From NCBI GenBank assembly GCA_024641965.1, contig JAHECC010000018.1, forward strand, positions 1 through 39,559: a stretch of 39,559 bases of DNA. Direction: 5' to 3'. Below are positions 1 to 39,559 of the stretch, piece after piece (within the stretch, counting starts at the first letter, position 1; each line of letters starts with the position of its first letter). Position numbers and translations under genes: made by a program. This DNA is from Rubrivivax sp. (GTDB lineage Bacteria > Pseudomonadota > Gammaproteobacteria > Burkholderiales > Burkholderiaceae_C). Below the pieces are notes generated by a model. That model made no database searches. It saw only the letters and a program-made list of their open reading frames with translations, and was not told the origin of the DNA.

Positions 1-1350
1 CCGCTGAACCCGACCGACAAGGCGCACTGGTCGCCGTCGCCGAACATTCGCAACGCCTACCGCACGATGGTGCCGCTGGCGGCCGACGGGCCGTGGAGCC
101 AGGCGCTGGGGCCGACGCACTTTTCGTGGATGTTCCTGGACGACACGCCCAAGGGCCTGCCGCGCGTCACCTTGCCCGAGGTCTGGTTCGTCTACCGCAC
201 GAACCCGGCCATCTCGTTCTGGGACACGCACGCGGTGACCGAGAAGATGGCGCGCTTTCCCTTCGTCGTCGCCTTCGCCTACACGCGCGACGAGACGAAT
301 CACTTCGCCGACGTGCTGCTGCCCGACGCGACCGACCTGGAAAGCCTGCAGCTGATCCGCATCGGCAGCACCAAGTATGTCGAGCAGTTCTGGGACCACC
401 AGGGTTTTGCGCTGCGCCAGCCGGCGGTGGCCGCGCGCGGCGAGGCCCGCGATTTCAGCGACGTGGCCACCGAACTGGCGAAGCGCTGCGGCCTGCTCGA
501 AAAGTACAACGCGGCCATCAACAAGGGCGTGGCCTGCGTGCCGCTGAAGAGCGAACACGGCGACTTCTCGTTGCCGACCGGCGTCGCGCACGACCGCGAA
601 ACCATCTGGGATGCGGTGTGCCGCGCCGCCAGCGCCGAACTCAGCGAGGGCAAGGAATCGCACGGCCTGGACTGGTGGCGCGAAAAAGGCCTGGCGACCA
701 AGCCCTTCCCGCGCAGCGACTGGTACCTGTGGCCGACGATGCGGCAACACGGCCTGCGCTTCGAGCTGCCCTACCAGGAACGGCTGCTGCGCGTCGGCAC
801 CCAACTCGGGCGCCGATTGCACGAGCACGACATGCACTGGTGGGACACGCAACTCGAGGAATACCAGGCGCTGCCGAAGTGGAAGGACTTCCCTGCCATG
901 TGGGAGGCGATCGTCACCGAAGGCGGGGCCCGCGTCGGCGACTACCCGTTCTGGCTGCTCACCGCGCGCAGCATGCAGTACGCCTGGGGCGCGAATGTCG
1001 GCATGCAGATGATCAAGGAAGTGGCCGACAACGTCGCCGGGCATCGCGGCGTGATCGTCAATGCGCAGACCGCACGGCAACTGGGCATCGAAGACGGCGA
1101 TCCGATCGAGATCGCCACGCCGAAGCGCAGCGTGCGCGGGCGCGCGGTACTGCGCCAGGGCATCCGCCCGGACACGCTGCTGCTGATCGGCCAGTTCGAC
1201 CATTGGGCCACGCCGACGGCCAAGGACTTCGGCGTGCCGAGCCTGAATTCGCTGGCGTCGATGTCGATGGCGCAGACCGATGCGACCGGCTCGGGGGCCG
1301 ACATCGTGCGCGTCAGCCTGTGCAAGGCGCGACAGGAGGTGGCTGCATGA
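1..1350 (+). CDS. padB: Molybdopterin oxidoreductase, PadB-like catalytic subunit (5' end missing)
   Basis: The reading frame is open from base 1, so the N-terminal part (Fe4S4 motif, any Tat signal, most of the cofactor domain) lies outside the window; 449 C-terminal residues are visible. The part seen has DMSO-reductase-family features: a stretch reading FADVLLPDATDLES, typical of these enzymes, and a C-terminal molybdopterin-dinucleotide-binding domain (about residues 310-440, with VNAQTARQLGIEDGD). The next two genes encode a four-cluster FeS protein and a membrane subunit, then phenylacetate-CoA ligase, which is the expected neighbourhood of phenylacetyl-CoA:acceptor oxidoreductase. That enzyme oxidises phenylacetyl-CoA to phenylglyoxylate and passes electrons to quinone. 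The family is seen in sequence; the substrate is inferred from context, and another molybdenum oxidoreductase cannot be excluded. Confidence 0.72.
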   Translation, partial: PLNPTDKAHWSPSPNIRNAYRTMVPLAADGPWSQALGPTHFSWMFLDDTPKGLPRVTLPEVWFVYRTNPAISFWDTHAVTEKMARFPFVVAFAYTRDETNHFADVLLPDATDLESLQLIRIGSTKYVEQFWDHQGFALRQPAVAARGEARDFSDVATELAKRCGLLEKYNAAINKGVACVPLKSEHGDFSLPTGVAHDRETIWDAVCRAASAELSEGKESHGLDWWREKGLATKPFPRSDWYLWPTMRQHGLRFELPYQERLLRVGTQLGRRLHEHDMHWWDTQLEEYQALPKWKDFPAMWEAIVTEGGARVGDYPFWLLTARSMQYAWGANVGMQMIKEVADNVAGHRGVIVNAQTARQLGIEDGDPIEIATPKRSVRGRAVLRQGIRPDTLLLIGQFDHWATPTAKDFGVPSLNSLASMSMAQTDATGSGADIVRVSLCKARQEVAA

Positions 1351-2000
1351 CCCGCTGGGCGATGGTCGCGGACCTGCGGCGCTGCGTCGGCTGCCAGACC
1401 TGCACCGCAGCGTGCAAGCACGCCAACGCCACGCCGCCGGGCGTACAGTGGCGGCGCGTGCTCGACATGGAGTTCGGCGAATACCCGGACGTGAAGCGCA
1501 CTTTCGTGCCGGTGGGCTGCCAGCATTGCGACGACCCACCCTGCCTGGACGTGTGCCCGAGCAAGGCGACGAAGAAGCGCGACGACGGCATCGTCACCAT
1601 CGACTACGATCTGTGCATCGGCTGCTCATACTGCGCCGTCGCCTGCCCCTACCAGGCGCGCTACAAGACCGAACGCGCGAGTTTTGCCTACGGCGAGCCG
1701 ACCGAGAACGAAGCCGTGCGACACGACCCGAAGCGGCTGGCCGTGGCCACCAAGTGCACCTTCTGCGTCGATCGCATCGACGCCGGTCTGGCGAAGGGCC
1801 AGACGCCCGGTGTCGATGCCGATGCCACGCCGGCCTGCGTCAACGCCTGCATCGCCGAGGCGCTGCACTTCGGCGACGTCGAAGACCCGCAAAGCAATGT
1901 GTCGCAACTGCTGGCCGAGAACCAGCACTTCCGCATGCACGAGAACCTGGGCACCGGGCCGGGCTTCTTCTACCTTTGGGACAGGGAGCCGCAAGCATGA
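1347..2000 (+). CDS. padC: Four-cluster ferredoxin-type subunit of molybdenum oxidoreductase (PadC-like)
   Basis: A 217-residue electron-transfer subunit of the DmsB/NrfC/PadC family. Four cysteine groups are visible: CVGCQTCTAAC (from residue 13), CQHCDDPPCLDVCP, CIGCSYCAVACPY, and a last set CTFC plus ACVNAC, enough for four cubane clusters. It should carry electrons from the catalytic subunit to the membrane subunit. The start ATG overlaps the stop of the preceding gene (ATGA) and is preceded by AGGAGG at 1334-1339, so the two are translationally coupled. No signal peptide is visible, which would place it in the cytoplasm unless it is exported with a Tat-tagged partner. Confidence 0.82.
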   Translation: MTRWAMVADLRRCVGCQTCTAACKHANATPPGVQWRRVLDMEFGEYPDVKRTFVPVGCQHCDDPPCLDVCPSKATKKRDDGIVTIDYDLCIGCSYCAVACPYQARYKTERASFAYGEPTENEAVRHDPKRLAVATKCTFCVDRIDAGLAKGQTPGVDADATPACVNACIAEALHFGDVEDPQSNVSQLLAENQHFRMHENLGTGPGFFYLWDREPQA

Positions 2001-2836
2001 ACCATGGCCCGAACCCCTGGCAACAGACGCAATGGGACTGGCGCGCCGCAGCCAACTTCATGTGCGGTGGCGCCGGCAGCGGGCTGCTCGTGTTCTCCGC
2101 GCTGGCGACCCGCACGACGAACACGCCATGGCTGCTGCTGCTGGGCCTGGCGCTGGTCGGCACGGGATTGTTCTGCGTGTGGCTGGAAATCGGCCGTCCG
2201 CTTCGCGCATTGAACGTGTTCTTCAATCCGCGCACCTCGTGGATGACACGCGAGGGCGGCGTGGCGATGCTGTTGATGCCGGCAGGCCTGGCCGCGGCCT
2301 ACGGCATAACCGGTTTTGAATGGATCACGTGTGCGCTGGCGTTGGCCTTCGTCTATTGCCAGGGCCGGATCCTGATGGCTGCCAAGGGCATACCGACCTG
2401 GCGCGAACCGCTGATCGTGCCCTTGATCGTCGCCACCGGGATCGCCGAGGGCGGTGGGTTGTGGCTGCTGCTGCAAAGCACCCAGGCGATGCAGCTGCCT
2501 TGGCTGTTGCTGCTGCTGGGCGCGGCGCTGCTGGCGCGTGCGATGTGGTGGCCGCTGTACCGGCAGCGCTTGCAAGGCTCCGCCGCGCCTAGCGCACTGG
2601 CGGCGCTTGACGCGATGCGTGCCGCCTGGCTGGCCGGCTCTTACCTGCCACTGGCCTCCATCGTCGCGGTGGCCTTCGGCTCGATCGGTGGCACGCCGGC
2701 GTCCGCACTCCTGGCCACCGCCGGCTTGCTTGCTGCTGCAGTCGGCGCCTGGTTCAAGTTCAGCCTGGTCACGCGCGCCGGCTTCAACCAGGGTTATGCG
2801 CTGCTGCACCTGCCGGTGCGCGGCCAACGGCGCTGA
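1997..2836 (+). CDS. padD: Membrane anchor/quinone-reactive subunit (PadD/NrfD-like)
   Basis: A 279-residue hydrophobic protein with about eight predicted membrane segments. It begins with the hydrophilic stretch NPWQQTQWDWRAAANF followed by a Gly-rich first helix (CGGAGSGLLVF), typical of DmsC/NrfD/PadD-like anchors of molybdenum oxidoreductases. It would attach the two preceding subunits to the inner membrane and hand electrons to quinone. Its ATG overlaps the upstream stop codon (ATGA), so the three subunits form one translational unit. The phenylacetyl-CoA assignment is inferred from the adjacent phenylacetate-CoA ligase; no substrate-specific residue can be read from this subunit. Confidence 0.72.
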   Translation: MNHGPNPWQQTQWDWRAAANFMCGGAGSGLLVFSALATRTTNTPWLLLLGLALVGTGLFCVWLEIGRPLRALNVFFNPRTSWMTREGGVAMLLMPAGLAAAYGITGFEWITCALALAFVYCQGRILMAAKGIPTWREPLIVPLIVATGIAEGGGLWLLLQSTQAMQLPWLLLLLGAALLARAMWWPLYRQRLQGSAAPSALAALDAMRAAWLAGSYLPLASIVAVAFGSIGGTPASALLATAGLLAAAVGAWFKFSLVTRAGFNQGYALLHLPVRGQRR

Positions 2837-2848
2837 AGGAACAAGAGC

Positions 2849-4183
2849 GTGGGTGCGATCACGGCCAATGAGATCGGCGGCTACTTCGACGCAGCGGCGG
2901 AGACGATGCCGCGCGAGCAGCTGGCCGAGCTGCAGCTGAACAGGCTGCGCGACACGCTGCGCAATGCCTACGACAACGTGCCGATGCAACGCACGCGGCT
3001 CGACGCCCTCGGCATCGCGCCCGACGACCTGTGCAGCATCGACGACCTGAAGCACCTGCCCTTCACCGTCAAGGCCGACCTGCGCGACCACTACCCCTTC
3101 GGCATGTTCGCGCGGCCCATCGACAAGCTGGCGCGCTTGCACGCCTCCTCAGGCACCACCGGCAAACCGACCGTCGTCGGCTACACCCAGGCCGACCTGG
3201 ACACCTGGGCTTTGCTGATGGCGCGCACGTTGATGTGCGCCGGTGCGCGCCCCGGCGACGTGGTGCACAACGCCTACGGCTACGGACTGTTCACCGGTGG
3301 GCTGGGCGCACACTACGGCGCCGAGCGGCTGGGTGCGGTGGTGGTGCCGATGTCGGGCGGCTCCACAGAACGCCAGGTGGCGCTGATCATGGATTTCCGC
3401 GCCCGCGTGCTGTGTGCCACGCCGTCCTATGCGCTGGCCATCGCCGAGGTGGCCGAGGCACAGGGCGTCGATCTACGCAAGAGCGCGCTGCAGGTCGGCC
3501 TGTTCGGCGCCGAACCCTGGAGCCAGGCGATGCGCGCCGAGATCGAGGCGCGCATCGGGCTGAAGGCCATCGACAACTACGGCCTGTCGGAAGTCATGGG
3601 CCCGGGCGTGGCTTGCGAATGCCCATGCCAGAACGGCCTGCACGGCTGGGAGGACCACTTCCTGTTCGAGCTGATCGACCCCGAAACCGGCGCAGTGCGC
3701 GGCCAGGACGACGACAGCGAAGCCGGCGAACTGGTCATCACCACGCTGAGCAAGCAGGCGTTGCCGATGATCCGCTACCGCACGCGCGACATCACGCGGC
3801 TGGAACGCGCGCGCTGCGACTGCGGGCGCACGCATGTGCGCATCCTGCGCATCACCGGGCGCAACGACGACATGCTGATCGTCCGCGGCGTCAACGTTTA
3901 TCCGTCGCAAATCGAAGCGGTGCTGGTCGGGCTGCCGCGGCTGGCGCCGCACTACCAGCTGGTGGTCAGGCGCGACGGCAAGCTCGACCGCGTCGAAGTC
4001 GAGGTCGAGGCGCAGCCCGCCGTCGCTGCCGACAACTATGCCGCGATCGCCAGAGAGGTCGCGCATCACATCAAGTCGCTGGTCGGCATCAGCACCGAGG
4101 TCATCGTCAAGGCGCCGGGGGAGATCCCGCGTTCGATGGGCAAGGCGGTTCGTGTGCGCGACCTGCGCGAGAAAGGAGCCTGA
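2849..4183 (+). CDS. paaK: Phenylacetate-CoA ligase
   Basis: A 444-residue adenylate-forming ligase of the PaaK type, which activates phenylacetate with ATP and CoA to phenylacetyl-CoA. Visible motifs are the P-loop-like SSGTTGKPTVVGY near residues 102-114, DNYGLSEVMGPGVACEC around residue 245, the hinge YRTRDIT and the C-terminal GRNDDMLIVRGVNVYPSQIE. Length is normal for the family. The start is GTG at 2849, with AAGGA 8-12 bases upstream. It sits 12 bases behind the PadD-like gene, so ligase and oxidase for phenylacetyl-CoA are probably co-expressed. In anaerobic clusters this gene is also called padJ. Confidence 0.9.
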   Translation: MGAITANEIGGYFDAAAETMPREQLAELQLNRLRDTLRNAYDNVPMQRTRLDALGIAPDDLCSIDDLKHLPFTVKADLRDHYPFGMFARPIDKLARLHASSGTTGKPTVVGYTQADLDTWALLMARTLMCAGARPGDVVHNAYGYGLFTGGLGAHYGAERLGAVVVPMSGGSTERQVALIMDFRARVLCATPSYALAIAEVAEAQGVDLRKSALQVGLFGAEPWSQAMRAEIEARIGLKAIDNYGLSEVMGPGVACECPCQNGLHGWEDHFLFELIDPETGAVRGQDDDSEAGELVITTLSKQALPMIRYRTRDITRLERARCDCGRTHVRILRITGRNDDMLIVRGVNVYPSQIEAVLVGLPRLAPHYQLVVRRDGKLDRVEVEVEAQPAVAADNYAAIAREVAHHIKSLVGISTEVIVKAPGEIPRSMGKAVRVRDLREKGA

Positions 4184-4187
4184 GACC

Positions 4188-4652
4188 ATGGCCAAGAGAC
4201 TGTTGAACCTGGAGGTCAACGGCCGCATGCGTGAACTGGCGGTCGCCGACCACGCCTTGTTGCTCGAAGTGCTGCGCGACGACCTGGCCCTGACCGGCAC
4301 CAAACAGGGTTGCGACGGTGGCGAATGCGGCGCCTGCACCGTGCTCGTCGAAGGCCAGCCGCGCCTGGCCTGCCTGTGCATCGCCGCAACCTGCGAGGGC
4401 CAGTCGATCGAAACGATCGAAGCCTTAGCCGAGGACGGCCGCATGAGCCGGTTGCAACAGGCCTTCCACGAAAAGCTGGGCACGCAGTGCGGCTTCTGCA
4501 CACCCGGCATGGTGATGGCCGCGGAGGCGCTGCTGCGCGCCAACCCGAAGCCGAGCCAAGCGCAGATCCGCGAGGCGCTGTCCGGCAACCTGTGCCGCTG
4601 CACCGGCTACGTGAAGATCATCGAGTCGGTACAAGCGGCGATGGAGGGCTGA
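4188..4652 (+). CDS. hcrC: 4-Hydroxybenzoyl-CoA reductase, small [2Fe-2S] subunit
   Basis: A 154-residue two-cluster ferredoxin of the xanthine-oxidase family. The plant-type cluster ligands are C42, C47, C50 and C62. The second cluster has C101 and C104 (CGFC) and C136 and C138 (CRC). It relays electrons between the molybdenum subunit and the FAD subunit. I chose the ATG at 4188 because AAAGGAG lies just upstream and because it gives the normal family N terminus; the same frame stays open further upstream inside paaK, but that extension is a shadow. Together with hcrA and hcrB downstream it forms the enzyme that removes the para-hydroxyl of 4-hydroxybenzoyl-CoA. Confidence 0.87.
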   Translation: MAKRLLNLEVNGRMRELAVADHALLLEVLRDDLALTGTKQGCDGGECGACTVLVEGQPRLACLCIAATCEGQSIETIEALAEDGRMSRLQQAFHEKLGTQCGFCTPGMVMAAEALLRANPKPSQAQIREALSGNLCRCTGYVKIIESVQAAMEG

Positions 4653-4656
4653 AATC

Positions 4657-7065
4657 ATGGACCAGCGCACCCATCCCGCAGCCGTGAAGGCAGAAGCACC
4701 AAGCCCGTCCACACCCGCGGCGCGCACCGTGCCCACCGGCCATGCCACCGGCCAGCGCACACCGCTGATCGACGGCATCGAGAAGGTCACCGGCCGCGCG
4801 CGCTACACCGCAGACCTGCCCTTCGGCGAAACGCTGGTCGGACGCATCCTGCGTTCGCCCATCGCGCACGGCGTGATCCACGCCATCGATACGGCGGCAG
4901 CGCGCGCATTGCCAGGCGTGCGCGCAGTCATCACCGGCGAGGATTTCAGCGCGCCCTACGGCGTGATCCCGATCGCGCAGAACGAATGGCCGCTGGCACG
5001 CGACAAGGTGCGCTACCGCGGCGAGCCGGTGGCCGCCGTGGCAGCGGTGGACGCGGCCAGCGCCGAAGCGGCGCTCAAAGCCATCGTGCTGCACATCGAG
5101 CCGCTGCCAGCCTACTTCGAAGCCGTCGACGCACGCGCCGAGCACGCGGTGGCGCTGCACGACAAGAAACCCGGCAACATCGAACGCGAGGTCGATCAGA
5201 CATTCGGCGATGTCGACGGCGGGTTCGCCGCCGCCGATCTGGTGCTGGAGCGCACGTTCGACTACGCCGAAGTGGCCCACGGCCAGATCGAGTTGAACTC
5301 GGCCATCGCCAGCTACGAGCCCGAGCGCGGCCGGCTGACCACGCATTCGGTGACGCAGGTGCCGTACTACCTGCACCTGACGCTGGCGCGCTGTCTGGGC
5401 ATGGACAGCTCGATGATCCGCGTGGTCAAACCCTTCGTCGGTGGCGGCTTCGGCCACCGCGTCGAACCGCTGAACTTCGAGATGATCACCGCCGCGCTGG
5501 CCCGTGCCGCCGGCGGCACGGTGCGCACCGAGTTGACGCGCGAGGAAGCCTTCCTCACGCACCGCGGCCGGCCGCGCACGCACATCCGGCTCAAGCTGGG
5601 GCTGAAGAAGCATGGTGAGATCACGGCCGTCGATGCCGAGGTGGTGCAGCGCGGCGGCGCCTACGGCGGCTACGGCCTCGTGACGATCCTCTATGCCGGC
5701 GCGTTGCTGCATGCGCTGTACCGCGTCGGCGCGGTGCGCTACCGGGGATTCCGTGTCTATGCCAACCTGCCGCCCTGCGGCGCGATGCGTGGCCACGGCG
5801 CGGTGGACGTGCGCCACGCCTTCGAGGCACTGCTCGACGAGATGGCGAATCAACTCGACCTGGACCCGTTCGCGCTGCGCCGCGCCAACCTGATCGGAGT
5901 GCCCTATCGCACGCTGAACGACCTGCAGGTCAATTCCTGCGGGCTGCCGCAGGCGCTGGACTGGGTCGAAGCCGCCAGCGGATGGAAGACGCGCCGCGCC
6001 AAGTTGCCGAAGGGCCACGGCCTCGGGCTGGCCTGCTCGCACTATGTGTCGGGCTCGGCCAAGCCGGTGCACTGGAGTGGCGAGCCGCATGCGGTGGTGA
6101 ATCTGAAGCTCGACTTCGACGGCGGCATCACCATCCTCACCGGCGCGTCGGACATCGGCCAGGGTTCGTCGACGCTGCTCACGCAGGTCGTCGCCGAGGT
6201 GCTGCTGCTGCCGCTGGAACGCATCCGCGTCGTCGCCACCGACAGCGCGCTGACGCCGAAGGACAACGGCTCGTACTCGTCGCGTGTGTCCTTCATGGTC
6301 GGCAATGCAGCCATCCGCGCGGCGCAAGCGCTGAAGCGCGTACTTGTCGAGGCCGCGGCGAAGAAGCTCGAAGTCACACCCGACGAAGTCGAATGGGCCG
6401 GCGAATGCTGCGGCGTCACCGGCACCGATCGCGAGTTGAGCTTCGCTCAGGTGGTCGATGCGGCGATGGTCGACACCGGCACATTGACGGTCAAGGGCGT
6501 GTGGTCGACACCGCCCGAGACGCAGGGCGGCAAGTTTCGCGGCGCCGCGGTCGGCTCGACCGCCGGCTTTTCCTATGCGGCGCAGGTGGTCGAGGTGATG
6601 GTCGACGAAGACACCGGCGTGGTGCGCGTTCAGAAGATCTGGGTCGCGCACGACTGCGGCTATGCCATCAACCCGCTGGCCGTCGAAGGCCAGGTGCAGG
6701 GCGCGGTGTGGATGGGCATGGGCCAGGCCTTGAGCGAGGAAACGCAGTATCACGAAGGGCTGCCGCTGCGGCCCAACTTCATCGACTACCGCATTCCGGG
6801 CATCGCCGAATCACCACCGATCGAGGTCGAGTTGATCGAAAGCCACGACCCGCTCGGCCCCTTCGGCGCCAAGGAGGCCAGCGAAGGCGCGCTGCACGGC
6901 TGCCCGCCCGCGTTGAGCAACGCCGTCTTCGATGCCATCGGGTTGCGCTTCACCGAACTGCCGATCACGCCCGACCGCGTGCTCGCCGCCATCCACACTC
7001 GACAGCGCGAACGACGGCTGCGTGCCAGCCGTGCCGGTGCGGGCGCAAGCACCGCGGAGGCATGA
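4657..7065 (+). CDS. hcrA: 4-Hydroxybenzoyl-CoA reductase, molybdenum-cofactor large subunit
   Basis: An 802-residue xanthine-oxidase-family large subunit that binds the molybdopterin cofactor and the thioester. Landmarks are the N-terminal a/b-hammerhead start (GKVTGRARYTAD-like, about residue 45), GGGFGHR around residue 264, GQGSSTLLTQVV around residue 503 and GPFGAKEASEG at residues 734-744, where E743 aligns with the catalytic glutamate. The first 30 or so residues are Ala/Pro/Thr-rich and not part of the fold. Its partners are unambiguous: hcrC ends 4 bases before it and hcrB overlaps its stop. Reductive dehydroxylation of 4-hydroxybenzoyl-CoA to benzoyl-CoA is inferred from the special FAD subunit next door. 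Confidence 0.85.
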   Translation: MDQRTHPAAVKAEAPSPSTPAARTVPTGHATGQRTPLIDGIEKVTGRARYTADLPFGETLVGRILRSPIAHGVIHAIDTAAARALPGVRAVITGEDFSAPYGVIPIAQNEWPLARDKVRYRGEPVAAVAAVDAASAEAALKAIVLHIEPLPAYFEAVDARAEHAVALHDKKPGNIEREVDQTFGDVDGGFAAADLVLERTFDYAEVAHGQIELNSAIASYEPERGRLTTHSVTQVPYYLHLTLARCLGMDSSMIRVVKPFVGGGFGHRVEPLNFEMITAALARAAGGTVRTELTREEAFLTHRGRPRTHIRLKLGLKKHGEITAVDAEVVQRGGAYGGYGLVTILYAGALLHALYRVGAVRYRGFRVYANLPPCGAMRGHGAVDVRHAFEALLDEMANQLDLDPFALRRANLIGVPYRTLNDLQVNSCGLPQALDWVEAASGWKTRRAKLPKGHGLGLACSHYVSGSAKPVHWSGEPHAVVNLKLDFDGGITILTGASDIGQGSSTLLTQVVAEVLLLPLERIRVVATDSALTPKDNGSYSSRVSFMVGNAAIRAAQALKRVLVEAAAKKLEVTPDEVEWAGECCGVTGTDRELSFAQVVDAAMVDTGTLTVKGVWSTPPETQGGKFRGAAVGSTAGFSYAAQVVEVMVDEDTGVVRVQKIWVAHDCGYAINPLAVEGQVQGAVWMGMGQALSEETQYHEGLPLRPNFIDYRIPGIAESPPIEVELIESHDPLGPFGAKEASEGALHGCPPALSNAVFDAIGLRFTELPITPDRVLAAIHTRQRERRLRASRAGAGASTAEA

Positions 7066-8066
7066 ACATGCAAGGCCTGCCCAATTTCGAACTGCAACGA
7101 CCGACGCATCTGGCCGAGGCGCTGGCGTTGCTCGCCGCCGAACCCCGCGCGCGGCTGCTCGCCGGCGGTACCGACCTGGTGGCGAACCTGCGCCGCGGCC
7201 TGGAGTACCCGCCACTGCTGATCGACCTGGGCGCGCTGCCGGGTTTCTCCGCCATCGATCACGTGGCCAACGGGCTGCGGCTGGGCGCCGGCGTGACCTT
7301 GGCGCAATTGACGCGCGACACAGCCATCGCGCACGACTACCCGGCTCTTGCCGAAGCCGCAGCGTCAGTGGCCGGCCCGGCGCACCGCAGTGTCGCGACG
7401 ATCGGCGGCAATCTGTGCCAGGACACACGCTGCGTGTTCTACAACCAGAGCGAATGGTGGCGCTCGGCCAACCGATACTGCCTGAAGCGCGGCGGCGACA
7501 CCTGCCATGTGGCACCGCAGGGCAAGCGCTGCCACGCCGCGTTCAGCGGAGATCTGGCACCGGCGCTGCTGGCCTTGGATGCCGAAGTGGAACTGGTCGA
7601 CGCACGCGGCACACGCCGCATGGCGCTGGCCGGGCTGTACCGCGACGATGGCGCGGCGCATCTGCAACTGGCGCCGGGCGAGTTGTTGCATTGCGTGCGC
7701 GTGCCATCCAAGGCGCCCCACAGCGTCAGCGCCTATCGCAAGGCGCGTGTGCGTGGCGCGATGGACTTTCCGCTGGCCGGCGTGGCTTGCAGTTTGACGC
7801 TGCGGGACGGCAGCCTCGCCAACCTGCGCGTGGCGCTGACGGGGACCAATACCAGACCCATCGTGCTCGGCGGCACCGAAGAGTTGCTCGGCAAGCCTGT
7901 GAACGACACGTCGATGCTCCGCCTCGGCAAGCTGGTGCAAAAGCAGGCCAGCCCAATGCGCAGCACTGCCATGTCGTCGAACTACCGGCGGCTGGTCGCG
8001 GCGGCGCTGGCACAGCGGCTGGTACGCGAACTGGCAGCGGTCGCCGCGTCTGCGCCTCAGCCTTAG
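7062..8066 (+). CDS. hcrB: 4-Hydroxybenzoyl-CoA reductase, FAD/[4Fe-4S] subunit
   Basis: A 334-residue CO-dehydrogenase/xanthine-dehydrogenase FAD-binding subunit, with LLAGGTDLV at residues 32-40 and TIGGNLCQDTRC at 113-124. An insertion carries cysteines C124, C140, C148 and C157, which match the extra [4Fe-4S] cluster known from Thauera aromatica HcrB. That insertion is the hallmark separating 4-hydroxybenzoyl-CoA reductase from ordinary xanthine-oxidase relatives, so it is the main reason for naming the whole trio. The ATG overlaps the hcrA stop (ATGA) and follows GCGGAGG. The extra cluster lets low-potential electrons enter the enzyme in the reductive direction. Confidence 0.88.
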   Translation: MNMQGLPNFELQRPTHLAEALALLAAEPRARLLAGGTDLVANLRRGLEYPPLLIDLGALPGFSAIDHVANGLRLGAGVTLAQLTRDTAIAHDYPALAEAAASVAGPAHRSVATIGGNLCQDTRCVFYNQSEWWRSANRYCLKRGGDTCHVAPQGKRCHAAFSGDLAPALLALDAEVELVDARGTRRMALAGLYRDDGAAHLQLAPGELLHCVRVPSKAPHSVSAYRKARVRGAMDFPLAGVACSLTLRDGSLANLRVALTGTNTRPIVLGGTEELLGKPVNDTSMLRLGKLVQKQASPMRSTAMSSNYRRLVAAALAQRLVRELAAVAASAPQP

Positions 8067-8074
8067 GAACGCGC

Positions 8075-10216
8075 ATGTTGTGCCCCGAATGCCAACGCCC
8101 CATGGATGAAGGCGAAGGCGCGCCGCACATCTGCGGCGCACATGCCCGGCTGCACTGGCGTTGCACCCAGTGTGCCGCGCTGCGCGCCGGCTTCGCATTT
8201 GCCTACGGCCGCTGCCCGAAATGCGGCGGCAAGCTCGAAGCCCTCGACACCTGGCGCGGCGACCAGGCGGCAGCGCTGGACGGCATCCGCATGGCTTTCG
8301 AAATCGAGCTCGGCGGGCGCGCTTTCTACCAGCGCGCCGCTGCCGACAGCACCGATGCGGTCATGCGTGCGCTGTTCGGACGCTTCGCGCTGATGGAAGG
8401 CGAGCACATGGAAATCCTGGCGCGCCGCTATCACCTCGACATCCCCGATCCGACGCCGGATTTCCGCATTGAACTGGCGGCCGTGTTCGCCGACGTGCCC
8501 AGCCGGCCTCGCGATCCGGACAACCTGTTTCGCATCGCCATCGCGCTGGAGCAGCGTGCCGCGGCGTTCTTCGCCGAGCGCGCCGGCTTCGCCACCGAAG
8601 GCTCGGCCGAGCAGCGCCTGTTTAGCGAACTGGCCGAGGAAGAAGACGAACACGCGCGAACGCTGCAACTCGAGTTCGAGCGCTGGAGCGCCGAGCGACC
8701 GGGCCGCTTCAGTCAGGACGCGTCGGGCAGTACCGAACGCGCTGAACACGCGGCAGGTGCAGCCACAGCGTCGATCAACGCCGCCGCGTTGCTGTTGGCC
8801 GGGCTCGATGCGCACGCGCCGGCGCTGCGCTGCGGCGAGCTCACGCTGACGCGAGGCGAATTGCGTGAGCAGGTAGCCCGCTGCGCGGGCCTGTGGCAGG
8901 CCCGCGGCATCGGCCCCGGCGAGCGCATAGCGATCCGGCTCAACGACAGCATCGACTGGGTGATCGCCTTCCTCGGCGCGATCTGGGCCGGCGCCGTGGC
9001 CGTGGCCGTGAATCCGCGCATTCTCGCGCCGGAGTGGCGGTACGTGCTCGACGAAGCCGGCTTTAGCCTGATCCTGGCCACGTCGGCCGACGAGACGCCG
9101 TCGCCCTGGCATGAGCGTGTACTGCTGCTGCCCGACTGGCAACAACAGCTGGCCCGCGCGCTGCCGATCGAAGCACGCGCGATGCCACCCGACGCGCCGG
9201 CCCTGTGGTGCCACTCATCAGGCACCTCGGGCAAGCCCAAGGCGGTGGTGCATGGCCATCGCTTCGCACAGCAGATCGAAACCGTGTCCCGCGACGGCCT
9301 GGGCCTGACATCGAGCGACCGGCTCTATGCCAGCTCCAAGCTCTTCTTTGCCTATCCGCAGACCAACGCCTTGTTCGCCGCGCTGAAGCTGGGCGCCTGC
9401 CTGATCCTCGACGAGCAATGGCCCACCGCGGCCGGTGTGGCCGGCCTCGTGGCCGCACAGCGGCCCGCGGTGTTGTTCAGCGTGCCCTCGCTGTACCGCA
9501 GCCTGCTGCACGAGGGCCTGGCCCCGGGCATCGCGGCCAGCGGCGTGCGCCTGTGCGTGTCGGCCGGCGAGACGCTGCCGGCCAGTCTGCGCGAGGCCTG
9601 GCAGCGTCAGACCGGCCTGGCCATCGTCAGCGGCTATGGGGCGTCGGAAACCATGGTGCTGGTGATGCTCGATTTCGGTGACGGGCGAGGTTTCCGGCCC
9701 TCGCCGGGTGTGCAGGTCGAGGCCGTCGGCACAAGCTCGGGTGAGCTGCCGACCCGCTTGCTGATCAGGACACCGACGCTGGCGCTGGGCTACCTGGACC
9801 GGCCACAGGCGCAGGCCGAAAGCTTCCGCAGCGGCGCGTTCTGCGCGGCCGACCTGTTCGTTGCCAACGACGCCGGCGGTTGGCGCTTTGCCGGGCGCGA
9901 AGACTCGCTGGTGAAGATCGGGGGCCGCTGGGTCAACCTGGTCGAGCTGGAAGAACAGCTCGGCGCCAACGCGCCTGGCGTGATCGAGGTCGCGGCGGTG
10001 TGCGTGGCCGATGCCGACGGCATCGATGCCGTGGCCGTGTTCTACGTCGCCAGCGACCGTGAGGCGGCCGCTGCCGCACTGCGCGAACGCTGTCGCGCCC
10101 TGCCCCACCACCAGCGTCCGCGCTGGCTGCACCCGGTGGATGCCCTGCCGCGCACCGCCACCGGCAAACTGGTGCGGCGCCGCCTGCAGGAACTGCAGCG
10201 GGGGTTGCAGCCATGA
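8075..10216 (+). CDS. Zinc-ribbon/rubrerythrin-like domain fused to benzoate-CoA-ligase-type domain
   Basis: A 713-residue fusion. Residues 1-52 hold zinc-ribbon-like cysteine pairs (C3/C6, C30/C33, C47/C50, plus C20). Residues about 65-205 form a ferritin-like four-helix domain with a full rubrerythrin diiron set: E78, E108xxH111, E159, E190xxH193. A linker of about 25 residues leads to an AMP-forming acyl-CoA ligase (about 233-713) with HSSGTSGKPKAVVH at 380-393, a YGASET motif, GRWVNLVELEEQL and the C-terminal PRTATGKLVRR lysine motif. The ligase half resembles benzoate/hydroxybenzoate-CoA ligases and seems full length. No stop or frameshift interrupts the joint. The ATG has an AGGAA site and starts 8 bases after hcrB. 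The ligase probably activates benzoate or a hydroxybenzoate; the role of the diiron part is unknown, with peroxide or oxygen protection the obvious guess. Confidence 0.85.
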   Translation: MLCPECQRPMDEGEGAPHICGAHARLHWRCTQCAALRAGFAFAYGRCPKCGGKLEALDTWRGDQAAALDGIRMAFEIELGGRAFYQRAAADSTDAVMRALFGRFALMEGEHMEILARRYHLDIPDPTPDFRIELAAVFADVPSRPRDPDNLFRIAIALEQRAAAFFAERAGFATEGSAEQRLFSELAEEEDEHARTLQLEFERWSAERPGRFSQDASGSTERAEHAAGAATASINAAALLLAGLDAHAPALRCGELTLTRGELREQVARCAGLWQARGIGPGERIAIRLNDSIDWVIAFLGAIWAGAVAVAVNPRILAPEWRYVLDEAGFSLILATSADETPSPWHERVLLLPDWQQQLARALPIEARAMPPDAPALWCHSSGTSGKPKAVVHGHRFAQQIETVSRDGLGLTSSDRLYASSKLFFAYPQTNALFAALKLGACLILDEQWPTAAGVAGLVAAQRPAVLFSVPSLYRSLLHEGLAPGIAASGVRLCVSAGETLPASLREAWQRQTGLAIVSGYGASETMVLVMLDFGDGRGFRPSPGVQVEAVGTSSGELPTRLLIRTPTLALGYLDRPQAQAESFRSGAFCAADLFVANDAGGWRFAGREDSLVKIGGRWVNLVELEEQLGANAPGVIEVAAVCVADADGIDAVAVFYVASDREAAAAALRERCRALPHHQRPRWLHPVDALPRTATGKLVRRRLQELQRGLQP

Positions 10217-11007
10217 CCGCGTTGCTGTCGACCCGACGCTGTGGCCGCGTGCTCGTGGCCACGCTGTCACGCGCGCCGGTGAATGCGCTCGACGATGCCT
10301 TGATCGCCGCGCTGCACCGGCTGCTCGACCAGGCCATCGCCGACGATCGGGTGGCGCTGCTGCACCTGCGCAGCGACCAGCGCTCGTTCAGCGCCGGGGC
10401 CGACCTTGCGCTGATCGAGGCCTGTTTCGCCACGCCCGGCGGGCCCGATGCCATGACCGAGGTGGTTCGCGACATGCAGCGCCTGTACCAGCGGCTCGAG
10501 GCCGCGCCGCTGGCCACGCTGGCCGAGATCGAGACCACCGCGCTGGGCGGTGGCCTGGAACTGGCGCTGGCCTGCGACCTGCGCGTGGCCGCGCTCGACG
10601 CCAGGCTCGGCCTGCCCGAATCGCGCCTGGGCCTGCTGCCCGGCGCCGGCGGCACACAGCGCCTGACGCGGCTGTGCGGGCCCGGTGTGGCCAAACGAAT
10701 GATCCTCGGCGCCGAGATCATCGATGGTGCGGCGGCAGAACGTTTGGGCATCGTGCAATGGGCGCTGCCGCGCGAGCGCCTGGCCGAGGCGGCGCGTGAC
10801 ATCGCAGCGCGCTACGCGGCCATGCCCAAGGCCGCGCTGGCGGCCAACAAGCGCTGCATCGCCGCCGCCACCGACCCGGAGCGCGACGGTTATGCCGACG
10901 AGATCACCGAGACGCGCACGCTCTACGACCACCCCGAAACGCGCCGGCGCGTGTCGGACTTCCTGGCCAAGCGAGCAGCCACGCCGCAGCCACCAACCCG
11001 GCAATGA
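10213..11007 (+). CDS. Enoyl-CoA hydratase/isomerase (crotonase family)
   Basis: A 264-residue crotonase-fold protein. The oxyanion-hole segments FSAGADL and ALGGGLELA are present. Both catalytic glutamates of classical enoyl-CoA hydratase are conserved: one in GGGLELA and one in LPESRLGLLPGAGGTQRL. It should therefore hydrate an enoyl-CoA. Its ATG overlaps the ligase stop (ATGA). With the dehydrogenase that follows it could form a beta-oxidation pair acting on ring-opened dicarboxylyl-CoA or on an alicyclic CoA ester; the exact substrate cannot be read from the sequence. Confidence 0.85.
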   Translation: MTALLSTRRCGRVLVATLSRAPVNALDDALIAALHRLLDQAIADDRVALLHLRSDQRSFSAGADLALIEACFATPGGPDAMTEVVRDMQRLYQRLEAAPLATLAEIETTALGGGLELALACDLRVAALDARLGLPESRLGLLPGAGGTQRLTRLCGPGVAKRMILGAEIIDGAAAERLGIVQWALPRERLAEAARDIAARYAAMPKAALAANKRCIAAATDPERDGYADEITETRTLYDHPETRRRVSDFLAKRAATPQPPTRQ

Positions 11008-11021
11008 ATGAGGAACCCCAG

Positions 11022-11768
11022 ATGGACCTGCAACACAAGATCACGATAGTCACCGGCGCCGCCTCGGGCATCGGCCGCGCCTGCGCCGGCGCGCTGGCCG
11101 CGGCCGGTGCGCAAGTCATCGTCGCCGACATCGATGCCGCCAATGGCACGGCCGTCGCCGAGGCCATCCGCGAGCAGGGTGGACTGGCCGAGTTCATGCC
11201 GGTGGACATGACCGACACCGCCGCCATCGAGGCCTTCGCCGCCGAAGTGCAGACCAAGCACGGACCGGTCGACGTACTCGTCAATGCCGCCGGCTGGGGC
11301 CGCACCGCGCCCTTCGTCGAAGGCTCCGCCGAGTTCTGGAACAAGCTGGTGGCGCTGAACCTGGTCGGGCCGATGGCACTGGCCAAGGCCTTGCTGCCGG
11401 CGATGATGCAGCGCGGCGGCGGCAAGATCGTAAACATCGCCAGCGACGCCGGGCGCGTTGGCAGCCTGGGCGAAACGGTCTATTCGGCAGCCAAGGGCGG
11501 CCTGATCGCCTTCACCAAATCATTGGCGCGCGAGACCGCGCGCTACGGCATCAACGTCAATTGCGTCTGCCCCGGCCCCACCGACACGCCGCTGATGGCC
11601 GCGGTACCCGACAAGGTGAAGGACGCATTGATCAAGGCGATTCCGTTTCGCCGCCTGGGCAAGCCCGAGGAAGTGGCCGACACGGTAGCCTTCTTCGCCG
11701 GCGACCGCTCCAGCTACATCACCGGCCAGGTGCTCAGCGTCAGCGGCGGTCTGACGATGGCCGGCTGA
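11022..11768 (+). CDS. Short-chain dehydrogenase/reductase, hydroxyacyl-CoA dehydrogenase-like
   Basis: A 248-residue classical SDR. Visible are the nucleotide site TGAASGIG near the N terminus, the NAAG motif, the catalytic serine in [15 protein letters not shown] and the PGPTDTPL loop. The D in VIVADID after the second strand suggests NAD rather than NADP. I place the start at ATG 11022 because GAGGAA ends 6 bases upstream; an in-frame ATG at 11004 that overlaps the previous stop is less likely. It resembles BadH-type 2-hydroxycyclohexanecarboxyl-CoA dehydrogenases and 3-hydroxyacyl-CoA dehydrogenases. It lies between two crotonases, which supports a hydroxyacyl-CoA substrate. Confidence 0.82.
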
Positions 11769-11800
11769 CCCACCTCAACTTCAGTACAGGAAGGCACAAC

Positions 11801-12619
11801 ATGAAACGACTGCAACTCGCCGGCTACCAGGCCCGGCATTTCGGCTACAGCGCCGAGGGCAAGGTGGCGACGATCCGGCTGAACCGGCCCGATCGCAAGA
11901 ACCCGCTGACCTTCGACTCCTACGGCGAACTTCGCGACCTGTTTCGCGACATGGTCTACGCCACCGACATCAAGGCGATTGTCTTCACCGGCGAGGGCGG
12001 CAACTTCTGTTCGGGCGGCGACGTGCACGAAATCATCGGCCCGCTGGTAAAGATGGACATGCCCGAACTGCTCGAGTTCACGCGCATGACCGGCGATCTG
12101 GTCAAGGCGATGCGCGGCTGCCCGCAGCCGATCGTCGCCGCCATCGACGGTGTGTGCACCGGCGCCGGCGCGATGATCGCCTGCGCGTCGGATATGCGCG
12201 TCGCCACAGCACGCAGCAAGCTGGCCTTCCTGTTCGTGCGCGTCGGCCTGGCCGGCGCCGACATGGGCGCGTGCACGCTGTTGCCGCGGCTGATCGGCCT
12301 GTCGCGCGCCGCCGATTGGCTATACACCGGACGCGTGGTTTCCGGCGACGAGGCCGAGCGCGTCGGCTTCCACAACCGGTTGGTCGAACCGGACCAGCTG
12401 CTCGACGAAGCCGGCGCGCTGGCAACGAGCCTGGCCGAGGGTCCGAACTTCGGCCATGCAATGACCAAGACCATGCTCTGGCAGGAATGGAATGCAGGCC
12501 TGGGTGAATGCATCGAGGCCGAAGCGCAGGCCCAGGCCATCTGCATGCAGACCAAGGACTTCGAGCGCGCCTACCACGCCTTCGCGGCCAAGCAAAAACC
12601 AGTCTTCGAGGGCAATTGA
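11801..12619 (+). CDS. Crotonase-family protein lacking the usual hydratase glutamates
   Basis: A 272-residue crotonase-fold protein with a clear oxyanion hole ([10 protein letters not shown] and CTGAGAMIA). Where classical hydratases have Glu in GGGCEL and PEILLG, this protein has Met (TGAGAMIA) and a hydrophobic residue (LFVRVGLAG). Simple syn-hydration is therefore doubtful, and an isomerase, hydrolase or ring-modifying reaction is more likely. The signature [16 protein letters not shown] and the ending KQKPVFEGN recall, from memory only, crotonases next to benzoate-type ligases in aerobic 2-aminobenzoyl-CoA clusters. The start is ATG 11801 behind AGGAAGG. DUF2249 follows after 2 bases. 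Confidence 0.8.
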
Positions 12620-12621
12620 CG

Positions 12622-12882
12622 ATGAACATCGCGGACGCGCCGGGCCAGCGCTGGCGCGAAGGCGAGGCCTGGCACATCGATGTGCGCGGCATGGTGCCGC
12701 CCGAGCCGTTGGTGGCCATCCTGCATCTGCTCGACACGGTCGAGGCCGGGATGCCGGTGATCGTGCACCACGACCGCGATCCGAAGATGCTGTATCCCGA
12801 ACTCGCTGAGCGTGGCTGGTCGGCCGAGCACATTGCCGGCGCGCCGGGCGAAGTGCGACTGCGCCTGAGCCGAGACGCATGA
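12622..12882 (+). CDS. DUF2249 domain protein
   Basis: An 86-residue soluble protein matching the DUF2249 pattern: a DVRGMVPPEPLVAIL segment, a glycine turn, VIVHHDRDP, then LYPELAERGW. Such proteins are often encoded next to hemerythrin-like and NnrS-like genes in nitrogen-oxide or oxygen-responsive clusters, but no biochemical role is settled. It begins 2 bases after the crotonase stop, so it belongs to the same transcript. A hemerythrin gene and two polytopic membrane genes lie just downstream. Confidence 0.75.
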   Translation: MNIADAPGQRWREGEAWHIDVRGMVPPEPLVAILHLLDTVEAGMPVIVHHDRDPKMLYPELAERGWSAEHIAGAPGEVRLRLSRDA

Positions 12883-12888
12883 GACACG

Positions 12889-12920
12889 CCGGGCGGCTTT
12901 GGGCCCAACGGGGCCGCCTG
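12889..12920 (+). promoter_or_regulatory. GC-rich inverted repeat between DUF2249 and membrane-protein genes
   Basis: GGCGGC at 12892-12897 pairs with GCCGCC at 12913-12918. The loop contains the perfect palindrome TTGGGCCCAA (12899-12908). It fills much of the 71-base gap before the next gene. There is no T-run, so it is not a standard intrinsic terminator. It could be an operator, an attenuating hairpin or chance in GC-rich DNA. Confidence 0.3.
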
Positions 12921-12953
12921 CGTGGCCCGTCCTCCAGGGTGCAACATTGAACC

Positions 12954-14249
12954 ATGGCCCTGGCCACCAACTTCCTCGGCGGCGTGCGCAGCCGCCTGCT
13001 GCCGGTGCAGATTCCGTTCCGCTTCTTTGGCGCGGCGGTGGTCTTTCACGTGCTCGCCTGGCTGGCCCTGCTGGCTGGAGCAGTTGAGTTTCCCCGTTTC
13101 GCCGGCGGCCTGGGCTGGCCTCTGGCCGCGCTGCACCTGCTGACTCTGGGTGTGCTGGTGATGACGGCCATCGGCGCGAGCCTGCAACTGCTGCCGGTGG
13201 CCACACGCCAGCCGCTGCGCGCACCGCAATGGGTCGCCGCGCTGTGGTGGCTGTACGCTCCCGGCGTTGCCGCGGTGGCGCTGGGCATGGGGCTCGGCCT
13301 GGTGCATCTGCTGGCAGTCGGCGCCAGCGTCGTGGTGGCGGCGCTGCTGCTCTATGCCGGCTTGCTTGGCGCCAACCTGCGTGGCGCGCGCGGCATGCCG
13401 GTGGTCGTGGCGCACGGCTGGGCCGCACTGGTTTCGCTGCTGGTGGTGCTGGCCAGCGCCGCAGCCCTGGCGGGAAGCTACGTCGGCATACCGCTGCTCG
13501 ACCGTACCCAAGCAGTGGCACTGCACCTGCCCTTCACGATCTACGGCTTCATGGGTCTGCTGTCGCTCGGGCTTTCATACATCCTGGTGCCGATGTTCGC
13601 GCTGTCGCCGGCGCCGGACCCGAAGCAGGCGCTGGTCTCGCTGGTGCTGGCCGTGGCGGCATTGGTGCTGGCCGCGGCCGCCGCGGCTGGCTTGGCGCCG
13701 GTGACGCTGCGATTGGCCGCCGCGGGCCTGGGCCTGGCGGCGGTACTGCTGCACCTGCGGCTGATGCGGGTGGCGCTGCGCGCCGGCATGCGCCGCGAGC
13801 TCGGACTGTCGTTCCGGCTGATACACATCGGCTGGCTGCTGCTGCTGGCTGGGTTGGTCGGCACCGCCATCCTCGCGCTGCAACCCGCCTATGCAGGTGC
13901 GCCGGCGCTGTTCATACTGCTGCTCGTCGGCGGCTGGTTGCTCAGCTTCCTGTTCGGCATGCTGCAGCGCATCCTGCCCTTCCTGGCGTCGATGCACACC
14001 ACCGGCGCCGGCAGGCGTGGGCACACGCCATCGTCGCTGACCGCACAGGGGCCGCTGAAGATTCACTTTGTCTGCCACCTCGCGGCGCAGGCGACGCTGG
14101 TGCTGTCGGTGCTGGCCGACAGCCCGGCGCTGGCCCGGCTCGGCGCGCTGCTCGGCGTGCTCGGTGCGGCCGCCTTCGGCCTGTTCTTCCACACGCTGTG
14201 CGTGCGCATGCGAGACGGCGCGCCACAGGGGGCCCGGGTCCGGACTTGA
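12954..14249 (+). CDS. Polytopic membrane protein, NnrS/heme-copper-oxidase-subunit-I-like (tentative)
   Basis: A 431-residue protein with about 12 predicted membrane helices and little else. Several histidines lie at helix ends or inside helices (VFHVLAW, ALHLLTLG, VALHLPFT, RLIHIGW), reminiscent of NnrS-type and cytochrome-oxidase-subunit-I-like proteins that occur beside DUF2249 and hemerythrin genes. A haem or metal role linked to NO or O2 is therefore plausible but unproven. It is the last gene of the first + strand run; the hemerythrin gene follows after a short promoter region. The Shine-Dalgarno site is weak. Confidence 0.65.
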   Translation: MALATNFLGGVRSRLLPVQIPFRFFGAAVVFHVLAWLALLAGAVEFPRFAGGLGWPLAALHLLTLGVLVMTAIGASLQLLPVATRQPLRAPQWVAALWWLYAPGVAAVALGMGLGLVHLLAVGASVVVAALLLYAGLLGANLRGARGMPVVVAHGWAALVSLLVVLASAAALAGSYVGIPLLDRTQAVALHLPFTIYGFMGLLSLGLSYILVPMFALSPAPDPKQALVSLVLAVAALVLAAAAAAGLAPVTLRLAAAGLGLAAVLLHLRLMRVALRAGMRRELGLSFRLIHIGWLLLLAGLVGTAILALQPAYAGAPALFILLLVGGWLLSFLFGMLQRILPFLASMHTTGAGRRGHTPSSLTAQGPLKIHFVCHLAAQATLVLSVLADSPALARLGALLGVLGAAAFGLFFHTLCVRMRDGAPQGARVRT

Positions 14250-14276
14250 AGTACATCAAGGCCATCGCCCGTCGAT

Positions 14277-14305
14277 CCCCTATTATGGTATTCGCATACC
14301 ATAAT
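14277..14305 (+). promoter_or_regulatory. Perfect 10-bp inverted repeat over a -10-like element upstream of hemerythrin gene
   Basis: ATTATGGTAT (14282-14291) and ATACCATAAT (14296-14305) are perfect inverted repeats around a 4-base spacer TCGC. The left half includes TATTAT (14281-14286), a good -10 candidate, but no convincing -35 sits 17 bases upstream, which suggests activator dependence or a weak promoter. The ATG of the hemerythrin gene is 11 bases beyond the palindrome. The segment 14277-14293 matches 31361-31377 upstream of korA in 16 of 17 positions, pointing to a shared regulator. Confidence 0.65.
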
Positions 14306-14315
14306 CGGGTCGCCG

Positions 14316-14801
14316 ATGAATACCGCATCCCAAGTCAGCCAGGCGCTGGACGCCGAGCACCGAGCCAACCTCGAGTTGCTGGGGCGTGTCGAGCATGCTC
14401 TGGCACGCTCGCCGCGCAGCAGCGGCAATGATTTCGACAAGCTGGCGGGGGCCTTCGCGCGCCAGATCGAGCAGGACATCGCGCGCCACTTCGATTTCGA
14501 GGAGCGTGAGCTGTTCACGCGCATGACCGAGGCCGGCGAGGGCGACATCGCCGAATTGCTGCGCGAGGAACACGACGCTATCCGCGAGGTTGCCACCGAG
14601 ATCCTGCCGCTGGTACGCGCCGCCGAGTCGGGTTCGCTGGACGCGAGCGGCTTCGAGGCACTGAAGCGCGGCGCGCTGGAAATGGTCGAGCGGCAGGTGG
14701 CGCATATCCAGAAGGAAACGATGGCGCTGCTGCCGCTGCTCGACGATCTGCTCGACGAGGCGCAGGACCGCGAACTGGCCTTCGCCTACGCCAGCACCTG
14801 A
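14316..14801 (+). CDS. Hemerythrin-like HHE-domain protein
   Basis: A 161-residue four-helix protein with hemerythrin-type metal ligands: AEHRAN near the N terminus, HFDFEERELF, EEHDAI and HIQKET. Such domains bind O2, NO or iron with a diiron centre; here it probably senses or buffers an oxidant in the cytoplasm. It is the first gene of the second + strand unit. A strong palindrome lies immediately upstream, and the acetyltransferase follows after 25 bases. The start ATG at 14316 has only a weak ribosome site. Confidence 0.82.
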   Translation: MNTASQVSQALDAEHRANLELLGRVEHALARSPRSSGNDFDKLAGAFARQIEQDIARHFDFEERELFTRMTEAGEGDIAELLREEHDAIREVATEILPLVRAAESGSLDASGFEALKRGALEMVERQVAHIQKETMALLPLLDDLLDEAQDRELAFAYAST

Positions 14802-14826
14802 AGAACAACCACCGCTGGAGACCCAA

Positions 14827-15840
14827 ATGCCTGCCATGGCCACCCAACAACTCAGCGCGCGCGCTTTGACACCCGCCGACCTGGCCGAAGTCGTGGCCAT
14901 CGACGCGTACAGCGAAGGTCGTCCACGCCGCCAGTATGTCGAACGGCGCCTGGCGGCCGCGTTGCGCGACCCGAAGCAGCATGCGCAGTTCGCCGTCGGC
15001 GACGACAAGGGGCTGGCCGGCTACATCCTGGCCCGCGTACTCGAGGGCGAGTTCGGCCGCGACCTGCGCAGCCTGCGGCTCGAAATGGTGGGTGTGCGCC
15101 ACGATGCGCGCGGGCACGGTGTCGGCAAGGCCCTGTTCGATGCGTTGACCAGTTGGGCGCGGCGCCACGATGTGCGCGAACTGCGTACGGCGGCCTCGTG
15201 GCGCGACGCCACGATGCTGCACTGGCTGGATGGCATGGGGTTCGAACTGGCCACGGCGGCGATCGTCGACTGCAGCGTCGACGGCGCGAGCATTCTGGCG
15301 CAACGCGACGACGCGATCGACGACAGTCCCGGTGGCGACAGCGGACGCGAGATCGATTTCAGCGCCGCACCCGAGAACGACTACGAGCGCGTTGAGCGCG
15401 ACCGTGCCGATGTGTGCAGCATGCGCGCGGCCGATCTGGCCGACATCGTGCGCATCGACCGCGGCATCACCGGCCGCGACCGCGGCGCCTACATGCAGGC
15501 CAAGCTGGGCGAGGCGCTGGATGACGGCGGGCTGCGCGTTTCCCTGGTGGCGCGGCGCGACGGCGTCAATGTAGGCTACCTGATGGCAAATGTGGACCGC
15601 GGCGATTTCGGCCGCACCGAACCGGTGGCCGTGATCGACACGCTCGGCGTCGACCCGGCCTATGCGCGCCACGGGGTCGGGCGCGCGCTGCTGTCGCAGC
15701 TGTACGCCAACCTGGGTGCGCTGCACGTCGAACGTGTCGAGACGATCGTGCCGATGGGCGACCTGCAACTGCTCGGCTTCCTGTTCGCAGCGGGTTTCGC
15801 GCCGGCGCAGCGCCTGCCCTTCATGTATCGCCTGCAATGA
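14827..15840 (+). CDS. Tandem GNAT acetyltransferase
   Basis: A 337-residue protein with two GNAT folds. The first (about 10-160) carries the acetyl-CoA pyrophosphate loop ARGHGVGKALF, and the second (about 195-337) carries ARHGVGRALL. Both loops fit the R/QxxGxG/A motif, so both halves could bind acetyl-CoA. The ATG at 14827 has GGAG at 14817-14820. In Rhodopseudomonas palustris a GNAT enzyme, BadL, acetylates aromatic acyl-CoA ligases of the benzoyl-CoA pathway, so control of the ligases in this window is an attractive hypothesis. It rests only on co-location. The stop overlaps the next start (ATGA). Confidence 0.83.
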   Translation: MPAMATQQLSARALTPADLAEVVAIDAYSEGRPRRQYVERRLAAALRDPKQHAQFAVGDDKGLAGYILARVLEGEFGRDLRSLRLEMVGVRHDARGHGVGKALFDALTSWARRHDVRELRTAASWRDATMLHWLDGMGFELATAAIVDCSVDGASILAQRDDAIDDSPGGDSGREIDFSAAPENDYERVERDRADVCSMRAADLADIVRIDRGITGRDRGAYMQAKLGEALDDGGLRVSLVARRDGVNVGYLMANVDRGDFGRTEPVAVIDTLGVDPAYARHGVGRALLSQLYANLGALHVERVETIVPMGDLQLLGFLFAAGFAPAQRLPFMYRLQ

Positions 15841-16157
15841 GCACGACCCCCGTGCCCGACGACGAGACCGTGCGCGAGGCCTTGCGTGCGGTCGACGACC
15901 CCGAGGCCGGCATGAACATCGTCGATCTGGGGCTGGTGTACGGCATCGAGGTGGCGGTCGACGCGGTCCACGTGGAGCTGACGATGACCACCGCCGCCTG
16001 CCCGATGGCCGACATGATCCTCGACCAGGCGCGCGATGCCGTCACACGCATCCTGCCCGAGGGCATGTCGGTGGATGTGCAGCTGGTGTGGGACCCGCCG
16101 TGGACGCCGGACAAGATGACCGGCATCGCGCGCGAGCATTTCGGCTGGAGCTGCTGA
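15837..16157 (+). CDS. MIP18/DUF59 family metal-sulfur cluster assembly protein
   Basis: A 106-residue MIP18-family protein with the DPEAGMNIVDLGLVYGI segment and the conserved cysteine in MTTAACPMADM, ending in DPPWTPDKMTGIAR. Relatives (SufT, PaaD, the CIA factor MIP18) help mature iron-sulfur proteins. The neighbourhood encodes many FeS enzymes (benzoyl-CoA reductase, PadC, HcrBC, NrdG), so a maturation role is plausible. It overlaps the acetyltransferase stop by 4 bases and so is coupled to it. It is too short and lacks the context for a true paa oxygenase subunit. Confidence 0.82.
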   Translation: MSTTPVPDDETVREALRAVDDPEAGMNIVDLGLVYGIEVAVDAVHVELTMTTAACPMADMILDQARDAVTRILPEGMSVDVQLVWDPPWTPDKMTGIAREHFGWSC

Positions 16158-16180
16158 ACAGCGCGCGCAGGGAATACCGC

Positions 16181-17338
16181 ATGGCCACGCCCGCACCCCC
16201 CATCAGCCCGAACACCGCAACGGTGTCGGCAAAAGCGCCGGCGCAGCGTCCGAGCGGCGGCGGCCCGAGCCCGGCATGGCGCGTGCCGTTGCTGATGCTC
16301 GGCTTCGCCAGCCTGGCCGTCGGCACCACCGCCGGGCTGGCGCGCCTGGGCTGGGCCATGCCGGCGCTGTCGGTGGCTGCAGCCGGCCTGCACGGGCCAT
16401 TGATGATCTGTGGTTTCTTCGGTGTCGTCATCAGCCTGGAGCGTGCGGTCGCCATCGGCCGCGGCTGGGCCTATACAGCACCGCTGCTTGCCGGCGCTGG
16501 CGGTGTGACGGCGTTGAACGGCGAAGCGGTGACGGCCGCGGCGATGTTCTTGGTCGCCAGCCTGATGCTGCTGGCCGCCTCGTTCGACATCTGGCGTCGC
16601 CAGCGAGCGCTGTTCAACTTCACGATGTGCGTCGGCGCCGCCTGCTGGAGCGTGGGCAATGCCCTGTGGCTGGCCGGCTGGGGGGTCTACGAAGTGGTGC
16701 CCTGGTGGCTGAGCTTCCTGATCCTGACCATCGCCGGCGAACGGCTCGAGCTGTCGCGCTTCCTGCCCCCCTCGACCACCGCCACGCACGTGTTCGCACT
16801 GTTGCTGGTACTGATCATCGCCGGACTGCTCGGCGCCAGCATGGCCTGGGGCGCGTCGCTGTTCGCCGCCGCGCTGTTGGCGCTGGCGCTGTGGTTGCTG
16901 AAGCAGGACATCGCGCGCCGCACAGTGCGCTTGCAGGGCCTGACACGCTTCATTGCACTGTGCCTGCTCAGCGGCTACGCCTGGCTCGCGGTGGGCAGCA
17001 CCATCATGCTCGGTGCCGGCACGCTTGCGCCTGGCAGCGCCGCCTACGACGCGATGGTGCACGCGATCGGCCTGGGTTTCGTCTTCTCTATGGTCTTCGG
17101 CCATGCCGCGATCATCTTTCCCGCGGTGCTGCGCGTGGCCGTGCCCTATCACCCCGTGTTCTATCTGCCGCTGCTGCTGCTGCATGGCTCGGTGACGTTG
17201 CGCCTGGCCGGCGACGCGACCGGCCAGGCGCAATGGCTGGCCGTCGGCGGCACGCTCAACGCCGTCGCGCTGCTGGCCTTCATCGCCTGTATGCTCGGCA
17301 CAGTGTTGCGCGGCCGCCTCGCCCATCACCGACCGTGA
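16181..17338 (+). CDS. Polytopic membrane protein, NnrS-like (tentative)
   Basis: A 385-residue protein with a Pro/Ala-rich cytoplasmic N-terminal tail of about 30 residues and then 10-12 hydrophobic helices. It includes AGLHGPLMICGFFGVVIS, HAIGLGFVFSMVFGHAAI and YHPVFYLPLLLLHGS. The repeated His-in-helix pattern and overall layout resemble NnrS-type proteins of nitrogen-oxide-responsive operons. I chose the ATG at 16181 because CAGGGAA lies upstream. It stands between the MIP18 gene and the transporter genes. Function is not certain; haem, copper or NO handling is the best guess. Confidence 0.65.
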   Translation: MATPAPPISPNTATVSAKAPAQRPSGGGPSPAWRVPLLMLGFASLAVGTTAGLARLGWAMPALSVAAAGLHGPLMICGFFGVVISLERAVAIGRGWAYTAPLLAGAGGVTALNGEAVTAAAMFLVASLMLLAASFDIWRRQRALFNFTMCVGAACWSVGNALWLAGWGVYEVVPWWLSFLILTIAGERLELSRFLPPSTTATHVFALLLVLIIAGLLGASMAWGASLFAAALLALALWLLKQDIARRTVRLQGLTRFIALCLLSGYAWLAVGSTIMLGAGTLAPGSAAYDAMVHAIGLGFVFSMVFGHAAIIFPAVLRVAVPYHPVFYLPLLLLHGSVTLRLAGDATGQAQWLAVGGTLNAVALLAFIACMLGTVLRGRLAHHRP

Positions 17339-17366
17339 TCAAACGCCAACCTGAAGGAGACAAAGC

Positions 17367-18530
17367 ATGAAACTGTTCCAAATCACCGTCATCGCTGCCG
17401 CCGCCACGCTGGCCAGCCCGTGGAGCCTGGCGCAGGGCCAGCCGCCACTGAAGGTCGGGCTGATGTTGCCGGCCACCGGCACCTTCGCCGCGCTGGGCAC
17501 GGCCATCGAAAACGGCTTCAAGCTGTATGTCGATCAACAAGGCGGCAAGCTCGGCGGGCGCAGCATCGAATACGTCAAGGTGGACGACGAGTCCGACCCG
17601 TCCAAGGCCACCGACAACATCAACAAGCTGATCAAGCGCGACAACGTCGACGTGGTGGTGGGCACGGTGCATTCGGGCGTGGCCATGGCCATGGCCAAGG
17701 TCGCAAAGGACACCGGCACGCTGATGATCGACCCGAACGCCGGCGCCGATGCCATCACCGGCCCGATGTGCGCGGTGAACATCTTCCGCAGCTCGTTCTC
17801 CAACTGGCAGCCCGGCTACGCCATGGGCGAGGTGATGGCCAAGAAGGGGCACAAGAAAGTCATCACCATCACCTGGAAATACGCCGCCGGTGCCGAATCG
17901 GTGAACGGCTTCACGGAGGCCTTCAAGAAGGGCGGCGGCACGGTGCTGAAGGACCTGACCGTGCCCTTCCCTAGCGTCGAGTTCCAGGCGCTGCTGACCG
18001 AGATCGCCGCGGCCAAGCCCGATGCGGTGTACACCTTCTTCGCCGGCGGCGGTGCGGTCAAGTTCGTCAAGGACTATGCCGCCGCGGGCTTGAAGGGCAA
18101 CATCCCGCTGTATGGCGCCGGTTTCCTCACCGACGGCACGCTCGAGGCGCAAGGTGCCACGGCCGATGGCCTGCAGACCGCGCTGCACTATGGCGACGGG
18201 CTGAACACGCCGCGCGACAATGCCTTCCGGCTGGCCTACGCGAAGGCCTACAAGCTGCAACCCGACGTGTACGCGGTGCAGGGCTATGACGCGGCGCAGA
18301 TCCTGGGCATCGGCCTGGCGGCGACCAAGGGTGACGTGAGCAAACAGAAGGAGTTCGCCGCCGCCGTGGGCAAGAGCAAGATAGACAGCCCGCGCGGTGC
18401 CTTCATGCTGTCCAAGGCGCACAACCCGATTCAGGACATGTACCTGCGCGAGGTGAAGGACAAGGAGAACAAGATCGTGGGCATCGCCGCGAAGTCCCTC
18501 TCCGACCCGGCGCGCGGCTGCAAGATGTGA
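17367..18530 (+). CDS. Branched-chain-type ABC transporter, periplasmic binding protein for aromatic acids
   Basis: A 387-residue type I periplasmic binding protein (LivK/HbaE-like). It has a signal peptide with MKLF, a hydrophobic core and a likely cleavage after A22 (SLA-QG). The mature start LKVGLMLPATGTFAALG is typical of the family. AAGGAG lies 9 bases before the ATG. Two permeases and two ATPases follow. Such importers carry amino acids but are also found with benzoate and hydroxybenzoate pathways. The location between two aromatic degradation blocks makes an aromatic acid the likely ligand, though residues for ligand choice cannot be read off. Confidence 0.88.
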   Translation: MKLFQITVIAAAATLASPWSLAQGQPPLKVGLMLPATGTFAALGTAIENGFKLYVDQQGGKLGGRSIEYVKVDDESDPSKATDNINKLIKRDNVDVVVGTVHSGVAMAMAKVAKDTGTLMIDPNAGADAITGPMCAVNIFRSSFSNWQPGYAMGEVMAKKGHKKVITITWKYAAGAESVNGFTEAFKKGGGTVLKDLTVPFPSVEFQALLTEIAAAKPDAVYTFFAGGGAVKFVKDYAAAGLKGNIPLYGAGFLTDGTLEAQGATADGLQTALHYGDGLNTPRDNAFRLAYAKAYKLQPDVYAVQGYDAAQILGIGLAATKGDVSKQKEFAAAVGKSKIDSPRGAFMLSKAHNPIQDMYLREVKDKENKIVGIAAKSLSDPARGCKM

Positions 18531-18536
18531 GCTAGG

Positions 18537-18621
18537 CCCCACCCCCAACGGCCTTCGGCCGCCCCCTCGAGGGGCACTGCCAGTGGACCGGCGAAGCCGG
18601 ATCCACGGCAGTCGCTGGATG
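18537..18621 (+). repeat. REP-like compound hairpin, copy 1 (binding protein/permease junction)
   Basis: About 85 bases that start CCCCACCCCC and fold as three hairpins: GGCC-TTCG-GGCC, CCCCTCGAGGGG, and a long stem built from CTGCC/GGCAG, GTGGA/TCCAC and CCGGC/GCCGG around a GAA loop. A related copy lies at 19532-19619 with paired substitutions that keep the stems. Elements of this kind are, from memory, common between genes in Burkholderiales. Within this operon it may stabilise the binding-protein mRNA or reduce read-through into the permease gene. Confidence 0.75.
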
Positions 18622-18645
18622 CGTTTGCCCTAAAGTGCGGTCTCG

Positions 18646-19527
18646 ATGGACTTCGCCACTTTCCTGATCCAGTGCCTGAACTCGCTGCAGTACGGGCTGC
18701 TGCTGTTCCTGGTGGCGTCGGGGCTGACGCTGATCTTCGGCATCATGGGCGTCATCAACCTGGCGCACGGCAGCTTCTACATGATCGGTGCGTACATGGC
18801 CTACGCGTTGGCGCCGGTCGTCGCGGCCACTTTCGGCGGCGGCTTCTTTGCCACCCTGGCGGCCGGCCTGGTACTGGCGGTGCTGCTCGGCTACGTGCTG
18901 GAGTGGGCCTTCTTCAGCTTCCTCTACGAACGCGAGCACCTGCAACAGGTGCTGATGACCTACGGCCTGATCCTGGTGTTCGAGGAGTTGCGCAGCATTC
19001 TCGTCGGCGACGACGTGCACGGCGTGCAGGCCCCGGAGATGCTGGCCGGCACGCTGCCCTTGGGCGACGTCATGACCTACCCGGTCTATCGCCTGTTCAT
19101 CTCCGGCGTGTGCCTGCTGCTGGCGCTGGGCATGTTCCTCGTGCTCAAGCGCACGCGGCTGGGCATGATGATCCGCGCCGGCAGCACGAACCGCGAGATG
19201 GTGCAGTCGCTGGGCATCGACATCAAGTTCCTGTACCGCGTGGTCTTCGCCGGCGGCGTGGCCATCGCCGTGCTCGCCGGCATGGTGGCCGCGCCGGTGT
19301 CCTCGGTCTACCCCGGCATGGGCAACTCGGTGCTGATCATCTGCTTCGTCGTCGTCGTCATCGGCGGCATCGGTTCGATCCGCGGCGCGCTGCTCGCGGC
19401 GCTGCTGATCGGCGCGGTCGATACCTTCGGCAAGGTGCTGCTGCCACAGGCCGCGGGAGTGCTGGTGTATGTGCTGATGGCGCTGATCCTGCTGTGGAAA
19501 CCCGATGGTCTCTTCAAGGCGGGGTGA
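18646..19527 (+). CDS. Branched-chain-type ABC transporter permease (LivH-like)
   Basis: A 293-residue inner-membrane permease with about eight helices. The N-terminal LIFGIMGVINLAHGSFYMIG and the later RAGSTNREMVQSLGIDI and GGIGSIRGALLAALLIG segments are classic LivH-family landmarks (the EAA-like loop and the last helices). It pairs with the LivM-type permease downstream. The two permeases are separated by a REP-like element, as is the binding protein from this gene. The ribosome site before ATG 18646 is weak. Confidence 0.9.
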   Translation: MDFATFLIQCLNSLQYGLLLFLVASGLTLIFGIMGVINLAHGSFYMIGAYMAYALAPVVAATFGGGFFATLAAGLVLAVLLGYVLEWAFFSFLYEREHLQQVLMTYGLILVFEELRSILVGDDVHGVQAPEMLAGTLPLGDVMTYPVYRLFISGVCLLLALGMFLVLKRTRLGMMIRAGSTNREMVQSLGIDIKFLYRVVFAGGVAIAVLAGMVAAPVSSVYPGMGNSVLIICFVVVVIGGIGSIRGALLAALLIGAVDTFGKVLLPQAAGVLVYVLMALILLWKPDGLFKAG

Positions 19528-19531
19528 AATG

Positions 19532-19619
19532 ACCCACCCCCGAAGCGCCTTCGGCGCTCCCCCTCAAGGGGGCGCTGACAGCGGCCCGGCAAAGCCGGTT
19601 CCGCGTCAGCCGCTCGATG
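19532..19619 (+). repeat. REP-like compound hairpin, copy 2 (permease/permease junction)
   Basis: A diverged second copy of the element at 18537-18621. It has GCGCC-TTCG-GGCGC, CCCCCT/AGGGGG, and a long stem of CTGAC/GTCAG, GCGG/CCGC and CCGGC/GCCGG around an AAA loop. Relative to copy 1, CTGCC/GGCAG became CTGAC/GTCAG and GTGG/CCAC became GCGG/CCGC. Both sides of each stem changed together, so the fold, not the sequence, is being kept. Confidence 0.75.
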
Positions 19620-19642
19620 GGCAGTTGTCGGCGCGCTGAGCC

Positions 19643-20650
19643 ATGCGTTCGACCATCGCCTTCGTCACCGCGGCCTTCGTGCTGTTAGCGCTGTACCCTT
19701 TCGTGGCCGGCGACTACGGGCTGGACCTGGTGGCCAAGATCATGATCTACGCCATCCTGGCATTGAGCCTGGAACTGCTGGTCGGCAGCACCGGGCTGGT
19801 GTGCTTCGGCCAGGCGGCGTTCTTCGGCATCGGCGCCTATGCGGCGGTGCTGCTGTCGCCACAGAGCGATGCAGCCTCGCTGTGGTGGCTGCTGCCGGCC
19901 AGCATGGGGCTGGCCGCGGTGTATGCGCTGTTCGTCGGTGCGCTGTCGCTGCGCACCAAGGGTGTTTACTTCATCATGGTCACGCTGGCCTTCGCGCAGA
20001 TGGCCTACTTCGTCATCCACGACACGCCGCTGGGCGGCGGCACCGACGGCATCTACCTGTACTTCAAACCCGCCGTCGGCCCGGGCATCGACCTGGACGA
20101 AGCGCACACGCTGTATGCCCTGATCCTGGCCTGCCTGGTGGCGGTGTACCTGCTGCTGGCGCAGCTGCTGCGTTCGCAGTTCGGCCACGCATTGGCCGGC
20201 ATCCGCGTCAACGAGCAACGCATGCGCGCCACCGGCTTTTCCACCTACCCGTACAAACTGGCCGCCTTCGTCATCTCCGGTGCCATCGCCGGGCTGGCGG
20301 GCTTTTTGTTCGCCGTGAAGGACGGTTACGTCAACCCCGAAATGCTCAGCTGGCACCTGTCTGGCGCGGTGCTGATCATGATCATCCTCGGCGGACTGGG
20401 GCACCTGCGCGGCGCGCTGATCGGTGCCTTCGCCTTCGCGCTGCTGCAGGAGTTCTTCAAGTCCGACGCCGTCTTCGGCAGCTTCGCGCGGCATTGGCAA
20501 CTGGGTCTGGGACTGGCCATCATCGCCAGCGTCGCGCTGCTGCCGCGCGGCCTGATCGGCTTGCCCGGCATGTGGCGTGAACGGCTCCAGGGTCCGAGCC
20601 GGGGCCGCCGTGCCGCGCCGCCACCGCAGGTGGACGATGAGCCAAGCTGA
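19643..20650 (+). CDS. Branched-chain-type ABC transporter permease (LivM-like)
   Basis: A 335-residue permease with about nine helices. It has LSLELLVGSTGLVCFGQAAF near the N terminus, the RTKGVYFIMVTLAFAQM segment and the cytoplasmic loop GIRVNEQRMRATGF, all typical of LivM. Its last 14 bases overlap the ATPase gene. The C-terminal tail is Arg/Pro-rich and cytoplasmic. It forms the membrane channel with the LivH-like subunit. Confidence 0.9.
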   Translation: MRSTIAFVTAAFVLLALYPFVAGDYGLDLVAKIMIYAILALSLELLVGSTGLVCFGQAAFFGIGAYAAVLLSPQSDAASLWWLLPASMGLAAVYALFVGALSLRTKGVYFIMVTLAFAQMAYFVIHDTPLGGGTDGIYLYFKPAVGPGIDLDEAHTLYALILACLVAVYLLLAQLLRSQFGHALAGIRVNEQRMRATGFSTYPYKLAAFVISGAIAGLAGFLFAVKDGYVNPEMLSWHLSGAVLIMIILGGLGHLRGALIGAFAFALLQEFFKSDAVFGSFARHWQLGLGLAIIASVALLPRGLIGLPGMWRERLQGPSRGRRAAPPPQVDDEPS

Positions 20651-21392
20651 GACCCTGTTGCGCGCCACCGGCATCAGCCGCCGCTGGGGCGGCCTGGTCG
20701 CGGTGGACTCCGTGTCGATCGAACTGCAGCGCGGCGTGCTGCACGCACTGATCGGCACCAACGGCGCCGGCAAGTCGACGTTGGTGAACATCCTTTCGGG
20801 CGAGTTGCCGGCGTCGGCGGGCCGCGTGGAAATGCTCGGTGCCGACGTGACGGCCTGGTCGCAGCCCCGGCGCGCACGCGCCGGGCTGGGGCGCAGCTAC
20901 CAGCGCAACACCATCTATCCCAGCTTCAGCGTCTACGAGAACTGCCGTCTGGCGGCACAGGCGATGTGGCAGCGGCCCGCATCGTTGTGGCGCACCGCTG
21001 CCGGCTGCGAGAGCTGCCGTGAGGCTGCGCTGAATGCAGCGCGGCGCTGCGGGCTGGAGGCCCAAATGGAGCTCAGCGCGGGGCTGCTATCGCATGGGCA
21101 GAAGCGCCAGCTCGAGATCGCACTGTGCCTGGCGACGAACCCGCAGGTGCTGCTGTTCGACGAACCGCTGGCCGGGATGGGCGCGGACGAAAGTGAACGC
21201 ATGCTGGCGCTGCTGGGCGAGCTGAAGGACGGCCACGCCATCTTGCTGGTCGAACACGACATGGACGCGGTGTTTCGTGTCGCCGACCGCATCACCGTGA
21301 TGGTCAACGGCGCCGTCATCGCCTGCGACATACCCGAGGCGGTGCGCGCCAGTGCCGAGGTGCAGGCCGCCTATCTGGGTGCCGACGTCTGA
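20637..21392 (+). CDS. ABC transporter ATP-binding protein (LivG-like)
   Basis: A 251-residue ATPase with Walker A GTNGAGKST, the signature LSHGQKRQLEIA (His where most have Gly in LSGGQ), Walker B VLLFDEPLAGM and the switch histidine in LLVEHDMD. It energises import of the aromatic or amino acid substrate. I place the start at ATG 20637, inside the end of livM, because it gives the usual LivG N terminus; a longer in-frame start at 20577 would add a basic, unrelated extension. Confidence 0.88.
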   Translation: MSQAETLLRATGISRRWGGLVAVDSVSIELQRGVLHALIGTNGAGKSTLVNILSGELPASAGRVEMLGADVTAWSQPRRARAGLGRSYQRNTIYPSFSVYENCRLAAQAMWQRPASLWRTAAGCESCREAALNAARRCGLEAQMELSAGLLSHGQKRQLEIALCLATNPQVLLFDEPLAGMGADESERMLALLGELKDGHAILLVEHDMDAVFRVADRITVMVNGAVIACDIPEAVRASAEVQAAYLGADV

Positions 21393-21412
21393 TGATTGCC
21401 GCGGAGCCAAGC

Positions 21413-22114
21413 ATGATCGTCGAGGCGCAGGGCATTCACGCCTGGTATGGCTCGAGCCACGTGCTGCATGGCGTGGACCTGCGCATTCATCGCGGTGAAA
21501 GCGTCGGCCTGCTGGGACGCAACGGCATGGGCAAGAGCACGCTGATCCGCACGCTGCTCGGCCATGTGACGCAGCGCGACGGGCACATCGGCATGTTCGG
21601 CCGCGACGCGTCGCGCTACCGTCCGCACCAGGTGGCGCGGCTGGGCGTGGCCTATGTGCCCGAGGGCCGCGGCATCTTCCCCAATCTGAGCGTGCGCGAG
21701 AACCTGGTGATGGCCGCGCGGCGCGGTGGCGGGGGCACCGACGACTGGTCGCTCGAGCGTGTGCTGCAGACGTTTGCCCGGCTGCAGGAACGTCTGACGC
21801 ACCTGGGCGCACAGCTGTCGGGCGGTGAGCAGCAGATGTTGTCGATCGGCCGCGCGCTGATGACGCAGCCCGAGTTGCTGATCCTGGACGAAGCCACCGA
21901 AGGTCTGGCGCCGCAGATCGTGGCCGAGATCTGGCGCGTTCTCGGGCAAATTCGCGCCAGCGGCATTGCCACCCTGGTCGTCGACCGCGACTACCGCAAG
22001 GTGCTCGCGCGCACCGACCGCGCACTGGTGCTGCAGAAGGGCCGCGTGGTGCTCGAAGGCGCATCCGCGCAGGTGGCGGGCGACGCTGCGCTGTCGGGAT
22101 TCCTGGGGGTCTGA
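21413..22114 (+). CDS. ABC transporter ATP-binding protein (LivF-like)
   Basis: A 233-residue ATPase with Walker A GRNGMGKST, the signature LSGGEQQMLSIGRA and Walker B LLILDEATEGLAP, which is the LivF subtype. The usual H-loop region reads LVVDRDYRKV, so the switch histidine seems to be replaced (Arg in VDRD instead of EHN/EQN), an oddity in an otherwise normal domain. ATG 21413 is preferred because GGAG lies 6 bases upstream; ATG 21392, which overlaps the previous stop, is an alternative giving 7 more residues. It is the last gene of the transporter unit. Confidence 0.88.
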   Translation: MIVEAQGIHAWYGSSHVLHGVDLRIHRGESVGLLGRNGMGKSTLIRTLLGHVTQRDGHIGMFGRDASRYRPHQVARLGVAYVPEGRGIFPNLSVRENLVMAARRGGGGTDDWSLERVLQTFARLQERLTHLGAQLSGGEQQMLSIGRALMTQPELLILDEATEGLAPQIVAEIWRVLGQIRASGIATLVVDRDYRKVLARTDRALVLQKGRVVLEGASAQVAGDAALSGFLGV

Positions 22115-22160
22115 TTTCGGGTGGCAGCAAACCGTGAGCCAGCTTGCCCGCGGCTCGGCA

Positions 22161-23375
22161 TCAAAGCGTGCCAGCGCGCAGCCCGGACTGCCCGGTGAGT
22201 TGCCGCGTGATCGCCGCCTTGACGATGCGGCTGATGCCGGGCAGCTTTTCCGAAGCCGCGAGCACCGTGCGCCGCGCCAGCTTCGCCGGCGCATGCTCGT
22301 CGGTGAACAGCTTGACCAGCATGTTCGTGCCCAGGTAGGTGGGCAGCGTCGCGCGGCGGTGGGTCTCGGCATAACGCGCCAGCGTGGCAGCATCGCCCAG
22401 GTCCTTGCCGGCGGCGTGTGCCGCCTTCAGTTCGCGCGCCAGCACCTCCACGCCATAGAGGCCGAAGTTGTAGCCATGCGCCGTCACCGGATGCATGCCC
22501 ACCGCGGCGTCGCCGACCAGCGCAAATCGAGGGCCGGAGAAGCGGTGCGCGTACACCCCCACCAGCGGGTAGTGGTGGCGTGGCCCGGCGGCGCTCATGG
22601 CGCCGAGCAACGCCGGCGACTGCGCCTGCACGCGTGTCGCGAATTCGCCGTCGCCGGCTGCCAGCCAGTGCGGCGCCCGGCTCGAAGCCACCGTCACCAC
22701 GGCCGAACATTGGCGATCGTTCATCGGCAGCAGCGCCAGCGTGTTGCCGTAGCGGAAGCATTCCCAGGCGATGCCCTGTGAATCGTGCTCATGCGCCACG
22801 CGGCCGACGACCACGCTGCGCGCGAAGTCATGCTGCGACGCGCCGATGCCGGCCAGCCGGCGTGTGTTCGAGAAGCGGCTGTCGGCGGCGACGACCAGCG
22901 GTGCCGTGAAGCTGCGCCCGCCGTCCAGCGTGACGCGGGCCGCATCGGACTCAAGCACGAGCGCGGTGACACGCGCGTCGAACACCACGCGCAGCGCTGC
23001 CCGGCCGGCCGCGCCTTGCCAGGCGGCTTGGCGGATCAAATGATTTGGCACCAACCAGCCCAGCGTCTGCAGCCCGGTTCCGGCGGTGCTGAAATGCAGC
23101 GCCGCGGTGCGCGCATCGCCATCCACCACCCTTGCCTCACGCAATAGCGCCGGCACCTCGGCAGGCAGGCGGTCCCATAGGCCCAGCGTCTGCAGCACGC
23201 CACGCGCGCGATGCGTCAGCGCGATGTCGCGGCCATCCTCTGCCGGCTGCTCGACCGCGGCGCGTGGCGCCTGCTCGAGCACCAGGGTGCCGATCCCGGC
23301 GTCGGCCAGCGCACAAGCCAGCGCCAAGCCCGCAGGCCCGGCGCCGACGATCAGAACTTCGGCGTCGTGTGTCAT
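22161..23375 (-). CDS. FAD-dependent hydroxylase of the UbiH/COQ6 family (UbiM-like)
   Basis: A 404-residue flavoprotein monooxygenase. The N-terminal dinucleotide motif is VLIVGAGPAGLALA, a DGRDIALTH segment follows around residue 50, and the FAD ribityl-binding motif FALVGDAAVGMHPVTAHG lies near residue 290. The overall pattern resembles UbiH/UbiF/UbiM ubiquinone-ring hydroxylases; the UbiM subgroup is my best guess. It needs O2, which contrasts with the anaerobic genes around it. It follows bcrD on the same strand after 104 bases and a strong hairpin, and converges with the transporter operon. Confidence 0.75.
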   Translation of the reverse strand: MTHDAEVLIVGAGPAGLALACALADAGIGTLVLEQAPRAAVEQPAEDGRDIALTHRARGVLQTLGLWDRLPAEVPALLREARVVDGDARTAALHFSTAGTGLQTLGWLVPNHLIRQAAWQGAAGRAALRVVFDARVTALVLESDAARVTLDGGRSFTAPLVVAADSRFSNTRRLAGIGASQHDFARSVVVGRVAHEHDSQGIAWECFRYGNTLALLPMNDRQCSAVVTVASSRAPHWLAAGDGEFATRVQAQSPALLGAMSAAGPRHHYPLVGVYAHRFSGPRFALVGDAAVGMHPVTAHGYNFGLYGVEVLARELKAAHAAGKDLGDAATLARYAETHRRATLPTYLGTNMLVKLFTDEHAPAKLARRTVLAASEKLPGISRIVKAAITRQLTGQSGLRAGTL

Positions 23376-23401
23376 TCAGCGATCTTGCCTGCGAGCGCCG
23401 T

Positions 23402-23446
23402 TGCACCGCCTTGACGCGGTTCAACGAATGGCGTCAAGGCAGTGCA
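23402..23446 (-). terminator. Strong hairpin between bcrD and the UbiM-like gene
   Basis: GCCTTGACGC (23408-23417) and GCGTCAAGGC (23431-23440) form a perfect 10-bp stem with a 13-base loop. One mismatch further out, TGCAC (23402-23406) pairs with GTGCA (23442-23446). It begins 33 bases past the bcrD stop. There is no U-run after it on the minus strand, so it may be a processing or 3'-end-protecting structure, a Rho-linked terminator, or an operator for the next gene. Confidence 0.5.
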
Positions 23447-23479
23447 GCGGCTTGGATATGTCCGTGATCTGCCGTGCGC

Positions 23480-24328
23480 TCAGGCCGCCACGGCCTCATC
23501 CATCGCTTTCAGCTTGGCATGGCGGAACGCGCCCCACAGCGCCGCGCCGATGGCGCCAGCAAAAATCGAATCCGGGTGGCTGACGGCCGTGACCGCGACC
23601 TTCTCGTTGACCATCTCTTCCTGGATCGCCGCCACCAGGCCGCTGTCGAGCGCCAGCCCGCCGGTGATCAGCGCGGTACCCTGGCGAATGCCTGTCACCT
23701 TGAGCAGTTTGACGATGCGCGAGGCCATCGACAGGTGGATGCCCTTCAGCACATCGGGCGTGGCGATGCCGCGCGAGACCATGTTGATGACGTCGGTCTC
23801 GGCCAGTACGGCGCAGATCGAGCTGCATTTCTCGGGGTTCTTCGCGCCTTGCGACAGCGGGCCGATTTCCTCGACGGCCACGCCCAGGTAGCGCGCGATG
23901 TTCTCCAGGAACTGTCCCGAACCCGACGCGCACTGGCTGGTCATCTTGTACGACAGCACCTTGCCGCGCTCGTCGACATAGATGGCGCGGCCGTTGAGCG
24001 CGCCGATATCCACCACCGCATTCGCGCCGGGGTGCAGGAACACGCCGCCGCGTGCGTGCGTGGTCATCGAATAGAAGTGGCCGGTGGCGAAAGCAACGTT
24101 CTCGCCCTCGCCTGTCGTCGCCAGGTAGTCGACGTCGTCGATGCCCATGCCGGCGTCGTCGAGCACGCCGTCGCGCCCTTCTTCGGCCAGCGTCATCGGG
24201 TCGCGCCGGCGGATGCGCTCGCAGCGCTTGGACAGCCACTCGGGCGTGCCGTCCTCGTGCACGCGAAAGAGCACGCTCTTCACCGCGCCGGAGCCGATGT
24301 CGATGCCGATGGTGTGGGTGTCGCTCAT
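23480..24328 (-). CDS. bcrD: Benzoyl-CoA reductase subunit D (ATPase/FeS)
   Basis: A 282-residue ASKHA-fold ATPase subunit. It has the phosphate-binding start IGIDIGSGAVKSVLF, a second nucleotide motif VVDIGALNGRAI, and cysteines in TSQCASGSGQF and KCSSICAVLAETD that supply ligands for the [4Fe-4S] cluster shared with BcrA. BcrA and BcrD hydrolyse ATP to push electrons into the ring-reducing BcrBC module. ATG 24328 gives the normal family start; the frame is open upstream only as a shadow of bcrA. One base separates it from bcrA. No ferredoxin gene follows, unlike in some relatives. Confidence 0.93.
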   Translation of the reverse strand: MSDTHTIGIDIGSGAVKSVLFRVHEDGTPEWLSKRCERIRRRDPMTLAEEGRDGVLDDAGMGIDDVDYLATTGEGENVAFATGHFYSMTTHARGGVFLHPGANAVVDIGALNGRAIYVDERGKVLSYKMTSQCASGSGQFLENIARYLGVAVEEIGPLSQGAKNPEKCSSICAVLAETDVINMVSRGIATPDVLKGIHLSMASRIVKLLKVTGIRQGTALITGGLALDSGLVAAIQEEMVNEKVAVTAVSHPDSIFAGAIGAALWGAFRHAKLKAMDEAVAA

Positions 24329-24329
24329 G

Positions 24330-25670
24330 TCATGCCCTCGCTTCGATGCTCTTGCCTTCTTCGACCACCGCGCGCCAGGCGAACGTGGCACCGCCGAGCG
24401 CGCCGGTGTAGATCGAATCGGGGTCGATGTTCAACTGCAGTTCGCCGTAGTTCTCGTGCACCAGCTCCTTCAGCGCCTTCACCGCGGCTTCGTTCTTGGC
24501 CACGCCGCCGGTGAAGGTGAACTGGTCGCGAATGCCGCCGGAGCGCGCCAGGATCGACATCGCGCGCAGGATGATGGCGCGGTGCAGTCCGGCCATGATG
24601 TCCTCGCGTTTGTCGCCCAGGGCGAGCCGGTCGCGCAGCTCGGCGCCGGCGAACACGGTGCAGGTGGAATTGATGCGCACCGCCTTGGTCGATTGCATCG
24701 CCATCGGCCCCAGTTCGTGCAGGCCCATGTTCATCTCGTCGGCGATGTAGCCGAGATAGCGCCCGCAGCCGGCGGCGCAGCGGTCGTTCATCTGGAAGCT
24801 TTCGACGATGCCCTGCGGGTCGACCTGGATCGCCTTGGTGTCCTGCCCACCGATGTCGAGCACGGTCGCGGTCTTCGGGTACATCACGTGCGCGCCCAAG
24901 CCATGGCACAGGATCTCGGAGCGCACGTGCTCCTTCGAGAACGGCAGACGGGCCCGGCCGTAACCGGTGCCGACAACGTAGCTCTCCTCCATCTCGGTAT
25001 CGAGGATGCCCTTGATCGGCGCTTCCACCTGAGTGCGACGCGAGGCCGTCTCGGGCAGCACGACGAAGCTGCGCTCCAGCGCGGCCAGCAGGTGGCGACG
25101 GATCGAATCGCCATAGACGCGGTTCTCGACCTCGATGATCGAGCGGTCGAAGACGTTCAGAAGATGGTCGTAGCGTGTGCCGGCTTCCTTGGCGACGACT
25201 TCACCGGTGGCCAGGTACTGACTGCCGGCGATGTCTCGGAAGAAGTCCGACTTGCGCTTCGCACCGGGCGCGAACAGTGCCGACGCTTCAGCGGTCAGGC
25301 GCTTGAATACCTCCGTCAGCGTGTCGGCCACGCCGGCACCGGCATCGCCGAAGTTGGCGCTGGCCAGGCTGCGCTGGCAGGTCTGCTCCAGGTCGGCCAG
25401 CTGCTCCAGGTACTGCTCGGCGCGGAAGTCGCGCTCGAGCTGGTTGATGAAGGTGTCGAGCGAGCCGTTCAGTGCCTTGGTTTCGGCCAGCGCCTGGCGG
25501 AACAAGTGGAAGCGGCCGTTGACCATCGCCTCCTGCTTGGCGATGGCCGCCGCGGTGTCGTAGTTCGAGCGCGAGTTGGTGATGCCGCGGCCGAGGATGT
25601 TCTGGTTCTCGTCGATGACTACCGCCTTGGTGGTCGTCGAGCCCAGGTCGATGCCGATGAAACAACGCAT
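24330..25670 (-). CDS. bcrA: Benzoyl-CoA reductase subunit A (ATPase/FeS)
   Basis: A 446-residue ASKHA ATPase, close to the usual BcrA length. Motifs include [16 protein letters not shown] at the start, [33 protein letters not shown] with the cluster cysteines and [12 protein letters not shown], then [15 protein letters not shown] near the C terminus. With BcrD it forms the electron-activating half of class I benzoyl-CoA reductase, which takes electrons from reduced ferredoxin. The start ATG follows GAGAGG. It lies 14 bases after bcrB. Confidence 0.95.
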
Positions 25671-25684
25671 GGTGGACCTCTCGT

Positions 25685-27040
25685 TCAGTTCGCCGGCGAA
25701 ATGTTGAACACGCCCGGTGGCTTCGTGGCCGACGGTGCCGCGCCGCGCTTTTGCTTGACCATCTGGAAGTAGCTCTCCAGCCGGTTCTTCACGTTCGCCG
25801 CCGAGAAGTAGCGCGGATCGACCAGGTCGGTCTCGATGAAGGCCGCCGGCTTACCGGTGCGCCTTTCCACTTCACGCAGGATCAGCAACTGCCCGGCGGA
25901 GAAGCTGTTGCAGCTCTTGATCGAGTTGATCAACAGTCCGTCGGCCTGGTACTCGTCGATGTACTTGCAGATCATGTCGACGCGCGAGGGCAGGTTCAGG
26001 TTGGTGTAGCAGCCCAGGCAGTAGTCGGCCAGCGATTCGAGCGGGTTCTCCGGGTCGTGGCGGAAGCCAAAGTCGTACAGGCCGCCAACCTTGGCGTAAG
26101 TCGACGACACCACCACCGCGCCTTCGTCGTAGAACATCTTCCAGAATTCGCGAAAGCTCGTCCAGTTCGGCGGGCCTTCGACGATCAGCCGGTACTTCTC
26201 TTCGCCCATCTCGCCGTCGGGCGTGACCGGACCCTTGCCTTCGCGCACGCGCTGCTCGATCTCGCCGCGCAGCACGTTGTAGTACTGCGTCGCCTCGGGC
26301 GTGCCGCGGAAGGCGGTGAAGATCGGGCCGATGTAGTACACCGCGCCGAAGTAGCCGTCGATCGGCGAGGGGCGGTTCTTCGCCGACTGCAGCACCGCCA
26401 CCAGGTCCTCTTCGGCCTTGGCCGATTCGCGCATGTACTGGCGCAGCCGGTCGATGTCGAACTTCACGCCCGAGATGCGCTCCAGCGTCGGGATCACCGT
26501 TTCCTTCAGCTGCTTGACGACGTACTCGCGCATGTTCGGCTGGATGCGCCCTTCGGCCTGGTAGGGCACGTGCAGCATTACCGTTTCGCAGCCGTACTTG
26601 TGGCGGATCAGTTCGAACCACTTCATGAAGGTGAAGCAGCCGGTGTAGGACAGCAGCAGGATGTCGGGCGTGGGCAACGGGTCGCCGGTGGGCCCGATCT
26701 CGCCGCCCATCATCATGCCCAGGTCGGCCTTGACGTAGGTGCACACGTCCTCGCTGTGGCCGTCGCGCTCGGCGTCCATGATCATCTTGCCGCTCTTCTT
26801 GCGCATGCCGTTTTGCAGCGCATTCGTCTCGGGCAGGCTGCGCGCGAAGTCGAAGCACATCAGCAACTCGTTCAGATTGCCGGGCACGAAAGTGGCCGAC
26901 ACCTTGCGGTTGTTGGCGCGGGCTGTCGCCAGCTCCATGTAGTTCTTGGCCAGCAGTTCCTTCTGCAGCCACATCGCGTCCTCTTTCTGAACGACGGGCT
27001 TCTTGGTGGTCTGCGGCATGGCGATGGTGGCTGTGTTCAT
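25685..27040 (-). CDS. bcrB: Benzoyl-CoA reductase subunit B
   Basis: A 451-residue member of the HgdB/BcrB family that, with BcrC, holds the active-site clusters and binds benzoyl-CoA for two-electron dearomatisation to the cyclohexadienoyl-CoA. Conserved cysteines appear in [27 protein letters not shown] and [16 protein letters not shown] sits 5 bases before the ATG. The 70-base gap from bcrC holds two hairpins, the only sizeable gap inside the bcr group. The C-terminal tail is basic and Pro-rich, probably disordered. Confidence 0.93.
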
Positions 27041-27064
27041 GTGTGCTCCCTAGGCGCAGCGCGC

Positions 27065-27100
27065 CGTCCCTCCGAGAGGGAATTCGCCCCTTCGGGCGGC
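27065..27100 (-). repeat. Paired hairpins in the bcrC/bcrB gap
   Basis: TCCCTC (27067-27072) pairs with GAGGGA (27076-27081) around a CGA loop. CGCCC (27085-27089) pairs with GGGCG (27094-27098) around a CTTC loop. Two tandem stems with TTCG-type loops look like a short REP-family element. Placed between bcrC and bcrB it could adjust the ratio of these two subunits by affecting RNA decay or translation, or simply be a dispersed repeat. Confidence 0.5.
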
Positions 27101-27110
27101 CGTGCGCGGC

Positions 27111-28298
27111 TCACGCAGCGCTCCAAAGCTTGATCGAATCGGCAAAGGTGCCGGACTGTTCGCGGATCGGCGCCATCTGTCCCGTGTTTTCCGCGTACTT
27201 GAAGGCGGTGTAGGGCACGCCATGCTTCTTCAGCACGTCCTGCAGCATCGGCCGCTCGAGCAGCGCCGGGTCGCAGAACGACGGCGCGGCAAAGATCACA
27301 CCTTCGGCCGCGCCCGTCTTGATCTGCTTGAGCAGGAACACGCCCTTCTCTTCCTTCGTGGTTTCGTACTTCGCGGCGGTCGTCGCCGAGCGGTGCAGGA
27401 AGGCCTTCGACAGTTCTTCCAGTGGGTTGGCGTTGGCCGGTACTTCGTCGAGCAGCCAGCGCGTGACGAGCACGAAGTCGTCGTCGACGATGTAGCAGCC
27501 CGACATCTCGATCGACTTGATCAGCCCCAGCGGGGGTTGTTCGCAGAAGGCGCCGTTCAGCACCACGCGGGCGTTGTCGCGCCGGGGCCGTTCCACCGCG
27601 TCGGTGGCGGCGATGTAGTCGCGCACCAGCGGCGTGTGCTCCTCGGGCGGCAGCACCATGCCGGCGCGCAGCAGCAGGTAGACCTCAGAGGTGGGGGCTT
27701 GCCACGGCTTGGCGGCACGGTAGGCGTACAGCTCGCGCACAGCGTCGCGGTTGTCGTTGTACACGGCGATCGAGGCGTTGAGTTCTTCGTCGGTGATCGG
27801 TGCACCGCGCAGCTTGGCCAGATCCTCACGCAATGCCTGCATCTCCTGGATGTAGAAGTTGCCGCCGATCGAATCGACGTAGTTCTGCGGCACGTCGATG
27901 TAGCGCACCAGCTTGTCCTTGAACAACAGTTGCCACATGCCCGACAGGTTGCGGATGACATCACAGATCGACGGGAACAACATGCCGTCCAGTCCGTTCA
28001 GCCGCCCCGTCAATCCGAGTTCGAGGGTCGAGCGTGGGATGCGGCAGATGTAGCTCTGGTAGTAGGCATCGCCCTGGATCACCTCCAGCTGGTCGCCGCC
28101 ACCGAGGATGCCCACTGGCAGCATGCCGGCGGCGTGGATCAGCTCGCGCGGCACGTACACCGGCATGTAGCCGATCGCCTTGCGTCCGGGCTTGGCGTCC
28201 TTCCACTGCTGGACGGCCGTGAAATCCAGGTCGTCGAACAGTGCCTGGCAACGCTCGAGGATCGCCGCCACCGGCGACATCGGGACGGGCAAGTTCAT
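27111..28298 (-). CDS. bcrC: Benzoyl-CoA reductase subunit C
   Basis: A 395-residue HgdB/BcrC-family protein. Cysteines likely to bind the substrate-side cluster occur in SYICRIPRSTLELGL, FPSICDVIRNLSGMW, GAFCEQPPLGLIKS and APSFCDPALLERPML. It pairs with BcrB to form the dearomatising module. ATG 28298 overlaps the dch stop by one base (TGATG); the frame is open further upstream, but that stretch is a dch shadow. Gene order bcrC-B-A-D is that of Thauera-type class I reductases, not of the ATP-independent BamB-type enzymes. Confidence 0.93.
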   Translation of the reverse strand: MNLPVPMSPVAAILERCQALFDDLDFTAVQQWKDAKPGRKAIGYMPVYVPRELIHAAGMLPVGILGGGDQLEVIQGDAYYQSYICRIPRSTLELGLTGRLNGLDGMLFPSICDVIRNLSGMWQLLFKDKLVRYIDVPQNYVDSIGGNFYIQEMQALREDLAKLRGAPITDEELNASIAVYNDNRDAVRELYAYRAAKPWQAPTSEVYLLLRAGMVLPPEEHTPLVRDYIAATDAVERPRRDNARVVLNGAFCEQPPLGLIKSIEMSGCYIVDDDFVLVTRWLLDEVPANANPLEELSKAFLHRSATTAAKYETTKEEKGVFLLKQIKTGAAEGVIFAAPSFCDPALLERPMLQDVLKKHGVPYTAFKYAENTGQMAPIREQSGTFADSIKLWSAA

Positions 28299-29071
28299 CA
28301 GCAGTGCTCCCAGTTCGGCGATCGCTTGGCGAGAAAGGCGGCCAGCCCCTCGTTGGCGTCGCGGGTTTTCATCAGGCGGTCGAGGTACAGACGCTCGACC
28401 TCGCCGAGGCGGCGGCGCACGTCGGCGCGCATTGCGCCGCGCGATGCCGCCAAAGCACATGCCAGCGCGGCGGCGCTCTTGTCAGCCAGGTGCTGTTCGA
28501 AGTAGGCCAGTGCCGCGGCCTGCGGATCGGCATTCAATGAATGCACCAAGCCCAGCGCCAATGCTTCCTCGCCGCCGATCGAACGGCCGGAAAAGAGCAG
28601 ATCCTCGGCGGCCGCCTGGCTGATGCGGTACGGCAGCAGCACCGAAGCGGCGGGCGCAAACACGCCGAGCTTGATCTCGGGCTGGCCGAAGTGCGCGTTC
28701 GCCGTGGCGAACATCGTCCCGCCGGCCAGCGCCAGTTCCAGGCCACCGCCCAGGCATTGGCCCTGCACCGCCACGAGGATCGGCGCCGGGAAGTCGATCA
28801 TCGTCAGGACCAACGCGTGGAGCGACGCGAGCATCGCCGCGCAGCGATCGGCCAGGTGTTCCTCGACGCTGGCGCCGAAACTGAAATGCGGGCCTTCGGC
28901 GTCGAGCAGCACACCGCGCAGCCCTGGCGTCGTCGCGTGCTGGTCGAAGGCCACCTGCAGCGCGCCGATCATCTGCGCATCGACGATGTTCGCCTTCGGC
29001 CGCGCAAGGCGCACGCGCAACAGCGCGCCGTCGTGCTCGACCCAGGCTTTCAACGGCGTGTCGGCGCTCAC
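28298..29071 (-). CDS. dch: Cyclohexa-1,5-diene-1-carbonyl-CoA hydratase
   Basis: A 257-residue crotonase-family hydratase that adds water to the cyclic dienoyl-CoA made by benzoyl-CoA reductase, giving 6-hydroxycyclohex-1-ene-1-carbonyl-CoA. The oxyanion-hole segment is FSFGASVEEH, and the glutamates in CLGGGLELALAGG and GQPEIKLGVFAP are conserved. The start is GTG at 29071; no ATG fits. It lies 10 bases after oah and overlaps bcrC, so it is made in step with the reductase. Confidence 0.9.
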   Translation of the reverse strand: MSADTPLKAWVEHDGALLRVRLARPKANIVDAQMIGALQVAFDQHATTPGLRGVLLDAEGPHFSFGASVEEHLADRCAAMLASLHALVLTMIDFPAPILVAVQGQCLGGGLELALAGGTMFATANAHFGQPEIKLGVFAPAASVLLPYRISQAAAEDLLFSGRSIGGEEALALGLVHSLNADPQAAALAYFEQHLADKSAAALACALAASRGAMRADVRRRLGEVERLYLDRLMKTRDANEGLAAFLAKRSPNWEHC

Positions 29072-29081
29072 CCCATGACCC

Positions 29082-30200
29082 CTAGCGCTTGGCCTTCGGC
29101 TGCACCGAATCGTGCAGCGGCCCGACCCAACTTTCGCCGGCGGCCAGCTTCTGGCGCAGCAGCACGAAGTCGATCTCGCGGTCTTCCTTGCTGCCTTCGT
29201 TGAAGGCGGTGAAACCCGAGCGCGCTTCGGTCACCATGTTCAGCGCCAGCCAGGCGCGCGAGTCTTCCTTGTTGCGGTTCCAGGCTTCGAGCTTGGGTTT
29301 GCGCAGTTCTTCCAGCGTCTTCGTGGTGCAGTCGGGGAAGGTCAGCAGGATCTTCGCGCACAGTTCCTCGACACGCGCGTCGAGCATCGACAGATCCACC
29401 GTGCCGCGTTTCATCAGCGCCTTGCCTTCGTCGAGCGCGGCGCCGGTCTTCGGCTCGCCGTACGCGTTGCGGCCGAATTCGTCGAATTGCTTCTGCGTCT
29501 CGACCAGCGGGTTGGCGACGAACTGGCCGTCGACCTTCAGCGCCGGCACGACATCGGTGAGGATGCCCATCTGGTAGGCCTTGTGCGCCGAGAAGGGCTC
29601 GCACAGCACGCAGGCGGCCATCGCGCGTTCGGCGCCGACGGCCACCGGCAGGAAGTCGGTGGCGCCACCGATCGGCGCCGAGCCATGCTTCGGCCCGGCC
29701 TGGCCGTAACGCGCCAGGTCGGACGAGACCGAGAAGTCGCAGGCCATGCCGATCTCCTGCCCGCCGCCGATGCGCATGCCATTGACGCGGCAGATCACCG
29801 GCCTGTCGCAGGCCAGGATCGCCGAGACCATGTCGTTGAACAGCCTCATGTACTGGCGGTATTCCTGCGGGTGGCCGGCGTAGTACTCGGCGTATTCCTT
29901 GGTGTTGCCGCCGGTGCAGAAGGCCTTGTCTCCCGCGCCGGTGAAGACCACGCAGTTGACCGCGCGATCGTTGCTTGCCGCGCGCATCGCCAGGATCACG
30001 CCCTTGACCATGTCGGTGGTGTAGGAGTTGAACTGGCTCGGGTTGTCCAACGTGATCCAGGCGTTGAACAGGCCCGGCACGACTTCGCCGCCGGGCTTCG
30101 TTGCCGGGCGTCGTTCATAGCGCACGCCGGGTTTGGCGATGTCATCGACGAGGTCGTGGTTCTTGAAATCGCGTTTCGGCAGGGTTTCGGGGGCGTTCAT
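29082..30200 (-). CDS. oah: 6-Oxocyclohex-1-ene-1-carbonyl-CoA hydrolase
   Basis: A 372-residue protein, longer than usual crotonases and matching the Oah/BzdY/BamA family, which hydrates and then hydrolytically opens the ring to 3-hydroxypimelyl-CoA. Visible: GAGDKAFCTGGNTKEYAEYY, GMRIGGGQEIGMACDF and GPKHGSAPIGGATDFLP, which are characteristic. AAAGGA precedes the ATG. It lies 13 bases behind had. Together with dch and had it completes the upper benzoyl-CoA pathway. Confidence 0.94.
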   Translation of the reverse strand: MNAPETLPKRDFKNHDLVDDIAKPGVRYERRPATKPGGEVVPGLFNAWITLDNPSQFNSYTTDMVKGVILAMRAASNDRAVNCVVFTGAGDKAFCTGGNTKEYAEYYAGHPQEYRQYMRLFNDMVSAILACDRPVICRVNGMRIGGGQEIGMACDFSVSSDLARYGQAGPKHGSAPIGGATDFLPVAVGAERAMAACVLCEPFSAHKAYQMGILTDVVPALKVDGQFVANPLVETQKQFDEFGRNAYGEPKTGAALDEGKALMKRGTVDLSMLDARVEELCAKILLTFPDCTTKTLEELRKPKLEAWNRNKEDSRAWLALNMVTEARSGFTAFNEGSKEDREIDFVLLRQKLAAGESWVGPLHDSVQPKAKR

Positions 30201-30213
30201 GCGGCAGTCCTTT

Positions 30214-31293
30214 CTAGGGCGTGGGCACCATCACGGCGCGTTTCTTGATCTCGCGGCAGTGCACCGCGGCGAAAACCTCGTTGATCTTGTCGAGCGGATG
30301 GGTCTCGACGAAGGGCTTGATCTGCACCTTGCCGTCGAGCACCAGGTCGAGCGCCGCGGGGTAGGCCTCGGGCGGGCAACCCCAGTTGCCGATGGCGCGC
30401 GCGTCGAAGGCCATCAGGTTGGACAGCCGGATCTCGATCTTGTCCATCGTGAAACCGACCACCGACAGCGTGGCGCCGTGCACCAGCAGGCCGTAGGCCG
30501 TCAGCTGTCCCGGCGCGGTGCCCGAGCATTCGAAGATGAACCACTCGGTCGGCCGCAGCCCATTGCTCTTCGCGAAATCGGACACCGCCTTCTTCAGCGC
30601 CTTCGCGTCGAGATTGCGGCTGTTCAGCGTCAGTGCGGCGCCGTGCCTGGCGATGGCTTCGAGCTTGGCGTCGTCGATGTCGATGGCCACCACCTTTGCG
30701 CCGAAGGCCGCGGCGACCTGAACGCAATAGCCACCGACGCCGCCGGCACCGACCACCAACGCCAGGCTGCCCGGCACGACACCGGCACGCTTGACGGCCT
30801 GGTACGGCGTGGTGAGCGCGTCAGCGACGATCGACACCTCGGCCAGTGTCAACCCCGCGGCGACGAGGCGCTTCTCGTCGACTTCGCACAACCCGCGCGC
30901 GGGCACCACGATGTGGCTGGCGAAACCGCCCTGGATGTCGTTGCCCGGCATTTTCTGCGCGCGGCAGATCGTGCCCAGGCCGCGCCGGCACAGATCGCAA
31001 TCGCCGCAGGGCAGCACGGCCGGCACGATCACCGCTTTGCCGGCCCAGGCGTCCGCCCCCGCGCCGCAGGCCGTCACCCGGCCGCTGACCTCGTGCCCCA
31101 GCGCCAGCGGCAATGGCTGATTGGTGCGCACGCCGTCGTAGTAGTAGCCGAGATCGGTATGGCACACGCCGCAGCCGGCCACCGCCACCGTGACCTCGCC
31201 GGGCCCCGGTGCAGCGTCAAAGGCGGCACGCTGCAACGGCGCCATCACGCCGGTCATCAACCAGCGCTCAGCCTCTATCTTCGACACGCTCAT
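30214..31293 (-). CDS. had: 6-Hydroxycyclohex-1-ene-1-carbonyl-CoA dehydrogenase
   Basis: A 359-residue zinc-dependent medium-chain dehydrogenase. Catalytic-zinc motifs [15 protein letters not shown] and GHEVSGRV, the four-cysteine structural zinc loop [15 protein letters not shown], and the NAD-binding [17 protein letters not shown] are all present. It oxidises the 6-hydroxy product of Dch to the 6-oxo substrate of Oah. I place the start at ATG 31293 (GGAAGGAA upstream); the frame is open to 31404 but the extra residues run through the promoter region. It is the first gene of the bcr operon. Confidence 0.92.
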
Positions 31294-31341
31294 GCTGCTG
31301 TTCCTTCCAACTTCGGCGGGTGAACCTGTCCAGCGCCGTCG

Positions 31342-31370
31342 TTGATTGTGGTTGCTGCCGCCCCTATTAT
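31342..31370 (+). promoter_or_regulatory. Sigma70-type promoter for korAB
   Basis: TTGATT (31342-31347) and TATTAT (31365-31370) are separated by exactly 17 bases, a near-ideal housekeeping promoter spacing. Transcription would begin near 31377, inside the palindrome 31372-31391, leaving a leader of about 140 bases to the korA start. Confidence 0.6.
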
Positions 31371-31391
31371 CGTATTCTGGTACCTGAATAC
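31361..31391. promoter_or_regulatory. Operator-like palindrome in the had/korA divergent region
   Basis: GTATTCTGGTACCTGAATAC (31372-31391) is a 20-bp palindrome with a single symmetric mismatch pair. Its left flank, 31361-31377, equals CCCCTATTATsGTATTC, which also occurs at 14277-14293 before the hemerythrin gene. It covers the predicted start of korA transcription, a typical repressor position, and lies 79 bases upstream of had. Confidence 0.6.
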
Positions 31392-31392
31392 C

Positions 31393-31417
31393 TGTTTCAA
31401 ACATTGTTTGGCAAACA
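31393..31417. promoter_or_regulatory. Overlapping TGTTT/AAACA palindromes
   Basis: Three overlapping palindromes follow one another: TGTTTCAAACA (31393-31403), CAAACATTGTTTG (31398-31410) and TGTTTGGCAAACA (31405-31417). The AT-rich tract stands out from the surrounding GC-rich DNA and looks like a multi-site operator for a regulator distinct from the one reading GTATTC. No known consensus is confidently matched. Confidence 0.5.
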
Positions 31418-31516
31418 AAGCGAGCTGACCTTGATCTGGCTCATGTCCACGGCGGCCGGCAACCGTTTCACTTGAGCCCTCGGCCACCCACACTCAATTC
31501 ACCGCTGGAGAACCTC

Positions 31517-33298
31517 GTGCAGCCTTCACCCCCTTCGGACACCAGCGCCACCGCGCGCAGCCTGTCCATCGCCATCGCCGGCAGTGGCGGCAACGGCGTC
31601 ATGACCGCGGGCACGATGCTGCTCGACGCTGCCGCCCGTGCCGGCCTCTACGGGCTGATGGTGCGCACCAGCGGGCCGCAGATCCGCGGCGGCGAGGCGG
31701 CCGCTCTGCTGCGACTGGCGCGCGTGCCGACGAATGCGCTGGACGACCACTTCGACCTGCTGCTGGCCATGGACTGGCATAACGTGAATCGATTTGCCGA
31801 CGAGATCCCGCTCGGACCGCACAGCCTGGTGCTGGGTGACGCCGACGAAGGCGAGGTGCCGGCGGTGTTCACCGCCAGCGGCGCGACTTGCCTGGCACTG
31901 CCGTTGAAGAAGATGGCCAAGGCGATTCCCGGCAGCTGGGCCAACATGCTCACGCTCGGCCTGGCCGGCTCGCTCGCGGGCATCGGCGCCGACGCGCTGG
32001 AAGCGGCCTTGCGCGCCAGCTGGAAGCGCAGCGAGGCCGCTTTGCAGCCGAACCTGGCGGCATTGAAGGCGGGCATTGACGCGGCCGGTCCGATCGCCAA
32101 CCTGCCGCGCCTGACGGCAGCACCCGCGGCGTCGACCACGCCCGGCGCGGCACGCTGGCTGATCAGCGGCAACGAAGCGGCCGGCTTCGGCGCCATCCGC
32201 GGCGGCGTGCGCTTCGTCGCCGCCTACCCGATCACCCCGGCCACCGAGCTGCTCGAATGGATGTCGCCGGCCCTGCGCCGGGTTGGCGGCACGCTGCTGC
32301 AGGCCGAGGACGAACTGGCCTCGGTGAACATGATCATCGGCGCGTCCTATGGCGGCGTGCCCTCGCTGACGGCCACCTCCGGCCCGGGTCTCGCGCTGAT
32401 GACCGAAGCCATCGGGCTTGCGGTCAGTGCGGAAGTGCCGATCGTCGTGGTCGACGTGATGCGCGGCGGGCCTTCGACCGGCATCCCGGCGAAGAGCGAG
32501 CAGAGCGACCTGTCCTTCGCCGTCAGCGGGCTGCACGGCGACGCGCCGCGGCTGGTTCTGGCGCCGAGTTCGATCGCCGACTGCCTGGCCACCACCCAGT
32601 GGGCCGTGCAGCTGGCCGAAGCGCTGCAGGCGCCGGCGATCGTGCTGTCCGACCAGTTCATGGGCCAGTCGCGCGCGATCATCGACCGCCCTGCCGAGGG
32701 CGGCGGCGTCGCCAAGCGTTTGACCGTTGCGGCGAACGGCGCCGAATACAGGCGCTACCGCGACACGCCGTCGGGCGTCTCGCCGATGGCCATTCCGGGC
32801 ACCCCCGGCGTCGTCTACACCGCAGACGGGCTGGAGCACAGCGAGGCCGGCATTCCCAGCAGCCAGGCGCGCGACCACCAGCTGCAGCTCGACAAGCGCG
32901 CGCGCAAGCTGGCGCTGCACGACTACGGCGAGCGCTGGGCCGACATCGAAGGCGACGGCGACGCGGCGGTGATCACCTTCGGCTCGGTCAGCAGCGCGGT
33001 GCGCGAGTCGGTGGTGCGCGCGGCCGCCGAAGGCCAGCAGCTAAAGCTGATCGTGCTGCGCCTGCTCGCACCGGCCCAGCCCGCACGACTGGCCGAGGCG
33101 CTGCAAGGCGTATCGCAGGTTCTTGTCGTCGAGCAGAACCATGGCGCGCAGCTGTATCGCTACCTGCGTTCGATGTACGAGCTGCCGCGCACCAGCAGCT
33201 TCCATCGCCCGGGGCCGCTGCCGCTGCGGCCGGCCGAGCTCCAGCGTGCCATCGTCGAATGGCTCGATCAACACCAAACCCAAAGAGCCGTCGCATGA
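31517..33298 (+). CDS. korA: 2-Oxoacid:ferredoxin oxidoreductase, fused gamma-alpha subunit
   Basis: A 593-residue protein. The gamma domain comes first (AIAGSGGNGVMTAG, RTSGPQIRGGEAA, about residues 15-190), then the alpha domain (GNEAAGFGAIRGGVRFVAAYPITPATE, TATSGPGLALMTEAIGLA, MRGGPSTGIPAKSEQSDL, about 215-590). This is the KorA layout of Thauera, where the two-subunit enzyme oxidises 2-oxoglutarate and reduces the ferredoxin that drives benzoyl-CoA reductase. I prefer the GTG at 31517, 6 bases after TGGAG; an in-frame TTG at 31472 is possible. It is transcribed away from the bcr operon, from a shared control region. Confidence 0.88.
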   Translation: MQPSPPSDTSATARSLSIAIAGSGGNGVMTAGTMLLDAAARAGLYGLMVRTSGPQIRGGEAAALLRLARVPTNALDDHFDLLLAMDWHNVNRFADEIPLGPHSLVLGDADEGEVPAVFTASGATCLALPLKKMAKAIPGSWANMLTLGLAGSLAGIGADALEAALRASWKRSEAALQPNLAALKAGIDAAGPIANLPRLTAAPAASTTPGAARWLISGNEAAGFGAIRGGVRFVAAYPITPATELLEWMSPALRRVGGTLLQAEDELASVNMIIGASYGGVPSLTATSGPGLALMTEAIGLAVSAEVPIVVVDVMRGGPSTGIPAKSEQSDLSFAVSGLHGDAPRLVLAPSSIADCLATTQWAVQLAEALQAPAIVLSDQFMGQSRAIIDRPAEGGGVAKRLTVAANGAEYRRYRDTPSGVSPMAIPGTPGVVYTADGLEHSEAGIPSSQARDHQLQLDKRARKLALHDYGERWADIEGDGDAAVITFGSVSSAVRESVVRAAAEGQQLKLIVLRLLAPAQPARLAEALQGVSQVLVVEQNHGAQLYRYLRSMYELPRTSSFHRPGPLPLRPAELQRAIVEWLDQHQTQRAVA

Positions 33299-34134
33299 AC
33301 GATCTCGCCACTCCCGTCGCGGTCATGACCGCGGCCGACTACAAGTCGGGCTACAAGCCGATCTGGTGCCCGGGCTGCGGTGATTTCACCGTGCTCAGCG
33401 CCATCACCAAGGCCCTGGCCATGCTGCAGCTGCCGCCGCACGAAGTGGCGGTGGTGTCGGGCATCGGCTGCTCGTCGCGCATTCCGGCCTACACCACCTG
33501 CTACGGTTTCCACGGCGTGCACGGCCGCGCACTCGCCGCCGCCACCGGCCTGAAAGTGGCGCGCCCAGAGCTGACGGTGCTGGTCACCGGCGGTGACGGC
33601 GACGGTTATTCGATCGGCGGCAACCACTTCATGCACGCCTGCCGGCGCAATGTCGACATGACCTACATCGTCATGGACAACCATGTCTACGGCATGACCA
33701 AGGGCCAGGCCTCGCCGACCACCGAACCGGACTGGGACAACAAGCTTTCGCCCGGCGGCACCGGCATACGATCCTTCCACCCGTTGGTGATCGCACTGGC
33801 GGCGGGCGCCAATTTCGTCGCCCGCGCCTTTGCCGGCGACCCGAACGGCACCGCGGCAATGATCGCGCGGGCGATCCAGCATCCGGGCTTCTCGTTCATC
33901 GAGGTCATGAGCCCGTGCGTGACCTTCAGGCCCGAACAGCGTGAGTGGAAAACGCACGTGCATCCGTCGACAGTGGAGGCCACCGACGACCCGGCGCGCG
34001 CCGCCCGGCGCGTGATGCGCGACGACGGCTTGAATATCGGTGTGCTCTATGCCGGCAGCCGCGCGCCCTTCCCACTGGCGCGGCGCGAGACACACGCAAC
34101 GATGGCCCAACTTGAGGAGGACTTCGCCCTATGA
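33295..34134 (+). CDS. korB: 2-Oxoacid:ferredoxin oxidoreductase, beta (TPP) subunit
   Basis: A 279-residue TPP-binding subunit. The cluster cysteines occur in IWCPGCGDFTVLSA and GIGCSSRIP, and the TPP/Mg motif is GGDGDGYSIGGNH running to MDNHVYGMTKGQ. There is no extra ferredoxin domain. Its ATG overlaps the korA stop (ATGA), and its own stop overlaps the rubrerythrin gene. With KorA it supplies reduced ferredoxin; 2-oxoglutarate as substrate is inferred from the benzoyl-CoA context. Confidence 0.88.
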   Translation: MNDLATPVAVMTAADYKSGYKPIWCPGCGDFTVLSAITKALAMLQLPPHEVAVVSGIGCSSRIPAYTTCYGFHGVHGRALAAATGLKVARPELTVLVTGGDGDGYSIGGNHFMHACRRNVDMTYIVMDNHVYGMTKGQASPTTEPDWDNKLSPGGTGIRSFHPLVIALAAGANFVARAFAGDPNGTAAMIARAIQHPGFSFIEVMSPCVTFRPEQREWKTHVHPSTVEATDDPARAARRVMRDDGLNIGVLYAGSRAPFPLARRETHATMAQLEEDFAL

Positions 34135-34664
34135 ACGCGAGCAAACCCGATGCAAGCAACGTGACCGCTTCGATCGAGGACTTCATGGTGCAGGCTGTGG
34201 CCATGGAGCTGGAGGCCGCCGAGCGCTACAACGAACTGGCCGATGCGATGGAGGTGCACAACAACCGCGAGGTGGCCGAGCTGTTTCGCAAGATGGCCGT
34301 CATCGAAGGCAAGCATGCGACGCAGGTCATGGCCGAGATGGGCTGGACCGAGGTGCCGAAACCGACGACTGCCGTGCCCTTCGAAGGCTTCGAATCCGCC
34401 GAGATGGTGCCCATCGACGAATTGCACTACCTGATGCAGCCCTGGCACGCGCTGCAACTGGCACTGGGTGCCGAGCAGCGTGCCGAGCGCTTCTTCGCAC
34501 ACCTGGCGTCGATTGCCGACAACGACACGGTGCGCAAGGCGGCGCTGGATCTGCAGCAGGAAGAACAGGAACACGTCGAACTGATCGAGGCCTGGCTGAA
34601 GAAGATTCCCAAGCCCGAGGCCGACTGGGCCGACGACCCCGACCCACCACGGCACCACAGCTGA
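34131..34664 (+). CDS. Rubrerythrin-like ferritin-fold protein
   Basis: A 177-residue four-helix diiron protein with ligands E28, E59xxH62, E115 and E145xxH148 and no rubredoxin domain. Between the two helix pairs lies a segment (about 80-105, VPFEGFESAEMVP) that may be a helix cap. The ligand spacing matches that in the ligase fusion at 8075-10216. Translation is coupled to korB by an ATGA overlap, so it is made together with the oxygen-sensitive ferredoxin reductase. A peroxidase or O2-scavenging role is inferred; its electron donor is unknown. Confidence 0.85.
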   Translation: MNASKPDASNVTASIEDFMVQAVAMELEAAERYNELADAMEVHNNREVAELFRKMAVIEGKHATQVMAEMGWTEVPKPTTAVPFEGFESAEMVPIDELHYLMQPWHALQLALGAEQRAERFFAHLASIADNDTVRKAALDLQQEEQEHVELIEAWLKKIPKPEADWADDPDPPRHHS

Positions 34665-34675
34665 CCGAGCCACCG

Positions 34676-35074
34676 ATGAGCCACACCGCTTTGTTGCCAG
34701 AAGGCTGGGCGCCGCCGATCGGCTATGCCAACGGCATCGCCGCCGACCCCGGCCGCATCGTCTTCATCGCCGGCCAGGTGGGCTGGAATGCGCAGCAGCA
34801 GTTCGAGTCGGAAGCGCTGCAGCCGCAGTTCGAGCAGGCGCTGAAGAACGTACTCGCGGTACTGGCGGTGGCCGGTGGCCGGCCCGAGCACATCTGCCGC
34901 ATGACCGCGTATTGCAGCGACAAGCCCGCGTACCTGGCGGCGCGGCGCCAGCTCGGCGGCGTGTGGCGCGAGCTGATGGGCACGCACTACCCGGCGATGA
35001 GCATGATCTTCGTCAGCGCGTTGCTCGACGAGCCGGGCAAGATCGAACTGGAAGCGACCGCGGTGGTGCCCTGA
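34676..35074 (+). CDS. RidA (YjgF/YER057c/UK114) family protein
   Basis: A 132-residue Rid-family protein, normally a trimer acting on reactive enamine/imine intermediates. The fold landmarks are present: FIAGQVGW, the helix FEQALKNVLAVLAVAG, and the end ALLDEPGKIELEATAVV. At the usual PxRSxV position this protein has YPAMSMIFV, so the arginine needed for imine deaminase activity in RidA itself is replaced by Met. It thus belongs to a Rid subgroup with another or unknown activity. It follows the rubrerythrin gene by 11 bases and ends the kor transcript. Confidence 0.83.
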   Translation: MSHTALLPEGWAPPIGYANGIAADPGRIVFIAGQVGWNAQQQFESEALQPQFEQALKNVLAVLAVAGGRPEHICRMTAYCSDKPAYLAARRQLGGVWRELMGTHYPAMSMIFVSALLDEPGKIELEATAVVP

Positions 35075-35093
35075 AGCACGCTTATGCGCTGAC

Positions 35094-35423
35094 TCAACGC
35101 CAGATGCAACGATAGCCGACCCAGGCCAGCGCGGCCCAGAACAGACTGCGCAAACTCATCGCACCGACGGTGCGCCACTCGAACGAGCCACCGTCCAGCA
35201 CATGCACGCCGAACGCAGTGAAGACCCCCATCGTTGCCACTGCAATGCACAGCGCGGCCCACACGGCCCAGCGACGCCGCATCCACAGCCCGGCAGCGGC
35301 AATTGCGTAGGCGAATCCGGCAACGAAGTTGAACCACAGCACGAAGAACACATGGTCGCCTGCCGCGCGCTGCGCGGCGGCGTCACCGAACCGCACGCGC
35401 GCACCCGAGATGATCGTCAGCAC
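35094..35423 (-). CDS. Small membrane protein, probably frameshifted near its N terminus
   Basis: A 109-residue reading frame from GTG 35423 with three to four hydrophobic helices (FFVLWFNFVAGFAYAIAAAG, WAVWAALCIAVATMGVFTAF, SLFWAALAWVGY). The N terminus seems cut: an ATG at 35491, overlapping the stop of the decarboxylase gene, starts MTNTVTLRTGLLRVGALLA but hits a stop. A one-base shift joins it to AAFGVLTIISGARVRFGD, in the frame given here. A one-base deletion or a sequencing error is likely; the intact protein would have about 132 residues. Function unknown. Confidence 0.55.
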   Translation of the reverse strand: MLTIISGARVRFGDAAAQRAAGDHVFFVLWFNFVAGFAYAIAAAGLWMRRRWAVWAALCIAVATMGVFTAFGVHVLDGGSFEWRTVGAMSLRSLFWAALAWVGYRCIWR

Positions 35424-35487
35424 GCCGAAGGCCGCGCCAGCAACGCGCCGACCCGCAGCAGCCCCGTGCGGAGCGTGACGGTGTTCG

Positions 35488-37128
35488 TCATTGGCGGCCG
35501 GTGGCCGGCATCGACAGGCGCTTCACGGCGCCGACGAATCGCGACAAGGTGCCTGACAACGCACCCGGTGCAAGCCGAATGTCGATCAGCTGGAAGCGGC
35601 CACGAGTGGCCTGCGCCTTGGCCAGCGCGGCGCGCAACTGCGCGCGCGTCTGCACCGCGTGGCCATCACCACCCATGCCGGCGGCCATCGAGGCGAAGTC
35701 CCAGCGGTCGAGTTCGTTGAAGCGCATGCCCGGCTCGAAGGTGCGCAGCATTTCCCAGCCCGCGTTGTTGAACACCAGCACGACCGGGTCCAGCCCCAGT
35801 CGCGCGGCATTGCCCAGTTCCCAGCCGGTCATCTGGAAGGCGCCGTCCCCGACCAGCACCAGCGGACGTTGGCCGGTGGCCGCCTGCAGGCCCAGGCCGG
35901 CGGGCACGCCGTAGCCCATGCCGGCGTAGTAGCCCGGCGCGATCAGCGCGGTCGGTGTGATGTCCATCGCCGTAAACAGGCAGTCGCCGACATCGCAGGC
36001 CAGCGGCATGGCACCGTGGCCACGCAGCAACTCGTTGACTGCCGCGGCAATGTCGCCCGGTGTCACCGGCGCATCGTCGGCGACCATCGGCGCCATTTCG
36101 GCTGCGGGAGGCACCACCGTTCCGGCCGCGGCACCTTCGGAGGGCACGCGCTCCAGCAGGGCATCGATCAGCGCTTCCAGCGGCACCTCGGGATAGACAT
36201 GGTGGCCCATGCCGACGCGGCCATCGAGCACCTGGATCGCGTGGCGCAGGTCGATGCGCCGGGCCGAGACGGCGAAATTGGTGTCCGACAGGATCACGCC
36301 GAGCAGCAGCAGCGCGTCGGAGCCTTCGACCTCGGCGCTGAGTGCCGCGTCGCCGGCCAGGCCGAGGTAGGTGCCGCGCAGCGGCACGCCGCTGTCCACC
36401 AGCAAGCCGCGGCCCATGAAGCTGGTGACCACGGGGATGGCTAGCCGCCGAGCCAACTCGGCGACGCGGGCTTCGAGCCCATAGCGCCGCACCTCGACGC
36501 CAACCATCAGCATCGGACGACTCGCCCCGTGCAGGCGCCGCAGCAATTCGCCCGCGGCGGCGGCAACCACGTCGGGGTCGCTTGGTTGTACCTGCCGCAC
36601 CGGCACTTCGTCGCAGTCCACGCCTGGCATGTCGCGCGGCACTTCCAGGTACACCGGCCGCGAGGCATGCAGTGCGGCGTCGAGCACGCGCGCGATCTGC
36701 TGCGGCGCGCTGCGCGCGTCGTCGAGCCGAGCCTGATCGACAGTCAGCTCCTGCATCACGCGCCACTGCGAATCGAGCGTCTTCACCTGGTGGTGCAGCA
36801 GGTAGCCGCTGGCCGCCTCGTGCGCCGCCGGCGCACCCGACAGCAGCACCAGCGGCACACGTTCGGCGTAGGCGCCGGCCAGTGCGTTGACCAGGTTGAA
36901 GGCGCCGGCACCATAGGTCACCGCGGCCACGCCCAGGCCGCCGCGGGCGCGCGCCGCAGCATCGGCCGCGAAGCCCACTGCCGGCTCGTGCGACAGCGTC
37001 AGCAGCGGCAGCACGCCGCAGCGCTCGATTTCGCGGAACAGCGGCAACGCGAAGTCGCCGGGGATGCCGAAGATCTCGGTCGCGCCGCGCTGTTTCAGCG
37101 CGCGCAGCAGTTGTTCGGCCAGGTTCAT
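35488..37128 (-). CDS. Phenylpyruvate/indolepyruvate decarboxylase (TPP-dependent)
   Basis: A 546-residue decarboxylase of the pyruvate decarboxylase superfamily. Catalytic features are D25 (GIPGDF), E48 (SHEPAVG), the double histidine H112-H113 (YLLHHQVK) and the TPP/Mg motif VGDGAFQMTG running to VFNNAGW. The length and HH motif fit phenylpyruvate decarboxylase (Ppdc/IpdC). It would convert phenylpyruvate to phenylacetaldehyde, linking phenylalanine to the phenylacetate enzymes at the left end of the window. Indolepyruvate as substrate is an alternative. GGAGAC precedes the ATG. It follows nrdG by 21 bases on the same strand, an unusual pairing. Confidence 0.82.
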   Translation of the reverse strand: MNLAEQLLRALKQRGATEIFGIPGDFALPLFREIERCGVLPLLTLSHEPAVGFAADAAARARGGLGVAAVTYGAGAFNLVNALAGAYAERVPLVLLSGAPAAHEAASGYLLHHQVKTLDSQWRVMQELTVDQARLDDARSAPQQIARVLDAALHASRPVYLEVPRDMPGVDCDEVPVRQVQPSDPDVVAAAAGELLRRLHGASRPMLMVGVEVRRYGLEARVAELARRLAIPVVTSFMGRGLLVDSGVPLRGTYLGLAGDAALSAEVEGSDALLLLGVILSDTNFAVSARRIDLRHAIQVLDGRVGMGHHVYPEVPLEALIDALLERVPSEGAAAGTVVPPAAEMAPMVADDAPVTPGDIAAAVNELLRGHGAMPLACDVGDCLFTAMDITPTALIAPGYYAGMGYGVPAGLGLQAATGQRPLVLVGDGAFQMTGWELGNAARLGLDPVVLVFNNAGWEMLRTFEPGMRFNELDRWDFASMAAGMGGDGHAVQTRAQLRAALAKAQATRGRFQLIDIRLAPGALSGTLSRFVGAVKRLSMPATGRQ

Positions 37129-37149
37129 GCTTGTGTCTCCTCGCGGCGA

Positions 37150-37830
37150 TCAGCGCAGCGTCAATGCGGGAACATCGTCGCGCAGTTCGTGCAGGAACTC
37201 GTCGGCGGGCCAGCGCCAACTCGACGCCAGCCTCGCCGCATCGTCATCGTGCGCACGCCAGCGTTGCAACACCCAGTGGCGTACGCCGACATTCTTCAGC
37301 ACACGTGCGACATCGCGCAGCGCCGCGTCGCTGATCAGCCGCGGATGGTAGGTGGTGCGGATTTCGCGCTCGATGCCGCTGGCCAGCAACCTGTCCAGCG
37401 AGCGGCGTACGGCCGCCGCGCTGCCACGGCGCGCCGTCAGCGTGTCGTAGTCACCGAAGCCAGTCTTCAGGTCGAAGCCCACCCAGTCGAGCTTTGGCAG
37501 CAATTCGGCCAGCCGATCGGGGTAGATGCCGGCGGTATGCAGCGCGGCCCTGTGGCCGAGCGCACGCACCTGATCGACAGCCGAATTGACCCGTGGGTCG
37601 AGCGTCGGTTCACCGCCGCTGAAGACGACGCCGTCGAGCAGACCGACACGCCGCTGCAGCATCGCAAGCACCGACGCCCAATCCGGCCCACCGGTGCGGC
37701 GGCGCGGCTGCAGTTCGGCGTTGTGACAGTAGCTGCAGCGCCAGGGGCAGCCCTGCACGAAGACGACCGCAGCCAGCTTGCCCGGCCAATCGACGCTGCT
37801 CAGCGGCGTGAAGCCGCCGAGTTCAAGCAC
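37150..37830 (-). CDS. nrdG: Anaerobic ribonucleotide reductase activating protein (radical SAM)
   Basis: A radical SAM activase that makes the glycyl radical on class III ribonucleotide reductase. The cluster motif is CPWRCSYC (CxxxCxxC) in VQGCPWRCSYCHN, followed by VFSGGEPTLDP, the SAM-binding GGE. The start is uncertain. GTG 37830 gives the familiar N terminus LELGGFTPLSSVDWPGK and overlaps the stop of the small upstream gene by 8 bases. A longer frame begins at TTG 37902 and would add 24 residues overlapping that gene. Confidence 0.85.
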   Translation of the reverse strand: MLELGGFTPLSSVDWPGKLAAVVFVQGCPWRCSYCHNAELQPRRRTGGPDWASVLAMLQRRVGLLDGVVFSGGEPTLDPRVNSAVDQVRALGHRAALHTAGIYPDRLAELLPKLDWVGFDLKTGFGDYDTLTARRGSAAAVRRSLDRLLASGIEREIRTTYHPRLISDAALRDVARVLKNVGVRHWVLQRWRAHDDDAARLASSWRWPADEFLHELRDDVPALTLR

Positions 37831-38035
37831 CGACGCAGGCGGCTCGATCGGCTTGGCGCGTTGCAGCAGGGCCCGGCTCGGCGAAATAACGGCGCTCGGC
37901 AAATTCGCCCTGCTTGCCGATGTTGAACGAGGCCATAGGGCGGTGATAGCCCATGACGCGCGTCCAGACCTCGCAGCGCTGGCGTTCGTGTTCGGCCAGC
38001 ACGGGGTGGGTGTTGGCTGTCAGGCTGTGGCTCAT
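37823..38035 (-). CDS. Detached glycyl-radical domain of anaerobic ribonucleotide reductase
   Basis: A 70-residue protein with the C-terminal signature of class III reductase: EVWTRVMGYHRPMASFNIGKQGEF corresponds to the RVxGYxRP...NxGK region at the end of one-piece NrdD, whose glycine (in RVMGY) carries the radical (motif at about residues 23-46). It has its own ATG preceded by AAGGAG at ideal distance, and the larger nrdD frame ends 34 bases earlier, after its zinc cysteines. This is therefore a genuine separate gene, not a frameshift. The two would act as subunits. The tail after RRYF is not conserved. Confidence 0.72.
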   Translation of the reverse strand: MSHSLTANTHPVLAEHERQRCEVWTRVMGYHRPMASFNIGKQGEFAERRYFAEPGPAATRQADRAACVGA

Positions 38036-38069
38036 CGAAACTCCTTGCGCGTGGAAAGTGAAATGGCGT

Positions 38070-39559
38070 TCAAGCCGCGGTGGTGTTCGGTGCAACGCTC
38101 GCCGCCTTGCGTGCCAGCGCCTCGTCGTCGCATTTCGGGCAGAAGGCGTGCTCGCCAGCCAGGTAGCCGTGCGTCGGGCAGATCGAGAAGGTCGGCGTGA
38201 TGGTGATGTAGGGCAGCCGGAAGCGCCCCAGCGCACGCTTGACCAATTCGCGACAAGCGGCGGCCGAGCTGACGCGTTCGCCCAGGTACAGGTGCAGCAC
38301 GGTACCGCCGGTGTACTTGCGCTGCAGGGCTTCCTGCCGCTCCAGTGCCTCGAAGGGGTCGGCGGTGAAACCCACCGGCAGCTGTGACGAATTCGTGTAG
38401 TAGGGCTGGTCGGCCGTGCCGGCCTGCGAAATGCCGGGGAAGCGCTTGCGGTCTTCCTTGGCGAAGCGGTAGGTGGTGCCCTCGGCCGGCGTGGCTTCCA
38501 GGTTGTAGAGGTGCCCCGTCTGCTCCTGAAGCAGCGCGATGCGCTCGCGGATATGGTCCAAGTAGCGCAGCGCAAAGGCCTCGCCCCAGGCGGTGCTGAT
38601 GTCCTCGCGCTCGGCCGTGAAGTTGCGGATCATCTCGTTGATGCCGTTCACGCCGAGGGTGGAGAAGTGGTTGCGCAGCGTGCCGAGGTAGCGCTTGGTG
38701 TACGGGAACAGGCCGCTGTCGATGTGGCCCTGGATGACCTTGCGCTTGATCTCCAGGCTGGTTCGCGCCAGATCGATCAGCACATCGGTGCGCGCCAGCA
38801 ACGCCGCCTCGTCGCCGGCGTGCAGGTAACCCAGGCGCGCGCAGTTCAGCGTCACCACACCCAGCGAGCCGGTCTGCTCGGCCGAGCCGAACAGGCCGTT
38901 GCCGCGCTTGAGCAGTTCGCGCAGGTCGAGCTGCAGCCGGCAGCACATCGAGCGCACCATGTGCGGTTCGAGGTCGGAATTGAGGAAGTTCTGGAAGTAC
39001 GGCAGCCCGTACTTGGCCGTCATCTCGAACAGCCGCTCGGTGTTCGGGTGCTCCCAGTCGAAATCGCGCGTGATGTTGTAGGTCGGGATCGGGAAGGTGA
39101 AGGCGCGGCCCTTGGCGTCGCCCTGCATCATGACGTCGATGTAGGCGCGGTTGATCAAGTCCATCTCGGCCTGCAGCTCGCCGTAGGTGAAGGGCAGTTC
39201 CTTGCCGCCGATCATCGGCACCTGCTCGCACAGATCGGCCGGGCAAGCCCAGTCGAAGGTCAGGTTGGTGAAGGGCGTCTGCGTGCCCCAGCGCGAGGGC
39301 ACGTTCAGGTTGTGGATCAGCTCCTGCATGCATTGCCGTACCTGCGCGTAGCTCAGTCCGTCGCGGCGCACATAGGGCGCGAGATAGGTGTCGAAGGAGC
39401 TGAAGGCCTGCGCACCGGCCCATTCGTTCTGCAGCGTACCGAGGAAGTTGACGATCTGCCCGACCGCGCTGGACAGGTGCTGCGGCGGCGCGGATTCGAC
39501 CTTGCCAGGTACGCCGTTCAACCCCTCGTTGAGCAGCGTACGCAGCGACCAGCCGGCGC
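38070..39559 (-). CDS. nrdD: Anaerobic ribonucleoside-triphosphate reductase, catalytic part (5' end missing)
   Basis: The frame runs off the right edge; 495 residues are visible. It is class III ribonucleotide reductase, which makes deoxynucleotides without oxygen. Diagnostic stretches include GVPGKVESAPP, VNFLGTLQNEWAGAQAFSS, TFPIPTYNITRDFDW, LFGSAEQTGSLGVVTLNCARLG (catalytic cysteine) and the zinc site CPTHGYLAGEHAFCPKC at the C terminus. It stops at NTTAA shortly after the zinc site, without the glycyl-radical segment, which is encoded by the next gene. Its presence supports growth under strict anoxia. Confidence 0.93.
   Translation of the reverse strand, partial: AGWSLRTLLNEGLNGVPGKVESAPPQHLSSAVGQIVNFLGTLQNEWAGAQAFSSFDTYLAPYVRRDGLSYAQVRQCMQELIHNLNVPSRWGTQTPFTNLTFDWACPADLCEQVPMIGGKELPFTYGELQAEMDLINRAYIDVMMQGDAKGRAFTFPIPTYNITRDFDWEHPNTERLFEMTAKYGLPYFQNFLNSDLEPHMVRSMCCRLQLDLRELLKRGNGLFGSAEQTGSLGVVTLNCARLGYLHAGDEAALLARTDVLIDLARTSLEIKRKVIQGHIDSGLFPYTKRYLGTLRNHFSTLGVNGINEMIRNFTAEREDISTAWGEAFALRYLDHIRERIALLQEQTGHLYNLEATPAEGTTYRFAKEDRKRFPGISQAGTADQPYYTNSSQLPVGFTADPFEALERQEALQRKYTGGTVLHLYLGERVSSAAACRELVKRALGRFRLPYITITPTFSICPTHGYLAGEHAFCPKCDDEALARKAASVAPNTTAA

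Follow-up and report, generated by a model that had tools for sequence, protein, structure and literature searches.

Why should an enzyme that activates an aromatic acid carry a diiron domain at its N-terminus? The question is raised by a gene on a contig of Rubrivivax sp. (GCA_024641965.1, JAHECC010000018.1), positions 1–39,559 of which were analysed and are called the window here. The original prediction, made from the sequence alone, described a single open frame at 8075–10216 that joins a Cys-rich region, a diiron domain and an aromatic CoA ligase, with neither half degenerate, and suggested a place for it in an anaerobic aromatic pathway. The frame is indeed open over 713 residues and runs from a Cys-rich N-terminus through a complete diiron four-helix domain (the two together termed FER) and a variable linker to a complete benzoate-CoA-ligase-type enzyme (Table 1); both halves are complete and constrained. 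The ATG lies eight bases downstream of the hcrB stop, and the following gene, which begins at 10213, overlaps the stop of the fusion. The anaerobic aromatic setting is also borne out. The genes hcrCAB lie directly upstream, with the A and B subunits above their model cut-offs, and bcrDABC, dch, oah and had, all above their cut-offs, are found elsewhere in the window, as are nrdD/nrdG2, a 2-oxoacid:ferredoxin-oxidoreductase-type gene and a second rubrerythrin-domain gene. With these genes the organism is equipped for anaerobic aromatic breakdown. No Rfam family matched in the window at gathering score.

Table 1 Features of the fusion gene and its operon.
Feature	Position	Strand	Evidence
hcrC-like, 4-hydroxybenzoyl-CoA reductase gamma subunit	4188..4652	+	TIGR03193 254.5 bits, just below the cut-off of 257.8
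hcrA, 4-hydroxybenzoyl-CoA reductase alpha subunit	4657..7065	+	TIGR03194 1190.2 bits, cut-off 994.55
hcrB, 4-hydroxybenzoyl-CoA reductase beta subunit	7068..8066	+	TIGR03195 435.5 bits, cut-off 404.55
Whole fusion ORF, 713 aa	8075..10216	+	Same fusion in 55/80 GTDB loci (best 80 of 103)
Cys-rich module, residues 1–56 (C3, C6, C20, C30, C33, C47, C50)	8075..8242	+	Sequence, alignment, weak profile matches
Diiron helical-bundle domain, residues 63–206	8261..8692	+	Pfam Rubrerythrin, model helices, ligands E78, E108, H111, E159, E190, H193
Variable linker, residues 207–234	8693..8776	+	Pairwise identity, pLDDT
Adenylate-forming aromatic CoA ligase, residues 235–713	8777..10213	+	AMP-binding, AMP-binding_C, PDB matches, conserved residues
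ECH1, enoyl-CoA hydratase family, ATG over the fusion stop	10213..11007	+	Best model below cut-off
SDR, closest to BadH	11004..11768	+	TIGR03206 279.3 against 431.2, below cut-off
ECH2, enoyl-CoA hydratase family (PRK08258)	11801..12619	+	473.6 bits, cut-off 330

An assembly or frameshift artefact is ruled out, because the same junction recurs in 8 of 50 genomes of the genus, in 10 of 299 genomes of the family (among the matches listed) and, in the survey of other genomes that the prediction had called for, at 55 of 80 GTDB loci (best 80 of 103); the three sets overlap. The GTDB scan used a nine-row alignment (A2) as query, since a single-protein query matched nothing, and found 103 relatives, of which the best 80 loci were kept; ligase-only loci are under-sampled in it because both seed patterns lie in the FER domain. 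The 55 fused loci come from 49 genomes by accession, and 49 of the 55 records carry Burkholderiales-order names (best 80 of 103), the hosts including Rubrivivax, Ramlibacter, Ideonella, Piscinibacter, Rhizobacter, Aquabacterium and Rhodoferax. Of the remaining six, two are labelled Pseudomonadota and one each Gammaproteobacteria, Proteobacteria, uncultured bacterium and Anaerolineales; the Anaerolineales record (L058) is probably mis-binned, because it is near-identical to an Aquabacterium locus (L059) on the trees. Three Ramlibacter isolates, R. monticola, R. alkalitolerans and R. lithotrophicus, have the fusion. The genus count includes the genome under study, and two copies occur in G013, G049 and G005; contig ends truncate the copy in G021 and the second one in G005, and G001, whose locus they split, probably has the fusion too. 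All checked residues are kept in the ten family fusions (L116–L125, our own included, several being GTDB loci too), and a plasmid search with the whole protein at 1e-60 was negative. Ligands and other residues were counted on all 55 fusions, and a 45-row alignment (A3) was made without the contig-cut, over-long and most N-terminally shortened fusions. The architecture is real and conserved, a new union of known domains with a traceable partner.

To characterize the N-terminal half we compared it with known diiron proteins. The Cys-rich module contains a CxxC-x13-CPxC arrangement and gives weak profile matches to the rubredoxin part of rubrerythrin (1b71, E 0.052) and to zinc ribbons alike (HypA, 0.0099; DP2, 0.0016); it may be either rubredoxin-like or a zinc ribbon. 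C30 and C33 are present in 51 of the 55 fusions, three others being contig-cut there and one (L073) having lost that part (best 80 of 103). The model of FER alone places helices at residues 65–91, 95–119, 132–139, 148–172 and 178–206; FER was predicted separately because Foldseek with the whole model returned solely adenylate-forming enzymes among the 50 matches listed. In the domain search that had been proposed, Pfam Rubrerythrin (PF02915) scored 25.3 bits over residues 72–198, above its gathering cut-off of 22.8 (27.9 bits in the genome search), and AMP-binding (178.8 bits) and AMP-binding_C (29.4 bits) likewise exceeded theirs, which places the second half in the adenylate-forming superfamily. 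Sequence and model together give a diiron ferritin-like domain, that is, a helical bundle with E, ExxH, E and ExxH. E108, H111, E159, E190 and H193 are present in all 55 fusions and E78 in all 54 that cover it, one being contig-cut; the 25 FER-only loci have all six ligands as well, and A162 is found in every one of the 55 fusions and 25 FER-only loci (best 80 of 103). Classical rubrerythrins have an additional Glu ligand three residues past the third-helix Glu, and in reverse rubrerythrins the Cys part is N-terminal. Thus, the label rubrerythrin-type holds for the Pfam domain, the fold and the diiron ligands but not for the extra Glu, which is replaced in E159xxA162, and the best solved matches are COG1633-type. 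With these COG1633/rubrerythrin ferritin-like proteins (2fzf, 2oh3) FER has the fold and the E/ExxH/E/ExxH ligands in common, and it differs from them in its N-terminal Cys part with an extra CxxC...C and in having A162 instead of Glu. Foldseek with FER alone gave 2fzf as the best match at 3.6e-3 and none at E 0.001.

Where this module comes from is revealed by its second-best NCBIfam match. Residues 3–210 align with positions 799–1004 of PRK12775 (NF009413; 2e-77), a 1006-position family of putative name that comprises NfnA, NfnB and the module; the fusion scores 260.9 bits, solely over those positions, against a whole-family cut-off of 1895. This match identifies the first 210 residues as the module found at the C-terminus of PRK12775-type Nfn proteins, a relationship new here. 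In those proteins NfnA and NfnB precede the module and there is no ligase. The claim that no characterised enzyme has this layout therefore survives for the whole protein and fails for the N-terminal module, which is already known in fusion with an Nfn-like protein; no paper on either the fusion or the module was found among open-licence PMC papers. Among the 25 FER-only loci, 20 have FER in frame with an NfnB-like part, four have it directly behind one and L106 lies at a contig edge (best 80 of 103); their sources include Telmatospirillum, Anaeromyxobacter, Thiocystis, Rhodopseudomonas and Siculibacillus. The frame is an NfnA–NfnB–FER protein of ~1000 residues in L090, L092, L094 and L115, the last a Rhodopseudomonas protein of 994 residues that scores 2133.9 bits on PRK12775 (cut-off 1895). 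None of the 55 fused loci has an NfnB-like part in the FER frame (best 80 of 103). The genome under study encodes a further FER, with no ligase attached, behind an NfnB-like part on contig C340 (model positions 293–791, 913 bits). By eye, that FER precedes a pyruvate:ferredoxin-oxidoreductase-like gene.

A protein very probably of this kind has been described genetically. According to the main text of PMC9973337, AadN (RPA0678) is a fused Nfn homologue that Rhodopseudomonas palustris encodes beside its hba genes and needs for anaerobic growth on both benzoate and 4-hydroxybenzoate. Deletion of aadN impaired growth on these two substrates and left that on cyclohexane carboxylate unharmed. The setting is like that of the fusion, and the main text mentions neither ferritin nor rubrerythrin. 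Six of 16 Rhodopseudomonas genomes encode one PRK12775 protein over the cut-off, matching positions 1–1006 with the module included. In G355, hcr/hba-like genes (tblastn) precede the PRK12775 gene, and between them lie genes for a CRP-type regulator, an alcohol dehydrogenase and a hydrolase and boxC/boxB-like genes (five assigned by eye). This gene order leads to RPA0678 if hbaR is RPA0673 in the locus numbering, as we assume, and AadN (WP_011156245) thus very probably carries the module. The hcr genes lie near the PRK12775 gene in two of the five Rhodopseudomonas genomes inspected (G355 and G357), and none of the query genes was found in the stretches around it in G345 (L149/L150), G356 (L167) and G358 (L168). 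BoxB acts on benzoyl-CoA, and FER might be a BoxB-like diiron oxygenase whose substrate is the aroyl-CoA product of the attached ligase. The diiron site and the position of the G355 gene after boxC/boxB-like genes (by eye) would be in keeping with this, but FER has the small COG1633/ferritin-like fold, occurs also on an Nfn-like protein that is not expected to handle acyl-CoA, and in the fusion stands beside enzymes of an anaerobic pathway, so that we consider such an activity very improbable.

We next turn to the ligase half and its connection to FER. The SSGTSGKPK loop, E525, D593, K614 and K698 are conserved, K698, the catalytic Lys near the C-terminus, in all 52 fusions that reach the site (best 80 of 103); L041 and L083 leave the contig and L084 stops early. 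The best PDB matches are benzoate-CoA ligases (E 6e-57), and the best NCBIfam and PDB matches, TIGR02262 for benzoate-CoA ligase (PDB 4rlf, 2v7b) and NF053567 for the 3-hydroxybenzoate-CoA ligase HbdA, match over the full length of this half. It scores below both cut-offs, with 254.4 bits against 375.25 for TIGR02262 (positions 31–507 of 508) and 285.8 against 1000 for NF053567, on which two relatives reach 322.7 and 317.4 bits, and it is ~30% identical to 4rlf. A separate canonical benzoate-CoA ligase is encoded elsewhere in the genome (C118, 808 bits). This half is an aromatic CoA ligase, most likely of hydroxybenzoate type, with 4-hydroxybenzoate as the putative substrate because hcrCAB lie upstream.

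The original prediction further suggested that peroxide or O2 removal, or redox sensing, could be tied to the entry step of the pathway, for example with oxygen stopping the ligation. In such a gate, oxidised FER centres would switch the ligase off, so that no aromatic acid is activated under oxygen. The single polypeptide and the strong constraint on both halves would suit this idea, but the linker has a mean pairwise identity of 0.26, against 0.60–0.68 in the flanking domains, and a pLDDT below 50 at residues 213–230, and ligase-only relatives lie behind hcrB in other species (G139, G009, G043, G012, G017, G191 and G327). Moreover, FER is not a ligase-specific sensor, because the same module occurs on an unrelated enzyme type, PRK12775. 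With so variable a linker (26% identity) and with ligase-only relatives in the same place, no coupling is seen; we regard the gate as improbable, and the two halves probably act side by side with no allosteric coupling.

Neighbouring genes were scored in flanks of up to 6 kb, many of them cut. The hcr genes occur at 30 of the 55 fused loci, ECH1 and SDR at 34 each and ECH2 at 25, and 42 loci have hcr or the ECH/SDR module (best 80 of 103). An AadN-like gene lies upstream in 23 fusions, within 250 bases in 22 and ~1.07 kb away in L044 (best 80 of 103). The nearest upstream gene within 250 bases is AadN-like in 22 fusions, hcrB in 17, HcrC-like in one (L058), another gene or none in 10 and a contig edge in five. 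Eight fused loci have neither hcr, AadN nor ECH/SDR in the flank (best 80 of 103), so that a role outside this pathway is possible; five of these are second genome copies, and one of the eight, L084, has a ligase that stops early. Taken together, the sequences show a conserved fusion that belongs largely to Burkholderiales and usually has genes for anaerobic 4-hydroxybenzoate/benzoyl-CoA breakdown next to it.

Several loci depart from the common arrangement. In L137 (G076), hcrCAB is followed by NfnAB and then by a FER that terminates at a stop codon of its own, 105 bases before the contig end; the upstream 784-residue protein scores 1462.9 bits over positions 1–780 of PRK12775 and is thus PRK12775 without its end. 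L073 encodes HcrB, diiron domain and ligase in a single frame of 985 residues that lacks the Cys part. By alignment, the first CxxC and C20 are lost in five fusions (L060, L061, L073, L080 and L086), none of which has AadN upstream; the Cys residues are present in L054, L055 and L062, and L067, L069 and L081 are contig-cut. A restriction of Cys loss to fusions without AadN upstream is suggestive only. No AadN-like match at E<=1e-150 was found in the fused genomes G023, G021, G318, G246 and G149, and a sixth, G066, has a shorter GltD-like match alone (614.8 bits). AadN is not an obligatory donor, because AadN-free fused genomes keep all covered ligands. The idea, taken from the text of PMC9973337, that genomes have either AadN or KorAB was rejected, as a KorA-like protein occurs in 25 of 26 genomes with AadN present or absent.

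These variants bear on a reading in which FER is a physical arm that holds the ligase, the electron-supply enzyme and the Hcr reductase together. Aroyl-CoA would then be made at the site of its reduction, and the metal centres would pass electrons rather than destroy O2. In keeping with this reading, FER is fused in frame to an NfnB-like part at 20 of the 25 FER-only loci and to the ligase at 55 of 80 (best 80 of 103), L073 adds HcrB to the frame, and the five Cys losses are confined to fusions lacking upstream AadN. Such a relay would be expected to need the Cys part, yet L073 lacks it entirely; several fused genomes have no AadN-like match, and other species manage with ligase-only forms behind hcrB. 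We therefore think docking or electron relay unlikely.

To trace the history of the fusion we built separate trees of the two halves. The ligase tree (69 rows, supported by SH-aLRT alone) has two ligase-only rows, L128 and L129, at its base on long branches flagged by the program, and the other six nest within fused rows in two places, L026 and the clade L126/L127/L028/L029/L035, which implies two or more losses of FER on this tree. For the FER tree (80 rows), rows starting past residue 30 and L106 were excluded; a further alignment (A4) excludes rows starting past residue 5 and L058, L078, L095 and L106. The fused rows need two changes on the FER tree, the exception being L096 (R. monticola), an unfused FER behind NfnB, and the other 27 AadN-type rows form one side with a support of 92. 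Both trees are compatible with a single main fusion followed by losses. They do not give an AadN-to-ligase direction, because the midpoint root of the FER tree falls among fused rows; we infer that direction from the wider spread of AadN-type FERs (Myxococcota and several proteobacterial groups).

The distance of FER (diiron part) from AadN-type FERs varies with the upstream partner. Its mean is 0.600 with an AadN-like gene upstream (n=23), 0.642 with hcrB upstream (n=18, p 0.044) and 0.682 otherwise (n=9), and fusions with and without upstream AadN differ with a Mann–Whitney p of 0.003; six edge loci were excluded, and the probably mis-binned L058 and L084, with its early ligase stop, are in the third group. 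Ligase distances show no overall difference (p 0.52), and the comparison of AadN with hcrB gives p 0.076 in the opposite direction. In 27 pairings with the closest AadN-bearing relative, FER lies farther away in 26, one of them zero when given to three decimals, and the ligase lies farther away in 19; this comparison is no formal test because partners are re-used and the pairs are not independent. We read the FER pattern as partner-dependent constraint, and relaxed function would be the alternative. A neutral fusion, in which neighbours were joined by loss of a stop, both work as they did apart and FER has an oxygen-unrelated role such as iron handling, could explain the unfused FER in the hcr operon of L137 and the repeated loss of FER on the ligase tree. 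If the fusion were neutral, however, more frequent breakage would be expected; instead, 55 loci (best 80 of 103) keep it with invariant ligands, which makes this account quite doubtful.

The best explanation, to which we give about even credence, is that a working hydroxybenzoate-type CoA ligase is joined to a FER that acts as an O2- or peroxide-reducing guard of the low-potential electron supply. 4-Hydroxybenzoyl-CoA and benzoyl-CoA reductases require low-potential electrons, and rubrerythrins reduce peroxide in anaerobes. The ligase half would form the aroyl-CoA thioester with ATP, and FER would draw on the pathway's own low-potential electron supply, an AadN-type flavoprotein where there is one and otherwise ferredoxin or another donor. 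Its diiron site would reduce stray O2 or H2O2, and this removal would guard the oxygen-labile Hcr and Bcr reductases. The ligand set, the fold and the tie to a flavin electron-supply enzyme lend indirect support to such a peroxidase or oxidase role. The fusion itself may have arisen when a FER behind an AadN-like gene was read through into the next gene, the ligase. A comparable pairing of a flavin electron-bifurcating-type enzyme with rubrerythrin is the predicted Rub-Bfu system, in which, according to PMC9304861, an adjacent rubrerythrin is predicted to remove H2O2; it differs in its BfuBC core, its separate genes and its lack of a ligase.

Our data link one diiron module to electron supply and to substrate activation, often within a single operon. 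To our knowledge, it is not settled how facultative anaerobes protect low-potential, oxygen-labile aromatic ring reductases, and the natural variants described here (fused, unfused, lost and AadN-free) are ready comparisons. The domain that is very probably present on AadN, unnamed in the main text of PMC9973337, could be removed in the genetically tractable R. palustris. More broadly, and as a tentative view that we would not call likely, FER may be a swappable redox arm common to an Nfn-like electron-supply enzyme and a substrate-activating ligase, one that moved within a single operon and would physically couple substrate entry, low-potential electron delivery and oxygen defence, up to the HcrB–diiron–ligase protein of L073.

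A small rubrerythrin-like gene, RbrM, is located downstream of the fusion in 18 of the 55 fused loci found among the best 80 of 103 GTDB relatives, often between the downstream genes SDR and ECH2, and therefore two diiron proteins are often present in the operon. The window itself encodes a second rubrerythrin-domain protein, near a 2-oxoacid:ferredoxin-oxidoreductase-type gene. A hemerythrin-domain protein encoded near the cluster is possibly another O2 or NO binder. The window also encodes a polytopic membrane protein, a homologue of which is found near the fusion in 19/55 fused loci; the protein appears NnrS-like by eye only, and searches of Pfam and NCBIfam gave no match to it at the limits used.

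Coordinates of genes and reading frames in the window and in related loci
Locus	Coordinates	Feature	Score
Window	12954-14249	Polytopic membrane protein	
Window	14316-14801	Hemerythrin-domain protein	56.8 bits
Window	34131-34664	Rubrerythrin-domain protein	Pfam Rubrerythrin, 51.8 bits
L016 (contig shared with L061)	13026-13529	RbrM	Pfam, 35.3 bits
L073 (JANYAN010000198.1)	4104-7061	HcrB, diiron domain and ligase in a single 985-aa frame	
L084 (Ramlibacter MAG)	2910-4790	Second-copy fusion	
L086	5077-8088	Upstream ORF open into the fusion frame	

The L073 frame, provisional because it was observed on one MAG contig, has lost the Cys-rich part. The upstream ORF of L086 is membrane-protein-like (TRIC/YadS-like by eye) and represents either an additional fusion or an absent stop. 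In L084, the ligase half ends prematurely within the contig; this copy may be decaying, or the sequence may contain an error. The fusion in a record named Anaerolineales (L058) is near-identical to the Aquabacterium copy (L059), and its placement under that name is probably a binning error.

In a genome of the genus Rhodopseudomonas (G355, L164-L165), boxC/boxB-like genes, by eye of the aerobic benzoyl-CoA breakdown type, are followed directly by a gene for NfnAB-FER, a PRK12775/AadN-type Nfn-like protein that ends in the Cys-rich and diiron module. Ramlibacter monticola harbors an hcr operon in which hcrB is directly followed by a ligase match (L152). The fusions of R. monticola (L056) and R. 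alkalitolerans (L060), the neighbors of which are, by eye, response regulators, cytochromes and a NirK-like gene, stand away from hcr genes and thus hint that the fusion is used outside the hydroxybenzoate operon.
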